A stretch of 64,000 nt of DNA from Levilactobacillus humaensis (GTDB lineage Bacteria > Bacillota > Bacilli > Lactobacillales > Lactobacillaceae): positions 1 through 64,000 of the forward strand of contig NZ_BROB01000018.1 of the NCBI RefSeq assembly GCF_024345185.1, written 5' to 3'. Position 1 is the first letter of the stretch; each line of letters begins with the position of its first letter. Positions 1 to 64,000 of this stretch are shown piece after piece. A program made the position numbers and the translations under genes. The notes below the pieces were generated by a model. It was not told the DNA's origin. It did no database searches and worked only from the letters and a program-made list of their open reading frames with translations.

Positions 1-82
1 CATGCCGAACACGGAAGTTAAGCTTCAGCACGCTGATAGTAGTTGGGGGATCGCCCCCTGCGAGGATAGGACGTTGCTACGC
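1..82 (+). rRNA. rrf: 5S ribosomal RNA, 3' part
   Basis: The window opens inside a 5S rRNA. The conserved block around GCCGAACACGGAAGTTAAGC and the 3' arm ending near GTTGCTACGC are visible. The 5' third lies before the window. It directly precedes the tRNA cluster, as expected for the distal end of an rrn operon. Confidence 0.93.
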
Positions 83-89
83 GAATTTT

Positions 90-162
90 GGAGGATTAGC
101 TCAGTTGGGAGAGCGTCTGCCTTACAAGCAGAGGGTCACAGGTTCGAGCCCTGTATCCTCCA
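90..162 (+). tRNA. tRNA-Val (UAC)
   Basis: Cloverleaf of 73 nt; acceptor ggaggat/atcctcc; anticodon loop CTTACAA gives TAC. No encoded CCA. Confidence 0.97.
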
Positions 163-165
163 TTT

Positions 166-238
166 GAGCCGTTAGCTCAGTTGGTAGAGCATCTGACTTT
201 TAATCAGAGGGTCGACAGTTCGAGCCTGTCACGGCTCA
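166..238 (+). tRNA. tRNA-Lys (UUU)
   Basis: Cloverleaf of 73 nt; anticodon loop CTTTTAA gives TTT; acceptor gagccgt/acggctc. No encoded CCA. Confidence 0.97.
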
Positions 239-284
239 TTCGTCTTCGGACGATGAGAAATTTGATATTCATGATACTGACTAT

Positions 285-357
285 GCCGACTTAGCTCAGT
301 TGGTAGAGCACCTGTCTTGTAAACAGGGGGTCGGAAGTTCGAATCTTCTAGTCGGCA
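285..357 (+). tRNA. tRNA-Thr (UGU)
   Basis: Cloverleaf of 73 nt; anticodon loop CTTGTAA gives TGT; acceptor gccgact/agtcggc. No encoded CCA. Confidence 0.97.
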
Positions 358-366
358 TTTAATTTT

Positions 367-438
367 GCGGAAGTAGTTCAGTGGTAGAACATCACCTTGC
401 CATGGTGGGGGTCGCGAGTTCGAATCTCGTCTTCCGCT
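367..438 (+). tRNA. tRNA-Gly (GCC)
   Basis: Cloverleaf of 72 nt; anticodon loop TTGCCAT gives GCC. No encoded CCA. Confidence 0.97.
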
Positions 439-481
439 TAGTACCGAAAGGTATTAAGCATCATTAGTAAGTAACGTTTTT

Positions 482-555
482 GCACCCATAGCGCAATTGG
501 ATAGAGTGTCTGACTACGAATCAGAAGGTTGTAGGTTCGACTCCTACTGGGTGCA
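482..555 (+). tRNA. tRNA-Arg (ACG)
   Basis: Cloverleaf of 74 nt; anticodon loop CTACGAA gives ACG, normally deaminated to ICG by TadA; acceptor gcaccca/tgggtgc. Confidence 0.97.
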
Positions 556-561
556 TTTTAA

Positions 562-635
562 CGGGAAGTAGCTCAGCTTGGTAGAGCACCTGGTTTGGGA
601 CCAGGGGGTCGCAGGTTCGAATCCTGTCTTCCCGA
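562..635 (+). tRNA. tRNA-Pro (UGG)
   Basis: Cloverleaf of 74 nt; anticodon loop TTTGGGA gives TGG; acceptor cgggaag/cttcccg. Confidence 0.97.
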
Positions 636-663
636 TTAAATAAGAATATTTTATTTAACATTT

Positions 664-737
664 CGCGGTGTAGCTCAGCTGGCTAGAGCGTTCGGTTCAT
701 ACCCGAGAGGTCGAGGGTTCGATCCCCCCCGCCGCGA
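664..737 (+). tRNA. tRNA-Met elongator (CAU)
   Basis: Cloverleaf of 74 nt with anticodon CAT. Position 1-72 is a normal C-G pair and the anticodon stem lacks the three G-C pairs of initiators. The body resembles the Bacillus elongator tRNA-Met, so I assign elongator rather than initiator or Ile2. Confidence 0.85.
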
Positions 738-751
738 TTTGGACTTGGACT

Positions 752-825
752 GGACCTTTAGCTCAGTTGGTTAGAGCAAACGGCTCATAACCGTTCGGTC
801 GTAGGTTCGAGTCCTACAAGGTCCA
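752..825 (+). tRNA. tRNA-Ile2 (CAU, lysidine-modified)
   Basis: Anticodon CAT, but the body (ggacctt acceptor, cggctcataaccg stem-loop) matches the known tRNA-Ile2 of Bacillus and Mycoplasma, in which TilS converts C34 to lysidine so that AUA is read. Assigned Ile2 rather than Met on body similarity. Confidence 0.85.
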
Positions 826-855
826 TCACCAGTTGGATCATGTACAGTTTTTTAT

Positions 856-945
856 GGAGGATTACCCAAGTCTGGCTGAAGGGAACGGTCTTGAAAACCG
901 TCAGGTGGGTCAAACCACGCGAGAGTTCGAATCTCTCATCCTCCT
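856..945 (+). tRNA. tRNA-Ser (UGA)
   Basis: Class II tRNA of 90 nt with a long variable arm; anticodon loop CTTGAAA gives TGA. The discriminator base appears to be T945, whereas the other Ser tRNA in this cluster has G. Confidence 0.95.
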
Positions 946-955
946 TTCTTATTAT

Positions 956-1029
<74 letters not shown>

Positions 1030-1034
1030 TCATT

Positions 1035-1108
1035 GGTTCGTTGGTCTAGTTGGTTAGGACGCCTCCCTGTCACGGAGGAGATCACGAGTTCGAGTCTCGT
1101 ACGGACCG
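1035..1108 (+). tRNA. tRNA-Asp (GUC), copy 1
   Basis: Cloverleaf of 74 nt; anticodon loop CTGTCAC gives GTC; acceptor ggttcgt/acggacc. Identical second copy at 1679-1752. Confidence 0.97.
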
Positions 1109-1158
1109 TTGTTATGCTCGTCAGCAGAGTGTAACAACCGTAATGCTAAATGGCAAAT

Positions 1159-1231
1159 GGCTCGGTAGCTCAGTCGGTAGAGCAATGGATTGAAGCTCCA
1201 TGTGTCGGCGGTTCGATTCCGTCCCGCGCCA
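1159..1231 (+). tRNA. tRNA-Phe (GAA)
   Basis: Cloverleaf of 73 nt; anticodon loop TTGAAGC gives GAA. The acceptor stem ggctcgg/ccgcgcc holds a U4-C69 mismatch; G4 would pair perfectly. Confidence 0.95.
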
Positions 1232-1252
1232 TTAAGGTAAAGCTCAATATAT

Positions 1253-1323
1253 GCGGGTGTAGTTTAGTGGTAAAACCACAGCCTTCCAAGCTGTTGTCGC
1301 GAGTTCGATTCTCGTCACCCGCT
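1253..1323 (+). tRNA. tRNA-Gly (UCC)
   Basis: Cloverleaf of 71 nt; anticodon loop CTTCCAA gives TCC; acceptor gcgggtg/cacccgc. Confidence 0.97.
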
Positions 1324-1328
1324 TATAT

Positions 1329-1403
<75 letters not shown>

Positions 1404-1407
1404 TTAT

Positions 1408-1495
1408 GGAGAAGTACTCAAGTGGCTGAAGAGGTGCCCCTGCTAAGGGTATAGGTCGCGGAAGCGGCGCGAGAGTTCGAATCTCTCCTTCTCCG
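1408..1495 (+). tRNA. tRNA-Ser (GCU)
   Basis: Class II tRNA of 88 nt; anticodon loop CTGCTAA gives GCT; discriminator G1495. Confidence 0.96.
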
Positions 1496-1504
1496 TTTAG
1501 TTAT

Positions 1505-1577
1505 GACCCGTTGGTCAAGTGGTTTAAGACACTGCCCTTTCACGGCAGTAACATGGGTTCGAATCCCGTACGGGTCA
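1505..1577 (+). tRNA. tRNA-Glu (UUC)
   Basis: Cloverleaf of 73 nt; anticodon loop CTTTCAC gives TTC; acceptor gacccgt/acgggtc. Confidence 0.97.
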
Positions 1578-1599
1578 TTGTTACACAACTTAATATTAT

Positions 1600-1673
<74 letters not shown>

Positions 1674-1678
1674 TCATT

Positions 1679-1752
1679 GGTTCGTTGGTCTAGTTGGTTA
1701 GGACGCCTCCCTGTCACGGAGGAGATCACGAGTTCGAGTCTCGTACGGACCG
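1679..1752 (+). tRNA. tRNA-Asp (GUC), copy 2
   Basis: Base-for-base copy of 1035-1108. Last tRNA of the cluster; a terminator follows 9 bp later. Confidence 0.97.
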
Positions 1753-1760
1753 TCAGAGCA

Positions 1761-1786
1761 AGTCTTCCTTAGGGAAGGCTTTTTTG
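1761..1786 (+). terminator. terminator of the rrn-tRNA cluster
   Basis: Hairpin agtcttcc/ggaaggct followed by a T run. Confidence 0.85.
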
Positions 1787-1804
1787 ATATCACAAGAAAA
1801 TGGT

Positions 1805-1862
1805 AAAAAGACACCGTCGTTATCAATGGCTGATACAGTCATTGGCAACAACGGTGTCTTTT
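1805..1862. terminator. long hairpin, likely terminator for the minus-strand island
   Basis: Perfect arms aaaaagacaccgt / acggtgtcttttt-type (1806-1818 with 1850-1862) around a 31-nt loop. Flanking A and T runs allow bidirectional action between the tRNA cluster and the convergent minus-strand genes. Confidence 0.6.
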
Positions 1863-2068
1863 ATACCTTAGACTCGAGGTTTTTTAAGATGATGGTGACT
1901 TTTTCTTGAAGAGGCCGTTGACTGGCGATGATGAGATCGGCACTTTCAGAACCGTAGTCATCGAATAAACCGACGCGATTATCGAGAAAAACCTGACTCA
2001 GGACACTGATTAATGGTGTTTTTTCCACTTGCCATCACGCCACTAGTGCCAATGACTTTAGCAGTCAG
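1861..2068 (-). pseudogene. remnant of a P-loop kinase-like gene
   Basis: Reading the minus strand from 2068 gives a P-loop GTSGVMASGKNT, then an extra base after the Thr codon shifts the frame. Continuing one frame over gives LISVLSQVFLDNRVGLFDDY and a tail ending at the stop at 1861-1863. The apparent first codon is CTG where ATG would be expected, 10 nt after a GGAG. Joined, the product would be only about 68 residues, far below the roughly 180 or more of nucleoside or CoA kinases, so an internal deletion is likely as well. It starts 13 bp after the DUF2075 stop, so it was probably the distal gene of that operon. The exact kinase family is not recognised. Confidence 0.5.
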
Positions 2069-2081
2069 CGGTTAAAGTCTC

Positions 2082-3302
2082 CTAGTTGTTTAGACTTTGC
2101 TTTAAGAACGAACGCAACCGTTGATCGTGGGCAAAAAGATATAAGCCTTTAACCCCACGTTTCATGAGGACGTTCACAGTATTTAAAATGAGTTGTCGTT
2201 TGGCTGACAGAACTTCTTGGGGGTCGGTCAAATCATCACGATGTTTAAAGGTCTCGACATCTGTGTTGCGGTCTAGATTGACTAACAGACGGTCGTCACT
2301 ATCAAGGCTGAGGGTAGGTCCAATGATGAGGCCAACGTAATTCAAATCAAATCCCTGACAGGTATAGATCGACCCGACTTCATCAATCGTCTCGGGCAGT
2401 TCCGCCCAAGGGGTACTGGTGTAATTGTACTGATCCCACGGTAGGTGGAAACGACCTTCGGTGATGTAGTGTTTACCGCCATCTAACGTGGAGGGATAGC
2501 CTGACGTAGCGACAATGCGTGAGAGGCCTACCAATTGATTCTTTTTAACAATGGTTTGACGCATGTCCTCGGCATCGTCAAAGATCCGCAAGTCGTAGTG
2601 GTCACCGGCTGTTGTGGGGAGTAGCCGCACTCGAGCGTGGGTAAAGTCGTTGATCCACTGGACCAGCTCGTCACTAGCCTGCATGCGGAATTGATGGGTC
2701 AGACGGTAACTGTCATGGGGAAAGGGAGCCAGCAGATGTTGCAGGCGTTTCTCGGTCCAGTAGCTCTTAAATCGCAACACCTGCGTTTCGTCAAAGACCA
2801 GGATAATGACCTTGGCGTGGGCCAACAATGACGTCAGATGATTGTGACCGTAAAAGTTATTGTAGTGGTCAGCTTGTGACAAGAGCAGGTGGGCCTCATC
2901 AATGATGAGAACATCTGGGTGAACCTTACCTTGTTCCGCCTGATTAATGAGCGACGTAGGTCGTTGAAAGTCCTTCTTAAAGAGGTGCGGTCGGTCGCCA
3001 GCAATTTGCCGATAGACCTTCAGAATTTCCGGGTGGTTGACCAGAAAGTAGTTCTCCGTGTGGGCAAAGGCACTGTCTGGGTCCGTACGTGATGCCGTCT
3101 GTAAGCGATCAAACAGGTGTGACAGAACGACACTTTTTCCGGTTCCCGCATCACCGAATACGGTAAAAACAGCTGGCGTCGTCTCGTTCAGGTGAGCACT
3201 AGTAAATTTCAGAATTTTCTGAACTAGATCAGCCTGCTCCGTGGTTAAGGGTACAGTGGGGGCGATCTTGGTCACCGCTGCATTAGAGGTTGCATGAGTC
3301 AA
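2082..3302 (-). CDS. DUF2075 family ATPase/helicase-like protein
   Basis: A roughly 406-residue P-loop NTPase. Visible motifs: Walker A (GDAGTGKS), Walker B (VLIIDEAHLLL), an arginine-rich segment YRLTHQFRMQ, and a late helicase-type motif VGSIYTCQGFDLNYVG. This architecture is that of DUF2075 (COG3410), a superfamily 1-like group often seen with nucleases or defence genes, but without an assigned activity. The open frame extends to 3470, but a promoter (3319-3346) lies inside that extension, so I favour the TTG at 3302; GTG at 3275 is an alternative. The ribosome-binding site is weak. Downstream is a decayed kinase-like gene, upstream an ABM-like gene with its own terminator. Likely accessory. 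Confidence 0.75.
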   Translation of the reverse strand: MTHATSNAAVTKIAPTVPLTTEQADLVQKILKFTSAHLNETTPAVFTVFGDAGTGKSVVLSHLFDRLQTASRTDPDSAFAHTENYFLVNHPEILKVYRQIAGDRPHLFKKDFQRPTSLINQAEQGKVHPDVLIIDEAHLLLSQADHYNNFYGHNHLTSLLAHAKVIILVFDETQVLRFKSYWTEKRLQHLLAPFPHDSYRLTHQFRMQASDELVQWINDFTHARVRLLPTTAGDHYDLRIFDDAEDMRQTIVKKNQLVGLSRIVATSGYPSTLDGGKHYITEGRFHLPWDQYNYTSTPWAELPETIDEVGSIYTCQGFDLNYVGLIIGPTLSLDSDDRLLVNLDRNTDVETFKHRDDLTDPQEVLSAKRQLILNTVNVLMKRGVKGLYLFAHDQRLRSFLKQSLNN

Positions 3303-3318
3303 AAAATGTCGCCAGCTT

Positions 3319-3346
3319 TCTATAAAAAGATATAAAACTATTGTAA
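3319..3346 (-). promoter_or_regulatory. promoter for the DUF2075 gene
   Basis: On the minus strand: -35 TTACAA, 16-bp spacer, -10 TATAGA. The predicted start is about 10 nt before the TTG at 3302, giving a very short 5' UTR. Confidence 0.55.
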
Positions 3347-3360
3347 CGCGAATTCCGGGT

Positions 3361-3390
3361 AAAAGAAAAGACCCATCAGGGGTCTCAAGG
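3361..3390 (-). terminator. terminator after the ABM-like gene
   Basis: Minus-strand hairpin agacccctgatgggtct followed by TTTCTTTT; it begins at the stop codon. Confidence 0.75.
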
Positions 3391-3927
3391 TGTGACTGGC
3401 GGCTGTTCATCAGTATCACCATCAGCAGATTCGGCCTCTTCTGGTGGGGCGATCCGATAGGTGGCTGCATGAGAACTCACCGACCGTTGCGTGAACCGTG
3501 AAATTTCGTGGAATCGGTAGGAATGCCGCCAGAGGGCGTAGGCCAGGCTATCGTTCCAGATGGTGAGGACGACGTATTCGCCAGCAATGCGGTCCTTTTT
3601 TAAGACTAGAATGGCCTGCATACTGACAGGAAGCGCCCCACGGACCAAGCGGTCGAGATGATCTTCGAAGATTTTGGCATCGTCGGGGTCAAAGGTGAAA
3701 TAGAGAAAATGATAGAAGCCGTGCCAGTCGGTTTCACCGTGACTGAATAGGACCTGATAGCTCAGTCGGCTGTGGAAAATGGTTGGCTTATCGGAAATGT
3801 CAACGAGTTGTAATCCAGTGGGATCGGTGGTGTCCGCTAATAGGACAAACGGTCGATCCGGGTGTTTAGAAACAAGTTGTTCAAGCAGGTAACGACTGCC
3901 GAAGGTGACAGCAAGTTGGGTTAACAT
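3385..3927 (-). CDS. antibiotic biosynthesis monooxygenase (ABM)-like protein
   Basis: 180 residues, cytoplasmic, no membrane segment. Residues about 100-150 (AILVLKKDRIAGEYVVLTIW, then a Trp-Arg-His segment) fit the C-terminal half of a dimeric alpha/beta barrel of the ABM/TRAP type found in Firmicutes. The last 20 residues are acidic and disordered. ABM-fold members include heme monooxygenases and proteins of unknown role; nothing here fixes a substrate. The ATG at 3927 follows a gagcctcctttag-type region, read on the minus strand as AGGAGG, which supports this start. Monocistronic: a terminator follows at once. Function not recognised beyond the fold. Confidence 0.6.
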   Translation of the reverse strand: MLTQLAVTFGSRYLLEQLVSKHPDRPFVLLADTTDPTGLQLVDISDKPTIFHSRLSYQVLFSHGETDWHGFYHFLYFTFDPDDAKIFEDHLDRLVRGALPVSMQAILVLKKDRIAGEYVVLTIWNDSLAYALWRHSYRFHEISRFTQRSVSSHAATYRIAPPEEAESADGDTDEQPPVTP

Positions 3928-4051
3928 CGTGCGAGCCTCCTTTAGGGACCTTTAGGCCCATTATAGGGGATCGCTAAGAAAAGCGAAACGTTTACACTCG
4001 CTAGACGACGCGCTAAACTGAAGACAAGAACCATAATGAGAGGATGATTGG

Positions 4052-4792
4052 ATGAAGTTAACGGTTTTAGGGTGTTACGGGGGTTACCCATACAACGGTG
4101 TGGGAACCAGTAGCTACCTCATCACAAGCGGGGATTACCATCTGTTACTGGATTGCGGGAGTGGGGCCTTGCTGGCCTTACAGAAGGTCCTGAGTCCCTT
4201 ACAACTCAATGCGGTACTCCTGACACACTACCATCATGACCACACGGCCGACGTGGGCGTCCTTCAATACGAATGGCAACTGGGCACCGAGCCTAAGGCC
4301 GAACCAATCTTGCCAATTTACGGGCATACTGCGGATCCACTGAACTTTGGGAGTCTGACCTGGCCGCAGGCTACTGAAGGGCGGGCCTATGATCCTAAGC
4401 AAACGTTGGAACTGGGGCCACTCAGCATTGATTTTCTACCGACACATCATCCGGTACCGGCCTATGCCCCACGGATTACCGAACGGGCGACTGGTCAGAC
4501 GTTGGTCTTTACCGCGGATACAGCCTATTTTGATGGGTTAATCGGTTGGGCTAAGGACGCGGATGTCTTGCTGGCAGATACCAATTTCTACGCCGACCAT
4601 CAAGGCCCAGCCTGGCATCTGACATCAACACAGTCCGGCCACTTGGCTCAGGCGGCCCACGTCAAGCAGTTATTGCTCACCCACCTGCCACAAACCGGAG
4701 AATGGTCGCAGTTGACGGCTGAGGCGCAGCAGGCTGCCGGGCAAGATGTCCCAGTGGCCACGGTCGAGGTTGGTAAAACATACGAAATCTAA
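4052..4792 (+). CDS. MBL-fold metallohydrolase
   Basis: 246 residues. The metallo-beta-lactamase signature HxHxDH is at residues 59-64 (H59, H61, D63, H64), after strand LNAVLLTH. The later motif FTADTAYFDGL supplies the bridging Asp, and H near residue 225 (LLLTHLP) is the last ligand. This is a two-metal hydrolase of the RNase Z/phosphodiesterase-like subgroup, but it lacks obvious RNase Z exosite features and is shorter than RNase Z. The substrate is unknown. ATG with AGAGGA 8 nt upstream. Transcribed alone, divergent from the ABM-like gene. Confidence 0.85.
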   Translation: MKLTVLGCYGGYPYNGVGTSSYLITSGDYHLLLDCGSGALLALQKVLSPLQLNAVLLTHYHHDHTADVGVLQYEWQLGTEPKAEPILPIYGHTADPLNFGSLTWPQATEGRAYDPKQTLELGPLSIDFLPTHHPVPAYAPRITERATGQTLVFTADTAYFDGLIGWAKDADVLLADTNFYADHQGPAWHLTSTQSGHLAQAAHVKQLLLTHLPQTGEWSQLTAEAQQAAGQDVPVATVEVGKTYEI

Positions 4793-4870
4793 TTATAAGT
4801 ATTCGTTAAATATTAATTGTCTGGCAGACAGTTGCTGACTAATTCGTTGATGATGACCATCATCATGGCA

Positions 4871-4905
4871 ATTAATAAACAATCCGATAGATATTGTTTA
4901 TTAAT
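4871..4905. repeat. 35-bp perfect AT-rich palindrome upstream of spx
   Basis: Arms attaataaacaat and attgtttattaat (13 bp, no mismatch) around a 9-nt centre. It lies 18-52 bp before the spx -35 box. It could be the terminator of the MBL gene or a regulator site. Confidence 0.7.
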
Positions 4906-4922
4906 TATTTACCCAGATCCTC

Positions 4923-4950
4923 TTCCAATTTCCCCGGAAACCGGTATAAT
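4923..4950 (+). promoter_or_regulatory. spx promoter
   Basis: -35 TTCCAA, 16-bp spacer, -10 TATAAT. The spacer carries TTTCC-CC-GGAAA, a small dyad that could be an operator. Confidence 0.6.
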
Positions 4951-4992
4951 GTATTTATAAAATCATTTATACCACGTGAGGGGGAAACGATC

Positions 4993-5409
4993 ATGACAGT
5001 CACGCTCTATACAACACCAAGTTGCACGTCCTGCCGTAAGGCACGCTTATGGTTTGAGAAGCACGGAATTGCGTATCGGGAACAGAATATTTTTGCTGAA
5101 CCTTTGACGGTTGCCGATGTTAAAAACATTTTGCGACTGACAGAGGATGGGACCGAGGAGATCGTTTCCAAACGGTCACGGGTCTACCAGGAGTTAAATA
5201 TTGACTTGGATGATCTGCCGTTGCGTGAGCTCTACGATCTGATTTGCCAGAACCCAGGAATTCTGCGGCGGCCGATCATGATTGACGACAAACGCCTTCA
5301 GGTTGGTTATAACGAAGAAGAGATTCGCCGGTTTTTACCCCGACAAGTCCGCGAACTAGAACTTCAACGGGCACAACGACTGGTAAACGAAACGAATAAG
5401 GTTAATTAG
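4993..5409 (+). CDS. spx: transcriptional regulator Spx
   Basis: 138 residues, ArsC/thioredoxin-like fold, the usual Spx length. It starts [18 protein letters not shown]; the redox-switch CxxC is at C10 and C13. Spx binds the RNA polymerase alpha C-terminal domain and redirects transcription under thiol and disulfide stress; ClpXP degrades it. The frame is open back to 4894, but that extension contains the promoter, and GAGGGGG sits 9 nt before the ATG at 4993, which fixes the start. The mecA gene follows after a terminator, so two Clp-network genes sit together here. Confidence 0.95.
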
Positions 5410-5419
5410 TTGCATCTAA

Positions 5420-5460
5420 CCAGATTTGTGAGAAAATAAGTCTTGCAGTCTGGTTTTTTT
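5420..5460 (+). terminator. spx terminator
   Basis: Hairpin aaccagatt/agtctggtt with a long loop, followed by seven T. Confidence 0.65.
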
Positions 5461-5546
5461 GTTATGATTACTTTACAAGTAAAATAAAATGGCTAGAATG
5501 AGTATCAAGGACGATCCCCAAACCCATGAGAAAGGGGTGTTATTCA

Positions 5547-6269
5547 ATGGAAATGGAACGTATTAACGAAAACACGATCCGCGTCGTCATTGGTAACGAT
5601 GACCTCAGCGAACGCGGCATTACGGTCTTGGACCTTCTGGGCAACCATAAGCAGATCGAAGGTTTCTTCTACAGCATTCTGGAAGAAGTCGATGTCGATC
5701 ATCAATTCCAAGATAACGATGCTGTGACCTTCCAAGTTTTACCAAATCGGAATGGTCTCGAGCTCTTTATCAGTAAGAATGTCGATGAAGACAGTGCCAC
5801 TGACACGAATGTGACAGATGCAAGTGTTGACGGGCAACACCCCGATCAGGTGTCGGATCAGTTGAAAGCCCACCTCCTGGAAAAGGACGGTCAGAAGGAT
5901 TTCTTCTCCAACTTTAAATCTGCCACCGGTAACACCAACGACATCGAGGATTATTTAGATGATGATGGTCAACCAACCACGACTCGGGTCGTCCGGTTAC
6001 CAACATTTGAGGATATGATTAGTTTGGCGCGGGTTCTCCACTTGGAGAACGCAGCGTCCAACCTCTATCGTTACAAGAACGCCTACTATTTGGAATTAAT
6101 TTTCTTCGTCAATGAATCTTCGCGTGAATCAATCAAAGATGAACTGGCCGTCGCCTATGAATATGGGGACAGCACTAAGGTTGCACCGGATGTTTTGGCC
6201 GAACATGGCCAGCTAATTATGGAACATTCCGCATTAGAACTGACCCGGTACCATTTTTTGAGTGATTAG
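5547..6269 (+). CDS. mecA: adaptor protein MecA
   Basis: 240 residues. The N-terminal domain (MEMERINENTIRVVI..., about 1-80) binds substrate; an acidic linker follows (about 85-130); the C-terminal domain (about 140-240) docks on ClpC and is a ferredoxin-like fold. MecA delivers proteins such as ComK or ComX to ClpCP. The upstream Met at 5526 is rejected because AAAGGGG ends about 10 nt before the ATG at 5547. Monocistronic, closed by a strong terminator. Confidence 0.95.
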   Translation: MEMERINENTIRVVIGNDDLSERGITVLDLLGNHKQIEGFFYSILEEVDVDHQFQDNDAVTFQVLPNRNGLELFISKNVDEDSATDTNVTDASVDGQHPDQVSDQLKAHLLEKDGQKDFFSNFKSATGNTNDIEDYLDDDGQPTTTRVVRLPTFEDMISLARVLHLENAASNLYRYKNAYYLELIFFVNESSRESIKDELAVAYEYGDSTKVAPDVLAEHGQLIMEHSALELTRYHFLSD

Positions 6270-6286
6270 TCGAATGAAGGATATCA

Positions 6287-6323
6287 GGACGCCGGTGGTT
6301 GTATAGCCGCGGCGTCCTTTTTC
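6287..6323 (+). terminator. mecA terminator
   Basis: Hairpin ggacgccg(g)/(c)cgcggcgtcc followed by TTTTT. Confidence 0.85.
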
Positions 6324-6379
6324 TATAATTAAGGCTGTATATGGTCTAGGCCCATGTGCATTGATTTGAAAGGATAAAA

Positions 6380-7192
6380 ATGACCTTACAACAATTGGAA
6401 GGGGTGTTACTGACCCTGACAGCGGTGATGGCCGTGGTGGTTGTTCTAACCATCGTCATTTATTACTGGTATTCTCGCAAGAATAGTAATAACTATCTGG
6501 AAAATGATGAATTCGAGTTACGATACTTTATCCAAAAGCAGGTGGACTATCAGGGGAAGGTGACCGGATACGAGTGTCTATTGCGACAACATAACGCCGA
6601 TGACTCCTGGACACTGCCTAAGCAGCTAGATTCCTTGCCGCTACAGCGGGTGATTTTTCTCCTGGAGGATACCTTCAAGGCGCTACCAGAGGAACCTATC
6701 ACGCTGTCGATTAATTTAGAGTACGATCAGATCACCAGTCCTGACTTTCACTACTTCGTTCGCTGGGCAATTTCCAAGATTACCCCAATGAAATTGTCCG
6801 TTGAATACACGCCAGATCGCCACAAACATCGGTTGAATCGACGGCTCTTTCGCCGGCGGATTCGCGAAGCACGACAGTATGGCATGACCTTTGGGATCGA
6901 TAACGTCGGGTCTTCATTAAGTAACTTGAAGACGATTGAGTGGATTCTACCTGAGGTGGATTCCTTGAAATGTTCCATGCGGAGTTTTCGTAAAGAGGAT
7001 CCCAACGAGTGGTTGGATCTTAACTTACAGTTTTGGAACCGGCTGGCGCAGCGTAACCACATCGAGTTGATCCTGATGGGGGTTGAAAATGAACAGGATC
7101 AACAGCTTGCCGAAAAGTTGCAGATTCGGACGCGTCAAGGTTATCTCTTTGGCCGACCGAGTAATCCGCAGGAAGGAACGGGGACAAAATGA
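6380..7192 (+). CDS. membrane-anchored degenerate EAL-domain protein (probable c-di-GMP receptor)
   Basis: 270 residues: one N-terminal transmembrane helix (about 8-29), then a cytoplasmic EAL domain. Retained positions include E65 and R69 (ECLLR in place of EALxR), N112, E142, D174, K197, E236 and Q253 (QGYLFGRP). Changed positions are the second Asp of DDFGTG (N175), the Asp of the KxD motif (S199) and the first Glu of AEGVE (M233). These losses hit metal and catalytic sites, so hydrolysis is doubtful, while c-di-GMP binding by E65/R69/Q253 remains possible. Its stop overlaps the next start (7189), and a GT2 synthase follows, so it probably controls polysaccharide synthesis. No GGDEF gene is in the window. 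Confidence 0.85.
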   Translation: MTLQQLEGVLLTLTAVMAVVVVLTIVIYYWYSRKNSNNYLENDEFELRYFIQKQVDYQGKVTGYECLLRQHNADDSWTLPKQLDSLPLQRVIFLLEDTFKALPEEPITLSINLEYDQITSPDFHYFVRWAISKITPMKLSVEYTPDRHKHRLNRRLFRRRIREARQYGMTFGIDNVGSSLSNLKTIEWILPEVDSLKCSMRSFRKEDPNEWLDLNLQFWNRLAQRNHIELILMGVENEQDQQLAEKLQIRTRQGYLFGRPSNPQEGTGTK

Positions 7193-7698
7193 AAGACAAA
7201 TCAGCAGGTCGTCAGCAACTTTACACGGATGACTACTTTGAGAAGGGCCATTGGGGCTTGAAAATTTGGCAGACGGTGGTTGGTCTCTTCGGCTGGATCT
7301 GTGTGGCAGTCCCCATCACGTTGACGGTGCTGTCTTTTTGGGCCTCCTACGATCCTCGGGTCATTCACTTGTGGTCGTACAACGAGGGTATCTTTGAAAT
7401 TAAGTTTATTGGCATTTTGTTACTATTTGCCTTTGTGACGGTCTCACTGTTCGCGGTGGGGATGACCATCATTCAAAACCGAAAGCGCGATCGGGTCGTT
7501 GAACAGTGGCCCACCTTTAATCCCATCGACCAACGTAAACGGGAAGACACTCTGGGTGATTTTATGACCCAGCGGTTCGGTGATCAGGAGTTCCGGGAGA
7601 ATGTCCGGGATTATCAAGTAAAGCCGGAACAGAACTTGGATACCGATCAGATTCACCAGTTGTATCAGCAACGTAATCTCAATGATTTGGACAAATAG
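7189..7698 (+). CDS. two-TM membrane protein of the polysaccharide module
   Basis: 169 residues; not assigned to a named family. Two hydrophobic segments (about 28-52 and 63-87) and a charged cytoplasmic tail of about 80 residues rich in Asp, Gln and Arg. It overlaps the EAL gene by 4 bp and ends 11 bp before the GT2 gene, so the three are translationally linked. Size and topology recall PgaD, the small partner of the poly-N-acetylglucosamine synthase PgaC that takes part in c-di-GMP binding; that is an analogy from topology and context, not sequence identity. Confidence 0.7.
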   Translation: MKDKSAGRQQLYTDDYFEKGHWGLKIWQTVVGLFGWICVAVPITLTVLSFWASYDPRVIHLWSYNEGIFEIKFIGILLLFAFVTVSLFAVGMTIIQNRKRDRVVEQWPTFNPIDQRKREDTLGDFMTQRFGDQEFRENVRDYQVKPEQNLDTDQIHQLYQQRNLNDLDK

Positions 7699-7709
7699 GA
7701 GCGACGGGC

Positions 7710-8927
7710 ATGTTTGATTTCTTTATCGACAGTATTCTGAAAGCCACGTTGGGGAAGACCATCCTCAACGTTCTTTTACTGATCCTTTGCCTGTACCCAG
7801 TGGTTGGTTCGTTCTTCTGGTTTGCTGGGGCATTGTCCTATCGCTTCCTGAAGACCAACAAACGTGACGATGATTGGGAAGTCATCCCAGTTGATAAGCA
7901 ACCGCTGATTACCATCATGATTCCGGCCCACAATGAGGAAGTCATGATTGAAGAAACCATTACGTACCTATTTGACCAGTTAAACTACACGAATTTTGAA
8001 GTGCTCGTCATGAACGATGGGTCGACGGACAAGACGGCGGCAATTATTCACCGTCTGCAGGAGACCTATCCGCGGTTACGAACTGTGGAGATCCTGAAGA
8101 ACAAGGGGAAGGCCCATGCCTTTAACATTGGGATGTATTTTGCCAAGGGCGAATATATTCTCAGTAACGATGCCGATACCATCCCCGAACCCGATGCGCT
8201 CATGAAATACATGAATTTCTTTCGGCGGGAGCGCGACATGAATACCTCGGCTGTTACGGCCAACATGGATGTTCAGAATCGAACGACGCTGTTGGGAAAG
8301 TCACAAACGGTGGAATTTACCAGTATTGTCGGTGTGATTAAACGAAGTCAGACGGCCGTTAACGACTCGATGTACGCTTATAGTGGCGCGAATACCATGT
8401 ATAAGAAAGACTTTCTGATCGACGTCGGAGGATTTCGTCAGAACCGAGCGACGGAAGATATTAGTATCGCCTGGGACCACCAGATGATTGGGGCGGTCCC
8501 ACGATTTGCCCCCAACATTATCTTCCACATGAACGTGCCAGAAACCATCAAGGATCTCTACCATCAGCGTAAGCGCTGGGCACAGGGAGGGACAGAAGTC
8601 TGGCTAACGAACATCTGGAAGTTTTTACGCCATCCGGTTGAACACCGTTATCAGTGGTCGATGTTTTTGGATTCGACGTTGTCGATTATCTGGTCTTTCT
8701 TCTTTACGATTACGTCGGCAGGTTTTATTGGCATGATGCTGTATTTTCTCTTCACGGGGAACTACGAGCGAGTGATGCATGGGATCCTGATTTCCTTTAT
8801 CTTTGTGACCTTTGAAATGTTCGCGGGTTTCATGCAACTCCTAGCGGCCTTGCTGTTGGACCATCACGGAGCTAAAATGAAATACCTCTTCTCTACTGGA
8901 TGGTTAATCCCATCACGGTGGTCATGA
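7710..8927 (+). CDS. processive GT2 glycosyltransferase, C-terminus truncated by a frameshift
   Basis: Family 2 synthase of the cellulose/hyaluronan/poly-GlcNAc type. N-terminal TM region (about 15-40); UDP-sugar site with MNDGSTD; metal site SNDADT; catalytic TEDIS; product-binding QRKRW; then C-terminal TM helices (about 320-395). As read, the frame stops at 8927 after 405 residues, with a nonsense tail after F394. Removing two bases (TC at 8892-8893) restores a 432-residue protein ending at 9010. The last TM/cytoplasmic segment is therefore lost unless this is an assembly error. It would extrude a membrane-translocated homopolymer, partnered by the EAL and two-TM proteins. The polymer cannot be told from sequence. 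Confidence 0.85.
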   Translation: MFDFFIDSILKATLGKTILNVLLLILCLYPVVGSFFWFAGALSYRFLKTNKRDDDWEVIPVDKQPLITIMIPAHNEEVMIEETITYLFDQLNYTNFEVLVMNDGSTDKTAAIIHRLQETYPRLRTVEILKNKGKAHAFNIGMYFAKGEYILSNDADTIPEPDALMKYMNFFRRERDMNTSAVTANMDVQNRTTLLGKSQTVEFTSIVGVIKRSQTAVNDSMYAYSGANTMYKKDFLIDVGGFRQNRATEDISIAWDHQMIGAVPRFAPNIIFHMNVPETIKDLYHQRKRWAQGGTEVWLTNIWKFLRHPVEHRYQWSMFLDSTLSIIWSFFFTITSAGFIGMMLYFLFTGNYERVMHGILISFIFVTFEMFAGFMQLLAALLLDHHGAKMKYLFSTGWLIPSRWS

Positions 8928-9010
8928 CCTTTGTTCCCGCCCTCAAGACAATTCTGGGTTTTGGATCCGGAACCTGGGTTAGCCCTAAACGGCAATCAAT
9001 GAAAAAATAA
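8894..9010 (+). pseudogene. out-of-frame 3' end of the GT2 synthase
   Basis: In the +2 frame this stretch reads YWMVNPITVVMTFVPALK and on to MKK-stop (38 residues), clearly the natural end of the synthase: a membrane helix followed by a basic tail. No slippery heptamer that would suggest programmed frameshifting is present; the CTCTTCTCT tract suggests dinucleotide slippage. Confidence 0.8.
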
Positions 9011-9011
9011 A

Positions 9012-9073
9012 GGCGGGCACCAACAGGCGGTTATCAGGATTAAGCGGAACCAGCTGCCTGTTGGTGCACGTTT
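9012..9073. repeat. dyad repeat element, copy 1
   Basis: Perfect 12-bp arms gcaccaacaggc (9017-9028) and gcctgttggtgc (9056-9067) enclose a core that recurs at 63663-63693 (29 of 31 bases identical), followed in both copies by ACGTTTC. It sits directly after the synthase stop. Confidence 0.75.
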
Positions 9074-9095
9074 CAACCCTATAATTTTGGCAACA

Positions 9096-9133
9096 CGAAA
9101 GGGCCTGGGAGTTTTCCCAGGCCCTTGTTTTAA
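9096..9133. terminator. bidirectional terminator
   Basis: Hairpin aagggcctggga/tcccaggccctt with T and A runs on either side, between the convergent synthase and methyltransferase genes. Confidence 0.85.
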
Positions 9134-9146
9134 GTTGTCACTATTT

Positions 9147-9713
9147 TTAGCGACGTTCAATTGCTAGTAAAAATGGGGGATGATGAATCTGATTAATAAA
9201 GCCGTATTGCAGAACCTGATAGGTCTTCTGCGGTAGGTTCTGGCAGAAGTCAACCACGGCGTGACGTTCGTCCATGCCTCCGGGATGACCGGAGTAAACC
9301 ACGAGGATAATTCGACCCCCGCGGCGGAGGTGTTGTAACAATGCTTTAACCGCCGTCAAGGTTGTTGTCGCCTGCGTCACGACGGACTTGTCACCGCCAG
9401 GCAGGTAGCCAAGATTGAAGACAGCTCCGGCAATCTGGGTGGGGTCATCAAGGTAGTCGCCCACGTGTTCATGGCCGGTCGCATGCAGGTCAACCTGTGC
9501 ACCGAGGCCGGTCAGGGTGAGTTGCGTCTGAGTAGCGCTCAGCGCGGCATCTTGGACGTCAAAACCAATGACGTGGCCGGTAGGACCGACCTGGTTGGCC
9601 AGAAACAAGGTATCGTGGCCATTGCCGACGGTGGCATCGACCACGGTATCTCCGGGGCCGACACACTCACCCAGCAGGGTATGACTATAGGCTAAGGCAT
9701 TTGGTAGGTTCAT
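9147..9713 (-). CDS. mnmM: tRNA (mnm5s2U34)-methyltransferase, MnmM/YtqB family
   Basis: 188 residues, class I SAM-dependent methyltransferase. SAM motif I is DATVGNGHDT; motif IV region is VFNLGYLPGGDK, a signature of the YtqB group; the C-terminus ends in HHPPFLLAIER. YtqB of Bacillus has been shown to perform the last methylation of the mnm5s2U wobble base and was renamed MnmM; assignment here is by motif. Its start overlaps the stop of the PAP2 gene by 4 bp (ATGA), so the two are co-translated. A terminator follows. Confidence 0.85.
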   Translation of the reverse strand: MNLPNALAYSHTLLGECVGPGDTVVDATVGNGHDTLFLANQVGPTGHVIGFDVQDAALSATQTQLTLTGLGAQVDLHATGHEHVGDYLDDPTQIAGAVFNLGYLPGGDKSVVTQATTTLTAVKALLQHLRRGGRIILVVYSGHPGGMDERHAVVDFCQNLPQKTYQVLQYGFINQIHHPPFLLAIERR

Positions 9714-10351
9714 GATGAAGGGGCTTCCTTTCTAAAGAGCAACCACTGTGTAACGGTCAGGAGGACGAAGCCAAGTGACCAACCGGCTGCCACATCACTG
9801 GGGTAGTGCACCCCGACGTAGATGCGTGACAGGCCAATAATGACAATCCAACAGCTGAAGATAATCGTCAGGCTCAACGCCCAGCGACGATGTTCGTGGG
9901 ATTGCCAGGCGATCATGACGATTAATGATCCCCAGAGCAGCATGGCCGTAATGGAATGGCCACTGGGAAAGCTGTAGGAGCTGGCCGAAACCAGTCGATC
10001 GATGGTTGGTCGTGGCCGCTGGACCAGGTGTTTAATGAGACTGTTACCGATCCCTGCCCAGATCAGGACATTCCAGCCCAGAAAGAGCGCTCCCTTGGCA
10101 TGTCGGGTAATCACGAGGACTAACACCAAGATCAGAGTGATCGCGGTCACAGGTTGGGGATCACCGGAGTGGGTGATGGTGACGATGGCCTGCGTAAGCG
10201 TTGGTGGCAGGGGATGACGAATCCAGCCGATGATGAGGCGATCGAAGCCCTTCACCCAGGTTTGCTGGAGACTCACGCCTAATAACAGGATACAAAATAT
10301 AATGGCGGCTCCTAAAGTGGCCCACCAACGGGTCTTAGATATTGGTGCCAT
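9710..10351 (-). CDS. PAP2-family membrane phosphatase
   Basis: 213 residues, about six transmembrane helices. The three phosphatase motifs are present: KHLVQRPRP, SFPSGHS and SRIYVGVHYPSD. Members dephosphorylate undecaprenyl pyrophosphate, phosphatidylglycerol phosphate or phosphatidic acid on the outer face of the membrane; which one applies is unclear. ATG preceded by GGAGG, with an extended -10 (TGCTATACT, minus strand, about 10386-10394) upstream. Co-transcribed with mnmM. Confidence 0.88.
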   Translation of the reverse strand: MAPISKTRWWATLGAAIIFCILLLGVSLQQTWVKGFDRLIIGWIRHPLPPTLTQAIVTITHSGDPQPVTAITLILVLVLVITRHAKGALFLGWNVLIWAGIGNSLIKHLVQRPRPTIDRLVSASSYSFPSGHSITAMLLWGSLIVMIAWQSHEHRRWALSLTIIFSCWIVIIGLSRIYVGVHYPSDVAAGWSLGFVLLTVTQWLLFRKEAPSS

Positions 10352-10489
10352 AACGACGCCTCCTCAAGGTTTCTTTATAAATTTTAGTATAGCACAGCTG
10401 GCCCTTCTGATCGGTCAACCTCAAGCGTATTGGGGTTGCTTTTCCGGGGGTGGTTTGCTAAGATTAAACCAATTTGATTAATCTAAGAC

Positions 10490-10720
10490 TGTGACGAGAA
10501 GTAGTAGATGGTTTGGGTATGTAGAAAGCGGATGGTTGCTGAAAATCCGTTACCTGAACAACCGAACTTATCTCCGAGTCCTTTCTGCCGCAAGGTGGGC
10601 GTTTGGCGACGTTATCAGCCGGAATGAGCCTCGAAACAGTTTCGAGGAAATGTAGGTGGTACCGCGCTAAAACGCCCTGCAGTAGCCCATTTTGGGCTAC
10701 TGGGGGCTTTTTTTGTGGGA
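10490..10720 (+). promoter_or_regulatory. T-box leader of leuS with antiterminator/terminator
   Basis: The T-box sequence AGGTGGTACCGCG is at 10654-10666. A terminator hairpin (cagtagccca/tgggctactg, then GGGGGC and seven T) follows at 10678-10717. The leader starts near 10490 with gagaagtagtag. The Leu specifier is not certain; CTC at 10572-10574 is a candidate. Uncharged tRNA-Leu is expected to allow read-through into leuS. Confidence 0.92.
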
Positions 10721-10752
10721 GAATGACGATTTAGAGAAAGGGAGCGACAATT

Positions 10753-13182
10753 TTGGCTTACAAACACCAAATTATTGAACGTAAGTGGCAACACTTCTGG
10801 CGGGTCAACGAAACTTTCAAGACGTCAGACAATCAGAACAAACCGAAGTACTATGTGATGGATATGTTCCCATATCCTTCAGGACAGGGACTTCACGTGG
10901 GGCATCCCGAGGGATACACCGCAACTGACATCATGGCACGTCTGAAGCGGATGCAAGGCTTTAACGTCCTTCACCCAATGGGGTGGGACGCCTTCGGTTT
11001 ACCAGCCGAACAATATGCTTTGAAGACGGGACACAATCCTAAGGACTTCACCGCGCACAACATTAAGAATTTCAAACGTCAAATTCGCTCACTGGGCTTC
11101 TCTTACGACTGGAGTCGTGAGATTAACACGACCGACGAATCTTACTACAAGTGGACACAATGGATCTTCGAACAGCTCTACAAGAAGGGCTTGGCCTATG
11201 AAGATAAGATCATGGTCAACTGGGCGCCCGACTTCATGGGTGGGACCGTTGTGGCCAATGAAGAAGTCGTTGATGGCAAGACGGAACGGGGCGGTTATCC
11301 TGTTTACCGCGTGCCAATGCGTCAATGGGTTCTGCGGATCACGGCCTATGCTGACCGCTTGATTGACGATCTGGATGACCTGGATTGGCCCGACAGCATT
11401 AAGGAAATGCAACGTAACTGGATCGGCCGTTCTGAAGGTGCCAGCGTCTTTTTCCCAGTCGCTGGGCAAGAAGACACTAAGGTTGAGGTCTACACGACCC
11501 GTCCTGACACGTTATTTGGTGCGACCTACATGGTCTTAGCTCCAGAGCATGCCTTGGTTGACCAGATTACGACGCCGGAACAAGCCGACGCTGTGAAGGC
11601 CTACAAGGCGGCCATTGAAAGCAAGTCTGACCTCGAACGGACGGACTTGAACAAGGACAAGACCGGGGTCTTCACCGGTGCCTATGGCATTAATCCTCTG
11701 AGTGGCAAGAAATTACCAATCTGGATCGGGGATTACGTGCTGGCATCTTACGGGACTGGGGCCATCATGGCCGTACCAGCCCACGATGAACGGGACAACG
11801 ATTTCGCGAAGAAATTTAAGTTGCCAATCGTTCAGGTCATCGCCGGTGACGACGATACCGATGTCCAAGAAGCCGCTTATACCGGGGATGGGAAACATAT
11901 CAACTCCGATTTCATGGACGGCATGGACAAGGCTACTGCGATCAAGGCCGCCATTGACTGGCTCGAAGAACACGACGCCGGGCATAAGCAGGTTAACTTC
12001 CGTCTACGTGACTGGATCTTCTCCCGTCAACGCTACTGGGGTGAACCAATTCCCGTTATTCACTGGGAAGACGGCGAAACCACATTAGTTCCTGAAGACG
12101 AATTGCCTTTAAAGCTGCCAGCAGCTAAGCAACTCGAACCTTCTGGTACCGGGGAAAGCCCATTGGCCAACCTGGATGACTGGGTCAACGTGGTGGATAA
12201 GAATGGTCGTAAGGGGAAACGTGAAACGAACACCATGCCGCAATGGGCTGGGAGTTCCTGGTACTTCTTACGCTACATCGATCCCCACAATGACAAGATG
12301 ATTGCCGATCCCGAGAAGTTGAAGTACTGGATGCCAGTGGACCTCTATATCGGGGGATCCGAACATGCCGTACTCCATCTGTTGTACGCTCGGTTCTGGC
12401 ACAAGTTCCTCTACGACTTAGGCGTCGTGCCTACCAAGGAACCTTTCCAGAAGTTAGTTAACCAAGGGATGATCCTGGGGACTAACCATGAAAAGATGTC
12501 CAAGTCTAAGGGTAACGTCATCAATCCCGATGAAATTGTCGAAGAACACGGGGCAGACACCCTGCGGCTTTACGAAATGTTCATGGGGCCTTTGGAAGCA
12601 GCTAAGCCTTGGAGTACGGAAGGGATCAACGGTTCTCGTCGTTGGCTCGACCGGGTCTGGCGTTTATTGATTGACGATAACAACCATCTGCGTGATCGCG
12701 TCACGATGATTAACGATGGCTCGTTGGACAAGATCTATAACCAGACCGTTAAGACGGTGACGGAAGACCTGGAAGGCTTACGTTTCAACGTGGCTATTTC
12801 ACAATTGATGGTCTTCGTTAATGAAGCCTACAAGGCCGACAGCCTCCCTCTGATCTACATGGAAGGCTTCGTTAAGATGATTTCTCCAATCGTGCCACAT
12901 ATTGCCGAGGAGTTATGGTCCCTCATGGGTCATGACGACACCATCACCTACGCCAAGTGGCCAACGTACGATGCCAAGCAATTGGTAGAAGACGTGGTCG
13001 AAATGGTTGTTCAGGTTAATGGGAAGGTCCGCGCCCACTTGAAGGTGGCTAAAGACGCCGACAAGCAAGGCATCGAAGACGCAGCTCTGGCCGACGAGAC
13101 AGTCAAGCTCCACACGGATGGCAAGACGATCCGTAAGGTGATTGTCATTCCTGGCAAGCTGATTAACATTGTTGCTAACTAA
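10753..13182 (+). CDS. leuS: leucyl-tRNA synthetase
   Basis: 809 residues, the usual length of a bacterial class I LeuRS. The HIGH box is in [13 protein letters not shown] (about 37-52); a CP1 editing domain lies about 220-410; the KMSKS loop is MSKSKGN (about 582). The C-terminal anticodon-binding region follows. It attaches Leu to tRNA-Leu and hydrolyses misacylated products. Start is TTG (LAYKHQ) with GGGAG about 9 nt upstream. Controlled by the T-box leader immediately before it. Confidence 0.98.
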
Positions 13183-13196
13183 ATCTGATGCAGTTA

Positions 13197-13231
13197 AAGC
13201 CCTTGAAGCCAACACTTCAGGGGCTTTTTTG
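13197..13231 (+). terminator. leuS terminator
   Basis: Hairpin aagcccttgaag/cttcaggggctt followed by TTTTTT. Confidence 0.88.
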
Positions 13232-13291
13232 ACCGCGTATGTTACTCGCCTTATCAACCAATCTTTCACTGGTTCGGGTGTCTGCTAGATA

Positions 13292-13300
13292 TGGTATACT
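13292..13300 (+). promoter_or_regulatory. extended -10 for the permease gene
   Basis: TGGTATACT, an extended -10, with TTCGGG 16 bp upstream as a weak -35. Confidence 0.5.
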
Positions 13301-13324
13301 CGGCAAAAATGAGGAGGGGAGACC

Positions 13325-14086
13325 ATGCTGAAACGATTATGGGGATTGGTTAGGTTGGAATGGCAGGTCACGTGGGCGAAGAAAATGATTTTCGTTTACA
13401 CACTTGGTGTACCGTTGGCTTACTTACTAGTTGCCACCTTCAATCAGTATGGCCATCCCCTGGAAAGATACAGTCTGACCAACCAACTCTTTGGCTACTG
13501 GGCCTATATGATCTTGGTCGGTGTCATCAGTGGCTTTCAGTTTAGCCTGATGGGTATCTGGGCTGCAGGTGCTGTGAATGTGGAGGCGCTCACGCGGCAG
13601 GAGACTTATCGCGTGCTCCTGAGCAATCTGGTCCTACAGACGGCAATTATTCAGATAGAAATTCTACTCTTCGACGGGGTACTCGCAATCTTGATGCCGA
13701 TCTCGGCTAGCCTACAACACATGATGGTGGTGGCATGGGGACTGAATTTTCTGCTGATTCCAATTATTGCTGGTTTTACGACGGTTTTCCTGCTCCTGCC
13801 AGTGAGAGGGGCCGTGACGAGTCTGATTGCCACAGCTTACATTGGCGTGGGATTGCTGGGGGTCAACGCTGAGTTATTCGGGCAGTCGGCGCTCGCCACA
13901 ATCGTCATGACTATTGTTGATCCGTGTGCCTATGTGGTGCGTTTCTACCTTTCCTGGCTAAATATTGGCGATCAACGTAGTTCACTCAATGGCCTGTTGC
14001 TAGCGATCGTAGCCCTGGGCTATCTGGCGGTGAGTGTTTTTGTCAGTCGGCATCTGCCGCGAGATTCTCAGGCAAAAATTGGTTAA
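13325..14086 (+). CDS. orphan ABC-2-type permease-like membrane protein
   Basis: 253 residues with about six transmembrane helices and the layout of ABC-2 type exporter permeases: a short cytoplasmic N-terminus, first helix about 23-40, paired helices at about 60-85 and 100-180, and a final helix at about 225-245. No ATP-binding subunit is adjacent, so it either pairs with a distant ATPase or is a different membrane protein. ATG at 13325 with GAGGAGGGG upstream. Monocistronic, closed by a terminator. Confidence 0.6.
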   Translation: MLKRLWGLVRLEWQVTWAKKMIFVYTLGVPLAYLLVATFNQYGHPLERYSLTNQLFGYWAYMILVGVISGFQFSLMGIWAAGAVNVEALTRQETYRVLLSNLVLQTAIIQIEILLFDGVLAILMPISASLQHMMVVAWGLNFLLIPIIAGFTTVFLLLPVRGAVTSLIATAYIGVGLLGVNAELFGQSALATIVMTIVDPCAYVVRFYLSWLNIGDQRSSLNGLLLAIVALGYLAVSVFVSRHLPRDSQAKIG

Positions 14087-14119
14087 CAAAAGACCGAATC
14101 GACTGATTCGGTCTTTTGT
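14086..14119. terminator. bidirectional terminator
   Basis: Perfect 15-bp arms acaaaagaccgaatc/gattcggtcttttgt with a 4-nt loop, between convergent genes. Confidence 0.85.
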
Positions 14120-14145
14120 ATCGGGCTTAAGTTGATAGGTATTGC

Positions 14146-14910
14146 TTAACGTCGACGATGGCGGACGAAGGTGAAAAAGTGCAGGATGCTGGCCAGTAAA
14201 ACGTAGAAGATGATGACAAAGGTCGCATAGGTCAACCAAAATTTGCCGGCGGCGAAAACGCCAAACCACCAGGCTTGCAAGCCCATGGTAACCAAGGCCA
14301 TGAGGGCAATCATAAAGAAGAGCTGTATGTAACGTTTCAAGGTATTATCATCCTTTCGTGGTCGGTCGGCGATCTTGGCTCCGAGACGACGGCACTCAGC
14401 TAGCTTACTTTCTCGGGGACCATGGGTACCCCAGGTTCCGGTACCGACAAATTCACCGACCTTAATGATTCCGGCTCCAGACATGACGCGATCAATGGTC
14501 ACGAAGGTCTGATCCGTAATGCCCGTAAAGAAGTTCTCCGTTGAGCTAATAAAACAGGTGGTCATGCTGAGGTAGTGCTTGTCCTTGTACTTCCCAGGTA
14601 GGGTGTCACCGGCAGAAGTCATCCGAACCAGCCGAAACCGCATGCAGTCAAAGAACTGTTTCATGACGCCAGGAAGGCCACCCCAATAGGTGGGGGCACA
14701 GATGATCCAGAAGTCACTGGCAGCCATTTTGGCTTCGATTTCGTCTAGGGCCGGACAACGTTTTTCCTTGGTGTCCGGGTAAATGTCATAGTCGCGGAGA
14801 AAGACCGTCTCGACCGTGGCAGTCTCAGGCAGAGCGGAAGTCACCGCTTGAAGGTACTGAGCAGTGATCCCATCTGAGAGATGACTGCCTAATAAGGCTA
14901 AATAACGCAA
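14146..14910 (-). CDS. flavodoxin-fold NAD(P)H:FMN reductase with C-terminal membrane hairpin
   Basis: 254 residues. Residues 1-185 form a flavodoxin-like domain: start MRYLALLGSHLSDG, then WIICAPTYWGGLPGVMKQFF typical of FMN-dependent reductases. Residues about 195-248 contain two transmembrane helices and a basic tail, which ordinary soluble reductases of this family lack. The protein is probably anchored to the inner membrane leaflet and may pass electrons to membrane quinones or a partner; that is inference. Transcribed from a promoter at 15027-15054 through a structured leader of about 110 nt. Confidence 0.7.
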   Translation of the reverse strand: MRYLALLGSHLSDGITAQYLQAVTSALPETATVETVFLRDYDIYPDTKEKRCPALDEIEAKMAASDFWIICAPTYWGGLPGVMKQFFDCMRFRLVRMTSAGDTLPGKYKDKHYLSMTTCFISSTENFFTGITDQTFVTIDRVMSGAGIIKVGEFVGTGTWGTHGPRESKLAECRRLGAKIADRPRKDDNTLKRYIQLFFMIALMALVTMGLQAWWFGVFAAGKFWLTYATFVIIFYVLLASILHFFTFVRHRRR

Positions 14911-14929
14911 ATCAATCGCCTCGCTTAAA

Positions 14930-15026
14930 GATTAAGATTCAATCTGTTTTGGGGGATGATATGTAAGTTGTCAGGCCATCCGATCCCCATGGGACGGTCG
15001 CAGGTGAGCAAACTCTCACCATATTT
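14930..15026 (-). promoter_or_regulatory. structured 5' leader of the flavodoxin-TM gene
   Basis: Immediately after the -10 box the minus strand shows hairpin ggtgag/ctcacc, then ccgtccc-atg-gggatcgg with a small bulge. No known riboswitch class recognised. Regulatory role is speculative. Confidence 0.35.
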
Positions 15027-15054
15027 AGTATACCGCAAGCTAATTTAATTCCAA
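15027..15054 (-). promoter_or_regulatory. promoter for the flavodoxin-TM gene
   Basis: Minus strand: -35 TTGGAA, 16-bp spacer, -10 TATACT. It overlaps the end of the next gene's terminator. Confidence 0.65.
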
Positions 15055-15093
15055 AAAATAACCCCTCACTAGCCTTTAATGGCGGGTGAGGGG
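15053..15093 (-). terminator. terminator of the 107-residue hypothetical gene
   Basis: Minus-strand hairpin cccctcacccgcc/aggctagtgagggg followed by TTATTTTTT. Confidence 0.8.
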
Positions 15094-15099
15094 ACAAGC

Positions 15100-15423
15100 T
15101 TACTGTAAGAGTTCAGTTAAAATTGCGAAGAATCGTTGGCGAACCTGCTCGTCTTCGCCAGCCTTGGAGAATTGATAATCGAGTAAGTGGCGGTCAAATT
15201 CGTGGAAGAAAACGTCAGCCATGGTTTGATAATCACTGTCATTGGTTTGGTCAATCCGCTTGAAACTACGCCATGTGGAGTAGATCAACTGGGCATCGGG
15301 AACCTTTGCCAGTTCTGGAAAATGTTCTCGAATACTCTTGGTCATCCGTACGACTTGCCGTGCTCTTTCCGGGGACATCTGCATCTTTGGGGTCGCGGTT
15401 GCACCAGCTGTTGCCTGCGTCAT
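15100..15423 (-). CDS. hypothetical 107-residue cytoplasmic protein
   Basis: Not recognised. The N-terminal 15 residues are Thr/Ala-rich (MTQATAGATATPKM), then a mostly helical, charged body with several Phe/Tyr positions (HEFDRHLLDYQF). No membrane segment or known motif. The upstream Met at 15471 is rejected because AAGGAGG lies 8 nt before the ATG at 15423. Single-gene unit, divergent from the flippase gene. Confidence 0.65.
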   Translation of the reverse strand: MTQATAGATATPKMQMSPERARQVVRMTKSIREHFPELAKVPDAQLIYSTWRSFKRIDQTNDSDYQTMADVFFHEFDRHLLDYQFSKAGEDEQVRQRFFAILTELLQ

Positions 15424-15568
15424 ATTGCCATTCCTCCTTGAATAATCTTGTTTCTTGACTACCTCCAGCATACCACTGTTCCCGATATTCGGTAAATTAT
15501 CTGCGGTGTGATGGGAACGGTTTCACGAAAAACTTTAAAGAAACCTGATAAATGTGGGGAAAAAGCTA

Positions 15569-15577
15569 TGGTATAAT
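15569..15577 (+). promoter_or_regulatory. extended -10 for the flippase gene
   Basis: TGGTATAAT, an extended -10 with a consensus core; the -35 is weak. Confidence 0.55.
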
Positions 15578-15648
15578 GTTTGTTTGATTAGCTCGACAAT
15601 CGTCGAGTACGGAACTGTTGAATCTACAAATTGAAAGTAGGGTGTCAA

Positions 15649-17289
15649 ATGTCGGCAAGGGATAACACGGAGAGTCAAACCACCAGCGCGCAAGACCAAA
15701 TGGTTGCGGGATCGGCGTGGATGACTGCGGGAAGTATCTTTTCAAGAATTCTCGGGGCAGTCTATATTATTCCGTGGAACATCTGGTTCGGTGCCTTCTA
15801 TCTTCAAGGTAACGCGCTATATGGTAAGGGATATAATATCTATAGTTTCTTCCTGATCGCAGCGATCGCGGGGGTACCTTCGGCCATTGCCAAACAGGTC
15901 GCCCACTACAACGCTCTCAATGAATATGGGGTCAGTGTCCGGCTCTACAAACGGGGGCTGGAGATTGCCATCGCAACCGGAATTGGGATCGCTGCCCTGA
16001 TGTACTTCGGGGCACCACTATTTACCGGTGGTGATGAGCATCTGATTCCAGTCTTACATTCCTTATCCTGGGCGATCTTGATTATCCCCACGATGAGTCT
16101 TACGCGGGGGTACTTCCAAGGGTTCCAACAGATGGCACCATCCGCAATTTCTCAATTTGTGGAACAGCTGATTCGGGTCATTTACATGTTAATGACAGCT
16201 TTTGTCATCATGCGAGTGATGAAGGGCAACTGGGTCACAGCTGTGTCTCAGTCGACCTTTGCGGCCGCAGTCGGAGCCTTAGGTGGTCTACTGATCTTGG
16301 GCGTGTACTATTTACGTCGGCGGAGTGAATTTCAGGACTTGGTGGCCAATAGTAATAATGAATTGGTCGTACCAGCTTCTCAACTGTACCGCGAAATCAT
16401 CGCGCAAGCCGTGCCATTCGTGGTTCTGGGAGCCGGAATTACGATCTTCCAATTGATTGACCAATATACCTTTGCGCCTATCATGCACATGGCGGGAAAT
16501 TATTCGGCGGAACACCTGAATGACCTCTTCGCCCTGTTCGGCGTTAACGCCAACAAATTAATTATGATTACCATCTCATTAGCTTCGGCCTTGGCAGTGA
16601 CCGTTGTCCCGCTATTGTCGGAAGCCTATACGCGAGGCAACAAGCGCGAGATTTCTGGTCAATTGACCAATGCCTTTCTGATGTTTGAATTCGTCATGTT
16701 ACCCAGTGCCTTGGGGATGGCGGCCGTCTCACGGCCATTGAACATTATCTTCTATGGCCCAACCCAAGAAAAATTAGCGTCATCTATTCTGGCCTTCTCG
16801 TCTTATCTGTCAATCTTGTTAGGGTTGTACACGGTGGTGGCGGCCCTGATGCAGGGGATCTCACAAAACAAACGGGCGGTGCGTTACTTTGCCGTGGGGA
16901 CGGTTGTGAAGTTCGTTGTTCAATGGCCACTGGTTTACTTCTTGGGGGCCTTTGGCCCACTGGTGGCGACCGGGATCGGGCTGTTTGTAACCTGTTACCT
17001 GATTATTCATTCACTTGATGTGCAATTTGGGATTAACTATGCTCAGATTGCCAAACGCACCAACGGTATCTTGATGGCAGCCTTGGGAACCTTTGCCTTG
17101 GCCCGGGCGATTACGTTGATTGGTGGTTTAATGGGCAGTGAAAGCCGAACCATTAATTTTCTAATTACGATCGTGGCTGCGCTTGTTGGTGGTTATTTCT
17201 ACGTTTACATGGTCTTGAAGAGCCGTCTGGCAGATGATATCCTAGGATCACGAGTTGCCGGGCTACGGCGCCGGCTACACATTCACTAG
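15649..17289 (+). CDS. MOP-superfamily lipid/polysaccharide flippase (YtgP/SpoVB type)
   Basis: About 546 residues with 14 predicted transmembrane helices. The N-terminal VAGSAWMTAGSIFSRILGA is typical of the SpoVB/MurJ-like polysaccharide transport family. YtgP of Bacillus (MurJ/Amj context) and its Streptococcus homologue flip lipid II, so that is the leading role. ATG at 15649 is taken rather than the TTG at 15631; the SD (AGTAGGG) is modest. An RsuA-like gene follows 12 bp later, the same order as ytgP-ytzG in Bacillus, so the two form an operon. Confidence 0.85.
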   Translation: MSARDNTESQTTSAQDQMVAGSAWMTAGSIFSRILGAVYIIPWNIWFGAFYLQGNALYGKGYNIYSFFLIAAIAGVPSAIAKQVAHYNALNEYGVSVRLYKRGLEIAIATGIGIAALMYFGAPLFTGGDEHLIPVLHSLSWAILIIPTMSLTRGYFQGFQQMAPSAISQFVEQLIRVIYMLMTAFVIMRVMKGNWVTAVSQSTFAAAVGALGGLLILGVYYLRRRSEFQDLVANSNNELVVPASQLYREIIAQAVPFVVLGAGITIFQLIDQYTFAPIMHMAGNYSAEHLNDLFALFGVNANKLIMITISLASALAVTVVPLLSEAYTRGNKREISGQLTNAFLMFEFVMLPSALGMAAVSRPLNIIFYGPTQEKLASSILAFSSYLSILLGLYTVVAALMQGISQNKRAVRYFAVGTVVKFVVQWPLVYFLGAFGPLVATGIGLFVTCYLIIHSLDVQFGINYAQIAKRTNGILMAALGTFALARAITLIGGLMGSESRTINFLITIVAALVGGYFYVYMVLKSRLADDILGSRVAGLRRRLHIH

Positions 17290-17301
17290 GGAGGCAATAC
17301 G

Positions 17302-18006
17302 ATGAGGATTGACCAATACCTAACGGATTTCCATCAAGGAACACGACGTCAGGTCTTTCGACTGTTGCGTCAGGGGCGCGTCACTGTCAATCAAACAGCG
17401 ATTGATTCGCCATTAACATCGGTCACGGAACAAGATGACGTGCGAGTTGACGGTCGCCCGGTCACGGGGCGACAACCGAGCTATCTGGTTTTCAACAAGC
17501 CTGTCGGTGTCCAGTTGAACCTGGACGCGACGGCGCCCCACAGTCTAGGCGGTTTGTTAAATGCCCTAGACCGTGAACAGGCGTTAAAGGTCTTCTCCGA
17601 TCTGCCGAAAGACGCGACGGGACTGGTGATTGTCAGTGATGATGACCAATTTCTACAAGACGTCGCCAACCAGGACTGGCTGAGCACGTTACGTGTCCGT
17701 TTGGCAGGTGTGGTGTCAGAATTACCGGCATTGGATAATGATCTCACGTTTGACCAAGTGGACTTAATGCCCGATAAGATTCATCAAGAGACGATCGTCT
17801 TAGCGCGAACCCGCGATTTAGCGGTTGGTGTGCCCACCTTGGCTAACCTCCAGGGGGCTGATGGATTGGTCAGTCGCGTGGCTTTTGGGCCGCTACAGTT
17901 ACCAGTTGACCTCTCCGTGTCTTCCTATCGCGGCTTGTATCCTGATGAGATTGATAATCTCACCGGACCATTGGTTGATGAGGATGAATTGCTAAAAAAC
18001 GATTAG
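17302..18006 (+). CDS. RsuA-like pseudouridine synthase homologue lacking the catalytic Asp
   Basis: 234 residues: an S4 RNA-binding domain (about 1-60), then an RsuA/RluB-like fold (YLVFNKPVGVQ, about 70-80). In active members the catalytic motif is GRLDxDTxGL; here the aligned stretch is SDLPKDATGL, with Pro102 at the catalytic Asp position and Asp100 at the Arg position. Nucleotides 17599-17607 (GAT CTG CCG) confirm this. The protein is thus probably not a pseudouridine synthase in the usual way, though it may still bind rRNA. Operon partner of the flippase gene. Confidence 0.8.
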   Translation: MRIDQYLTDFHQGTRRQVFRLLRQGRVTVNQTAIDSPLTSVTEQDDVRVDGRPVTGRQPSYLVFNKPVGVQLNLDATAPHSLGGLLNALDREQALKVFSDLPKDATGLVIVSDDDQFLQDVANQDWLSTLRVRLAGVVSELPALDNDLTFDQVDLMPDKIHQETIVLARTRDLAVGVPTLANLQGADGLVSRVAFGPLQLPVDLSVSSYRGLYPDEIDNLTGPLVDEDELLKND

Positions 18007-18030
18007 AACTTTTTAAAATTTAAATGCAAC

Positions 18031-18080
18031 AAGAGGTAGGCGACACTTGGAATTTATTCCAGTGTTGCCTACCTCTTTTC
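18031..18080. terminator. bidirectional terminator
   Basis: Long hairpin aagaggtaggcgacacttgga/tccagtgttgcctacctctt, 20 bp with one mismatch, followed by TTTT. Confidence 0.88.
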
Positions 18081-18095
18081 GTCTAATTCTTCTTA

Positions 18096-18135
18096 AAAAA
18101 TACGAGAGGAGGACACCTGTCCTGGTCTCGTATTG
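18096..18135 (-). terminator. nnrD terminator
   Basis: Minus-strand hairpin aatacgag...ctcgtatt with an inner ccaggacaggtgtcctcc, followed by TTTTTT. Confidence 0.75.
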
Positions 18136-18145
18136 GTTGTCAAAC

Positions 18146-18973
18146 TTATTTGGCTTCATGGGCTTTCATAAATCGAGGGATTTCGGTAATAATCTGATGT
18201 GGCAACACGACGTATTGGGTCGCAGCCAATTCTTCAGCAATGGCGCTGTGACTGTAAACAGCTGCGAGCACGGCATCGGTGGGATTGGCAAATTGGGCCA
18301 GAAAGCCACCGACCATGCCGGCAAGGGTATCACCCATGCCTCCAGTTGCTTGGGCCGGCGTTCCCAGGGGATTCTCATAGACGCCGCTTGGTGTGTAGAT
18401 CTGGGTGCGATGGGATTTAACAACCACCGTGGCTTTCAGATCGGCCACAGCCGCCTGGTTATTCGCGACTGTTTGCTCGGCAATGGCTAAGCCACTTAAT
18501 CGTTGCCATTCCATTTGGTGGGGGGTCATCACTAACCGAGCCTCGGGCAAGGTGAGGTGGTGGCTGGCTATCAGTGTGATGGCCGAACCGTCGATCACGA
18601 CGGTTTGCTTGGCGTGTATGGCACTAAAAGTGGCGTTTAAGGCCATTAAGCTGGCCTCATCGGTCCCAAGGCCGGGTCCGACCACAACGACGTCAGCGGT
18701 GCTTACCAGGTCTCTGAGCTGATGGAGATTGCTGAGGTCGGCAAACATGGCCTCGGGTAACCGGGCATGCAGGCTCGACTGATTGCTGGCATCGGTGACC
18801 GTGGTGACGAGGCCGGCACCGGAGTAGACGGCTGCGGCACTCGCCATGATGATGGCGCCACCGAAATTGGCATTGCCGCCCACCAGGGTTACGCGGCCAT
18901 AGGTGCCCTTATGACTTTCTGCCGGTCGTTGACGAATGGTACGGGTTAAAATGCTTGGCGATAACGTTTCCAT
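18146..18973 (-). CDS. nnrD: ADP-dependent NAD(P)H-hydrate dehydratase
   Basis: 275 residues, ribokinase-like YjeF C-terminal domain. Motifs: VTLVGGNANFGGAIIMA (about 29-45), VVGPGLG, VMTPHQMEW, and GGMGDTLAGMVGG (about 210-222) with the catalytic Asp. It dehydrates damaged (S)-NAD(P)HX back to NAD(P)H using ADP. The epimerase domain (NnrE) is not fused here. ATG with GGAGG 7 nt upstream. Monocistronic. Confidence 0.92.
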   Translation of the reverse strand: METLSPSILTRTIRQRPAESHKGTYGRVTLVGGNANFGGAIIMASAAAVYSGAGLVTTVTDASNQSSLHARLPEAMFADLSNLHQLRDLVSTADVVVVGPGLGTDEASLMALNATFSAIHAKQTVVIDGSAITLIASHHLTLPEARLVMTPHQMEWQRLSGLAIAEQTVANNQAAVADLKATVVVKSHRTQIYTPSGVYENPLGTPAQATGGMGDTLAGMVGGFLAQFANPTDAVLAAVYSHSAIAEELAATQYVVLPHQIITEIPRFMKAHEAK

Positions 18974-19034
18974 GTGAAAGCCTCCTGACAGATGTTCTCG
19001 CTTTCAGTATAGCATTTTACTAAGGGAAAACGGC

Positions 19035-19062
19035 TTACAATTGGCAGTGGGTATGCTAGAAT
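19035..19062 (+). promoter_or_regulatory. pepV promoter
   Basis: -35 TTACAA, 16-bp spacer, extended -10 TGCTAGAAT. Confidence 0.6.
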
Positions 19063-19118
19063 TGACGGTAAGTAAAGTTGGACGATGAGGTCCGAATAAA
19101 TTATAGGGAGGTCCAATC

Positions 19119-20519
19119 ATGGCAATTGATTGGCAACAATTATCTGCAAAGTACCGCGACGCCTACATTGCTGACTTAACCACATTAGTCGGTATTGACA
19201 GTGCCCGCGATGATTCTAAAGCGACTGAAGACTATCCATTAGGCCCCGGTCCAGCTAAGGCGTTAAACGCCTTCTTAGGTTTGGCTCAGCGCGATGGTTT
19301 TGAGGTTAAGAATCTCGACAATCTGGTCGGGTACGTAGAATACGGTGAAGGTAACGACACCTTGGCTATCTTGGGTCACGCCGATGCGATGCCCGCTGGC
19401 AAGGGCTGGCACACCGATCCCTTCACACTGACGGCCAAGGATGGTAACTTGTACGGCCGTGGAACCTCTGATGATAAAGGACCTTCATTAGCTGCTTATT
19501 ATGGCTTGAAGATGTTAAAGGACGAGGGCATCATGCCTAAGATCAAGATTCGCTTTATCATCGGAACCGACGAAGAGAGCGACTGGACCGGGATGAACCA
19601 TTACCTCGACCTCGAACCAGCCCCAACGTTGGGCTTCTCACCTGATGCTGAGTTCCCACTGATCAACGGTGAAAAAGGGAATGTGACCTTCGAAAACCAT
19701 TTTGAAGGTAGCAATTCCGGTGATTTCACCTTGACGGAATTCGACGCTGGCCTTAGAGAAAACATGGTGCCACGGGATGCCGAAGCGACCGTTGAGACGG
19801 CTGATAATGAACAACTGGCAACGGATTTCACGGCCTTTCTCGATGAAGCCCCAGTGACCGGGGATGTTAATGTCGATGGTTCCGGAATTCATTTCCACGT
19901 GATCGGTAAGGCCGCTCACGGGATGGAGCCTAAGAACGGGATCAACGCCGGAACTTACCTGGCTAGCTTCTTAACCAGCTACGCCTTTGGTGGGGATGCT
20001 GCCGACTTTCTGAGCCTGTTGGCTAACGAACTGCATGATGACTCACGCGCCAACAAACTAGGCATTGCCTTCACGGATAAAGTGATGGGTGACCTGACCA
20101 TGAACGTCGGGATCATGCAATTCACTGCCGGCAAGGGTGGTTTAATCAACACCAACTTCCGTTACCCAACCGGGACCGGTGCCGCTCAGATCTTAGCGGG
20201 CTTACAACAGGCCACGGCAACCATGAACGTGACCGTTGAACAGGGTAAAGAAATGGTTCCGCACTATGTGGATCCAGAAGACCCAATCGTGAAGACCTTG
20301 ATGAATGTTTATCGCGAACAGACCGGTGACAACGACGCCCAACCAGAGGTTGTCGGCGGTGGAACATACGGCCGGTTGATGAAGCGTGGGGTAGCCTTTG
20401 GGGCCCTCTTCCCCGGCACACAAGACACCATGCACCAGGCCGATGAATTTCAACCAGAAGCTGATTTGTTGAAGGCCATGGCCATTTACGGGCAAGCCAT
20501 CTACGAGTTAACGAAGTAG
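19119..20519 (+). CDS. pepV: dipeptidase PepV
   Basis: 466 residues, M20 family zinc dipeptidase of lactic acid bacteria, at its usual length. Metal ligands are in ILGHADAMPAG (His88-type, Asp90-type), GRGTSDDKGPS (bridging Asp) and GTDEESDW (Glu general base and ligand); a further His is near the C-terminus (QDTMHQADEF). It cleaves dipeptides with an N-terminal hydrophobic residue in the cytoplasm, completing peptide use from milk or plant protein. ATG with GGGAGG upstream. The usp gene follows 32 bp later without a terminator. Confidence 0.96.
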   Translation: MAIDWQQLSAKYRDAYIADLTTLVGIDSARDDSKATEDYPLGPGPAKALNAFLGLAQRDGFEVKNLDNLVGYVEYGEGNDTLAILGHADAMPAGKGWHTDPFTLTAKDGNLYGRGTSDDKGPSLAAYYGLKMLKDEGIMPKIKIRFIIGTDEESDWTGMNHYLDLEPAPTLGFSPDAEFPLINGEKGNVTFENHFEGSNSGDFTLTEFDAGLRENMVPRDAEATVETADNEQLATDFTAFLDEAPVTGDVNVDGSGIHFHVIGKAAHGMEPKNGINAGTYLASFLTSYAFGGDAADFLSLLANELHDDSRANKLGIAFTDKVMGDLTMNVGIMQFTAGKGGLINTNFRYPTGTGAAQILAGLQQATATMNVTVEQGKEMVPHYVDPEDPIVKTLMNVYREQTGDNDAQPEVVGGGTYGRLMKRGVAFGALFPGTQDTMHQADEFQPEADLLKAMAIYGQAIYELTK

Positions 20520-20551
20520 GGAGTCCAGCGGCCCACAAAGGAGTGGTACAG

Positions 20552-21040
20552 ATGACCAAACGTTATGAGCGAATTCTCGTGGGGGTTGACGGTTCCCGTC
20601 AATCCAAGCGCACGGTGGAGAAAGCCATCGCCGTCGCAGAACGAAATGATGCTGAATTAATCATCGTCACCATTATGAGTGGGGGCGACTATGTTGGCAT
20701 TGGTCAAAATACCCAGGTTGGTTTCGGGTATGTTGACCAAGAAGTCATGGACGAGGCTCGTCAGCAGTGGGAACACACCGTTGATGAGTATCGGCAAAAA
20801 GCACAAGACGCAGGGGTAAAGCAGGTTGTGACGTCGGTCTTCTATGGCCACGCCAAGGTTGATTTGGCGAAGACGTTGCCTCAGGAATACCAAGCGGATC
20901 TGATCATGCTCGGTGCGACCGGGGCCAATGTGGTGGAACGGATGTTAATGGGTTCCACGGCAAGTTACGTCGTGGCTAATGCCAGCTGTGATGTCCTGAT
21001 TGTTCGGACAGACATGCAAAACCACGCAAAAGCGAAATAA
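20552..21040 (+). CDS. universal stress protein UspA family
   Basis: 162 residues, single Usp domain. N-terminal strand YERILVGVDGS; ATP-binding loop near the C-terminus GATGANVVERMLMGSTAS, which fits G-2x-G-9x-G(S/T), so this is an ATP-binding type. Start at ATG 20552, 8 nt after AAAGGAG; the GTG at 20543 overlaps the SD. Downstream of pepV and probably co-transcribed. Confidence 0.92.
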   Translation: MTKRYERILVGVDGSRQSKRTVEKAIAVAERNDAELIIVTIMSGGDYVGIGQNTQVGFGYVDQEVMDEARQQWEHTVDEYRQKAQDAGVKQVVTSVFYGHAKVDLAKTLPQEYQADLIMLGATGANVVERMLMGSTASYVVANASCDVLIVRTDMQNHAKAK

Positions 21041-21049
21041 AAATTAAAA

Positions 21050-21092
21050 AGAGGAGGCTCAGGATCGTTGCGATCCTGAGCCTCCTCTATGT
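21050..21092. terminator. bidirectional terminator
   Basis: Hairpin agaggaggctcaggatcg/cgatcctgagcctcctct, perfect 18-bp arms, between convergent genes. Confidence 0.9.
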
Positions 21093-21110
21093 TAGTGGTA
21101 AGTTGCGTGA

Positions 21111-21437
21111 TTATAAGCGGTGAATGTCGAGGACGCTTCCCGTCTTGGCATCGGCAATGAACTGATACTGAACGAGTTGGTCATCCTCATAGCGAGTAAT
21201 GCCGCCATAGTAAACTTGTGTTTTAACGGCAAATTTTTGGAACGGTACGGCGTGTTTTTCAATCCAGCTACCCGCGATTGGCGATTCGTGACGGAATTGG
21301 GCCTTGACCTGTTCCAGAATCATATCGGGGTTCAAGCGAAAGCCGCCACCAAAGACGCGTGTGATGAAGATGCCCATTAACCCGCCGATGACTCCGGTGA
21401 GACTGAGTTGATACAATTGTCCATTCTTAGCAGTCAT
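21111..21437 (-). CDS. small membrane-anchored PepSY-like protein
   Basis: 108 residues. One N-terminal hydrophobic segment (about 11-30) acts as signal anchor; the C-terminal part (VYYGGITRYEDDQLVQYQF, then DAKTGSVLDIHRL) fits a PepSY-type repeat, as in the predicted small secreted proteins of COG5584. It probably sits outside the membrane; role unknown. ATG with AGGAGG-type SD upstream on the minus strand. Confidence 0.7.
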   Translation of the reverse strand: MTAKNGQLYQLSLTGVIGGLMGIFITRVFGGGFRLNPDMILEQVKAQFRHESPIAGSWIEKHAVPFQKFAVKTQVYYGGITRYEDDQLVQYQFIADAKTGSVLDIHRL

Positions 21438-21611
21438 CCTACCGCCTCCTTAGCAGTTATTGCTGAGCAATATCATCTGTTTATCTGCCCCTAGTATAGC
21501 AATCTTCGTAGGGAAGTTCCCGTAAAAAGGCAAAAATAGTGAAAAATGTTGTGGGCGTGCTATAATGGTGCTTGTGAAAATTTTTAAACTTAAATAAAGG
21601 AGTGCTTATTC

Positions 21612-21944
21612 ATGGAACAATTACCTAAAATGTCAGCTGCAGAACTGAAGGACGTCGTTAAAGACGGCAAGACGATGCTATTCTTCTCCGCTACTTGGTG
21701 CCCAGACTGTGCATTCATCAAACCAGCAATGCCTGCCATTGAAGCTGAATATCCCGACTTTAAGTTTATTGCGGTCGACAGAGATGAGAACATTGACCTC
21801 GCTGCCGAACTGAACGTCTTTGGTATTCCGAGTTTCATTGCCTACTCAAATGGGGATGAAATTGGCCGATTGGTCAACAAGGACCGGAAGACTCAGACTG
21901 AAGTAGAAAACTTTATTAATTCGTTAGCGACCAACGCTGACTAA
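21612..21944 (+). CDS. thioredoxin-family protein (YtpP-like)
   Basis: 110 residues, thioredoxin fold. Active site WCPDC (about 31-35) in ATWCPDCAFIKP; cis-Pro in FGIPSFI. Position before ytpR and sftA matches Bacillus ytpP. A cytoplasmic disulfide reductase is likely; the variant CPDC differs from the CGPC of general thioredoxin, so it is probably specialised. SD AAAGGAG about 8 nt before ATG. Confidence 0.9.
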   Translation: MEQLPKMSAAELKDVVKDGKTMLFFSATWCPDCAFIKPAMPAIEAEYPDFKFIAVDRDENIDLAAELNVFGIPSFIAYSNGDEIGRLVNKDRKTQTEVENFINSLATNAD

Positions 21945-21965
21945 ACCGTTGGAAAGGATCCCGAC

Positions 21966-22604
21966 ATGTTAATTGCTAGTTACAATCCCCGCGAGTTAGG
22001 GGATACTTTAATTGTTATTGTTGCTCAAGATACACCACAACAGGCGCATACCGTTCGTGATGGTGTTGCCAGAATCTATGATCCAGAAACTGAACAAACT
22101 TTGGGCTATAACTTCTTAGCCATCTCCAAGGTGTTACCGGCTATTTCAGGTAACGGACAGATTCATCTGACCGAGGCCGACGTGGCGGCGTTAAACGACG
22201 CACTCGAGGTCGCTGGTTTCGCCGGCGAGTTGGTGGCGGATACCGATCCTAAGTTTGTGGTTGGCTACGTTAAGACGGCGACGCCACACCCCGATTCTGA
22301 TCACTTGTTAGTGACCGAAACGGTAGTGGACCACGATCAGACGTTAAAGATCGTGAGTGGATCGCCTAATATGCAGGCCGATATCAAGGTTGTTGTGGCC
22401 AAAGTTGGGGCCATGATGCCTAGTGGCTTGATTATTTGGCCCGGTGCCTTGCGGGGTGTCGAGAGTGATGGCATGATTTGTTCCGGACGTGAGTTGAAGT
22501 TGGCTAATGCCCCTCAACGCCCGGGTGCCTTGATTTTACCAGACGATTACGTTGTCGGTGAGCCCTTCGATTTTGAACGGGGACAATCAATCTTTAATGC
22601 TTAA
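21966..22604 (+). CDS. ytpR: YtpR-family tRNA-binding protein
   Basis: 212 residues. N-terminal DUF4479-like domain (about 1-95), then an EMAP/B3-1-type OB-fold tRNA-binding domain (about 95-205): VGYVKTATPHPDSDHLLVTE and GMICSGRELKL, similar to the N-terminus of PheT. No catalytic domain, so it may act as a tRNA-binding accessory factor. Follows the thioredoxin gene by 21 bp in the conserved ytpP-ytpR-sftA order. Confidence 0.9.
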   Translation: MLIASYNPRELGDTLIVIVAQDTPQQAHTVRDGVARIYDPETEQTLGYNFLAISKVLPAISGNGQIHLTEADVAALNDALEVAGFAGELVADTDPKFVVGYVKTATPHPDSDHLLVTETVVDHDQTLKIVSGSPNMQADIKVVVAKVGAMMPSGLIIWPGALRGVESDGMICSGRELKLANAPQRPGALILPDDYVVGEPFDFERGQSIFNA

Positions 22605-22613
22605 GAAACATTA

Positions 22614-22650
22614 CGAAAGCGAGTCAGCCCTTGTCGGCGGCCCGCTTTTT
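22614..22650 (+). terminator. terminator after ytpR
   Basis: An imperfect GC-rich hairpin (gcgagtcagccc...ggcggcccgc) followed by six T. Confidence 0.5.
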
Positions 22651-22660
22651 TGTGTACAAT
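22631..22660 (+). promoter_or_regulatory. sftA promoter
   Basis: -35 TTGTCG, 18-bp spacer, -10 TACAAT, overlapping the preceding terminator. Confidence 0.5.
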
Positions 22661-22666
22661 AGGGGA

Positions 22667-22889
22667 GATTGGCTTTTAGGCAAAGTGGCACTGCAAGCTA
22701 GGGTGCCTGATCAGCGATGGCTACGCGCCGTTGTTGGCCGAAAAGTCACGACTTGTAATGACTAGGAATCTTCGGTTTAACCAATCGAAGTTTAAAGCGG
22801 GAATGAGTACGGTAGCCGTCGATTTGACGGCGTCTCCTCCCATGGCAAAGAATTTCGACAAGTGGCAGGCTTGTCAAGGAGGAAGAAAC
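22667..22889 (+). promoter_or_regulatory. long structured leader upstream of sftA
   Basis: About 220 nt between promoter and start, with hairpins ggcac...gtgcc (22686-22706), gccgtc-gattt-gacggc (22818-22834) and gacaag...cttgtc (22857-22875), the last adjoining the SD AAGGAGG. The frame is open upstream but AGGAGG before 22890 marks the real start. No known riboswitch class identified. Confidence 0.4.
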
Positions 22890-25574
22890 ATGGAGCACTA
22901 TGATGGACCAGCGTTTTTTCGCAAATTTGCGGTAAAACCCTCCGCGGAGGAATTAGAAGATACCACCGATGACCGGGCACAACGCCTGGTGAAGCATCGT
23001 CAGGAACGAAATGAACGCCTAAAACTGCGAAAACAGCAGGAACAAGAGCGTGTCGCAGAACGGCAACGAGAGGCCAGAAGTCAGCGTGAGACTGCACAAC
23101 AGCCCAAACCCAAGAAGACGCCACAACGCCAAGTGACACTCGAGACGGATGAACCCGTCGTAGGTAGTGCCAATCAGAGTTATCGGCCATTTCAAGTCAC
23201 TCAGGTCCCTAAGCAGCTTCATTGGTCGCGGCCGACACGGCGTTCGCGGCAACGGTATCAACAATTAGTTGCAGGACTCAAAAAGGATGACAGCAGCTTT
23301 TTCCTATTTGGGAAAGCGAGTGATTTGCCAGAGACAACATCGGCTACTGAGGTCACGACACAGGCCAGTGCAGCACCGGTGGCGTCAGAAGCGACGGTTT
23401 CGGAAACGCCAGCTGCGGTTACATCGAACCAGTCGGCGGATTCGGCGGTCCCAGAAACAGCGGTGGACGCGACACCTGTCTCAACGCCTACTACTGAGAA
23501 ATATGAAGCCCCAGTTGAGGTTTTCTATCCAACTGAGGATGCAACCTCACAAGACGACGCAGTGACTGAGCCTGATGAGTTGCATGAAGACAACAGCCCA
23601 GAGTATCTGCCGGTCGGGACAATTAAGTCGACCGCAACCGCAGCGGATGCGCCTGCTGAAACAACCACACCGGTTGAAGATGCCCAACCGGACAATAGTG
23701 AAGACGACCAGGAGCCAGCAACGCCTGAGACGACTGAGCAGCCAGCTAGTGCGGCTGTTCAGGTCACCGATGAAGGCTCAGGGGTTACTGAGGCTGATGA
23801 CACGCCGGACAGCGTGGCACCCGTAAGCGCAAGTTCAGTTGCCGAAGGTTCTGCAACAGCGGCGACTGATGCCGCCACTCACGAGACGGCGGGCTCGTCA
23901 GTAGCTGAGCAACCTGCCGAGGTCAGTCAGCTCTTAGAACGGGCCCAAGCCCCAACAGAGAAGACGGCGACAACAACGCCTGCATCGGCAAAGGCCAAGC
24001 CAGCCCGGGGATTAGGTCATTCGTTGGGCGATATCATGCAAGAAGAGGGGAACGATCAGCGTAACCTGGCCCTCTTTGATCGGCCAGCGGCACCTGAAGT
24101 AACGACCGAAGCAGAAACACCGAAACGTGGGTACCACTTCCCAGATATCTCACTCCTGCCACAGCCGGTGATTCCGGATGAGGCCGCCTTAGACGAGTGG
24201 ATTGAGCATCAGGCAGAGGTTCTAGACGCCACATTGAGCGCCTTTCACGTCGATGCTCACGTCACGGATTGGACGGTTGGTCCAACCGTCACGCAATTCC
24301 AGATCAGCTTAGCGCTGGGTGTTAAGGTCAATAAGATTACGAATTTAAATGATGACCTGAAGCTCGCATTAGCCGCTAAGGATATCCGGATTGAAGCCCC
24401 AATTCCGGGGAAGACCACGGTTGGGATTGAAATTCCTAACCTGAAGTCTCGGCCAGTCATGTTGTCTGAAGTGTTGAATTCGCCAGCCTTTAAGAAGAGT
24501 GAGTCACCATTGACGGTTGCACTTGGAGTCGATCTCTTTGGGAAGCCACAAGTCACCGATTTGCGAAGGATGCCACATGGGCTGATCGCCGGAGCCACGG
24601 GTTCCGGTAAGAGTGTCTTCATTAACTCCTTGCTGTTGTCCATTTTGTATAAGGCAAATCCACAACAAGTCAAGCTGTTACTGATTGATCCGAAGGCCGT
24701 TGAAATGGCACCGTATGACGGGTTGCCACATTTGTTGGCACCTGTCATCTCCGATCCGAAGGCGGCAGCGGCTGCTCTGAAATGGGTGGTTACCGAGATG
24801 GATCAACGTTACGAGAAGTTGGCAGCGGCTGGCGTCCGTAATATTGAACAGTTCAATGATCGGGCCGATGCGAATGACGAACCCGGACTCAAGATGCCTT
24901 ACATCGTGATCATTATCGACGAATTAGCCGATCTGATGATGATGGCGGCCAGTGAAGTTCAAGATTACATTGTTCGAATTACGCAGAAGGCCAGAGCGGC
25001 CGGCATTCACTTGTTGGTTGCCACGCAACGACCAAGTGTTGACATTGTGACCGGGACCATCAAGAACAACATCCCCACGCGGATTGCCTTCATGGTCTCT
25101 AGTCAGATTGACTCACGGACCATCTTGGATACCGCCGGAGCCGAAAACTTGTTGGGACGCGGGGATATGCTGTACCTTGGCAACGGGGCCAGTCAACCGA
25201 TGCGTCTGCAAGGGGCCTTTGTGGAATCCGAAGTGGATGCCGTCGCCGACTTCGTTCGGACTCAGGGCCAACCGCACTATGCGTTCGAACCGCAAGGCCT
25301 CCTAAAACGGGAGACCGCCGAGGAAAATCAGGATGACTTGTTACCGAAGGTGTTAGAATATGTGGCAGCCGAACAAACGGTTTCCACGTCTAAACTCCAA
25401 CGGGTCTTCTCGATTGGTTACAATCGCGCAGCCAACCTGATCGATGACTTGGAACGCCATCACTATGTCTCACCACAGCACGGATCCAAGCCGCGTGAAG
25501 TTTATTTGAAACCAGAAGACCTGGGGAAAGATTTACCGGAACCCCATGACCAGAATGCACCATTTTCATCATAG
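22890..25574 (+). CDS. sftA: soluble DNA translocase SftA/YtpS (FtsK/SpoIIIE family)
   Basis: 894 residues. No N-terminal membrane helices, unlike FtsK or SpoIIIE. Residues about 1-110 are basic and coiled (RQEREARS-type repeats), about 150-430 are a low-complexity Thr/Ala/Glu/Pro linker, then the alpha/beta motor with Walker A GATGSGKS (about 568-575) and Walker B VIIIDELADLMM, and a winged-helix gamma domain at the C-terminus that reads polar DNA motifs. In Bacillus, SftA moves with FtsZ and clears DNA from the septum. Order ytpR-sftA-murC supports the assignment. Start chosen at ATG 22890 behind AAGGAGG. Confidence 0.9.
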   Translation: MEHYDGPAFFRKFAVKPSAEELEDTTDDRAQRLVKHRQERNERLKLRKQQEQERVAERQREARSQRETAQQPKPKKTPQRQVTLETDEPVVGSANQSYRPFQVTQVPKQLHWSRPTRRSRQRYQQLVAGLKKDDSSFFLFGKASDLPETTSATEVTTQASAAPVASEATVSETPAAVTSNQSADSAVPETAVDATPVSTPTTEKYEAPVEVFYPTEDATSQDDAVTEPDELHEDNSPEYLPVGTIKSTATAADAPAETTTPVEDAQPDNSEDDQEPATPETTEQPASAAVQVTDEGSGVTEADDTPDSVAPVSASSVAEGSATAATDAATHETAGSSVAEQPAEVSQLLERAQAPTEKTATTTPASAKAKPARGLGHSLGDIMQEEGNDQRNLALFDRPAAPEVTTEAETPKRGYHFPDISLLPQPVIPDEAALDEWIEHQAEVLDATLSAFHVDAHVTDWTVGPTVTQFQISLALGVKVNKITNLNDDLKLALAAKDIRIEAPIPGKTTVGIEIPNLKSRPVMLSEVLNSPAFKKSESPLTVALGVDLFGKPQVTDLRRMPHGLIAGATGSGKSVFINSLLLSILYKANPQQVKLLLIDPKAVEMAPYDGLPHLLAPVISDPKAAAAALKWVVTEMDQRYEKLAAAGVRNIEQFNDRADANDEPGLKMPYIVIIIDELADLMMMAASEVQDYIVRITQKARAAGIHLLVATQRPSVDIVTGTIKNNIPTRIAFMVSSQIDSRTILDTAGAENLLGRGDMLYLGNGASQPMRLQGAFVESEVDAVADFVRTQGQPHYAFEPQGLLKRETAEENQDDLLPKVLEYVAAEQTVSTSKLQRVFSIGYNRAANLIDDLERHHYVSPQHGSKPREVYLKPEDLGKDLPEPHDQNAPFSS

Positions 25575-25631
25575 AGTGAATACTCCTCACTAACCATTGA
25601 CCGCGCGGTTCTTTTATGGGGTGGGGGGATA

Positions 25632-25640
25632 TGCTAGAAT
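25632..25640 (+). promoter_or_regulatory. extended -10 upstream of murC
   Basis: TGCTAGAAT, the same extended -10 as for pepV; -35 weak. Confidence 0.45.
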
Positions 25641-25713
25641 GGAATTAGAGTCACTTGAACGGTAGGGAATAGTCCAGTGGCCCAACCGCAGAGAGTAGAA
25701 AAGAGGATCATTA

Positions 25714-27045
25714 ATGGATAACGCAACGGTGTATTACTTTGTAGGCATTAAAGGATCAGGGATGAGTGCCCTCGCCTTGATTTTACATGATAAGGGCTTT
25801 AACGTTGAGGGGTCAGATATCACGCAGTACACGTTCACACAACGTGGCTTGGAAAAGGCGGGCATCAAGGTTCTGCCTTTTGACGAAGCAAACATCCACG
25901 AGGGATTGACGGTTATTGCCGGCAATTCGTTCACCGATGATCATCCAGAAATTAAAAAAGCCCGCGAAATGGGTCTGCCGGTTTATCGGTACCACGAATT
26001 CCTTGGGCACCTCATCGAAGGCTACACCAGTATTGGGGTTGCCGGTGCGCATGGGAAGACCAGTACGACGGGCCTCTTGTCTCACGTGCTGAGTGGTATC
26101 GCCCCAACGTCTTACTTAATTGGGGATGGTTCCGGGAAGGGAACGCCAAACGCGCGGTTCTTCGTTTACGAAGCCGATGAATACCGGCGTCACTTCCTGG
26201 CTACCAAGCCAGACTATGCCATCATGACCAACATCGATTTTGATCACCCAGACTATTACACGGGCATTGACGATGTTTACAGTGCCTTTGAAACCTGGGC
26301 TAACCAAGTTAAGAAGGGGATCTTTGCCTGGGGTGACGATCCAGAATTACGGAAGTTGAAGACCGACGTCCCTGTCTACTATTACGGGACTAGCGAACGC
26401 GATGACTTCCAAGCCGTTAACGTTAAGCGCTCAACGACTGGGTCAACCTTCGATGTGGTTCACGGCGACGAAAACTTAGGAAACTTTGAAATTCATCTGT
26501 ATGGGGAACACAATGTGTTGAACAGCTTGGCCGTTATTGCCGTGGCTTACTTTGAAAAGGTCGATATGGCCGAAATCAAGCGTGAACTGGCTGACTTCAA
26601 GGGGGTTAAGCGTCGGTTCGCCGAACGCAAGGTAGCCGACATGACCATCATCGATGATTATGCCCACCATCCATCTGAAATCAAGGCCACGCTGGATGCA
26701 GCTCGCCAGAAGTATCCCGATAAGGAAATTATCGCGGTCTTCCAGCCCCACACCTTCAGCCGGGTGATTGCGTTGATGGATGACTTTGCCAAGAGCCTTA
26801 ACTTGGCCGACAAGGTCTTCCTGACCAACATCTTCAGTTCTGCTCGTGAAAGCAACGGTTCCGTCTCCAGCAAAGACTTGGCTGCCAAAATTGCCAAGGG
26901 TGGCGAGATCCTGACAGTGGACAACATGTCCCCATTATTGGATTTCCACGACGCTGTGGTCGTCTTCATGGGTGCCGGTGACGTTCAGAAGTACGAACGT
27001 GCTTATGAAGAATTATTAAGTCATTTATCTTTGAAGAACAACTAA
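25714..27045 (+). CDS. murC: UDP-N-acetylmuramate--L-alanine ligase
   Basis: 443 residues, Mur ligase of standard length. N-terminal UDP-binding domain ([18 protein letters not shown], about 9-26), central ATPase P-loop [11 protein letters not shown] (about 108-118), C-terminal Rossmann-like domain with [10 protein letters not shown]. It adds L-Ala to UDP-MurNAc, the first amino acid of the peptidoglycan stem. ATG with AGAGGA upstream. Follows sftA as in Bacillus, but from its own promoter. Confidence 0.97.
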
Positions 27046-27057
27046 ATTTATATCAAG

Positions 27058-27096
27058 AGTACCCGCTAGCCGTTTTGGTTGGCGGGTATTTTAGTC
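27058..27096 (+). terminator. murC terminator
   Basis: Hairpin tacccgctagcc/ggttggcgggta with TTTT. Confidence 0.85.
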
Positions 27097-27139
27097 TCTT
27101 ATTCCGAAAACAACTCCCGATGATAATTTCCCTATAAAT

Positions 27140-27285
27140 TCCCTTATGGGACGGGCGTCCTGATCTGCCGCGGGTCAGGCCTCTTTGACCGTATTCGACA
27201 GATCCATCGTTGGCTAGTAATTGACCGGCAGCTATGGTATTACTGGATGACAAATCGGTGTGGGGACACCGCTATAAAGGGGTTA
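27140..27285 (+). promoter_or_regulatory. structured leader of the pnuC-like gene
   Basis: Contains hairpins ggac-gggc-gtcc (27151-27162), cctga...tcagg (27160-27180) and cggtgt-gggg-acaccg (27254-27269), the last just before the SD AAAGGGG. A vitamin-transport gene follows, so a metabolite-sensing RNA is possible; I could not match it to the NAD-II (pnuC) motif by eye. Confidence 0.35.
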
Positions 27286-27291
27286 ATATTG

Positions 27292-28017
27292 ATGACAACA
27301 GCGAAACATGGCTGGTGGTATGACCAGCTCTTTACGAATTGGAAAAAGTTTGAAGTGGGGTACGTGAGTGTGCTCTTGCTACTCCAATTGGCCGTCTATC
27401 TGGTCGTGCCTGACAGCATTATTGGCATGATTTCCGGCGTGGGTGGTGTACTTTGCCTGGTTTACGGGATGAAGGGCCGCAAGATTTCATTTATCTTTGG
27501 GCTGATCCAGTGTTTGGCGATGACTTATGTCGCCTGGATCAGTCATGCCTATGGGTCCTTTGCCATGGATATCATTTACGTCATCTCCCAACCTATTGGC
27601 TGGGTAATGTGGGGTCACGATGAGGCGACACGCGGCTTTAGTCCACAGGTGCGCCGCTGGATTTTTCTAGGCGCCTTTGTGGCCTGGGGCATCGGCTGGG
27701 TCGTCTTGGCCGCTTTAAATGGGCAGTTACCTTACTTTGATTCCATTAACTTCGTGGTGAGCTTGATCGCGCAAGTTCTTTATATCTTGAAGTTTAAGGA
27801 AAACTGGTCATTATGGATCGTGGTCAATGTGGCCAACGTGATCTACTGGAGCATCTTGACGGGGCAACTCCTGATGGGTTCATCGACCGTGGGTAGCCTG
27901 GGAGCCAACCTATCTCAAGTGGCGCTACAGGTCGCCTTACTCTTTAATGCGGTTTATGCCAACCGGGTCTGGGCGCGTGGTGAGGCCGATAACGAAGGTG
28001 GAGCTGGTCAGGCATAA
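27292..28017 (+). CDS. pnuC: PnuC-family nicotinamide riboside transporter
   Basis: About 241 residues, seven or so transmembrane helices in the SWEET-like PnuC fold. The segment FIFGLIQCLAMTYVAWISHA with the following Gly/Trp-rich stretch is family-typical. PnuC lets nicotinamide riboside cross by facilitated diffusion, trapped by kinases such as NadR; nadD lies elsewhere in this window. The ATG at 27292 has AAAGGGG 9 nt before it; the ATG at 27247 has no SD. Confidence 0.85.
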   Translation: MTTAKHGWWYDQLFTNWKKFEVGYVSVLLLLQLAVYLVVPDSIIGMISGVGGVLCLVYGMKGRKISFIFGLIQCLAMTYVAWISHAYGSFAMDIIYVISQPIGWVMWGHDEATRGFSPQVRRWIFLGAFVAWGIGWVVLAALNGQLPYFDSINFVVSLIAQVLYILKFKENWSLWIVVNVANVIYWSILTGQLLMGSSTVGSLGANLSQVALQVALLFNAVYANRVWARGEADNEGGAGQA

Positions 28018-28053
28018 GGCGAGTATGCGGGGATTGGCTTGGCAACAGAATAC

Positions 28054-28081
28054 TTGTAATTCATTATAGATTTGATAAAAT
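28054..28081 (+). promoter_or_regulatory. promoter of the BI-1 gene
   Basis: -35 TTGTAA, 16-bp spacer, -10 TAAAAT. Confidence 0.6.
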
Positions 28082-28159
28082 GGTCCTTAATCAACCGGAG
28101 CACTTAACTATCATGGTGATAGCTAAGCCGGGAATTGACTTGAAAGAAGGAGCGTTTGA

Positions 28160-28864
28160 ATGAACAATTATGAACAGCAGCCCCGTCAGACGATTAACAC
28201 CGAGGTCGGTCTGAATGGTTTTATGACCAAGATGTTCGGTTGGATGGGTCTCGCCGTACTGGTTTCAGCGGCAACTGCGTTTGCCATGAACATGTACAGC
28301 GTCTCCATTGCCAACATGCGTGGCGGGAGCCTCTTTATTCCGTTGATCGTCTGGATTATCCTGCCATTCGTGATTAGTGGTCAATCCATGAAACGGCCAA
28401 CCGTGGCCTTCGTTGGTCTCATGGTGTACGCCGCAGTGACCGGTGCCGTGATCTCGATGTATAGCATTGTCTACTCGGGTGAAACCATGGCCGCTGCGTT
28501 TGTTTCCAGTGCCGCTGTCTTCCTTTCGATGGCCGCTATGGGTGCCATGACCAAGCGTGACTTAACCAAAGTTGGGACGCAAGCCTCGGCCGCTCTCATT
28601 GGGTTAATTGTCGCGATGGTGGTGAACTTGTTCCTGAGAAGCCAACTCATCGCCTTTATCTTCTCGTTCGTCGCTGTGATTGTCTTTGCGGCACTGACCG
28701 CTTGGGATACACAACGGATGAAGAAGATGTACTTGCAGTACGGGGACCAGGTTTCTGTGAACGGATTAGCCGTTAACGGGGCCTTGCAACTGTACCTCGA
28801 CTTTGTGAACTTGTTCTTACAATTTTTACAAATCTTTGGGATGTTTGGTGGCAGTCGCGACTAA
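28160..28864 (+). CDS. Bax inhibitor-1/YccA family membrane protein
   Basis: 234 residues, seven transmembrane helices after a short polar N-terminus; C-terminal LYLDFVNLFLQFLQIFG is the family signature, with the Asp pair implicated in pH-gated Ca2+ leak in the Bacillus homologue YetJ. Role in lactobacilli is not established. ATG with AAGGAG upstream; single gene with its own promoter and terminator. Confidence 0.92.
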   Translation: MNNYEQQPRQTINTEVGLNGFMTKMFGWMGLAVLVSAATAFAMNMYSVSIANMRGGSLFIPLIVWIILPFVISGQSMKRPTVAFVGLMVYAAVTGAVISMYSIVYSGETMAAAFVSSAAVFLSMAAMGAMTKRDLTKVGTQASAALIGLIVAMVVNLFLRSQLIAFIFSFVAVIVFAALTAWDTQRMKKMYLQYGDQVSVNGLAVNGALQLYLDFVNLFLQFLQIFGMFGGSRD

Positions 28865-28877
28865 ACAGAACCAACTA

Positions 28878-28918
28878 CGAACGAAGTTTCAGGACTCTCC
28901 TGGAACTTCGTTTTTATT
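28878..28918 (+). terminator. terminator after the BI-1 gene
   Basis: Hairpin acgaagtttcaggac/ctcctggaacttcgt-type followed by TTTTTATTT. Confidence 0.88.
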
Positions 28919-29001
28919 TACTTCGGATTCTCATCCTTTTTTGGTAGAATGTAAGCAGAATACTCGAACGACCGGATCCGGTTGCTCGAAAGGAGCGCAT
29001 T

Positions 29002-31662
29002 ATGGTGGAGAAACGACTTTTATTAATCGATGGTAACAGCGTTGCGTTTAAGGCGTTTTACGCGTTGTACACGGCGTTAGGCACATTTACCAACAGTGAG
29101 GGGCTCCACACGACCGCAATATACGGCTTTAACACGATGTTGGAGACAATGTTGAAGACGGTGAAGCCTACGCACGCCCTGGTGGCTTTTGACGCTGGGA
29201 AGACCACGTTTCGCACCAAGATGTATGACGACTACAAGGGTGGCCGGCCAAAGACCGCACCCGAACTCTCCGAGCAGTTCCCTTATGTAAAGGAACTCCT
29301 GGAACATCGGGGAATCCAAACTTACGAATTGCCAAATTTTGAGGCCGATGACATCATCGGGACCCTTGCCAAGCAGGCTGGGGAACAGGGCTTTACCACG
29401 ACCATTGTGACTGGGGACCGGGATTTGACGCAGCTTGCCGATGACCATACGACGGTGGCGATTTCTAAAAAGGGGGTTAGCGATGTTGAACATTACACGC
29501 CGGCCTACGTCCAGGAAACCATGGGCGTTACCCCAGCTCAGATTATTGATATTAAGGGGCTTCAAGGGGATAACTCCGACAATTATCCCGGGGTCACTGG
29601 TGTGGGACCTAAACGAGCCGTTGATCTGATCAGCAAGTATGGCAGTGTTGAGGGGGTCTATGACCATATTGACGAGATTACCGCCAAAAAACTCAAGGAA
29701 CACTTGATTGCTGATCATGAGCAGGCTTTGCTATCCAAGACCTTAGCCACAATCAAGCGCGACGCCCCCGTGACCAAGCAGGTGGCCGATCTGGTTTATG
29801 AAGGCGACAACCATGACGAGCTGGTCGACTTCTATCGGCGAATGAACTTCAAAAAGTTCTTGGCACAGATGGGGGATGGTGGTGAGCCCTTGACGGATAC
29901 CGCTGAACTTAAGCCCATTACCTTTACCACGTTAACGGCCGACAACTGTGATCAGTTGCCAGACTTTTCAGCTGGTTGCGATTTCTATCTGGAAATGGAC
30001 GGGGATAACTACCACCTGGCAGACTTCGTGGGCTTCGTCATCGGGACCGATCAACACTGGTGGGTCAGCAGAGACGTCAGCCTATTGACACAGGCTCCAC
30101 TTAAAGGCCTCTTAGAGTCCGCTGACGTGGCCAAACAGGTCTTTGACGCTAAGCGGACGTACGTGGGCTTGAATCGCTTAGGCGTGACCTTAGCAGGGGT
30201 CGACGGTGACCTCCTGTTATGTTCTTACCTGTTAAATACCTACGACAACAGTAATGATCTGGGTCAAGTGGCGCATGAACATGGCGATGAGCAAGTGGCC
30301 TTGGATGAGGACGTCTATGGTAAGGGTGCCAAACGGGCCATTCCAACTGACGACCAAGTGCTGTTCAGTCATTTAGCACGGAAGGCTCAGGCGATCGCCG
30401 ACTTACGGCCGAAATTATTAACCGAATTAAAGGAAAATGATCAGGATCAGTTGTATCGCGACATCGAATTGCCAATGAGCTTTGTGTTGGCTCGCATGGA
30501 AGTTGCCGGGATTACGGTGGATGCCAGTGAGTTGGAAGCTATGGGCAGTAAATTTACCGAACAATTGGCCGAAATCGAACAGACTATTTATAACGAAGCC
30601 GGTGAGGAGTTTAACATCGGTTCACCTAAGCAACTCGGGCATATTCTCTTTGAAAAGATGGGTTTGCCAGTCATCAAGAAGACCAAGACGGGTTATTCAA
30701 CGGCTGTGGGTGTGTTGGAAAAATTAGCCCCAGACGCTCCGATTGCTGAGAATATCTTGCGTTATCGTAAGATTGCCAAGATCCAATCGACCTATGTTGA
30801 GGGCCTCTTGAAGGTGATCCATCCTAAGGATCAGAAGGTGCACACGCGTTACCTGCAGACACTGACCCAGACTGGTCGGTTGTCTTCAGTCGATCCAAAC
30901 TTACAAAATATCCCAGTGAGAACCGAAGAGGGACGGGCCATTCGGAAGGCTTTTATCCCACGGCACGAAGGTTGGCAAATCTTCTCGTCTGACTATTCGC
31001 AAATTGAATTGCGGGTGCTCGCTCACATGAGCCACGATGCCAACATGCAAGAAGCCTTCAGGGAAGGCGAAGATATTCACGCGGCAACTGCCCGGCGGAT
31101 CTTTAAGATGGGACCGGACGAGGAAGTCACGCCTAATATTCGGCGCCAGGCCAAGGCCGTTAACTTTGGAATCGTTTACGGCATCAGTGACTTTGGCTTG
31201 TCACAAAATATCGGGATTTCTCGTAAGCAGGCCAAGGCGTTTATCGACACCTACTTCCAGGAGTATCCTGGTGTTAAGGATTACATGGACCGCATGGTGC
31301 AGCAGGCGCACGAGATGGGTTACGTTGAAACGATTGCTCATCGGCGGCGTTACTTGCCAGACATCAACTCACGTAATTTCAATCAACGGTCATTTGCCGA
31401 ACGGACAGCCATGAACACGCCGATCCAAGGGAGTGCCGCAGATATTATTAAGATTGCCATGATTCAGATGGAAGACGCTATCAAGGATCTTCAAGCGACC
31501 ATGTTGCTTCAAGTCCATGATGAATTGATCTTCGAGGCTCCGGCTGAGGAGATCGAAACGTTGTCAAAACTAGTGCCAAGTGTGATGGATTCGGCCATTA
31601 AGCTGGAGATTCCACTGAAAGTTGAGAGTCACTATGGCCCAACCTGGTACGATGCAAAATAG
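29002..31662 (+). CDS. polA: DNA polymerase I
   Basis: 886 residues, full-length PolA. N-terminal 5'-3' exonuclease domain (LLLIDGNSVAFKAFYAL; NFEADDIIGTLA; GLQGDNSDNYPG), middle 3'-5' exonuclease-like domain (about 300-470) that lacks the DxE metal site (EMDGDNYHL) and is probably inactive, as in Bacillus, and the polymerase domain with motif A DYSQIELRVLAH, motif B RRQAKAVNFGIVYG and motif C LLQVHDELI. It fills gaps in lagging-strand synthesis and excision repair. ATG with AAAGGAG upstream. First gene of polA-mutM-coaE-nrdR-dnaB-dnaI. Confidence 0.97.
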   Translation: MVEKRLLLIDGNSVAFKAFYALYTALGTFTNSEGLHTTAIYGFNTMLETMLKTVKPTHALVAFDAGKTTFRTKMYDDYKGGRPKTAPELSEQFPYVKELLEHRGIQTYELPNFEADDIIGTLAKQAGEQGFTTTIVTGDRDLTQLADDHTTVAISKKGVSDVEHYTPAYVQETMGVTPAQIIDIKGLQGDNSDNYPGVTGVGPKRAVDLISKYGSVEGVYDHIDEITAKKLKEHLIADHEQALLSKTLATIKRDAPVTKQVADLVYEGDNHDELVDFYRRMNFKKFLAQMGDGGEPLTDTAELKPITFTTLTADNCDQLPDFSAGCDFYLEMDGDNYHLADFVGFVIGTDQHWWVSRDVSLLTQAPLKGLLESADVAKQVFDAKRTYVGLNRLGVTLAGVDGDLLLCSYLLNTYDNSNDLGQVAHEHGDEQVALDEDVYGKGAKRAIPTDDQVLFSHLARKAQAIADLRPKLLTELKENDQDQLYRDIELPMSFVLARMEVAGITVDASELEAMGSKFTEQLAEIEQTIYNEAGEEFNIGSPKQLGHILFEKMGLPVIKKTKTGYSTAVGVLEKLAPDAPIAENILRYRKIAKIQSTYVEGLLKVIHPKDQKVHTRYLQTLTQTGRLSSVDPNLQNIPVRTEEGRAIRKAFIPRHEGWQIFSSDYSQIELRVLAHMSHDANMQEAFREGEDIHAATARRIFKMGPDEEVTPNIRRQAKAVNFGIVYGISDFGLSQNIGISRKQAKAFIDTYFQEYPGVKDYMDRMVQQAHEMGYVETIAHRRRYLPDINSRNFNQRSFAERTAMNTPIQGSAADIIKIAMIQMEDAIKDLQATMLLQVHDELIFEAPAEEIETLSKLVPSVMDSAIKLEIPLKVESHYGPTWYDAK

Positions 31663-31679
31663 CGTAAAGGAGTGAGACG

Positions 31680-32540
31680 ATGCCTGAATTACCAGAAGTT
31701 GAAACGGTTCGACGGGGCCTGACCCGTTTGGTAGAAGGCGCCACTATCGACCACGTTGACGTGTTCTACGCCAAAATGGTGCGACCGGATGCCGAAGAAT
31801 TTACGGCAGACCTGATTGGCCGCAAGATTGAACGGATTGATCGACGGGGAAAGTACCTGTTGTTTCGGTTTAGTGGTGGCCTGACGATGGTGTCTCACCT
31901 GCGAATGGAAGGTAAGTATGATGTCCAGCCAGAGGGGAGCCCACTGGCCAAACATACTCATGTGGTTTTTCACCTGACGGATCAACGCGAACTACGGTAT
32001 AACGATACGCGGAAGTTTGGCCGGATGCGCCTGGTTCCAACCGGGACGGAGGATGAGGCCTTACCGTCACTAGGAAAGCTGGGGCCAGAGCCAACCGAAG
32101 AGAGCCTGACACTGGCGTACATGCAGACAATATTCGGTAAGTCACATAAGGTGGTTAAACCCTTCTTGTTGGACCAGTCACGCATTGCGGGACTAGGAAA
32201 TATCTATGTGGATGAGGTTCTCTGGTTGTCAAAGATTAATCCCCTGACACCGGCGGATGAATTGACCGTTGACCAGCTCAAGACATTGCGGCGAAGCATT
32301 ATTGATGAGATTAGCCAGGCCATCCAAGGACACGGTACCACGGTGCACACATTCTCCAATGCCTTTGGCGAGACCGGAAACTTCCAGAATAGTCTACACG
32401 TCTACGGACACGAAGGGGAACCCTGCGAACGTTGCGGCACCGAGATCGTAAAAATTAAGGTTGCCCAACGTGGGACACACTACTGTCCGCACTGTCAACC
32501 AGTGCCAGCTGGGGCCTTAGAGGCGCTAGATCATGACTGA
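31680..32540 (+). CDS. mutM: formamidopyrimidine-DNA glycosylase
   Basis: 286 residues. The N-terminal catalytic Pro is in MPELPEVETVRRGL (P2, E3); a helix-two-turn-helix lies in the middle, and the zinc finger CERCG...CPHC at the C-terminus (about 245-272) ends the DNA-binding region. It removes 8-oxoguanine and Fapy lesions and nicks by beta/delta elimination. It lies 17 bp after polA and overlaps coaE by 8 bp. Confidence 0.97.
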   Translation: MPELPEVETVRRGLTRLVEGATIDHVDVFYAKMVRPDAEEFTADLIGRKIERIDRRGKYLLFRFSGGLTMVSHLRMEGKYDVQPEGSPLAKHTHVVFHLTDQRELRYNDTRKFGRMRLVPTGTEDEALPSLGKLGPEPTEESLTLAYMQTIFGKSHKVVKPFLLDQSRIAGLGNIYVDEVLWLSKINPLTPADELTVDQLKTLRRSIIDEISQAIQGHGTTVHTFSNAFGETGNFQNSLHVYGHEGEPCERCGTEIVKIKVAQRGTHYCPHCQPVPAGALEALDHD

Positions 32541-33153
32541 GGTTTGGGGACTCACGGGGGGGATTGCGACCGGCAAGTCAACGGTCAGCCACTGGCTACA
32601 CCAAGCCGGGTTGACCGTGATCGATGCCGATCTGATTGCTCGCCAGGTGGTCGCGCCGGGAACCGCAGGATTGACCAAGATCGTGGCCACGTTCGGTGAA
32701 AGTTATCGTCAGCCTGATGGGTCACTGAATCGAAAAAAACTGGGTAACCTGGTGTTTCATGACGCCACGCAACTTAGCCGCTTAGAAGCAATTACCCAGC
32801 CACTGATTCAAACGGAAATCACCCGCCAATTGGCGGGTGCCAAAGCCCGTCATGATCCGGTGGTGGTCATCGATGCCCCGACATTTTTTGAAGTGGGTTA
32901 CCTAATTGATCTGGTTGATCACGTCTTGGTCGTGGCTACCGACGTCACGACGCAGCAACAGCGGCTTCAAAAACGAGACGGGTTGACCGTCGACGGCGCA
33001 CTGGCCCGAATGGCCCAACAATGGCCGATCGCCCGCAAGGTGGCGGCGGCCGACGTGGTGATTGATAACGGGGGAACGATTGCTCAAACGCGGCAACAAG
33101 TGGTAAAATGGCTTGACACGAATAAATTTGGACGAAGTAATCAAATAAAATGA
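32533..33153 (+). CDS. coaE: dephospho-CoA kinase
   Basis: 206 residues. P-loop GLTGGIATGKSTVS at the N-terminus, IDADLIAR and the CoA-binding/lid regions (RQVVAPG; LVDHVLVV) follow. It phosphorylates dephospho-CoA, the last step to CoA. The ATG overlaps the 3' end of mutM, implying translational coupling. Confidence 0.96.
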   Translation: MTEVWGLTGGIATGKSTVSHWLHQAGLTVIDADLIARQVVAPGTAGLTKIVATFGESYRQPDGSLNRKKLGNLVFHDATQLSRLEAITQPLIQTEITRQLAGAKARHDPVVVIDAPTFFEVGYLIDLVDHVLVVATDVTTQQQRLQKRDGLTVDGALARMAQQWPIARKVAAADVVIDNGGTIAQTRQQVVKWLDTNKFGRSNQIK

Positions 33154-33164
33154 GGTGACCACGT

Positions 33165-33650
33165 ATGCAGTGTCCGCACTGTCATCATAATGGGTCGCGG
33201 GTCGTGGATAGTCGGCCAACCGACGACGGCCGCGTCATTCGCCGGCGACGTGAGTGCGAGAGCTGTGGCTTCCGCTTCACGACGTTTGAACGCGTCGAAG
33301 TGACCCCGTTATTAGTAATTAAGAAGAACGGGACCCGCGAAGAATTTAACAGAGAAAAGATTTTAAAAGGTATTATCCGGTCTGCTGAGAAACGGCCGGT
33401 GGGGATGGACGTCATGACCAAGGTCGTGGACGAAGTCGAAAATAAAATTCGCGCACTCGGCGTCAATGAAATCTCTAGTCAATTGATTGGGGAGTATGTC
33501 ATGAATCGCTTGGTCGACGTGGATGAGATTGCCTACATCCGTTTTGCCAGTGTTTATCGGCAATTTAAGGATACCGGCGTGTTCTTCAATGAATTGAAAG
33601 ACATGATGGATAAAGACAAGCAGAAGGCCCAGAAACGGTCGAAGCAATAA
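33165..33650 (+). CDS. nrdR: transcriptional repressor NrdR
   Basis: 161 residues. N-terminal zinc ribbon (CPHC at 3-6; CESC at about 31-34) and an ATP-cone domain ([20 protein letters not shown]). NrdR senses ATP/dATP and represses ribonucleotide reductase genes through NrdR boxes; none is clear in this window. It sits between coaE and dnaB, a common order in Firmicutes. Confidence 0.97.
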
Positions 33651-33662
33651 AGCGAGGCGAAA

Positions 33663-35036
33663 TTGGGAATGGAAGACTCTTGGCATCAGTTACAACCCAA
33701 GACCACTTTTTTGGTCCGCGTGGTCGATCGGGTTGCCGATCAAAGTTGGCAATCGCTAACGCAACTGTATCAACCGATCATCGGACCGAGTGCCACGGGG
33801 CTCTTCTCGGCCCTTTTTTGGCTCCCTAAGCGGGGAACCTATCAGCGACATGCCACCTTATTGGCAGAGCTGGGCATGGACCTCTCGCACCTTTATGATG
33901 CGCGATTGCGGCTGGAGGCCACGGGCCTGTTGACGACACGCGTTAAAACAGAACAGGGGTTACAGAGCTTTATTTACGAGCTGCATGCGCCTCTGAGTCC
34001 GGCGGCATTCTTTAATGATGACCTCCTGAGTGTCCAGTTACTGGGGATGCTGGGAGATTCGCTGTATCAGTCTTTGGTAGCGGCTAATACGGTTGCCGTT
34101 GACGCTGATCCGGACGAAGAAAACATCAGTAAGAATTTCTTGGATGTCTTTCACGTCAACAGCCGACAGATCATGAACGTGCCAGAGGCCGTTTCAAACG
34201 CGCGGCAGGCTTTGACGCCGGCCAATGAGTCATCCGAAACAGCGGCAGAACCAGCAGATTTTGATTTTAAACTGCTTGGAGAGATCCTCAATCGCTCGTA
34301 CGTTGATACCCAAGACTTGGGTCGTTATCGGTCGTTACTGATTACTGAAATTACAATGTATGGCTTGGATGAACCCACTCTGGCACGCTTCATTGGTGAG
34401 GCAACTGATCTGGCCTCAAATCAATTTAACCCCCAACAATTCAAACGACTGATTGCCGATCAATTTGGCCGGCAGTCAGCACCACAAACGGTGGCCGCCA
34501 CGACGCCAACAGCAACATCAACGGTTAGTCAGTCGGCGGGAACTTCTAGCCAAGAGGCAGCCCTCATCAAGGTCGCCAGCACGACAGCCCCGGCACTTTT
34601 CTTACGAGCTATCAAGCAGAAGAATGGTGGCTTTGTCACGGACGGCGAACAACGCGTCGTTCGCGACCTCGTGAGTCGTCAATTATTTCCAGAATCTGTG
34701 TTGAACCTGATGATCTTCCACGTGCTCGTGGATGAGGATCGGCCAACCCTGAATAAGAATCTCTTGGATACGATTGCTAACGACTGGAGCAAGGCCAAGG
34801 TCAACACGCCTCAGCTGGCGATTCACAAGATTCGCGAACGCCAGGCGGCAGCGGCTAAGCCACGTCGATCACGGAAGCAGCCGACGGTCAAGGAAACTTT
34901 GCCAGAATGGGCCAAGAAGCCGAGCGAACAGGTCCAGACGTCGAGTCAGGCCAAGTTGTCACCCGAGCAACAAGAACAATTAAAAGCCCGGATTGCGCGA
35001 TTAGAACAGCGATCCAAAGAGGGGAAGGAGGACTAA
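33663..35036 (+). CDS. dnaB: replication initiation and membrane attachment protein DnaB
   Basis: About 457 residues, Gram-positive DnaB (not the helicase). N-terminal winged-helix DDBH1 domain (about 20-130, LYQPIIGPSATGLF), a DnaB/DnaD-type DDBH2 domain (about 300-380), and a long Gln/Ala-rich charged tail. It loads the replicative helicase together with DnaI and DnaD. Two starts are possible: TTG 33663 or ATG 33669; the SD GAGG at 33654-33657 suits either. It lies 3 bp before dnaI. Confidence 0.92.
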   Translation: MGMEDSWHQLQPKTTFLVRVVDRVADQSWQSLTQLYQPIIGPSATGLFSALFWLPKRGTYQRHATLLAELGMDLSHLYDARLRLEATGLLTTRVKTEQGLQSFIYELHAPLSPAAFFNDDLLSVQLLGMLGDSLYQSLVAANTVAVDADPDEENISKNFLDVFHVNSRQIMNVPEAVSNARQALTPANESSETAAEPADFDFKLLGEILNRSYVDTQDLGRYRSLLITEITMYGLDEPTLARFIGEATDLASNQFNPQQFKRLIADQFGRQSAPQTVAATTPTATSTVSQSAGTSSQEAALIKVASTTAPALFLRAIKQKNGGFVTDGEQRVVRDLVSRQLFPESVLNLMIFHVLVDEDRPTLNKNLLDTIANDWSKAKVNTPQLAIHKIRERQAAAAKPRRSRKQPTVKETLPEWAKKPSEQVQTSSQAKLSPEQQEQLKARIARLEQRSKEGKED

Positions 35037-35039
35037 CGC

Positions 35040-35966
35040 ATGGAAGATCTAAGTAAGACGATGCAAAAGCTGATGAATCAACGTCATCTCAATGACAATT
35101 ACCGTCAATTGATGTCGAAAGCAACCAATGATCCCGAGGTTAAAAAATTTCTACAAAACCACAAGGGAGAATTGGCTGAGGATGTGTTGACGCGTTCGGC
35201 GGCTAAACTCTATGAATTTGTGACGGAGCGCGCGAAGGTTGCCAATGGTGGCGAGACGTTTGCGGCAGGCTACGAACCACAACTGATCGTCTCCAATCAT
35301 TTGATCGACGTGGCCTACGTGCCAACGGCTCAGACTCAGGAACGTCAGGCCCAGCAACAGCTTCGTCAGCGGGTGAAGTCAATCGCGATGCCTAAGAGTA
35401 TTCGGGAGGCCACATTGGCCAATTTTGATCAGGACGATGATCGAGCCGAAGCCTTAATGGCTGCTTTGGATTTCATCGACGCCTACGAAGCTAATCCTAA
35501 ACGTCGCCACCAGGCTCTCTACTTGGCCGGTAGTTTCGGCGTTGGGAAGACCTACTTGTTAGCGGCCGTTGCCCATCAATTGGCAACGGATGGCTTTGCC
35601 ACGACGTTGGTCCACTTCCCAAGTTTTGCCGTTGAAATGAAGAACGCCATCGCTCAAAATGGGGTGGCGGACAAGTTGGAATCATTGAAGAAGGCCCCAG
35701 TCCTGATGATTGATGATATCGGGGCCGATGCCATGTCGGCGTGGGTGCGGGATGATATTTTGGGTGTTATTCTGGAATACCGGATGCAAGAGGAATTACC
35801 AACCTTCTTCAGTTCCAACTTCTCCATGGCTCAATTGGAGAAGGAACATTTGCGGATCTCAACGCGTGGGGACGACGAACCACTGAAGGCCCAACGGCTG
35901 ATGCAACGGATTCGTTTCTTAGCCCGCGAGATCACGATGGTTGGCGTTAACCGCCGGCCACAGTAA
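35040..35966 (+). CDS. dnaI: primosomal protein DnaI (helicase loader)
   Basis: 308 residues. N-terminal helicase-binding domain (about 1-110), then an AAA+ ATPase: Walker A GSFGVGKTYLL (about 163-173), Walker B VLMIDDIGAD, sensor SSNFS. It loads the replicative hexamer onto DNA. AGGAGG precedes the ATG. Last gene of the polA operon; a terminator follows. Confidence 0.96.
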   Translation: MEDLSKTMQKLMNQRHLNDNYRQLMSKATNDPEVKKFLQNHKGELAEDVLTRSAAKLYEFVTERAKVANGGETFAAGYEPQLIVSNHLIDVAYVPTAQTQERQAQQQLRQRVKSIAMPKSIREATLANFDQDDDRAEALMAALDFIDAYEANPKRRHQALYLAGSFGVGKTYLLAAVAHQLATDGFATTLVHFPSFAVEMKNAIAQNGVADKLESLKKAPVLMIDDIGADAMSAWVRDDILGVILEYRMQEELPTFFSSNFSMAQLEKEHLRISTRGDDEPLKAQRLMQRIRFLAREITMVGVNRRPQ

Positions 35967-35986
35967 GGCTGACTATAAGTTTCAAA

Positions 35987-36036
35987 CTAGCTATTCACGT
36001 GGATTTATCTCTCGTGAGTGGCTATTTTTTGTTTTG
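35987..36036 (+). terminator. terminator of the polA-dnaI operon
   Basis: Hairpin tagctattcacg/cgtgagtggcta followed by TTTTTTGTTTTG. Confidence 0.82.
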
Positions 36037-36129
36037 AGGTATTTAGACGTTCTAAAAACACAGACAGTAAGAAATTTGCAGGGGCCGTTTTGACTCGTTT
36101 AAAAAAACGAAACTGTGAGCCGGAAGGGT

Positions 36130-36291
36130 GGTGGCAATGGGCTCAGTCGTGGGAATTCTCTTACCGGCAGGGGTTCGGCCGGTTAGAGAATTGGTGTTCT
36201 TGAGACGCGATTCCCAGCGGCTCAAGAACAAGGCTAAAGACCGCCTTGTGGCTTTAGCCGTCCGCCCACAACGTTCCAGCCCATGGCCACC
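36130..36291. ncRNA. cloverleaf-like structured intergenic element, possible ncRNA
   Basis: A long closing stem pairs 36130-36143 with 36278-36291 (13 of 14 pairs) and continues as 36146-36153 with 36265-36272 (7 of 8). Inside it are three hairpins: 36154-36167/36179-36192 (13 of 14), 36196-36204/36221-36229 (9 of 9) and 36232-36239/36252-36259 (8 of 8). Together they make a four-way junction of about 160 nt. No coding sense on either strand. It precedes and is separate from the thrS promoter. Strand is unknown; it could be an RNA gene or a palindromic repeat element. It is neither a tRNA nor an RNA I recognise. Confidence 0.6.
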
Positions 36292-36353
36292 GCCCCGGAG
36301 GCGGCGGATATTACTAAACTAATCGTTGATTCGAAGTTTTTCACAGCCATCCC

Positions 36354-36382
36354 TTGACAATATTTGGCCGCAAGTGTTTAAT
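36354..36382 (+). promoter_or_regulatory. thrS promoter
   Basis: -35 TTGACA (consensus), 17-bp spacer, -10 TTTAAT. Confidence 0.8.
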
Positions 36383-36388
36383 AGTCTT

Positions 36389-36637
36389 TGAAACCACAAG
36401 AGCTATGACGAAAGACATGGTGGTGGCGGAGTCGTTCACAGGAAGAGCCGGCCTAGATTGGAAGCCGACTTAGCGCCCGCCAGCATTACCGCTTTCCTAG
36501 CTGTCGAAAGGAAATTTTCGACCGGTCCGTTCCGTTAGCGACGATTAGAGTTCACGGGATCAGTCTCGTGAAAAATATCGGGTGGAACCACGTTAATGAC
36601 GTCCCCAGTGCCTTCTTTGGCACTGGGGATTTTTTCG
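36389..36637 (+). promoter_or_regulatory. T-box leader of thrS
   Basis: T-box sequence CGGGTGGAACCACG at 36579-36592, then a terminator hairpin gtccccagtgcc/ggcactggggat with TTTTTT (36601-36636). ACC in gcattaccgc (about 36492-36500) is a possible Thr specifier. Confidence 0.92.
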
Positions 36638-36674
36638 TAGTCAGCCCCAAAATCAATAAGGGAGATTGTAAACT

Positions 36675-38618
36675 ATGGCAGATATTTCATTGAAATTTCC
36701 AGATGGTAACGTTAAAGAATTCCCAGCCGGCACGACGCCAGAAGACGTTGCAAAGTCGATTTCCATTAGCTTAGGGAAAAAGGCTGTTGCCGCTAAGTTA
36801 GAAGGCGAATTGATCGATAACTTAACCCCAATCGCACACGATGGTAGCATCGAGATCGTGACAAAGGGTGATGAAGATGGCTTGACTGTTCTGCGGAACA
36901 CGACCGCTGCCTTGGTTCGGATTGCCTTGAAGAAGGAATTCCCAGCCATTCGTTTGGGTGAAGTTCGTGCCGACGAAGACGGGTTCTTCGTGGATACCGA
37001 CAAGGATGACCAACAAGTCAGTGTTGATGAATTGGATGCCATTGCCGTTATCGTTGAAAAGTTAGTTGCTGACAAGGCCGCTATCGAACGTGTTGTCCTC
37101 AGCAAGGTCGATGCTTTGGCCCAAGCCAAGGATGATCCTTACACGACTGACTTGATCAACGCCGTTGACGGTGACCAAGTTAACTTCTTAAAGATTGGTG
37201 ACCACCAAATCTTAAGTGACGGTGCCCAATTAGCTAACACGGGTGACGTCAAGAAGTTCAAGTTGCTTTCCGTTGCTGGTGCTTACTGGCAAGGCAAGTC
37301 CTCAAACCCAATGCTCCAACGGATTTACGGGACGGCCTTCTACAAGCAAGCTGACCTGGATGCCGACTTAGCTCGTCGCCAAGAAGCCCGCGAACGTGAC
37401 CACCGTGTCATCGGGAACCAATTGGACTTGTTCTTCGTTGATCCTAAGGTCGGTGCCGGTTTACCATACTGGATGCCAAATGGGGCGACTATCCGTCGTA
37501 CGATCGAACGTTACATCATCGACAAGGAAGTTGCCAACGGTTACCAACATGTTTACACGCCAGTCTTAGCTAACCTGGATCTCTACAAGCAATCCGGTCA
37601 CTGGGCCCACTACCGTGAAGACATGTTCCCACCAATGGACATGGGTGATGGCGAACAACTTGAATTGCGGCCAATGAACTGCCCTAGCCACATTCAGATT
37701 TACAACCACCACATTCGTTCTTACCGTGAACTCCCATTGCGGATTGCCGAATTAGGGATGATGCACCGTTACGAAAAGTCCGGTGCTTTGAGTGGTTTGC
37801 AACGTGTTCGTGAAATGACCTTGAACGATGGTCACACGTTCGTTGCGCCAGAACAAATCCAAGACGAATTCAAGAGCATCCTGGACTTGATGGTTAAGGT
37901 TTACAAAGACTTTGACATCAAGGACTACACGTTCCGTCTGAGCTACCGTGATCCTAAGAACACGGAAAAGTACTTCGACGATGATGAAATGTGGAACAAT
38001 GCGCAAAAGATGTTAAAGGGTGCCATGGATGACCTTGGCTTACCTTACGTTGAAGCCGAAGGGGAAGCAGCCTTCTACGGTCCTAAGTTGGACGTCCAAA
38101 CCAAGACGGCCCTTGGGAACGAAGAAACGTTGTCAACCATCCAATTGGACTTCATGTTGCCAGAACGCTTCGACTTACACTACGTCGGTGCCGATGGTGA
38201 AGAACATCGTCCAGTTATGATTCACCGTGGCTTGGTTTCAACCATGGAACGGTTCACCGCTTACCTGACTGAAATCTACAAGGGTGCCTTCCCAACCTGG
38301 TTGGCGCCTAAGCAAGTTACCATCATTCCTGTTTCCGAAGAAAAGCATGGTGCTTACGCCGACAAGTTAGCCGCTGAATTAAAGGCTGCTGATGTTCGGG
38401 TCAACGTCGACAAGCGTGGTGAAAAGATGGGCTACCTGATTCGGGACGCCCAAACGCATAAGATTCCATACACGTTGGTTGTTGGTGAAGACGAAATGGC
38501 TAATGGCACTGTCTCTGTCCGGAAGTACGGGGAAGATGACAGTAATTCCATGAGCAGTGACGCCTTCGTCAAGGAAATCCTGAGCGACATCGCTTCATAC
38601 AGTCGCGAAGAAAACTAA
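36675..38618 (+). CDS. thrS: threonyl-tRNA synthetase
   Basis: 647 residues, class II, full length. TGS domain (about 1-62), editing domain (about 65-220), catalytic core with motif 2 [17 protein letters not shown] and motif 3 [12 protein letters not shown]-terminal anticodon-binding domain. In the editing domain the ThrRS-specific HxxxH pair is not obvious: the stretch [20 protein letters not shown] replaces it, so editing may be lost. ATG with GGGAGA upstream; under T-box control. Confidence 0.96.
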
Positions 38619-38658
38619 ATTCAAATTTAGTTCTGGTGGACAACCAGAGAATAGAAGA

Positions 38659-38694
38659 AACGTGGTCGTTTAAACGGCCACGTTTTGTGTCTGG
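38659..38694 (+). terminator. thrS terminator
   Basis: Hairpin aaacgtgg...ccacgttt with inner tcgtttaaacgg and TTTTG. Confidence 0.8.
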
Positions 38695-38727
38695 ACTCCG
38701 GTGTCAGCGAACTTTAGCGAAAATCCG

Positions 38728-38756
38728 TTGACATCGAATCGGCTAGCTGGTATGAT
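38728..38756 (+). promoter_or_regulatory. infC operon promoter
   Basis: -35 TTGACA, 17-bp spacer, -10 TATGAT. Confidence 0.8.
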
Positions 38757-38762
38757 GGTTAA

Positions 38763-38905
38763 GTTGAGAAATTAAGCAGAGGCTTCCGCTTCTCGCCTAG
38801 CGACGCAAGTTACTGGGCTGGATATGCACGTTATTTCCATTTTACAATGGAATTTCATGCGGGAGCTGTTTGATTTTCATCAAAAGTTCCCGCATTTTTT
38901 GTGGG
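38763..38905 (+). promoter_or_regulatory. infC-rpmI-rplT leader with attenuator (L20-leader-like)
   Basis: After the promoter come several hairpins, including ttccattttacaatggaa (38836-38853), and then a clear intrinsic terminator (atgcgggagc/gttcccgcat, then TTTTTT, 38857-38899) before infC. This position and layout fit the Firmicute L20 leader, in which excess L20 favours termination. Confidence 0.75.
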
Positions 38906-38944
38906 GTTGATTTCTGCAAGTTCTCGAGATTATTTTGGAGGTGG

Positions 38945-39469
38945 ATTACCATAGCAAGCGACACGATTGTCAACGAGGGGATTCGAGCACGTGAAGTACG
39001 GCTGATCGCTGATAACGGCGACCAATTGGGTATTAAGACCAAGAGTGAAGCCTTACAGATCGCTGAAGAAGCGAACCTCGATGTAGTTTTGGTTGCACCG
39101 AAAGCTAAGCCACCGGTAGCCCGCATTATGGACTACGGGAAGTACCGGTTCGAGTTGCAAAAGAAGCAACGCGAAGCACGTAAGAAGCAAAAAGTGGTCA
39201 GTGTTAAGGAAGTTCGTCTGAGTCCTACCATTGATACTAACGACTTTAACACCAAGTTGAAGAACGCTAAAAAGTTCTTGGCTAAGGGTGAAAAGGTTCG
39301 AGTATCAATTCGGTTTAAGGGTCGGGCAATTACCCATAAAGACATTGGTCGCCAGGTGCTCAACCGGATGGCAGCTGAGACTTCTGAAGTTGCTACGGTT
39401 GAACAACGACCAAAGATGGATGGACGGAGCATGTTCCTCATGCTGTCACCCATCGCTGAACAAAAGTAA
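38945..39469 (+). CDS. infC: translation initiation factor IF-3
   Basis: About 174 residues. N-terminal domain from [14 protein letters not shown], basic linker ([11 protein letters not shown]), C-terminal domain with [13 protein letters not shown]. There is no ATG near the N-terminus: the frame after GGAGGTGG reads ATT-ACC-ATA-GCA, so the start is ATT 38945 (giving MTIASDT, as in related species) or ATA 38951, which is better spaced from the SD. Non-AUG starts let IF-3 limit its own synthesis. First gene of infC-rpmI-rplT. Confidence 0.93.
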
Positions 39470-39519
39470 GAATTGATGGGGTAGCTTCGGCTACCAATTT
39501 AAGGAGGAAATTTCGTATT

Positions 39520-39714
39520 ATGCCAAAGATGAAGACTAACCGTGCTGCAGCAAAGCGGTTCAAAGTAACTGCTAATGGCGGCCTTAAGAGTGGTAACGCC
39601 TACACGCAACACCGTTTCCATGGTAAGACCAAGAAACAACGCCGGAACCTTCGTGGAACCCGGATGATGGATGAAACGACTTTAAAGACTTACCACCAAT
39701 TATTACAAAAGTAA
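39520..39714 (+). CDS. rpmI: ribosomal protein L35
   Basis: 64 residues, very basic ([15 protein letters not shown]...), 50S subunit protein of standard length. AAGGAGG precedes the ATG. Lies 50 bp after infC in the conserved operon. Confidence 0.98.
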
Positions 39715-39784
39715 GCTAGTCGTTAGATTTTCGGGTCGACGAAATGTCGACATAATGTTTGAATTGATTTAGGAGGAAAAGATT

Positions 39785-40144
39785 ATGCCACGAGTTAAAG
39801 GCGGTACTGTTACACGCGCACGTCGTAGAAAAGTTTTAAAGTTAGCTAAGGGTTACCGGGGCTCAAAGCACCGTTTATTCAAGGTTGCTAAGGACCAAGT
39901 TCGGAAGGGTTACCAATACGCTTACCGTGATCGTAAGGCCACGAAGCGTGACTTCCGTAAGCTTTGGATTACTCGGATCAACGCAGCTGCTCGGATCAAT
40001 GGTTTGAGCTACAGCAAGTTGATGCATGGTTTGAAGTTAGCCAACATCGATGTTAACCGTAAGATGTTAGCTGATTTAGCCGTTAATGATGCGGCTGCAT
40101 TCAAGGCTTTAGCTGACCAAGCTAAAGAAGCATTGGCTGCTTAA
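39785..40144 (+). CDS. rplT: ribosomal protein L20
   Basis: 119 residues, standard length ([16 protein letters not shown]...). Needed early in 50S assembly and the likely autoregulator of this operon through the leader RNA. TTAGGAGG precedes the ATG. Confidence 0.98.
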
Positions 40145-40156
40145 TTCAGTCGATGA

Positions 40157-40192
40157 AAAGGGACTTCGCTGTTAAGCGGGGTCTTTTTTATT
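40157..40192 (+). terminator. rplT terminator
   Basis: Imperfect hairpin gggacttcgct/agcggggtct followed by TTTTTT. Confidence 0.75.
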
Positions 40193-40377
40193 AGTGACGA
40201 GCTGGGCTTGAGGGGGAGAAAGCGCCTTCTATTCCAGTGAGACGCGGTCCGCGTTCTAACGCTTGAAATTAGCCATAGATCCCGGCGGTTACGAGTGGTA
40301 AAATAGGCCGGAATTGCGTATAATTAAATGCTAGACAGCCGGTAACGGCAATTGGACGAAGGGGGGCAGTCACCCGC

Positions 40378-40920
40378 ATGGTATCCAGATTCAAGCCAAC
40401 GTGGATGGTTACGAACATATACGATTTGACACCGGCTCAACTACGGGCTAATGGGGTCAAAGCGGTGTTAACCGACCTAGATAATACGCTCATTGCTTGG
40501 AACAATCCCGATGGGACCCCCGAGTTACGTCATTGGTTGACAATGCTTGAGATGGCCGGGATTCAGGTGATTGTGGTCTCAAACAACAGTCGTGCCCGAG
40601 TTGACCGGGCGGTAGCCCCATTTGATTTACCCTATGTGCACCGCGCCTTAAAGCCGCTCACCTGGGGAATTCGACGGGCCTTACGCCGCTGGCATCTTAA
40701 CCGCAATGAAGCGGTCATGGTTGGGGACCAAATCTTAACTGACGTCTGGGCTGCGCATCGCAGTGGCGTTAGAAGTGTCTTAGTAAAACCCATTTTGAAG
40801 TCGGATGCTTGGATAACCAAGGGAAACCGACTCTTAGAAAAAGTTATTTTGTGGCGTTTACACCACAATTATCCAGAATTAACCTGGCAGGAGGATCTTG
40901 ATGAACGAAAAACACACTGA
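40378..40920 (+). CDS. yqeG: YqeG-family HAD phosphatase
   Basis: 180 residues, HAD superfamily IIIA. Motif I is LTDLDNTLIAWN (DxDxT); motif II has VVSNNS; motif IV is MVGDQILTDVWAA. Substrate unknown. First gene of the conserved yqeG-yqeH-yhbY-nadD-yqeK-rsfS cluster, whose members act in ribosome assembly and NAD synthesis. Its 3' end overlaps yqeH by 20 bp. Confidence 0.92.
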   Translation: MVSRFKPTWMVTNIYDLTPAQLRANGVKAVLTDLDNTLIAWNNPDGTPELRHWLTMLEMAGIQVIVVSNNSRARVDRAVAPFDLPYVHRALKPLTWGIRRALRRWHLNRNEAVMVGDQILTDVWAAHRSGVRSVLVKPILKSDAWITKGNRLLEKVILWRLHHNYPELTWQEDLDERKTH

Positions 40921-42043
40921 ACCCGTTTTAATTGATGGCGAACCACTTCACTGTATTGGTTGTGGGGCGATTATTCAGACGACGGATAAGACGGCACCTG
41001 GCTATACGCCACAGTCGGCGCTTGATAAGGGACTTGAAAAGGAAGAAGTCTATTGTCAACGATGCTTCCGGTTACGACACTATAACGAAATCGTACCGGT
41101 TGGACTGACGGACGATGATTTTTTACAATTACTGACTCAGATTCAGGATGCCAACGCGCTGATCGTCTACGTCGTCGATATCTTTGATTTTAACGGGAGT
41201 GTGATTCCTGGTCTGCACCGTTTCGTCGGGGACAACCCCGTCTTACTGGTGGGGAACAAGGAAGATCTGATGCCCCGCTCATTGAAGCGTAGTAAGTTGA
41301 AGGACTGGATCCGTCAGCGGGCCAACGAACAGGGTATTCGTCCGATGGACGTCGCCCTGTTGAGTGCCAAGACCAACCAATCCGTTGACGAGTTACTGCA
41401 ACTCATCAACAAGTACCGTGGCGATCGTGACGTGTACGTCGTTGGGGTCACCAACGTTGGCAAGTCCACACTGATTAACCAGATCATCCGGCAAAACACC
41501 GGGGTGAAGGACTTAATCACCACGTCTCGCTTCCCTGGAACCACGTTGGATAAGATTGAAATTCCTTTGGATGATGACCATGTCTTAGTGGACACCCCTG
41601 GGATCATTCAAAACCAACAGATGGCCCACTTCTTGGATGGTAAGGACCTCAAGATTGTGACACCACAAAAGCCAGTTAAGCCTAAGGAATACCAACTGAA
41701 TGACCAACAAACATTGTTCTTCGGTGGGGTTGCTCGGTTTGATTACACCAAGGGACCAAAGGCTGGGTTTACAGCTTACTTTGAAAATAATCTCTACATT
41801 CACCGCACCAAGCTGGAGAATGCCGATGACTTTTATGCCCGTCAGGTGGGTCAATTGTTGACGCCACCACATGCGGAAAACGTCGACGACTTCCCAGCCT
41901 TGGTTGCGCATGACTTTAAAATCACTGAAAAAAGCGATCTGGTCTTTGAAGGACTGGGTTGGATTACCGTTCCCGCCGGCGTCAATGTGACCGGTTGGGC
42001 ACCAGCAGGAGTCGGCGTCCTAGTACGTCGCGCAATGATTTAA
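40901..42043 (+). CDS. yqeH: ribosome biogenesis GTPase YqeH
   Basis: 380 residues. N-terminal treble-clef zinc finger (CIGCG...CQRCF), then a circularly permuted GTPase: G4 NKEDLM precedes G1 GVTNVGKST, and G3 is DTPGI. A C-terminal domain of about 160 residues follows. It is needed for 30S assembly. The ATG at 40901 is taken over the TTG at 40898 because GGAGG (40890-40894) is better spaced. Confidence 0.95.
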   Translation: MNEKHTEPVLIDGEPLHCIGCGAIIQTTDKTAPGYTPQSALDKGLEKEEVYCQRCFRLRHYNEIVPVGLTDDDFLQLLTQIQDANALIVYVVDIFDFNGSVIPGLHRFVGDNPVLLVGNKEDLMPRSLKRSKLKDWIRQRANEQGIRPMDVALLSAKTNQSVDELLQLINKYRGDRDVYVVGVTNVGKSTLINQIIRQNTGVKDLITTSRFPGTTLDKIEIPLDDDHVLVDTPGIIQNQQMAHFLDGKDLKIVTPQKPVKPKEYQLNDQQTLFFGGVARFDYTKGPKAGFTAYFENNLYIHRTKLENADDFYARQVGQLLTPPHAENVDDFPALVAHDFKITEKSDLVFEGLGWITVPAGVNVTGWAPAGVGVLVRRAMI

Positions 42044-42062
42044 TTAAATGGAGGATGACAAT

Positions 42063-42371
42063 TTGTTACGAGGGAAACAGAAACGCTATTTACGGGCCCA
42101 CGCCCACAACATGCGACCACTCTTCTCAGTTGGGAAGAATGGTTTAACCGAAGCCTGGTTAGATCAATTAACCGGCGCCTTGGAAAACCGGGAATTAATC
42201 AAGATTAATCTCCAACAGAGTGCTGACGTGACGGTTGACGAAACCAAGGCCTTTATCGAAGAGAACACAAACATTCAAGTTGTCCAAACGATTGGTCGCG
42301 TCCTGGTTCTGTACCGGCCAGCAACGGATGAAGAAAACCAAAGAATTTCATCAATCGTTGAAGATATGTAG
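42063..42371 (+). CDS. yhbY: YhbY-family RNA-binding protein (CRM domain)
   Basis: About 102 residues. Starts (TTG) LRGKQKRYLRAHAHNMRP, with the GKNG loop of CRM domains at about 28-31 and a KIN-type motif. It binds pre-ribosomal RNA during 50S assembly. An in-frame ATG at 42048 exists but overlaps the SD GGAGG (42050-42054), which is 8 nt from the TTG at 42063. Confidence 0.92.
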   Translation: MLRGKQKRYLRAHAHNMRPLFSVGKNGLTEAWLDQLTGALENRELIKINLQQSADVTVDETKAFIEENTNIQVVQTIGRVLVLYRPATDEENQRISSIVEDM

Positions 42372-42385
42372 GAGGCCTGGCAGTC

Positions 42386-43018
42386 GTGGTTAAAATTGCA
42401 GAGCAAACGAGTACGCAGGTCGCGACGCAAATGGCAGCGACCGCTAAGAAACGCCGTATCGGTATTCTTGGTGGGACCTTCAATCCGCCGCACCTGGGTC
42501 ATCTCGTCATCGCTGATCAAGTCGCAACCCAGTTAGGGCTCGACAAGGTTTTGTTTATGCCTGATGCTGAACCGCCTCACGTGGATCGCAAGATTGCGAT
42601 TCCGGCGGCCGACCGAGTTGCCATGGTTAAGGCAGCTATCAAGGACAATCCGCGGTTTGCCCTCGAGTTGACCGAGGTTGAGCGGGGCGGCAAAAGCTAT
42701 TCGTATGATACGATGTTGCAATTAACCCGGGCTCACCCGGAGAATCAATACTACTTTATTATCGGGGGCGACATGGTTGCCTATCTGCCGAAGTGGTATC
42801 GAATCAATGATCTTTTAAAATTAGTGCAGTTTGTCGGCGTCTGTCGGCAGGGTTTCACTCATGAGTCGCCGTATCCGGTACTTTGGGTGGATGTGCCCCA
42901 GATTGGGATTAGTTCGACCATGGTTCGCGATCAGGTTCGGCGGGGACAATCCGTGCGTTACCTGGTACCAACGATGGTGGACCTCTATATAAAGGAGCAT
43001 CTGTTATATCGTGACTGA
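42386..43018 (+). CDS. nadD: nicotinate-nucleotide adenylyltransferase
   Basis: 210 residues. Nucleotidyltransferase motif GILGGTFNPPHLGHLVIA (about 26-43) and the late ISSTMVRDQV. It makes deamido-NAD from nicotinate mononucleotide and ATP. GTG start behind GGAGG; the first 23 residues are a polar extension before the conserved strand. Overlaps yqeK by 8 bp. Confidence 0.95.
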   Translation: MVKIAEQTSTQVATQMAATAKKRRIGILGGTFNPPHLGHLVIADQVATQLGLDKVLFMPDAEPPHVDRKIAIPAADRVAMVKAAIKDNPRFALELTEVERGGKSYSYDTMLQLTRAHPENQYYFIIGGDMVAYLPKWYRINDLLKLVQFVGVCRQGFTHESPYPVLWVDVPQIGISSTMVRDQVRRGQSVRYLVPTMVDLYIKEHLLYRD

Positions 43019-43628
43019 GTTAAGTTATCAGCAGCATATTTTTCCCGGGACTCGGGCGGCTCTGGTTGCGGAGCTGAAGCAGGCGTTGCGTCCTAAACGA
43101 TTCCAACACGTCCTGCGGGTTGAACAGACAGCCATCTCGTTGGCTCAAGCCAATGGCGTTGATGTAGAAAAGGCCAGTATTGCTGGACTGATCCACGATT
43201 ACGCCAAGCAACGGCCCGACGAGGACTTTTTGGCGGCGATTACGGCTTACCATTTGCCAGCAGAACTCCGGCAATATGGGAATGCTATTTGGCATGGTGT
43301 CGTGGGAGCGGAGCTCATCAAACGTGAGCTTCACATCTACGATGAAGATGTCTTGAATGCCGTGCGCCACCATACGACCGGTGCGATCTACATGACGCCA
43401 TTGGAACAGATTGTGTACATGGCCGATTACATCGAGCCAGCCCGTGACTTTCCAGGTGTTAATGCGGCTCGGAAACTCACAGCAGAAAACTTGGGTGCGG
43501 GAGTGGCCTTTCAGGCCCAACACACCCTCCAATATTTGGTTGCCCACAGTTTGGCCGTTTACCCGGCCTCGTTGGACACCTACAATGCCTGGGTTCCCCG
43601 GTATGCAGACGAGTTAAAACAAAACTAA
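43011..43628 (+). CDS. yqeK: HD-domain Ap4A hydrolase YqeK
   Basis: 205 residues. HD motif: HVLRVEQTAISLA, then AGLIHDYAK (HD at about 63-64) and AVRHHTTG. YqeK is a symmetrical diadenosine tetraphosphatase in Firmicutes. Start is GTG inside the end of nadD. Confidence 0.93.
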   Translation: MTELSYQQHIFPGTRAALVAELKQALRPKRFQHVLRVEQTAISLAQANGVDVEKASIAGLIHDYAKQRPDEDFLAAITAYHLPAELRQYGNAIWHGVVGAELIKRELHIYDEDVLNAVRHHTTGAIYMTPLEQIVYMADYIEPARDFPGVNAARKLTAENLGAGVAFQAQHTLQYLVAHSLAVYPASLDTYNAWVPRYADELKQN

Positions 43629-43653
43629 AACAAGTTATGAGAGGAGTGCTTGC

Positions 43654-44016
43654 ATGGATAGCAAGTCAGTACTAGAAATCGCAGTTAAGGCTGCGGATAA
43701 TAAGCGCGCGGAGGACATGACCGCGTTAGATATGTCTAAGGTTAGCCTCATGGCCGACTACTTCCTAATTATGGAAGCAACCTCAAGTCGACAAGTCCAA
43801 GCGATTGCCGATGAGATTGTGGATCACATGAATGAAAACAACGTGCCAATCAAAGACGTTGAAGGGAAGAATGAAGCCAGTTGGATCTTGATTGACTTGG
43901 GTGACGTCATTGTGCACGTCTTCCAGCGAGACCAACGTGGTCACTATAACTTAGAGAAGCTCTGGTCCGATGCACCTGAAGTGGACTTGAGCCAATGGGT
44001 AGAGGCTGAGGTATGA
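43654..44016 (+). CDS. rsfS: ribosome silencing factor RsfS
   Basis: 120 residues, RsfS/Iojap family. Features: DMTALDMSKVSLMADYFLI (about 20-38) and GDVIVHVFQRDQRGHYNLE. It binds L14 and stops subunit joining during starvation. AGAGGAG before the ATG; overlaps the methyltransferase gene by 4 bp. Confidence 0.96.
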   Translation: MDSKSVLEIAVKAADNKRAEDMTALDMSKVSLMADYFLIMEATSSRQVQAIADEIVDHMNENNVPIKDVEGKNEASWILIDLGDVIVHVFQRDQRGHYNLEKLWSDAPEVDLSQWVEAEV

Positions 44017-44756
44017 TTTACCAAACCTTTGCCGAGCTTTACGACGAATTGTTTGATCCAGCCATGTACGATCAGTGGCTGGATTTTGTCGCCCAACGTG
44101 TCGATCCCAAGGACGGAGACCTGTTAGATCTCGCCTGTGGGAGTGGCCGTTTGGGTGTGTTATTGGCACAGAAGGGCTATCAGGTCAGTGGGTTGGATCT
44201 CTCTGAAGAGATGTTGACTCTGGCTGCAAAGCACGCGGCCGAAGCCGAAGTGACGATGCCCTTGATGGCTGGGGACATGCTAGACCTGTCGATGATTGGT
44301 ACTTATCAGACCGTGACGTGTTTTGCGGACTCATTCTGTTATTTACCCGATCTGGATGCGGTTACGCAAGCCTTCCATCAAGTGCAACAACACCTTGCAG
44401 TCGGGGGAAAGTTTCTCTTTGACGTGATTACGCCGCACCAAACGGATGACGTCTATCCGGGGTACATGTACAATTACGTTGATGACGAGCGGGCCTTCAT
44501 TTGGACCAGCTATGGCATCGAGGATGAACCCCATGCTGCTGAGCATGACTTGACCTTCTTTACGCAAAATGAAGAAACTGGGGACTATCGCAAGGTGACG
44601 GAACTCCATCACGAGCGGACCTATGATCTCGTGGATTATCGTCAAGCCTTGACGCAAGCCGGTCTCACGGTACAACGGGTGAGTGCCGACTTTGGTAATG
44701 CCGAGGTGGCACCGGACACGACGCGTTGGTTCTTCGAGGTTACGCGGGAGGCCTAG
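44013..44756 (+). CDS. yqeM: class I SAM-dependent methyltransferase (YqeM type)
   Basis: 247 residues. SAM motif LLDLACGSGRLGVLLAQ (about 38-54) and SGLDLSEEML. The target is unknown; YqeM is conserved after rsfS in many Firmicutes. The start overlaps the stop of rsfS (ATGA). A tmcAL gene follows 4 bp later. Confidence 0.88.
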   Translation: MIYQTFAELYDELFDPAMYDQWLDFVAQRVDPKDGDLLDLACGSGRLGVLLAQKGYQVSGLDLSEEMLTLAAKHAAEAEVTMPLMAGDMLDLSMIGTYQTVTCFADSFCYLPDLDAVTQAFHQVQQHLAVGGKFLFDVITPHQTDDVYPGYMYNYVDDERAFIWTSYGIEDEPHAAEHDLTFFTQNEETGDYRKVTELHHERTYDLVDYRQALTQAGLTVQRVSADFGNAEVAPDTTRWFFEVTREA

Positions 44757-44760
44757 TGAC

Positions 44761-45930
44761 ATGACGTTACATGCAGTGGGGATCATCGCTGAATATAATC
44801 CGTTTCATAACGGCCATGCCGATCAGATTCGTCGGGCGAAGGCCACGACCGGAGCCGATGTGGTGGTGGCCGCGATGAGTGGTAACTGGGTCCAACGCGG
44901 TGAACCGGCGCTCATGGACAAGTGGGAGCGGACGCAAGCCGCGCTGGCTGGTGGGGTCGATCTGGTGGTCGAACTACCAAGTGCGATCGTCATTCAACCA
45001 GCGAATCTTTTTGCCGCTGGCGGTGTGGCCACTTTAGGGGCCTTAGGCTGTGATTGGTTGGCTTTTGGAACCGAACACCCGGACATGGACTATGATCGCC
45101 TAATGGCAAATCTGCCAACGGATCCGATGACTTTTAAGCGCTATGATCAGACCTATGCCCAGCTATTTCAAGGCTATCTCAAGGATCAAACGGGGATTGC
45201 CCTTGAGGATCCCAATGACATCTTGGGATTCTTCTATGCGTTGGCTAATCGGCAACAGGGGCAGTCCTTGCGGCTCGTCCCTTTGTCCCGTCGGGGAAGT
45301 CAGCATGGTGATCAGACGATTGCAGTGGCGAGCGCGTTTGCCAGTGCGACTGCTATCCGTTCTGCGGCCCTTGAACACGACTGGGGGGCAATTACCCCGG
45401 TTGTACCTGCAAGTACGCTAGCAGCGTTACAGGCGGCTCAGCTGACCGACTGGGAAGATTTCTGGCCAGCGTTACAGTACCAACTCGTGAGCGGTCATGT
45501 GGCAGATTTGCGGCAGCATTATCAGATTACAGAAGGTATCGAGTATCGTCTGCAGCGCGCGGCGCTAGGCAGTGCCAGCTTTGCGGCCTTTATGCAGGCT
45601 GTGAAGACAAAACGCTATACCTATACGCGTTTACAGCGACAGGCAACCTATCTGTTGGGTCAGATCAAGCCAGCAGAGATGGTCGCCAACCCACAATATC
45701 TACGGGTTTTGGGTTATTCGGATCGTGGGCAGGCTTATCTCCATCAGATTAAGAAGCAAGTCTCATTGCCGCTGATCAGCCGTGCTGATCGGGAGTGGTT
45801 AAATGGGGCCGGCGCTTTGGATAATCGGATGGGGGCGATTCGGACCTTGATTACCGGTGTCCCACAGGATTATGGTCGAATTCCCGTAAAAATAGCGGAT
45901 TCTGATCGACTATCAAGGAAATTACCTTGA
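44761..45930 (+). CDS. tmcAL: tRNA(Met) cytidine acetate ligase TmcAL
   Basis: 389 residues. Nucleotidyltransferase-like start VGIIAEYNPFHNGH (about 6-19), then MSGNWVQRGEPALMDKWER. TmcAL (YlbM) makes N4-acetylcytidine at the wobble base of elongator tRNA-Met from acetate and ATP; that tRNA is at 664-737. The ATG at 44761 fits the family N-terminus; the upstream open frame overlaps yqeM and is rejected. The next promoter's -35 overlaps its stop codon. Confidence 0.95.
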   Translation: MTLHAVGIIAEYNPFHNGHADQIRRAKATTGADVVVAAMSGNWVQRGEPALMDKWERTQAALAGGVDLVVELPSAIVIQPANLFAAGGVATLGALGCDWLAFGTEHPDMDYDRLMANLPTDPMTFKRYDQTYAQLFQGYLKDQTGIALEDPNDILGFFYALANRQQGQSLRLVPLSRRGSQHGDQTIAVASAFASATAIRSAALEHDWGAITPVVPASTLAALQAAQLTDWEDFWPALQYQLVSGHVADLRQHYQITEGIEYRLQRAALGSASFAAFMQAVKTKRYTYTRLQRQATYLLGQIKPAEMVANPQYLRVLGYSDRGQAYLHQIKKQVSLPLISRADREWLNGAGALDNRMGAIRTLITGVPQDYGRIPVKIADSDRLSRKLP

Positions 45931-45955
45931 CATCATTATTTTTGACAGGTATAAT
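45927..45955 (+). promoter_or_regulatory. consensus promoter of yceD
   Basis: -35 TTGACA, 17-bp spacer, -10 TATAAT: a perfect sigma-A match. It overlaps the tmcAL stop codon. Confidence 0.92.
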
Positions 45956-45982
45956 TTATCACGTTGCATTGGAGGGATTACG

Positions 45983-46537
45983 ATGAAATGGTCATTGACC
46001 GAGCTACGAAGAAGTCACCGTAACGACCCGTTGGCGTTTGATGACACTTTAGATTTACGCGCCGATTTGATGGAACGATACGGCGAAGAGGTCTTGGACC
46101 TCGGTCCCGTCCACGTCAAGGGTCAAGTATCCGTGATTACGGGTGGTGACGTTGTCGTTGACGCACAGGTTACCGCGGACTTAACGGTCCCATCCAGCCG
46201 GTCACTTACACCGGTGGACTTACCAGTAGCCTTTAACATGACGGAATTTTATGTGTCCGACCCCGAAGCCACACAACGGTTTGAGAAAACCGATGTGGTG
46301 ATGGTGGTCAAGGATGACCTGATCGATTTCGACAAGGCCATCGGGGACAACATTATTTTAGAAATTCCGATGCACATTCTTTCAGACACCGAGAAGCAAG
46401 GTGCCGCAATGCCAACCGGTGATGACTGGGCGGTGGTTGCGGAAGCCGATCTTGCTAAGGTCGAGAAGGAAAATCAATCAGTTGATCCACGTCTTGCAAA
46501 GTTAAAAGATTTCTTCCCTGATCAGGATGATCAATAA
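45983..46537 (+). CDS. yceD: YceD/DUF177 family protein
   Basis: 184 residues, YceD family, usually encoded directly before rpmF as here. Bacterial and plant relatives are tied to 23S rRNA accumulation and 50S biogenesis. The sequence has a central VHVKGQVSVITGGDVVVDAQ strand region; the Cys pair of some YceD members is absent. ATG behind GGAGG. Confidence 0.9.
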   Translation: MKWSLTELRRSHRNDPLAFDDTLDLRADLMERYGEEVLDLGPVHVKGQVSVITGGDVVVDAQVTADLTVPSSRSLTPVDLPVAFNMTEFYVSDPEATQRFEKTDVVMVVKDDLIDFDKAIGDNIILEIPMHILSDTEKQGAAMPTGDDWAVVAEADLAKVEKENQSVDPRLAKLKDFFPDQDDQ

Positions 46538-46604
46538 TCGCCTTTGTAAGCCTTAAAAATTTTTTCACTAGTGGATATAATTTTATTAAAAGGAGGTGTT
46601 TTCT

Positions 46605-46793
46605 TTGGCTGTACCAGCACGGAAAACGTCTAAGACGAAGAAGCGTATGCGTCGGGGTCACATTAAGTTGGCTACCCCAGGTTTGACTCCTTGCCCAAAC
46701 TGTGGTGAATTACGTAAGTCACACATGGTTTGCCCAAGTTGCGGTTTCTACGATGGCCGTCAGGTCGTTGCGGTTAAGAACGCAAACAACTAA
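46605..46793 (+). CDS. rpmF: ribosomal protein L32
   Basis: 62 residues from a TTG start ([19 protein letters not shown]) with AAAGGAGG 8 nt upstream. Zinc-ribbon [18 protein letters not shown] is complete, so this is the zinc-containing form (C+), not the C- paralogue. Own -10 TATAAT at 46576-46581. Confidence 0.97.
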
Positions 46794-46814
46794 TTTTAAC
46801 GAATTAGCAATAAG

Positions 46815-46854
46815 AAACTCCCATGAAGTCCGCGGCTTCTGGGAGTTTTTTTGT
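46815..46854 (+). terminator. rpmF terminator
   Basis: Hairpin aactcccatgaag/cttctgggagtt followed by seven T. Confidence 0.88.
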
Positions 46855-46880
46855 CATTTCAATTAAAAAACAGGTATAAT
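46851..46880 (+). promoter_or_regulatory. promoter of the HAD pair
   Basis: -35 TTGTCA, 18-bp spacer, -10 TATAAT. It covers the upstream in-frame start of the first HAD gene and so excludes it. Confidence 0.7.
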
Positions 46881-46913
46881 GACGTCACTGACTACTATCC
46901 GAGGAGTGAAATT

Positions 46914-47741
46914 TTGGGAACTAAATTAATCGCGACCGACTTAAACGGGACGCTACTACACAATGACCAGAGCTTCAATCAGACCCTCTTTAAGGAAATA
47001 CTTCAAGCCCTTGATCAGCGGGGGATTCAGCTGGTGTTGTCGTCTGGCAATCAATTCGCCCATCTGAAGCAGCTTTTCAAGGACGTCATGGCTGACAACT
47101 TAGCGATCGTGGCGGAGAATGGGGCGTCTATCTATCTCAAAGGTAAACAGGTCTTTGATGGCAGTCTGACGGACGAACAGGTTCATCAGTTTGTGACGGT
47201 TGATCGTCAGCAGGCAGTCCTAGCGAATGCGTATATCATTTTGGTGGGACAGAATGCATCTTATACCGAGACTGGTGCACCGCAAGTGTTGCTCGATGCC
47301 GCGGCCAAGTTCTATGACAATCTCCAACAGGTTGATGATCTGGCAACGGTGACCGATCGTATCAAAAAGATCAGTGTCTCAACAGCACCGGGACAGGCGG
47401 CTGAACTGGTGACAGCCCTCAATACCTATTTTAATGGCCGGTTACGCGCTCATGACAGTGGCTATGGCGTGGTTGACGTGGTCGGGGCGAACGTTGGTAA
47501 GCTTCCTGCCGTCCAGTGGTTAGCCCGGCATTTTGACGTGCTGGCTGACGATATCATGGCTTTTGGCGATGGGGATAACGATCTCCCCCTGATCAGTTAT
47601 GCTGGTCAAGGCTGGGCCATGGCCAATGCACCGGCAAGAATCCGGGAGGCAGCGACGCAGACCACCAGTCTCGACAACGAGCATGATGGCGTCCTGCGAA
47701 CGATTCAAGCGGCGTTGCTAGCAGATGATTTGACGAGGTGA
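46914..47741 (+). CDS. HAD-IIB (Cof-type) phosphatase with Asn in motif I
   Basis: About 275 residues. Motif I is TDLNGTLLH, with Asn11 where the second Asp of DxDxT is normal; motif II has LSSGN; the lysine motif is GANVGKLPAV; motif IV is GDGDNDLPL. A Cof-type cap lies between. The first Asp (D9) nucleophile is kept, but the Asp that acts as acid/base is replaced. Start TTG 46914 behind GAGGAG, because the -35 and -10 lie upstream of it. Overlaps the frame of the next HAD gene. Confidence 0.85.
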   Translation: MGTKLIATDLNGTLLHNDQSFNQTLFKEILQALDQRGIQLVLSSGNQFAHLKQLFKDVMADNLAIVAENGASIYLKGKQVFDGSLTDEQVHQFVTVDRQQAVLANAYIILVGQNASYTETGAPQVLLDAAAKFYDNLQQVDDLATVTDRIKKISVSTAPGQAAELVTALNTYFNGRLRAHDSGYGVVDVVGANVGKLPAVQWLARHFDVLADDIMAFGDGDNDLPLISYAGQGWAMANAPARIREAATQTTSLDNEHDGVLRTIQAALLADDLTR

Positions 47742-47746
47742 GTGAT

Positions 47747-48385
47747 ATGAAAAACTTCTTTTTTGATTTTGATAGTACCTTGGCAGATACCCGTAATGTT
47801 GCGGTGTTGTCGACGCAACGCGCCTATGACGCGCAAGGGCTGGCCATTCCTAGTCGCGAGGCCGTCGTGAGCTATATGGGCGTGCCAATCGAAGTCTCCT
47901 TTGCTAAAATGGCGAAGGAAGATTTGAGCGACCAAGATTTGGAAGACCTTTATACGGTCTTTCGTTCTCAGTATCATGTCACGGAACAAGAGGGGATTAC
48001 CTTGTTCGACGGCATGGCAACAACTCTGGAACAATTAACCCGACGGGGGGCTAACCTCTACGTGGTGTCCAGCAAGCATTCGGTTCCCCTTCAGCGTAAT
48101 CTCGATCAAGTGGGATTAAGCGGGACCTTTGCGGCGGTGAGTGGATCTGACACAGTCGACCATTACAAGCCGGCGCCAGATGGTATCTGGAACCTGGTAA
48201 CCCGTTTTGACCTGGACTTGGCAGAGAGTGTCATGATTGGCGATGCCAAGTATGACATGAAGATGGGCCATAATGCCGGGGTAGCCACCGCAGCGGCCAT
48301 GTGGGGAGCGGCTGACCCCGAGTCGGTCAAGGCGGAACAACCGACGTATTTATTAAAGACCCCGGCAGACTTACTAACGATATAA
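47747..48385 (+). CDS. HAD-superfamily hydrolase (phosphoglycolate phosphatase-like)
   Basis: 212 residues. Motif I FDFDSTLADT, motif II VVSSKHS, Lys in HYKPAPDG, motif IV MIGDAKYDMKMG. A small helical cap sits after motif I, as in PGP/PpaX-type phosphatases. ATG 47747 with GAGGTG 6 nt upstream; GTG 47738 is an alternative. Co-transcribed with the Cof-type gene; substrate not predictable. Confidence 0.87.
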   Translation: MKNFFFDFDSTLADTRNVAVLSTQRAYDAQGLAIPSREAVVSYMGVPIEVSFAKMAKEDLSDQDLEDLYTVFRSQYHVTEQEGITLFDGMATTLEQLTRRGANLYVVSSKHSVPLQRNLDQVGLSGTFAAVSGSDTVDHYKPAPDGIWNLVTRFDLDLAESVMIGDAKYDMKMGHNAGVATAAAMWGAADPESVKAEQPTYLLKTPADLLTI

Positions 48386-48394
48386 ATGATAGTG

Positions 48395-48426
48395 AAGACG
48401 GACCGATTGGTTCCGTCTTTTTTGAT
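48395..48426 (+). terminator. terminator after the HAD pair
   Basis: Hairpin agacggaccg/ggttccgtct followed by TTTTTT. Confidence 0.85.
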
Positions 48427-48641
48427 TTCAAAAGTTTTACCAAATTCTCATATGATCGAAAGGTTGTGCACAACTAGATAGCTTTGACGGTCGGTTGATT
48501 AAAATATAATAAGAATAATTATCGGCGGCTCAAAAATAAAAGTTAGCGTCGCAGGATTTGAGCATTCGGTCGAATATCTCTAGGGATTAGCGGCTAAAGC
48601 GGCTAAACTAGTTTTAATCATAAGAGACAAGGAGATTACCG

Positions 48642-49283
48642 ATGACCAAACGTCGATGGGGACTGCTCGTTATATTTGTTGTGTCACTCGTATTTTTAAT
48701 TTGGGAAATGCCGCGTAACTTTCACGCCAGCCTAATCCAGGCCAAACATGTTGTGCGAAAATTAGAGACAGCGCTTCCACGACCAAAGGATGGCGCACCA
48801 ACACCAATTGAAAAAATTGCCGGCGAACATCCACTTCGGCGAACCTATTACTATCATTTCGACGCCAAGGTTCCCAGTGAGGTGCGGCCTGCCTTTAAGA
48901 AGGCGGTGGCAGTTTATAATCAAACCGGGGCGGTCCGTTTAATTCCTGGAAAACCGCAAGGACGCCAGAATGGGATTACCTTCTTTACCTATCACCGCGA
49001 GGCCGATGACCGGCGACCGGACTATTTAGAGTTGGGTGAGGGCGGACCTGAGATCGAGCACTACGTCGGCCTGGGAACCTATACCATCAATCGGGCCCAT
49101 GCTGGAATGAACCTGGCGCACCCACAGACGGGAATTCGAACGTCGGTGGCGATTCACGAGGTCGGCCACGCCATCGGCCTCGACCACAGTCAGAGCCGCC
49201 GCTCGGTCATGTATCACATGGATCAGGGGCACTTAAAACTCTCGGCCGCGGATCTTAAAACACTACACGCTTTGTACATCTAA
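48642..49283 (+). CDS. membrane-anchored matrixin-type zinc metalloprotease
   Basis: 213 residues. A basic N-terminus and one hydrophobic segment (about 7-22) form a signal anchor; no signal-peptidase or sortase motif is clear. The extracellular part carries the full metzincin motif HEVGHAIGLDH (172-182) and a Met-turn SVMYH (Met190), as in M10 matrixins. It would cleave proteins at the cell surface. ATG with AAGGAG upstream. A leader of about 130 nt follows a likely promoter (TATAAT near 48505). Single gene. Confidence 0.85.
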   Translation: MTKRRWGLLVIFVVSLVFLIWEMPRNFHASLIQAKHVVRKLETALPRPKDGAPTPIEKIAGEHPLRRTYYYHFDAKVPSEVRPAFKKAVAVYNQTGAVRLIPGKPQGRQNGITFFTYHREADDRRPDYLELGEGGPEIEHYVGLGTYTINRAHAGMNLAHPQTGIRTSVAIHEVGHAIGLDHSQSRRSVMYHMDQGHLKLSAADLKTLHALYI

Positions 49284-49294
49284 AAAAGATCAGC

Positions 49295-49330
49295 AAAAAG
49301 CCCGCTCTGTCACGGAGAGCGGGCTTTTCA
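49295..49330. terminator. bidirectional terminator
   Basis: Perfect arms aaaagcccgctct/agagcgggctttt, between convergent genes. Confidence 0.9.
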
Positions 49331-49351
49331 TGGAAGTATTGAAGTTTTTAA

Positions 49352-50368
49352 TTACTTAGTAAAGTCAACGACCATCCGGCCAACAATCTTGTTAGCTTTC
49401 ATTTCGTCAATGATGTCATTAACTTCATCCAAACGACGGGTCTGAACGATTGGGTGAACTTTACCTTCGGCACCAAATTGGAAGGTTTCGGCTAAGTCTT
49501 GACGAGTTCCAACCAGGGAACCACGTACGGAGATACCATCCAGAACAGTCTTGGCAATGTTTAATTCCATGTCACCTTGTGGTAAGGCAACGGCAACTAA
49601 CTTACCATCTGGCTTCAAAGCGTTAACGGATTGCGTGAAGGCATCCTTGTTAACAGCAGTGACTTGGGCGTTGTTGACACCGCCGACCTTTTCTTGGATC
49701 TGTTCGGCAACGTTGTTGTCATGACGGTTGATCAGGAGTTCAGCACCGTTTTCCTTAGCAGCAGCTAATTTGTCAGGGTTACCATCAACGGCAACGACGT
49801 GGGCACCGAAGACATTGTGGGCGTATTGGATAGCCAAGTTACCTAAACCACCGGCACCAACAACTTCAACCCATTGGCCTGGCTTCGTTTCGCCGACCTT
49901 GAGAGCCTTGTACATGGTAACACCGGCACAGGTAAGGGAAGTTGCTTCGACTGGGTCCAAGCCTTCTGGAACCTTAACGGCGTAGTTGGCATCAACGATA
50001 CATTCTTCAGCCATGGCACCGTCAACAGTGAAGCCAGAGTTCTTGACGTTACGGCAAAGTGTTTCGCGGCCAGTCAAGCAGTATTCACAGTGGCCACAGC
50101 CCTTGAAGAACCACGCGATAGAAACACGGTCGCCGATCTTTAAGTTGTCAACATCGTCGGCAACTTGGATAACACGACCAACACCTTCATGGCCAATGAT
50201 CCGGCCTGGCTGCTTACCGAAGTCACCAGCGGCAACGTGTAAGTCGGTGTGGCAAAGACCACAATATTCCATCTTAACTAAGGCTTCACCATGGGTGATA
50301 GGACGTAAGGTAACATCTTTAATGTCAACGTAACCGTCAACTGAATCGCGAATAACTGCTGCTTTCAT
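49352..50368 (-). CDS. adhP: zinc-dependent alcohol dehydrogenase AdhP
   Basis: 338 residues, medium-chain dehydrogenase. Catalytic zinc ligands: C36 and H60-E61 with a later Cys in LTCAGV; structural zinc: C91, C94, C97, C105 in [19 protein letters not shown]-binding GAGGLGNLA (about 171-179). It reduces acetaldehyde to ethanol and regenerates NAD, fitting heterofermentation. AAAGGAG precedes the ATG. Own promoter on the minus strand. Codon use is strongly biased (GTT, AAC), so it is probably highly expressed. Confidence 0.95.
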
Positions 50369-50403
50369 AATTTAAGACTCCTTTTTATTTTGTCTACAAG
50401 GCT

Positions 50404-50431
50404 AGTATACTAAATTCGCTCTCAATTTCAA
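50404..50431 (-). promoter_or_regulatory. adhP promoter
   Basis: Minus strand: -35 TTGAAA, 16-bp spacer, -10 TATACT. Confidence 0.75.
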
Positions 50432-50784
50432 GTGAAAAAATGAACAAAAAATAAATATTTTTCAAACGCCGTCGTACCTGGGCCCGTCACAACCGGATCA
50501 ATCAGATTATACGCTGAATAACCGAATGTGAAGCAACGTGCTAGTAGGCCTTTCAGAAGCAAGAACGCTAAATGGGTACAACCGGTTGCATTTTCTTGTC
50601 TAGCTTTGTGGGAAGGACCAGAAGCCTTAAAAATTAGATAAATATGAAAGGGATGGTGGTTTTCGCATACAATTATGAGAAACTATGATAAAATTAAATG
50701 TTGAAATGAATATCGGACGTCCTTGTCGCTGGTGGTTTTGCGGCGACTTGAACGCAGTTAACCAACCAGAGGAGTTAAAGTGCA
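50432..50784. other. 353-bp intergenic region between adhP and the two-component system
   Basis: Divergent regulatory region. It holds a 10-bp palindrome caaccggttg (50579-50588), a probable promoter for the response regulator (-35 TTTCGC, 17 bp, -10 TATGAT near 50685), and a hairpin gtcgc...gcgac (50726-50748). No ORF or RNA gene recognised. Confidence 0.5.
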
Positions 50785-51471
50785 ATGAGTCGAATTTTAA
50801 TTATTGAAGATGAAAAAAATCTTGCTCGCTTTGTTGAGCTGGAACTAAAGCACGAAGGGTATGAAACCAACGTGCAGTTTAACGGACGGACGGGGTTGGA
50901 AGCAGCCTTGTCACAGGATTTTGATGTGATTCTGCTCGACCTGATGCTCCCCGAACTGAATGGGATTGAAGTGGCTCGTCGGGTCCGTGAAGTGAAGAGT
51001 ACGCCAATTATCATGATGACCGCGCGAGATTCCGTGATCGATCGCGTTTCTGGGTTGGACCATGGGGCCGATGATTACATTGTGAAGCCATTTGCCATTG
51101 AAGAACTCTTGGCTCGGGTCCGGGCACTCTTACGGCGGATTCACCTTGAGGGCGAACAAAAGAACACCAAGCAAACCACGGTTAAATTCAAGGACTTAAC
51201 CATCGAAAAGGAAAACCGGATTGTTCGGCGTGGCGATGAAGTGATCAATCTCACGAAGCGAGAATACGAATTGCTCCTGGCCTTAATGGAAAATATCAAC
51301 GTTGTGTTAGCGCGTGACGTGTTGTTAACCAAGGTTTGGGGTTATGAATCCGAAGTTGAAACCAACGTGGTCGACGTTTACGTGCGTTACCTACGAAATA
51401 AAATTGATGTTCCTGGCCAGAAGAGTTACATCCAGACGGTCCGTGGGACAGGGTACGTGATGCGGTCGTGA
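50785..51471 (+). CDS. OmpR-family response regulator
   Basis: 228 residues. Receiver domain with phosphoacceptor D52 (VILLDLMLP), acidic pair E8-D9, Lys in VKPF; C-terminal winged helix with LTKREYELLLALMENIN and the late RGTGYVMRS. Closest in look to ArlR/LisR/CsrR-type regulators of Gram-positive envelope stress and virulence. ATG with GAGGAG upstream. Overlaps the kinase gene by 4 bp. Confidence 0.93.
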   Translation: MSRILIIEDEKNLARFVELELKHEGYETNVQFNGRTGLEAALSQDFDVILLDLMLPELNGIEVARRVREVKSTPIIMMTARDSVIDRVSGLDHGADDYIVKPFAIEELLARVRALLRRIHLEGEQKNTKQTTVKFKDLTIEKENRIVRRGDEVINLTKREYELLLALMENINVVLARDVLLTKVWGYESEVETNVVDVYVRYLRNKIDVPGQKSYIQTVRGTGYVMRS

Positions 51472-53105
51472 AAGCAACTGAATTAGAACAGGAAACGGAA
51501 GAACAGCCTAGAAAGCGGGGCTTCCGTCTTTCTTTGAAATGGGAATGGACTCTGTCCACCGCACTTGGGGTGCTCGTCATCTTCGCGGTTATCATCATTC
51601 TTATTTTTAACAGTTTTATGACGGTGTTAATGCGGCAGGAACGGACTCACGTGGCAGATTCACTAAACGTCGTCGTGGAACGCTTGAGTAGTCAGAAGAA
51701 GGCGTTGTCGAGTGGCCAAGTTGACGAATTGTTACGGCCACGGACAGTCCTGGCTGACGAACCCAGTGGTAAAGGCAAAGCGGCTATGCCATACAACAAT
51801 GCCGTGCTATCGACGTTGTCACGGGATAGTCAAACGGTGACGGTGTACGATACCCAAGGTCAAATTCTTTATGCGACTGACAAGACAGTGGTCCCATTTA
51901 AGACTTCTTCACACCAGCACATTGGCGTGAAGACGATTAATAAGGTGAAACACCTTGTGGGTCGGATGCCCATCCGCAGTAAGCAAGGGAATCGTTTGTT
52001 AGGATACGTGCAAGTGACCGACAATCTGAAAGATTATCGGGCGACACAGGTGAAACTCTACCAAGTCGCCTTGGTGCTTGGACTTATTGCGGGACTGGCG
52101 GCAGCCGTTTTGAGTTACATTTTGGCGTCATTTCTACTGCGGCCAGTAGAAGCTATCAGAGAGACCATTCATGCCGTTAGAGAAGACCCACAGACTGACC
52201 GGCGAGTGCCCGAGATTCGGCATACCGATGAGCTCAGCGACCTGGGAACGCTGTTTAACGACATGTTAGACACAACCCAGGGGTATATGGACCAACAACA
52301 GCAGTTCGTTGAAGACGTTTCTCACGAATTGCGAACGCCGGTGGCGATTATTCAAGGCCACATGGAAATGTTGGATCGCTGGGGGAAAGATGATCCAGAG
52401 GTCTTAGACGAGTCGATCAAGGCTTCCTTGCAGGAAACGAAGCGGATGAAGAGTCTGGTCCAAGAGATGTTAGATCTCCAGCGGGCTGAACAGATTGAAG
52501 TCAACTATACCAACGAGGTGACCAATGTTAGTGAGGTTGTCCAACAGGTCTACGATAACTTCAAGATGATTCATCCAGATTTCACCTTTATTCTGGACGA
52601 CGATGTTCATCGCCCAGTTCAGGTGCAAATTTACCGAAACCATTTGGAACAGATTCTTATTATTCTCTTGGATAATGCGGTCAAGTACACCCAGGCCCAG
52701 GCACGTAAGGAGATTCACCTGACGTTCGAGAGTGACATGCGTAACGTCGAGGTCGCTGTTCAGGACTTCGGGGAAGGGATCTCGCAACAGAATATGGATC
52801 GGGTCTTCAATCGGTTCTATCGTGTTGACAAGGCCCGTTCTCGAACCAAGGGTGGCAATGGATTAGGTCTGGCAATTGCCAAGCGTCTGATTGAGGCCTA
52901 CCATGGGCGAATCACCATCGAAAGTGCGGTAGGTCACGGCTCCGTGTTCCGGATTTCGTTACCTATCTTGCCAGATGCGACGGCCAAGATCTTGAATGCC
53001 AAAAAGGAACAGGCCCAGGCAATCGCCAATGGCAGTGTGCCAACCGGGATTAAGTCAGCCCTATTAGAGGATGACACTAATCATTCGGAAGAACCAAAGT
53101 CCTAA
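51468..53105 (+). CDS. sensor histidine kinase (ArlS/LisK-like)
   Basis: 545 residues. First transmembrane helix about 27-50, extracellular sensor about 55-185, second helix about 190-212, HAMP, dimerisation domain with H286 in EDVSHELRTPVAII, then ATPase boxes N (LDNAVKYT), G1 (VQDFGEGI), F (FYRVDKARS) and G2 (GGNGLGLAIAKRL). GTG start overlaps the regulator's stop, so the two are coupled. The C-terminal 45 residues beyond the ATPase are polar and unassigned. Confidence 0.94.
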   Translation: MKATELEQETEEQPRKRGFRLSLKWEWTLSTALGVLVIFAVIIILIFNSFMTVLMRQERTHVADSLNVVVERLSSQKKALSSGQVDELLRPRTVLADEPSGKGKAAMPYNNAVLSTLSRDSQTVTVYDTQGQILYATDKTVVPFKTSSHQHIGVKTINKVKHLVGRMPIRSKQGNRLLGYVQVTDNLKDYRATQVKLYQVALVLGLIAGLAAAVLSYILASFLLRPVEAIRETIHAVREDPQTDRRVPEIRHTDELSDLGTLFNDMLDTTQGYMDQQQQFVEDVSHELRTPVAIIQGHMEMLDRWGKDDPEVLDESIKASLQETKRMKSLVQEMLDLQRAEQIEVNYTNEVTNVSEVVQQVYDNFKMIHPDFTFILDDDVHRPVQVQIYRNHLEQILIILLDNAVKYTQAQARKEIHLTFESDMRNVEVAVQDFGEGISQQNMDRVFNRFYRVDKARSRTKGGNGLGLAIAKRLIEAYHGRITIESAVGHGSVFRISLPILPDATAKILNAKKEQAQAIANGSVPTGIKSALLEDDTNHSEEPKS

Positions 53106-53125
53106 TTATCACTAAATACAGTGTT

Positions 53126-53161
53126 GTGAGTCGCGGATCTTTTGTTCGCGACTTTTTTGTC
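53126..53161 (+). terminator. terminator after the two-component system
   Basis: Hairpin gagtcgcgga/ttcgcgactt with TTTTTT. Confidence 0.85.
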
Positions 53162-53181
53162 GTCAAAAAACGATCATGGGG

Positions 53182-53210
53182 TTGACAGGTTAGCAAAGAA
53201 TGGGTATTCT
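53182..53210 (+). promoter_or_regulatory. promoter of the YxeA-like gene
   Basis: -35 TTGACA, 17-bp spacer, -10 TATTCT. Confidence 0.75.
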
Positions 53211-53214
53211 AAGA

Positions 53215-53241
53215 TAACTAGTTAGTTAGTCTAGTAACTAA
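53215..53241 (+). promoter_or_regulatory. operator-like cluster of TAACTA/TAGTTA boxes
   Basis: TTAGTTA-gtctag-TAACTAA is a perfect inverted repeat (53222-53241), preceded by TAACTA/TAGTTA boxes at 53215-53224. It covers the predicted transcription start, so a repressor site is likely. Confidence 0.6.
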
Positions 53242-53262
53242 GCAACTTGGAGGAGACTATTC

Positions 53263-53667
53263 ATGAAAATTCTTAAAACGTTATTGACCATCGTGGGGAC
53301 ATTGTTAATTTTGTTGGCAATTGGGGCCATCTTTGCCCCAGCCATGACACGTAATCGGGGGAGTGAGATGGCCATGGCACTCGATAACGTGAATCCCTGG
53401 GTGAAGAATGAGACGGTGTATGCTGACACCACGAGTCAACCGATCAAACATTTTATCGGGGGTGGCGGTGAGGACGAGTACACCTACGTGTTACAAACTT
53501 ACAACGAACAAGGTAAATCACGGAAGCTGACTTTTGACGTTCAGTGGAAGCTCAAACCACATCATTACCTGAAAATTGAAACCAAGGGACAAAATGTCGA
53601 GACTTGGAAAGCTGTCGAACGAGAAAACGTTCCAAGTGGTGTGCGGCAGAACCTGATGATGAGCTAA
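53263..53667 (+). CDS. YxeA-like (DUF1093) secreted protein
   Basis: 134 residues. N-terminal hydrophobic segment about 5-27 (signal or anchor), ending near a possible AxA site. The rest resembles the YxeA/DUF1093 family: strands YTYVLQTYNEQGK and HHYLKIETKGQNVETWKAV, then ENVPSG. YxeA proteins are small OB-like secreted proteins, often under envelope-stress or bacteriocin control. It directly follows the two-component system and has an operator-like repeat. Confidence 0.7.
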   Translation: MKILKTLLTIVGTLLILLAIGAIFAPAMTRNRGSEMAMALDNVNPWVKNETVYADTTSQPIKHFIGGGGEDEYTYVLQTYNEQGKSRKLTFDVQWKLKPHHYLKIETKGQNVETWKAVERENVPSGVRQNLMMS

Positions 53668-53837
53668 AGTTGCATGTCATTAACGCTGTTGGTAAGCATA
53701 TTGCTATTAGCAATAATTAATCTATCTATTCTGATGATTTCATGATTGGAGCGGGCTATTCGGTTGTTTAACCAGAGTGGTTTGAGATGATTGATTGGCT
53801 TAAGTCAAAACGAAAAAATCGGATATTGTTAGATACA

Positions 53838-53876
53838 AAAAGGGCCATTACTGAGTTATCAGTAATGGCCCTTTTG
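53838..53876. terminator. terminator of yidC (bidirectional form)
   Basis: Perfect arms aaaagggccattactga/tcagtaatggccctttt, immediately after the yidC stop on the minus strand. Confidence 0.9.
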
Positions 53877-53884
53877 AAATGACT

Positions 53885-54790
53885 TTATTTATGATGTTGT
53901 TGCTTACCAGCGTTACGTTGGCGATTCTTCTGTTGAACTTGTTTCTTAGCGGCCTTAACTTCTGTTGGTTTGACGATTGGCACCTCAACGACTGGCTTTG
54001 GATTCTTAGCCATTTGGTCACTGATTTCACGTCGGATACGAGGACGGTAGAAGTTAATGATTAAGGTTTGCACACAGGCAAACAGTCCACCGACGAAGAA
54101 GTAAAGTCCCAGACCAGCGGGTGAACTCATCGTGAAGAATAAGATCATGATGGGTGACATCAGCATCGCCGTTTGCATTTGCTTCTTCTGTTCAGCAGGC
54201 ACACCCAATGTGGAGAGGTAACCTTGCAACAGGTAGACGGCAAAGGACAAGATGGCGAGAATCCAGCTAGACTTTCCTAAAGGAATCCCGAAGAAGGCAG
54301 CCTTGGAAAGTTCTGGTGAGTACCGGATTGCCGCATAGAGGGCCGCGAAGATTGGCATTTGAATCAACAGAGGCAGACAACCGAGACCACCGGTCATGCT
54401 AACGCCATTGTTCTTGTAGACAGCCATAATTGCTTGGCCAGCCGCTGCTTTTTCTTCTTGAGTTTTGGCATTCTTTTGCATCTCTTGGTACTTGGCCAGT
54501 TGTGGTCGAATCATCGAGACCTTTTCTTGTTGAACGGTCGCGCTACGCATCTGGCGAATCATGACTGGCAGCAGAACCATCCGAACGAGGAAGGTCAAGA
54601 CAATGATGGCCCAGCCATAGCTACCGCCAAAGGCGTTAGCAAGCCAATCCATGACATGTTGTCCCGGAATGGCGAGGTAATCGTAGACAAAGCCGTACGG
54701 TTTACCATTCTTAGTCTGCACACAACCGCTGAGGACTAAGGCTAGTCCCGCCAATGCGGCGGTTACCGAGACTTTTTTGGAAATCTTCAT
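53885..54790 (-). CDS. yidC: membrane protein insertase YidC (Oxa1 family)
   Basis: 301 residues. Lipoprotein signal with lipobox LVLSGC (Cys23), five transmembrane helices (the first after YGWAIIVLTFLVR), and a basic C-terminal tail (KKQVQQKNRQRNAGKQQHHK) that contacts ribosomes, as in YidC2-type proteins. It inserts and folds membrane proteins with or without SecYEG. The upstream in-frame ATG at 54898 is rejected: AAAGGGG lies before the ATG at 54790. Not next to rnpA, so this is probably the second YidC of the genome. Confidence 0.94.
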   Translation of the reverse strand: MKISKKVSVTAALAGLALVLSGCVQTKNGKPYGFVYDYLAIPGQHVMDWLANAFGGSYGWAIIVLTFLVRMVLLPVMIRQMRSATVQQEKVSMIRPQLAKYQEMQKNAKTQEEKAAAGQAIMAVYKNNGVSMTGGLGCLPLLIQMPIFAALYAAIRYSPELSKAAFFGIPLGKSSWILAILSFAVYLLQGYLSTLGVPAEQKKQMQTAMLMSPIMILFFTMSSPAGLGLYFFVGGLFACVQTLIINFYRPRIRREISDQMAKNPKPVVEVPIVKPTEVKAAKKQVQQKNRQRNAGKQQHHK

Positions 54791-54894
54791 ATTTAATTTG
54801 AACCCCTTTTTAGTAAACGATGTAGAGCGCGCACGCCCCCAAACGACGAAATCGTCATTAACAGTCAACATATTACTTGATCTGACGCCGTTTT

Positions 54895-55167
54895 TCAAAT
54901 AATAATCTGGAAGTCAGAAAACTTATGTAAGGGGAGCGGGGTGATACTGAGCCGATCGACCACAATCCAGGGAGTCAGTCCCCGCTTGAGTCGGACAATG
55001 AGTTCGGCGAGCTGATCCGCTGACCCGGTAGCGATCAGTTCTACCTGACCGTCGCGACAGTTACGGATGGTGCCGGTCAGTCCGATTTGCTGGGCCAATT
55101 GGCTGGCCGACCAGCGAAAGCCGACGCCCTGAACCTGGCCGGCAACCATGATTTTTTGCGTTTCCAA
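54895..55167 (-). CDS. acyP: acylphosphatase
   Basis: 90 residues, standard length. Active-site loop GQVQGVGFRW (about 10-19, Arg18) and the conserved Asn in IRNCRDGQVEL. It hydrolyses carboxyl-phosphate bonds such as in acetyl phosphate or 1,3-bisphosphoglycerate. About 104 bp upstream of yidC on the same strand. ATG with AGGAGG upstream. Confidence 0.95.
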   Translation of the reverse strand: METQKIMVAGQVQGVGFRWSASQLAQQIGLTGTIRNCRDGQVELIATGSADQLAELIVRLKRGLTPWIVVDRLSITPLPLHKFSDFQIII

Positions 55168-55275
55168 GGCGAATAACCTCCTATAAAAGATTTAGGTTAA
55201 TCATACCGCGAGTGCTCAGGTCTGCCTAGTGGTGTGGTAAAATTAGAAAAAAGTAACGGATGGGAGTAATCAAAG

Positions 55276-56043
55276 GTGAGAGAACGGATTACATCGAGTC
55301 AAAATAAACGGGTCAAGCAATGGCGGGCCTTAACGACGAAGAAGGGACGCAAGGCGACGCAGACTTACCTCTTAGAGGGCTGGCATTTGGTGCAGGAGGC
55401 CATTAAGGCCCGTCTCCCACTCACAGCCATCATGGGCACTGAAGAACAGCTCACGGCACATGAGGGGGCTTTCCCGGCGGTCCCAATTTATGAATTGACG
55501 GACAGCATTGCCCAAACGATTGGGGATACCAGCACACCACAGGGGATTTTTGCAACGGCGTCCATGCCTAACGACGATCACGTTGATCCGAAGCAAACCA
55601 GTGGCATCTGGTTATTCTTGGATCAAGTTCAAGATCCCGGAAACATTGGCACCATGGTGCGAACTGCCGATGCGGCCGGTCTGACCGGCGTTGTCTTGGG
55701 ACGTGGGAGTGTTAGCCGTTTTCTGCCCAAGGTGCTGCGTTCCATGCAGGGAAGCCAATTTCACATTCAGCTGGTCGAAGGTGACCTTCATGACTGGATC
55801 ACAGCCTTTACGGAACGTGATTTACCCGTCTATGGGACCAATCTGGACCCGCAGGCCAAGGACTATCGTGACGTGCCCGGTCTGAGCCAGGGAGCCATTG
55901 TCATGGGAAATGAAGGCAATGGGATGGCCCCCGATCTACAACGGATGACCACACAGAACCTTTACATTCCAATTAAGGGTCAGGCGGAGTCATTGAACGT
56001 CGCTATCGCCGCGGGGATCGTGATGTTTCGGTTAGCCGAATAA
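55276..56043 (+). CDS. TrmH/SpoU-family RNA 2'-O-methyltransferase
   Basis: 255 residues. N-terminal substrate-binding domain (ITSSQNKRVKQWRAL..., about 4-90), then the SPOUT knot: DQVQDPGNIGTMVRTADAAG, VMGNEGNGM, SLNVAIAAGIVMF. It methylates a ribose in rRNA or tRNA; YsgA is the nearest Bacillus homologue, and its target is not firmly known. GTG start behind GGGAG. Divergent from acyP; single gene. Confidence 0.92.
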   Translation: MRERITSSQNKRVKQWRALTTKKGRKATQTYLLEGWHLVQEAIKARLPLTAIMGTEEQLTAHEGAFPAVPIYELTDSIAQTIGDTSTPQGIFATASMPNDDHVDPKQTSGIWLFLDQVQDPGNIGTMVRTADAAGLTGVVLGRGSVSRFLPKVLRSMQGSQFHIQLVEGDLHDWITAFTERDLPVYGTNLDPQAKDYRDVPGLSQGAIVMGNEGNGMAPDLQRMTTQNLYIPIKGQAESLNVAIAAGIVMFRLAE

Positions 56044-56165
56044 GGTTAAGAAAGGGTTAACCGCGGTCGATCACGAGCAATTTGGTTGCTTTTTGCGCCA
56101 AAGGCAGTATGATATAGTGTAATTGAGAGACAAAAATCATAATCTATATGAAAAGGAAGCATTCT

Positions 56166-56663
56166 ATGAACAAACTTACTTGGCGTGATGACCCCGAGTA
56201 CCTTGCCTTAGTTTCTGACTTGTTGGAAAAGGAGCCGGTCCAACGCCTGGCGAATTACACCCAGCACCACCATTCGACACGCTTGGAACATTCTATTTCG
56301 GTGTCGTATAACAGTTATTTGATTGCGAAGAAACTTGGTTTGAATACCCGGGCCACTGCACGGGGTGGTTTGTTACACGATCTCTTCTATTATGATTGGC
56401 GGACGACGAAGTTTAACTTAGGGTCCCATGCCTTTATTCACCCACGGGTGGCTTTACGTAATGCTGAGAAGCTGACGGACTTAAGCCCGATGGAAAAGGA
56501 TATCATTCTGAAGCACATGTGGGGGGCAACCCTGGCTATGCCGAAGTACCGGGAAAGTGCCATTGTGTCTTTGGTCGACGATTACGAAGCGGTTCACGAG
56601 TTCTGTGGTCCAGCTCGCAAGCGGGTCCACACGTTGGTTGAAAAGTTAACGCCGAACGCCTAG
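56166..56663 (+). CDS. HD-domain phosphohydrolase
   Basis: 165 residues. HD-type motifs: HHHSTRLEHSISVS (His ligand), GGLLHDLFYYDW (HD), and a later His in HPRVALRNAEK with a final Asp in VSLVDDYEA. Probably acts on nucleotides; not enough to name the substrate. ATG 56166 with AAAGGAAG about 8 nt upstream. An HxlR regulator follows 33 bp later and may be co-transcribed. Confidence 0.85.
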   Translation: MNKLTWRDDPEYLALVSDLLEKEPVQRLANYTQHHHSTRLEHSISVSYNSYLIAKKLGLNTRATARGGLLHDLFYYDWRTTKFNLGSHAFIHPRVALRNAEKLTDLSPMEKDIILKHMWGATLAMPKYRESAIVSLVDDYEAVHEFCGPARKRVHTLVEKLTPNA

Positions 56664-56696
56664 TTTCGTTGAAACGCGGATGGGGGCGAGTTGAAT

Positions 56697-57062
56697 ATGC
56701 AAACAGTACCATCAAATACAGCCACGGGTTCCGGAGTGGACTTCTCACTCTGCCCACGGTTTGAACGAACCTTTTCCTTCCTAGGAAAGAAGTGGAATGG
56801 CCTCATTATTGAAGTGCTTCTGCAGGAAGGGCCACAGCGGTTCCGGGATTTGGCCCGGAAAGTTCCCCGCTGTAGCGACCGTGTGTTAGTTGAGCGGCTT
56901 AAGGAGTTAGAGGTTAATGGCGTCATTTTACGACGCACCTTTCCTGATAATTCGTTGATTGAATACGAGTTGACCACTAAGGGTGCCGAGCTTAAAGATG
57001 TCATGACTGCCATTCATGCCTGGTCGGACAAGTGGTCTTGTCCTCTTGAAGAAGACCAGTAG
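56697..57062 (+). CDS. HxlR-family transcriptional regulator
   Basis: About 121 residues, HxlR winged helix. Core: CPRFERTFSFLGKKWNGLII, then RFRDLARKVPRCSDRVLVERLKEL. The Cys before Pro-Arg at the start of the domain (about residue 21) matches the sensing Cys of HxlR regulators that respond to aldehydes or disulfide stress (HypR, YodB); a second Cys is in PRCSDR. Start ATG 56697; TTG 56691 is an alternative. Confidence 0.88.
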   Translation: MQTVPSNTATGSGVDFSLCPRFERTFSFLGKKWNGLIIEVLLQEGPQRFRDLARKVPRCSDRVLVERLKELEVNGVILRRTFPDNSLIEYELTTKGAELKDVMTAIHAWSDKWSCPLEEDQ

Positions 57063-57065
57063 GTG

Positions 57066-57094
57066 TTGACAGCGACGCCAAAATTCGCTAGGCT
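57066..57094 (+). promoter_or_regulatory. pheST promoter
   Basis: -35 TTGACA, 17-bp spacer, -10 TAGGCT. Confidence 0.65.
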
Positions 57095-57099
57095 ATGAC

Positions 57100-57368
57100 A
57101 TGTAATAATTTAAAGACGATGATAGAAAAGCAGTAGCCGGTGCAATTTGTCAGGAAGAGTTTGCCATGATTGGAAGCAAACTTCAAATTACTTGGGTGAA
57201 TTCAGTTCTTGAGTTGTAATCGGGAGTCACGGAGACGTGATGAATGATTGACCGGTGAGTGACCGTTATCACTTCTGAGTGTGGTTGGTGCTTTTTGAGT
57301 ACCGACTGAATCAGGGTGGTACCGCGAAGCTTCGTCCCTAGTTATGGGGACGGAGCCTTTTTTTGTGG
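57100..57368 (+). promoter_or_regulatory. T-box leader of pheST
   Basis: T-box sequence AGGGTGGTACCGCG at 57313-57326, then a terminator hairpin cttcgtccc/ggggacggag with TTTTTTT (57330-57367). TTC at 57182-57184 is a possible Phe specifier. Confidence 0.92.
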
Positions 57369-57448
57369 AAAAGGGGCCAATGGTGGTCCCGGATCTCGGT
57401 GAAGAGTCGATAAATAGTGAGCGTAAATAGATAAATGGAGGATGACGT

Positions 57449-58495
57449 ATGTCGTTAAAAGATAAACTCAGCGAGCTGCGGCAACGCGGTTTAGCAGATA
57501 TCAAGCAATCAACAGATTTAAAAGACGTTAATCAAGTGCGTGTCCAGCTGTTAGGTAAGAAGGGTCCTATCACCGAAGTTCTTCGGGGAATGCGTGACCT
57601 GGATGCCGCTGAACGACCAAAGGTAGGGGCATTTGCCAATGAAATCAGAGATGATCTGACGGCTGCCTTGACGCAACGTAAGGAAGAATTGGAACAAGCC
57701 GTTTTGAACGCGCAATTGGCCAAGGAAACCATCGATGTTACCTTACCCGGAACACCGGTTGCCAAGGGTGAACCCCACGTGATCCAGCAGATTGTGGATC
57801 AGATTGAAGACTTATTCTTGGGGATGGGTTACCAAGTTCTGAGTGGTCCTGAAGTTGAAGAGGACAAGTATAACTTTGAGATGATGAACCTGCCTAAGAA
57901 CCATCCAGCACGTGACATGCAAGATACCTTTTACATCACTAAGGATATTTTGATGCGGACGCAGACGTCACCAATGCAAGCCCGGACGTTAGAAAAGCAT
58001 GACTTCAGCAAGGGGCCTTTGAAGATGATCTCCCCAGGAGTCGTTTATCGGCGTGATACTGATGACCCGACCCACTCCCACCAATTCCATCAGGTTGAAG
58101 GCTTGGTTATCGACAAGCACATCACCATGGCTGATTTAAAGGGAACGTTACAGGTCTTGGCCCACGAATTATTCGGGGACAAGTTCGACGTCCGCTTACG
58201 GCCAAGTTACTTCCCATTCACCGAACCTTCAGTCGAAGCCGATATTACCTGCTTCAACTGTGGCGGTAAGGGCTGCAAGGTCTGCAAGAATACCGGCTGG
58301 ATCGAAGTTTTAGGTGCCGGTATGGTTCACCCGAACGTCTTGAAAATGGCTGGCGTGGATCCCGACGTTTACGGCGGATTCGCCTTTGGGGTTGGTCCCG
58401 ATCGCTTTGCGATGTTGAAGTACGGTGTCGATGACATCCGGAACTTCTACCTCAATGATGTCCGGTTCCTCACACAATTTACGAAGAAAGGATAG
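57449..58495 (+). CDS. pheS: phenylalanyl-tRNA synthetase alpha subunit
   Basis: 348 residues. N-terminal coiled-coil (about 1-95) that binds the tRNA arm, class II catalytic core with motif 2 [20 protein letters not shown] and motif 3 [10 protein letters not shown]; a [16 protein letters not shown] zinc-like loop lies in between. Works as an alpha2-beta2 tetramer with PheT. The residue at the Phe-pocket position (GFAFGVGP, Ala) is the normal Ala. AGGATG before ATG; T-box upstream. Confidence 0.97.
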
Positions 58496-58504
58496 TCGCC
58501 AACC

Positions 58505-60913
58505 ATGAAGATTTCATACAATTGGATTAAAGAATATTTAGATTTAGACGTTAAGCCCGTTGACTTGGCCGAAAAGATTGAACGGACCTCCGTTGAAGTC
58601 GATGACGTGACCAAGCCTAGCGATGGGTTGAAGAAGATCGTGGTCGGCCACGTCCTGTCAGTTGAAGCTCATCCTGATTCCGATCACCTGCACATTTGTC
58701 AGGTCGATGTTGGGGAAGCAGAACCCTTACAGATTGTCTGTGGGGCGCCTAACATTGCCGAAGGGCAGAACGTGATCGTGGCCTTACCAGGCTCACGGAT
58801 CGCCAACAACGTGAAAATTAAAAAGTCTAAGATGCGTGGTATCCCCTCTGCCGGGATGATCTGTGCCTTACAAGAAATCGGCTTCAGTGAAGATGTTGTG
58901 CCCAAGGCTTATGTCGACGGCATTTACGTTCTGCCAGCAGATGCCACTCCGGGAGATGCCGTTTACGATTACCTGGGCATGAACGACAGCCTGATCGATC
59001 TCGATGTGACCCCTAACCGTGGGGACATGTTGAGTGTCTACGGGACACTGCATGACTTGGCTGCCATTTACGACAAGCCTGTCGAATTAGACCATCCAGA
59101 GGTCAAAGAAGATGGTGCTGCGATTGATGACCAACTGGCCGTTCACGTGGACGACACGCTGTCCTCACAGTACCGGATGCGTCTGGTGAAGAATCTGAAG
59201 TTGGCGCCAAGTCCAATGTGGCTACAGATCCGTCTGTGGAACGCGGGGATGCGGCCAATCAACAATGTGGTCGATATCACGAACTACATTATGTTGAAAT
59301 ACGGTCAACCATTGCACGCTTTTGACTATGACAAGTTCAATGGCGAAGATGTTTACGTTCGGACGGCTAAGGCTGGCGAAAAGTTAATCACCTTAGATGA
59401 AAACGACCACGACCTCGACGAAAATGACATCGTGATTGCCGATCAAAAAGGGCCAATTGCCTTGGCCGGTGTCATGGGTGGCTTGGACGCTTCGATTCAG
59501 GACGGTACGACCACGGTGGCAATTGAATCCGCCGTCTTCGAACACGACCACATTCGGAAGGCAGCCCAACGGCATAACTTACACACGGATGCTTCCCAAC
59601 GCTTCGAACGGGGCGTTAACCAAGCTGGGGTGCAAGAAGCCTTGGACGCTGCCGCTCAGATGATGAACGAACTCGCTGATGGGGAAGTCCAAAAGGGTTC
59701 CGTTGTTGGCAGTAGCAACATTCCTGAACCGGCAGTTATCGAACTCACGCTGACCCATGTCAATGCCATTCTTGGAACGGCATTGACCATGGACCAAGTT
59801 TCCCACATTCTGGAAAGCTTAGGCTTTGAAGTCGCGATCAGCGCGGATACGTTGACGGTCACGGTTCCTGTTCGTCGTAATGACATTCACATCCCAGCCG
59901 ATTTGTTGGAAGAAATCGCCCGGATTTACGGCTACGATCAATTGCCAGCAACGTTACCAACTGGCCGGATGACGATGGGTTCCTTGACGGCTAAGCAACG
60001 CTTAGTACGGGCCACTCGTCAGTCTCTGGAAGGCTTAGGCCTCAACCAGGCGATTTCATACGCCTTAACGACGGCCGACAAGGCTAAGATGTTCATGATG
60101 CAGGCCAGTGAAACCACTGAATTGGCTTGGCCGATGACGGTGGACCATGCCGTCCTGCGGATGAACCTCATTACTGGTTTGTTGGATGATATCGCCTATA
60201 ACTCTGCTCGGAAGGTCAAAGATGTGGCCTTGTACGAACAGGGTCGGGTCTTCTATCGTGAGGATGGTCAAGATCGTCCCGCTGAAGAAGAACACATTGC
60301 CGGTGCCATTACGGGGACCTTACTACCCGCTGCGTGGAACCAACCAGCAAAGCCTGTCGACTTCTTCCAAATGAAGGGGATCGTGGCGGCCTACCTCAAG
60401 GACATGGCTGTTAATGGTGACGTGACTTACGTGCCAAATGCTGACATGCCAGAGATGCATCCAGGACGGACCGCGGACATCTTGGTCCACGGCCACCGGA
60501 TCGGATTCTTGGGTGAGGTTCACCCATCGATTGCCAAAAAGTTCAAGGTCGGCGCAACCTACGTCTTCGAATTGAACCTGCAGGCGATTGTGGATATGCC
60601 AAAGCAAGAAAATCAATACGATGTCATTTCTCGTTACCCAGCGATCACCCGTGACATTGCGATGCTGGTGGACAACGACATTACCAACGAACAGATCGTG
60701 GCGTTAATTGAACGTCGCGGTGGGGCCTTCCTCCAATCCGTCAAGCTGTTTGACGTTTACGATGGTGTTAAGGTGCCTAAGGGCAAGAAGTCCTTGGCCT
60801 ACACGTTAACGTATCAAGACAAGCACGAGACGCTGGTGGACGACGCCGTGACCCAAGCCTTTGACAAGGTGTCAAAGCGTCTTGAAGAAGAACTTGGTGC
60901 CGAAATCCGTTAA
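58505..60913 (+). CDS. pheT: phenylalanyl-tRNA synthetase beta subunit
   Basis: 802 residues, full length. Domains in order: N-terminal EMAP-type tRNA-binding (about 40-150, VEAHPDSDHLHICQVD), B3/B4 editing (about 205-380), B5 (about 400-475), core (about 480-680), and C-terminal ferredoxin-like anticodon-binding fold (about 705-800). It forms the PheRS tetramer and edits Tyr-tRNA-Phe. The start is 9 bp after pheS. Its EMAP domain resembles YtpR in this same window. Confidence 0.97.
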   Translation: MKISYNWIKEYLDLDVKPVDLAEKIERTSVEVDDVTKPSDGLKKIVVGHVLSVEAHPDSDHLHICQVDVGEAEPLQIVCGAPNIAEGQNVIVALPGSRIANNVKIKKSKMRGIPSAGMICALQEIGFSEDVVPKAYVDGIYVLPADATPGDAVYDYLGMNDSLIDLDVTPNRGDMLSVYGTLHDLAAIYDKPVELDHPEVKEDGAAIDDQLAVHVDDTLSSQYRMRLVKNLKLAPSPMWLQIRLWNAGMRPINNVVDITNYIMLKYGQPLHAFDYDKFNGEDVYVRTAKAGEKLITLDENDHDLDENDIVIADQKGPIALAGVMGGLDASIQDGTTTVAIESAVFEHDHIRKAAQRHNLHTDASQRFERGVNQAGVQEALDAAAQMMNELADGEVQKGSVVGSSNIPEPAVIELTLTHVNAILGTALTMDQVSHILESLGFEVAISADTLTVTVPVRRNDIHIPADLLEEIARIYGYDQLPATLPTGRMTMGSLTAKQRLVRATRQSLEGLGLNQAISYALTTADKAKMFMMQASETTELAWPMTVDHAVLRMNLITGLLDDIAYNSARKVKDVALYEQGRVFYREDGQDRPAEEEHIAGAITGTLLPAAWNQPAKPVDFFQMKGIVAAYLKDMAVNGDVTYVPNADMPEMHPGRTADILVHGHRIGFLGEVHPSIAKKFKVGATYVFELNLQAIVDMPKQENQYDVISRYPAITRDIAMLVDNDITNEQIVALIERRGGAFLQSVKLFDVYDGVKVPKGKKSLAYTLTYQDKHETLVDDAVTQAFDKVSKRLEEELGAEIR

Positions 60914-60921
60914 TTTGTTTA

Positions 60922-60968
60922 CTTTAGACGCGTTTGATTCTCACTTGAGAGTTGAGCGCGTCTTTCCT
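60922..60968 (+). terminator. pheST terminator
   Basis: Hairpin agacgcg...cgcgtct with inner tctcacttgaga, then TTCC. Confidence 0.65.
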
Positions 60969-61012
60969 GTAAGTCTTAAAGATTACAATTTTATCAAAGT
61001 AGCGCTTTCATG

Positions 61013-61041
61013 TTTCCGCGAGCGGGGAACTTCTGTATAAT
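61013..61041 (+). promoter_or_regulatory. mltG promoter
   Basis: -35 TTTCCG, 17-bp spacer, -10 TATAAT. It starts transcription only about 5 nt before the ATG at 61052. Confidence 0.6.
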
Positions 61042-61075
61042 GGAGTGGACTATGGCAAAGAACGGAGGAAATAAG

Positions 61076-62209
61076 TTGGATAATGACAAAAATCCCATCC
61101 CGTCACGGCAGGATTCGGGTAACAAACGGTCGTTTGGCCACAAGATTATGGTCGGGGTGATTAGCCTGATAGTAATTTTAGCCGTTGTAATTGGATTCTT
61201 TGGGTATCATTTCTTCCAGACGGCGTTAAAGCCTATGGATACAAAGAATACCAATGTGGTACAGGTTCACGTTCCCCTGGGCGCCACATCCAATAAGATT
61301 GGCCAGATTCTTCAGGATAAGAAAGTCGTCAAGAGCGGCATGGTGTTTAACTACTACGTTAAATCCAACAAGTTCACGAACTTTCAGGCCGGTTATTATC
61401 AACTCAAGCCCTCAATGACCTTGCATCAGATTGCTAAGCAATTACAGAAGGGTGGTTCGGCTGAACCCATTCAAAGTACGGCGGGTAAGCTGTTAGTTCG
61501 CGAAGGAGAAACGGTAGACCAACTGGCCGCCGAAATCCCAATTCAAACGGATTTCACCAAGACGGAATTTCTCAAGTTGATGGATGACGAGACCTTCTTC
61601 AACCAGCTTGCTGAAAAGTATCCAGAACTGTTGGGCTCCGCTAAGTCGGCGAAGAACGTCCGCTATCGGTTAGAGGGTTACCTGGCACCAGCCACTTATG
61701 AGGCTGGCAAGAAGATGACGCTCAAGCAGATCGTGACGCAAATGGTTGCCAAGACCAATCAGAATCTGCAAGGCAACTATGCGACAATTAAGAAGCAAAA
61801 GTACAGTGTGCAGGAAGTCTTGACGTTGGCCTCATTGGTCGAACGTGAAGGGGTATCACAGAACGATCGTGATAAGATCGCAGGTGTCTTCTTTAACCGG
61901 CTGAAGGCTGGGATGGCCTTACAGTCAGATATTTCCGTGCAGTATGCCTTGAAGACCACCAAGAAGACGTTAACCTACAAGGATTTGAAGAAGAAGTCAC
62001 CCTACAACCTGTACATTCACACAGGTTTTGGGCCTGGACCTTTCGATAATCCTAGCACCTCGTCGATTACAGCGGTACTTCACCCGAAGGACCGTAGCAA
62101 GGGGTATTATTACTTCATTGCCAACACTAAGACGGGTAAGGTTTACTTCTCAGAAACATATGCCCAGCATCAAGCATTAACCAGTTCACTAGCAAGCGAT
62201 AATAAATAA
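61076..62209 (+). CDS. mltG: endolytic transglycosylase MltG
   Basis: 377 residues from TTG 61076. Cytoplasmic N-terminus about 20 residues, one TM helix (about 24-46), LysM-like region, then the YceG catalytic domain with LASLVEREGVSQNDR (catalytic Glu), GMALQSDISVQYAL and YNLYIHTGFGPGPFDNPS. MltG cuts nascent glycan and sets strand length. I prefer the TTG (GGAGG 7 nt upstream) to ATG 61052, which lies almost at the transcript start. The udk gene follows 15 bp later. Confidence 0.92.
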   Translation: MDNDKNPIPSRQDSGNKRSFGHKIMVGVISLIVILAVVIGFFGYHFFQTALKPMDTKNTNVVQVHVPLGATSNKIGQILQDKKVVKSGMVFNYYVKSNKFTNFQAGYYQLKPSMTLHQIAKQLQKGGSAEPIQSTAGKLLVREGETVDQLAAEIPIQTDFTKTEFLKLMDDETFFNQLAEKYPELLGSAKSAKNVRYRLEGYLAPATYEAGKKMTLKQIVTQMVAKTNQNLQGNYATIKKQKYSVQEVLTLASLVEREGVSQNDRDKIAGVFFNRLKAGMALQSDISVQYALKTTKKTLTYKDLKKKSPYNLYIHTGFGPGPFDNPSTSSITAVLHPKDRSKGYYYFIANTKTGKVYFSETYAQHQALTSSLASDNK

Positions 62210-62224
62210 AGGATGGCGACAGAT

Positions 62225-62896
62225 TTGGCAGGAAAAAAGCGACCGATCATTATTGGTGTTACCGGGGGTTCCGGCAGTGGGAAGACCACGGTTAGTCGGG
62301 CAATCTTCAATCAGTTGATTGGACATTCGATCATGATCTTACAACAAGATTCATACTACAATGACCAGTCAGAAATGACCATGGAAGAACGGGCAGCCGT
62401 GAACTACGACCACCCACTGGCCTTCGACACGGATTTGTTAATCAGTCAGTTACAACAACTGCTTAACTACCAACCCATCGAAAAACCAGTCTATGACTAC
62501 AATCTTTCGACGCGAAGCACCAAGACCATCCACCAGGAACCTCGCGATGTCATCATTTTGGAAGGAATTCTGATCTTAGATGACGAACGTCTCCGGGACT
62601 TGATGGATATCAAGGTCTTCGTCGATACGGACGACGACATCCGGATCATTCGTCGGATCGAACGAGATATGAATGAACGGGGTCGCTCTTTAGATTCCAT
62701 CATCCAACAGTACTTAGCGACGGTTAAGCCAACGTACCACCAATTCGTGGAACCAACGAAACGGTATGCGGATCTCATCGTGCCAGAAGGTGGCGAAAAC
62801 CAAGTGGCGATTGACCTCTTGGTTACGAAGATTCGGGCCATCCTCGAAGCTAATGGGAATCACCAAGTTTTTGACAATCCAGACACAACCATATAG
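62225..62896 (+). CDS. udk: uridine kinase
   Basis: About 223 residues. P-loop [12 protein letters not shown], substrate site [15 protein letters not shown] and KPVYDYN, arginine-rich lid [12 protein letters not shown]. It phosphorylates uridine and cytidine for pyrimidine salvage. Start TTG 62225 is better spaced from AAAGG (62208-62212) than ATG 62213, which would add 4 residues. Follows mltG by 15 bp, the usual mltG-udk-greA order. Confidence 0.95.
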
Positions 62897-62902
62897 AATA
62901 GG

Positions 62903-62938
62903 ACGGGTTAGCTGCAACTGGGCTAACCTTTTGTGAAC
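62903..62938 (+). terminator. terminator after udk
   Basis: Hairpin ggttagc/gctaacc with TTTTGTG; modest. Confidence 0.6.
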
Positions 62939-63111
62939 TTAACCAAAATTCAGTGTGTAAAAGGGACGACTAGCCGGTCAGCACTAATGGCGTTGATTTG
63001 GCATCGGCGGCCTTTTTAGCACACTTTTCGGTGAGATAGCATCGACAAAGACTAGCGACCCGCCAGATGGCAGGGCGACTAAATTAAAACTAATAATTAG
63101 GGGTGTTCAGC

Positions 63112-63588
63112 GTGGCACAAGATAAAATGTATCCAATGACTGAAGAGGGCAAAGAAAAACTCGAAAAGGAGCTCGAAGACTTAAAGATGGTTCAACGGCC
63201 TAAGGTTATCGACCGTATCAAGATTGCCCGGTCATACGGAGACCTTTCCGAAAATTCTGAATATGAATCAGCCAAGGACGAACAAAGTATGTTAGAAACC
63301 CGGATCAGTACCGTTGAACGGATGATCCAATACGCCCAAATCATCGACAATGATGGGACTGACAAGGACGAATTAACGGTAGGTAAGAAGGTTACCTTCA
63401 AGGAATTACCAGACGAAGAACCTGAAGAATACACCATCGTTGGTGCTGCCGAAGCCGATCCAATGGCCGGTAAGATTTCTAACGACTCGGCCATTGCCAA
63501 GGGCCTATTAGGTCACCGCAAGGGTGATGAAGTGACCTTCCCAACACCTGGTGGGGATATGTCCGTTAAGATCTTGGACGTGGAGTAA
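63112..63588 (+). CDS. greA: transcription elongation factor GreA
   Basis: 158 residues, standard length. N-terminal coiled-coil with the acidic tip [15 protein letters not shown] (about 39-53) that enters the RNA polymerase secondary channel; C-terminal FKBP-like domain. It rescues backtracked polymerase. The GTG at 63112 ([13 protein letters not shown]) is 7 nt after AGGGGTG; the GTG at 63103 lies inside that SD and is rejected. Confidence 0.95.
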
Positions 63589-63592
63589 AAGA

Positions 63593-63710
63593 GTGTGCCA
63601 GAAGGCGGTTAGCTGGTGAGCATTAAGGCTGATAACCGGATAATCCTGGTCTTGGATTATTTGGTTATCAGCCTTAAGCGGAACCAGCTGCCTTCTGGCA
63701 CACGTTTCGA
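63593..63710. repeat. dyad repeat element, copy 2
   Basis: Outer arms gtgtgccagaaggc (63593-63606) and gccttctggcacac (63690-63703) are perfect 14-bp complements; an inner pair aaggctgataacc/ggttatcagcctt is also perfect. The segment 63663-63693 matches 9029-9059 at 29 of 31 bases, and both copies end in ACGTTTC. Located right after greA and may also act as its terminator. Confidence 0.75.
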
Positions 63711-63725
63711 CAATCTAAATTCAAA

Positions 63726-63768
63726 GAGAATCGGGTTAGGTTTACCACGGAACCCGGTTCTCAAAAAA
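63726..63768. terminator. hairpin downstream of greA
   Basis: Arms gagaatcgggtt/aacccggttctc (one G-U pair) followed by AAAAAAATTT; reads best as a terminator on the minus strand. Confidence 0.5.
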
Positions 63769-63783
63769 ATTTCATAGTAAGTC

Positions 63784-63818
63784 CAAGGGAGGTGACCTCA
63801 GTCGCCTCCCTTTTGTTA
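63784..63818 (+). terminator. intrinsic terminator
   Basis: Hairpin aagggaggtgac/gtcgcctccctt-type followed by TTTTG. Confidence 0.75.
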
Positions 63819-63987
63819 TCGGGCAATCAGCACGAGTTCGTGATAGATCCTACAAGCAGAAGGGTGGTAATGGGGCTGAACTTCCGCCATACTGAAAGCG
63901 TAACCATCGCCTTGCGTACACAGGTGTGGACGTGGTATACATGGTGGTGAAAGCGAATTCATTAAACGGTAAAGGGAGTCCTACGAC

Positions 63988-64000
63988 ATGAAGATTACGG
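63988..64000 (+). CDS. start of an unidentified gene, cut by the window end
   Basis: ATG AAG ATT ACG, preceded by AAAGGGAG 10 nt upstream. Too little is present to say anything about the product. The 170 bp before it hold no recognised leader element. Confidence 0.5.

Follow-up and report, generated by a model that had tools for sequence, protein, structure and literature searches.

The non-coding stretch between dnaI and thrS in Levilactobacillus humaensis is one copy of a family of high-copy, short (~150–190 nt) non-coding repeats found in Levilactobacillus chromosomes and also in other Lactobacillaceae. Family members have AGCC..GGCG ends, a cloverleaf-like fold that branches into two or three internal hairpins, and an almost exclusively intergenic location. 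The family is apparently undescribed: a search of openly accessible literature returned no recognizable description of it, and the accessible portions of PMC2267715, PMC12306157, and PMC8632094 name no such lactobacillar family. In our judgment, it is probably a structured dispersed repeat that was formerly mobile or moves slowly and that spread within chromosomes by means of a factor acting in trans on the folded plus strand. Below, ‘the window’ denotes the whole 64,000-nucleotide stretch of DNA that was analyzed.

A preliminary description of this DNA proposed a branched element before thrS, and the fold is borne out. The plus strand of 36100–36320 forms outer and inner stems with three hairpins (Table 1), with a folding energy of −110.6 kcal/mol; shuffled sequences average −75.5 (sd 4.3), which gives z = −8.2, and none of 200 is as stable. 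The minus strand of the same interval also folds, more weakly (z = −6.7). The placement between dnaI (end at 35966) and thrS (start at 36675) is likewise correct. The limits first given, 36130–36291, are too narrow at both ends, since the family boundaries lie at 36118 and 36303, and the statement that almost every base is paired was slightly too strong, with 120 of the 162 bases of that interval paired in the computed structure. In the window copy, the ends and outer stem form the helices 36119–36121/36300–36302, 36126–36135/36286–36295, and 36137–36143/36278–36284, and the inner stem forms 36146–36147/36271–36272 and 36149–36153/36265–36269. Two suggested alternative pairings, 36117–36121 with 36140–36144 and 36290–36294 with 36300–36304, are complementary by eye. 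The AGCC..GGC ends are conserved in every subfamily examined.

Table 1. Features of the repeat copy upstream of thrS (window positions).
Feature	Position	Strand	Basis
Whole repeat copy, subfamily A, model positions 1–183	36118–36303	+	194.7 bits, E 4.1e-39, genome search
5' end arm GCC, pairs with 36300–36302	36119–36121	+	Predicted structure; end conservation in 121 own-genome copies
Outer stem, 5' arm, 10+7 bp, unpaired base 36136	36126–36143	+	Fold; covariation
Inner stem, 5' arm (GT, GTGGG)	36146–36153	+	Predicted structure; alignment
Hairpin P2, in-stem T-T mismatch 36162/36184	36154–36192	+	Both-side changes in 10 of 14 pairs
Hairpin P3, A-G mismatch 36205/36220 retained across the alignment	36195–36230	+	Both-side changes in 9 of 11 pairs
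Hairpin P4, conserved AGACCG..GGCT	36232–36259	+	Both-side changes in 5 of 9 pairs, other 4 invariant
Inner stem, 3' arm (CCCAC, AC)	36265–36272	+	Predicted structure; alignment
Outer stem, 3' arm	36278–36295	+	Fold; covariation
3' end GGCG of the repeat	36300–36303	+	End conservation; predicted structure

The Rfam covariance check that had been proposed finds no known family over the element: nothing overlaps 36118–36303 up to E 10 in a search of 36000–36700, no match at gathering score covers it in the window, and nothing lies over copies of the sister subfamilies up to E 1. The BLAST search for further copies, also proposed, matches the window element at seven places in its own genome, two of which are pieces of one copy, and in 23 of 35 congeners. 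A covariance model was then built from a folded alignment of 26 trimmed copies (27 were prepared, and one with a short left end was left out; the 35 loci included partial matches, which were set aside). It finds at least 122 own-genome copies, with 150 candidates scored out of 564; they occupy many different intergenic sites in both orientations, and the element is not a single-locus RNA. With at most 76 candidates scored per genome, the model matches 33 of the 35 congeners, the two with zero matches being G012 and G024, and G004 has eight. Under stricter filters, with six candidates scored per genome, at least 120 of 397 Lactobacillaceae genomes, in 13 of 40 genera, have a match. An order-wide search gave matches in 12 of 295 genomes, all of them Lactobacillaceae; inspected loci from other genera follow the same structural plan. 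A 20-base pattern of subfamily A matched 46 stretches, of which 43 belong to Levilactobacillus species and three to an ‘uncultured Lactobacillus’ assembly. Carriage by plasmids or phages was considered and rejected, as those searched hold no copies.

The own-genome set comprises 122 copies in 834 kb (the window plus 40 stretches), i.e., 82 of 86 plus 40 of 44 matches after five opposite-strand matches, two cut by the end of a stretch, and one of the weakest were left out; 400 kb of L. lanxiensis (G014) hold 101 copies and 400 kb of G030 hold 61. Copies overlap genes in 1 of 122, 4 of 101, and 0 of 61 cases, respectively, with genes called by a simple codon score and decayed copies under-counted by the model search. 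The own-genome copies sort into subfamilies of 67, 30, 17, and 7 members and one single copy, the window copy belonging to the group of seven. All groups share the ends AGCCG..AGGCG, and most subfamilies carry the AGACCG..GGCT hairpin, which some members of the large group lack. Best-match identity among own-genome copies is 72–97% with no identical pair (98.3% at best in L. lanxiensis), and there is thus no sign of current activity among the copies compared. Several model matches in L. lanxiensis (L230, L231, L233, L240, and others) sit inside palindromes that extend ~40 nt further at either end and have the usual end motifs and constitute a larger subfamily. In the same species, copy density falls sharply beyond ~280 kb of contig 2 (L241–L246).

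The preliminary description hesitated between a new small RNA and a palindromic mobile repeat. Given the number of own-genome copies, the second is nearer, and conservation of the fold fits a functional RNA too. A small RNA or switch specific to dnaI and thrS is, by contrast, very improbable. The site is occupied in five genomes (G000, G015, G020, G010, and G019), and the copies there in G020 and G015 are 91% and 87% identical to the window copy; yet more than 100 copies lie at other places, and the dnaI–thrS gap of several congeners has no copy of the window subfamily, so that specificity to this gap is not supported. Nor does a scan of 35950–36450 return any promoter- or terminator-like site, although it also misses the thrS promoter visible by eye, whose TTGACA starts at 36354. 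The window copy precedes a thrS T-box leader (RF00230) at 36396–36609 (61.5 bits against a gathering score of 93, E 6.9e-13), the only significant Rfam match in 36000–36700. Like the repeat, the leader is structured and lies upstream of thrS; it is, however, a separate element 3' of it, and the repeat therefore plays no part in thrS regulation. Elsewhere in the window, a second T-box leader at 10482–10682 scores at the Rfam gathering level, and 18 tRNA matches cluster on one strand between 90 and 1752.

Pairing is kept in 97.3% of cells of the 26-row alignment; 42 of the 60 pairs, and 210 cells in all, show changes on both sides. On all five fold measures the alignment scores higher than each of 500 shuffles and every slid version (36–51% paired), a result that is not to be read as a probability, since the aligned copies are related to one another and also supplied the structure. 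The outer-stem helix has both-side changes in 16 of 18 pairs and 96.6% of cells paired; in the inner stem, five of six pairs are invariant and thus neither support nor oppose pairing. Compensatory stem changes in relatives, which the preliminary description proposed to look for, are strongly in evidence both in the alignment and in place at the thrS site. There, orthologues from G000 and G010 differ by seven double changes that keep the pair, three single changes that keep it, and two broken pairs, and those from G010 and G019 by five, eight, and three, respectively. The closest orthologues are weaker (one, two, and six for G000 versus G015; one, zero, and three for G000 versus G020), and three further subfamily A loci show no double change, three kept pairs, and three broken ones. 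Summed over eight overlapping comparisons, there are 14 double changes, 18 single changes with the pair kept, and 20 broken pairs, and 71 of 502 unpaired positions differ versus 66 of 958 paired ones. Among pairs predicted on both strands, G-T combinations exceed A-C (110 versus 46 cells, 68 versus 37 columns, p = 0.003; in L. lanxiensis, 40 versus 17 cells, p = 0.003, and 23 versus 13 columns, p = 0.13), which gives modest support to the plus strand as the folding strand. A naive count of 220 to 35 was set aside in favor of this one because it is biased by folding only one strand.

The compensatory changes expected of a structured RNA are therefore present, subject to one caveat: arms may be copied from each other during replication (quasipalindrome correction), so that stems would covary with no selection on the fold. 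Many pairs do show double changes with few intermediates, and arms have been copied outside the element in L. lanxiensis, where 27 of 88 copies (L227–L246; contig 2, 1–400000) are flanked by locus-specific inverted repeats, against 0.15 expected from swapped partners. However, no such outer repeats surround any of 120 own-genome or 61 G030 copies, the in-stem mismatches and bulges (the A-G in P3, a bulge in P4) stay uncorrected across the alignment, and the G-T/A-C asymmetry also speaks against copying. As the source of the covariation, arm copying appears improbable. The outer-repeat counts come from an anchored test, a loose flank alignment having been dropped for its random scores. The outer inverted repeats of L. 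lanxiensis extend at least 15 bp into the neighboring gene in 11 of 20 inspected cases, and small gaps are commoner in their intergenic arm (74 versus 31).

The copies mostly lie at gene borders and are strongly polar with respect to genes. In 249 of 273 copies from three genomes, the 3' end lies closer to a flanking gene than the 5' end does (102 of 115 in the own genome, 90 of 97 in L. lanxiensis, and 57 of 61 in G030); the own-genome groups give 61 of 64, 28 of 29, 10 of 15, and 3 of 6, and the single copy 0 of 1. As the 5' distance of a paired copy includes its partner, copies alone in a gap were counted separately, with 35 of 45 (subfamily A, 0 of 3) in the own genome and 42 of 44 in L. 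lanxiensis. Among neighbors sharing a gap, 78 pairs are head-to-head, one is tail-to-tail, and nine are in tandem (37, 1, and 0 in the own genome; 24, 0, and 7 in L. lanxiensis; 17, 0, and 2 in G030). Copies face stop edges more often than start edges (75 of 447 against 40 of 481 in the own genome; 52 of 221 against 38 of 237 in L. lanxiensis). Both edges of a gap are jointly occupied above chance (odds ratios 26.6 and 7.1), and gaps that bear copies are about twice as long even without them (376 versus 184 bp in the own genome; 411 versus 194 bp in L. lanxiensis). Detectable intrinsic terminators are rarer behind genes whose stop codon is followed by a copy (32 of 127 versus 126 of 323, p = 0.006; p = 0.01 for G014 alone and 0.21 for G000 alone). 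The window copy is an exception to the polarity, with 152 bp on its 5' side and 372 bp to the thrS open reading frame; its thrS-facing side is filled by the thrS leader.

Copies are gained or lost between sister species, although no insertion event was seen. In G012, whose DnaI is 98% identical to that of the window, the model has no match in the genome search, nor in 379 kb at E 10. Among 20 own-genome copies with matchable flanks, three of the corresponding G012 sites retain clear remnants: the two L129 sites keep ends joined in a way that resembles excision of the hairpin between short direct repeats, and L114 keeps a partial copy in a decayed state. Two sites (the window site and the left L130 copy) hold doubtful pieces, and the rest show no clear trace. 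G015 and G020 retain subfamily A copies at matched sites. Of eight lost non-A copies inspected in these two genomes, three left end fragments (18, ~27, and ~13 nt) and three did not; the remaining two comprise a site without a clear match and a site that gave no readout. As end fragments persist at former sites in sister species, at least some copies predate these species and were deleted later. A composite unit of two copies and a spacer is not supported, G012 keeping spacers where both copies are gone.

Several features are those of a MITE-like element, i.e., many dispersed, short, non-coding copies with ends that pair as inverted repeats (alignment pairs 3/194 and 4/193, 92.3% paired). Of the two marks of such a repeat named in the preliminary description, scattered copies are found and target-site duplications are not: over 223 copies no offset or direct-repeat length stands out, and TA precedes 20 and follows 4 of the 223. 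Candidate partners were tried and rejected. Y1 transposases occur in 23 of 35 genomes without matching repeat presence, Y1_Tnp being absent from copy-bearing G003, G020, and G029 and present in copy-free G012 and G024; the only Y1_Tnp match of G000 (contig 51, 1747–2103) contains an in-frame TGA. Reverse transcriptases (RVT_1) occur in 10 of 35 genomes, none in the own genome, and do not track the repeats either. Loss of the SbcCD hairpin nuclease as a cause of tolerance was discarded, with SbcD in 35 of 35 genomes. No autonomous relative was seen among the partial copies. Six internal partials retain the 3' part, but inspection attributes some to internal deletions, a tandem duplication, or the end of a stretch, and they were not accepted as a sign of 5'-truncating retro-insertion.

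How the copies spread and what they do can be rationalized in two main ways. In the mobile reading, which we favor as probable, copies would have spread by intrachromosomal copying, as the similarity within subfamilies suggests; a helper in trans would recognize the plus strand in its folded form, either RNA or single-stranded DNA; and deletion would remove copies, at times with end fragments left behind. Absence from the searched plasmids and phages is unusual for a mobile repeat, and plain insertion does not predict the gene-end polarity. That polarity is better accounted for by a host element at gene borders, which might fold in nascent RNA transcribed from the intergenic side and stop or destroy transcripts entering the gene, i.e., read-through from upstream and antisense from downstream. 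A polar border function is possible in light of the orientation toward genes among all copies and single ones, the head-to-head pairs, the joint occupation of gap edges, the rarity of terminators behind copy-bearing stop codons, and the in-place compensation at the thrS site. Nevertheless, the window copy and half of the six own-genome subfamily A copies analyzed are exceptions, G012 lives without any copy, and in the closest orthologues broken pairs outnumber double changes (six to one for L001 versus L009). We regard this border role as a minority possibility. Its fullest form, in which each chromosome would have hundreds of folded repeats that face inward, bracket genes, and shield them from read-through and antisense through the incoming RNA, as a system that can be lost, seems unlikely.

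Bacterial interspersed repeats are usually viewed as inert MITE-like debris. REP/BIME elements, associated with RAYT (Y1) transposases, have many intergenic palindromic copies and fold as single strands, whereas the Levilactobacillus repeat is much longer and branched, and Y1_Tnp does not track its presence. BOX elements are modular in build. According to the accessible part of PMC3049150, BOX, RUP, and SPRITE of Streptococcus pneumoniae resemble our family as short, foldable intergenic repeats of a Gram-positive chromosome. RUP, as portrayed in the sections of PMC2229807 at hand, has 9-bp terminal repeats, target-site duplications, and TA at its ends; the Levilactobacillus repeat has neither the duplications nor the TA ends. 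The same sections describe ERIC/IRU, NEMIS/Correia, CIR, and YPAL as intergenic elements of ~100–170 bp that form structured RNA with proposed effects on neighboring mRNAs, orientation mattering for ERIC, and mostly as two-arm or long-hairpin repeats with terminal inverted repeats and target-site duplications (PMC2229807). Our family shares their size, intergenic location, and structure, as far as those sections go, but differs in the branching of its fold, in stems whose sequence is free to vary, and in gene-edge polarity. From these elements, the nearest known in kind, the family is set apart by its branched fold, its polarity, the lack of target-site duplication, and the lack of copies on the plasmids and phages searched.

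In these food-borne lactobacilli, a repeat keeps its branched fold despite sequence change and is polar toward genes in three species, and a sister lineage has lost the family wholesale. The long-standing question of whether such repeats serve their host thereby becomes directly testable here.
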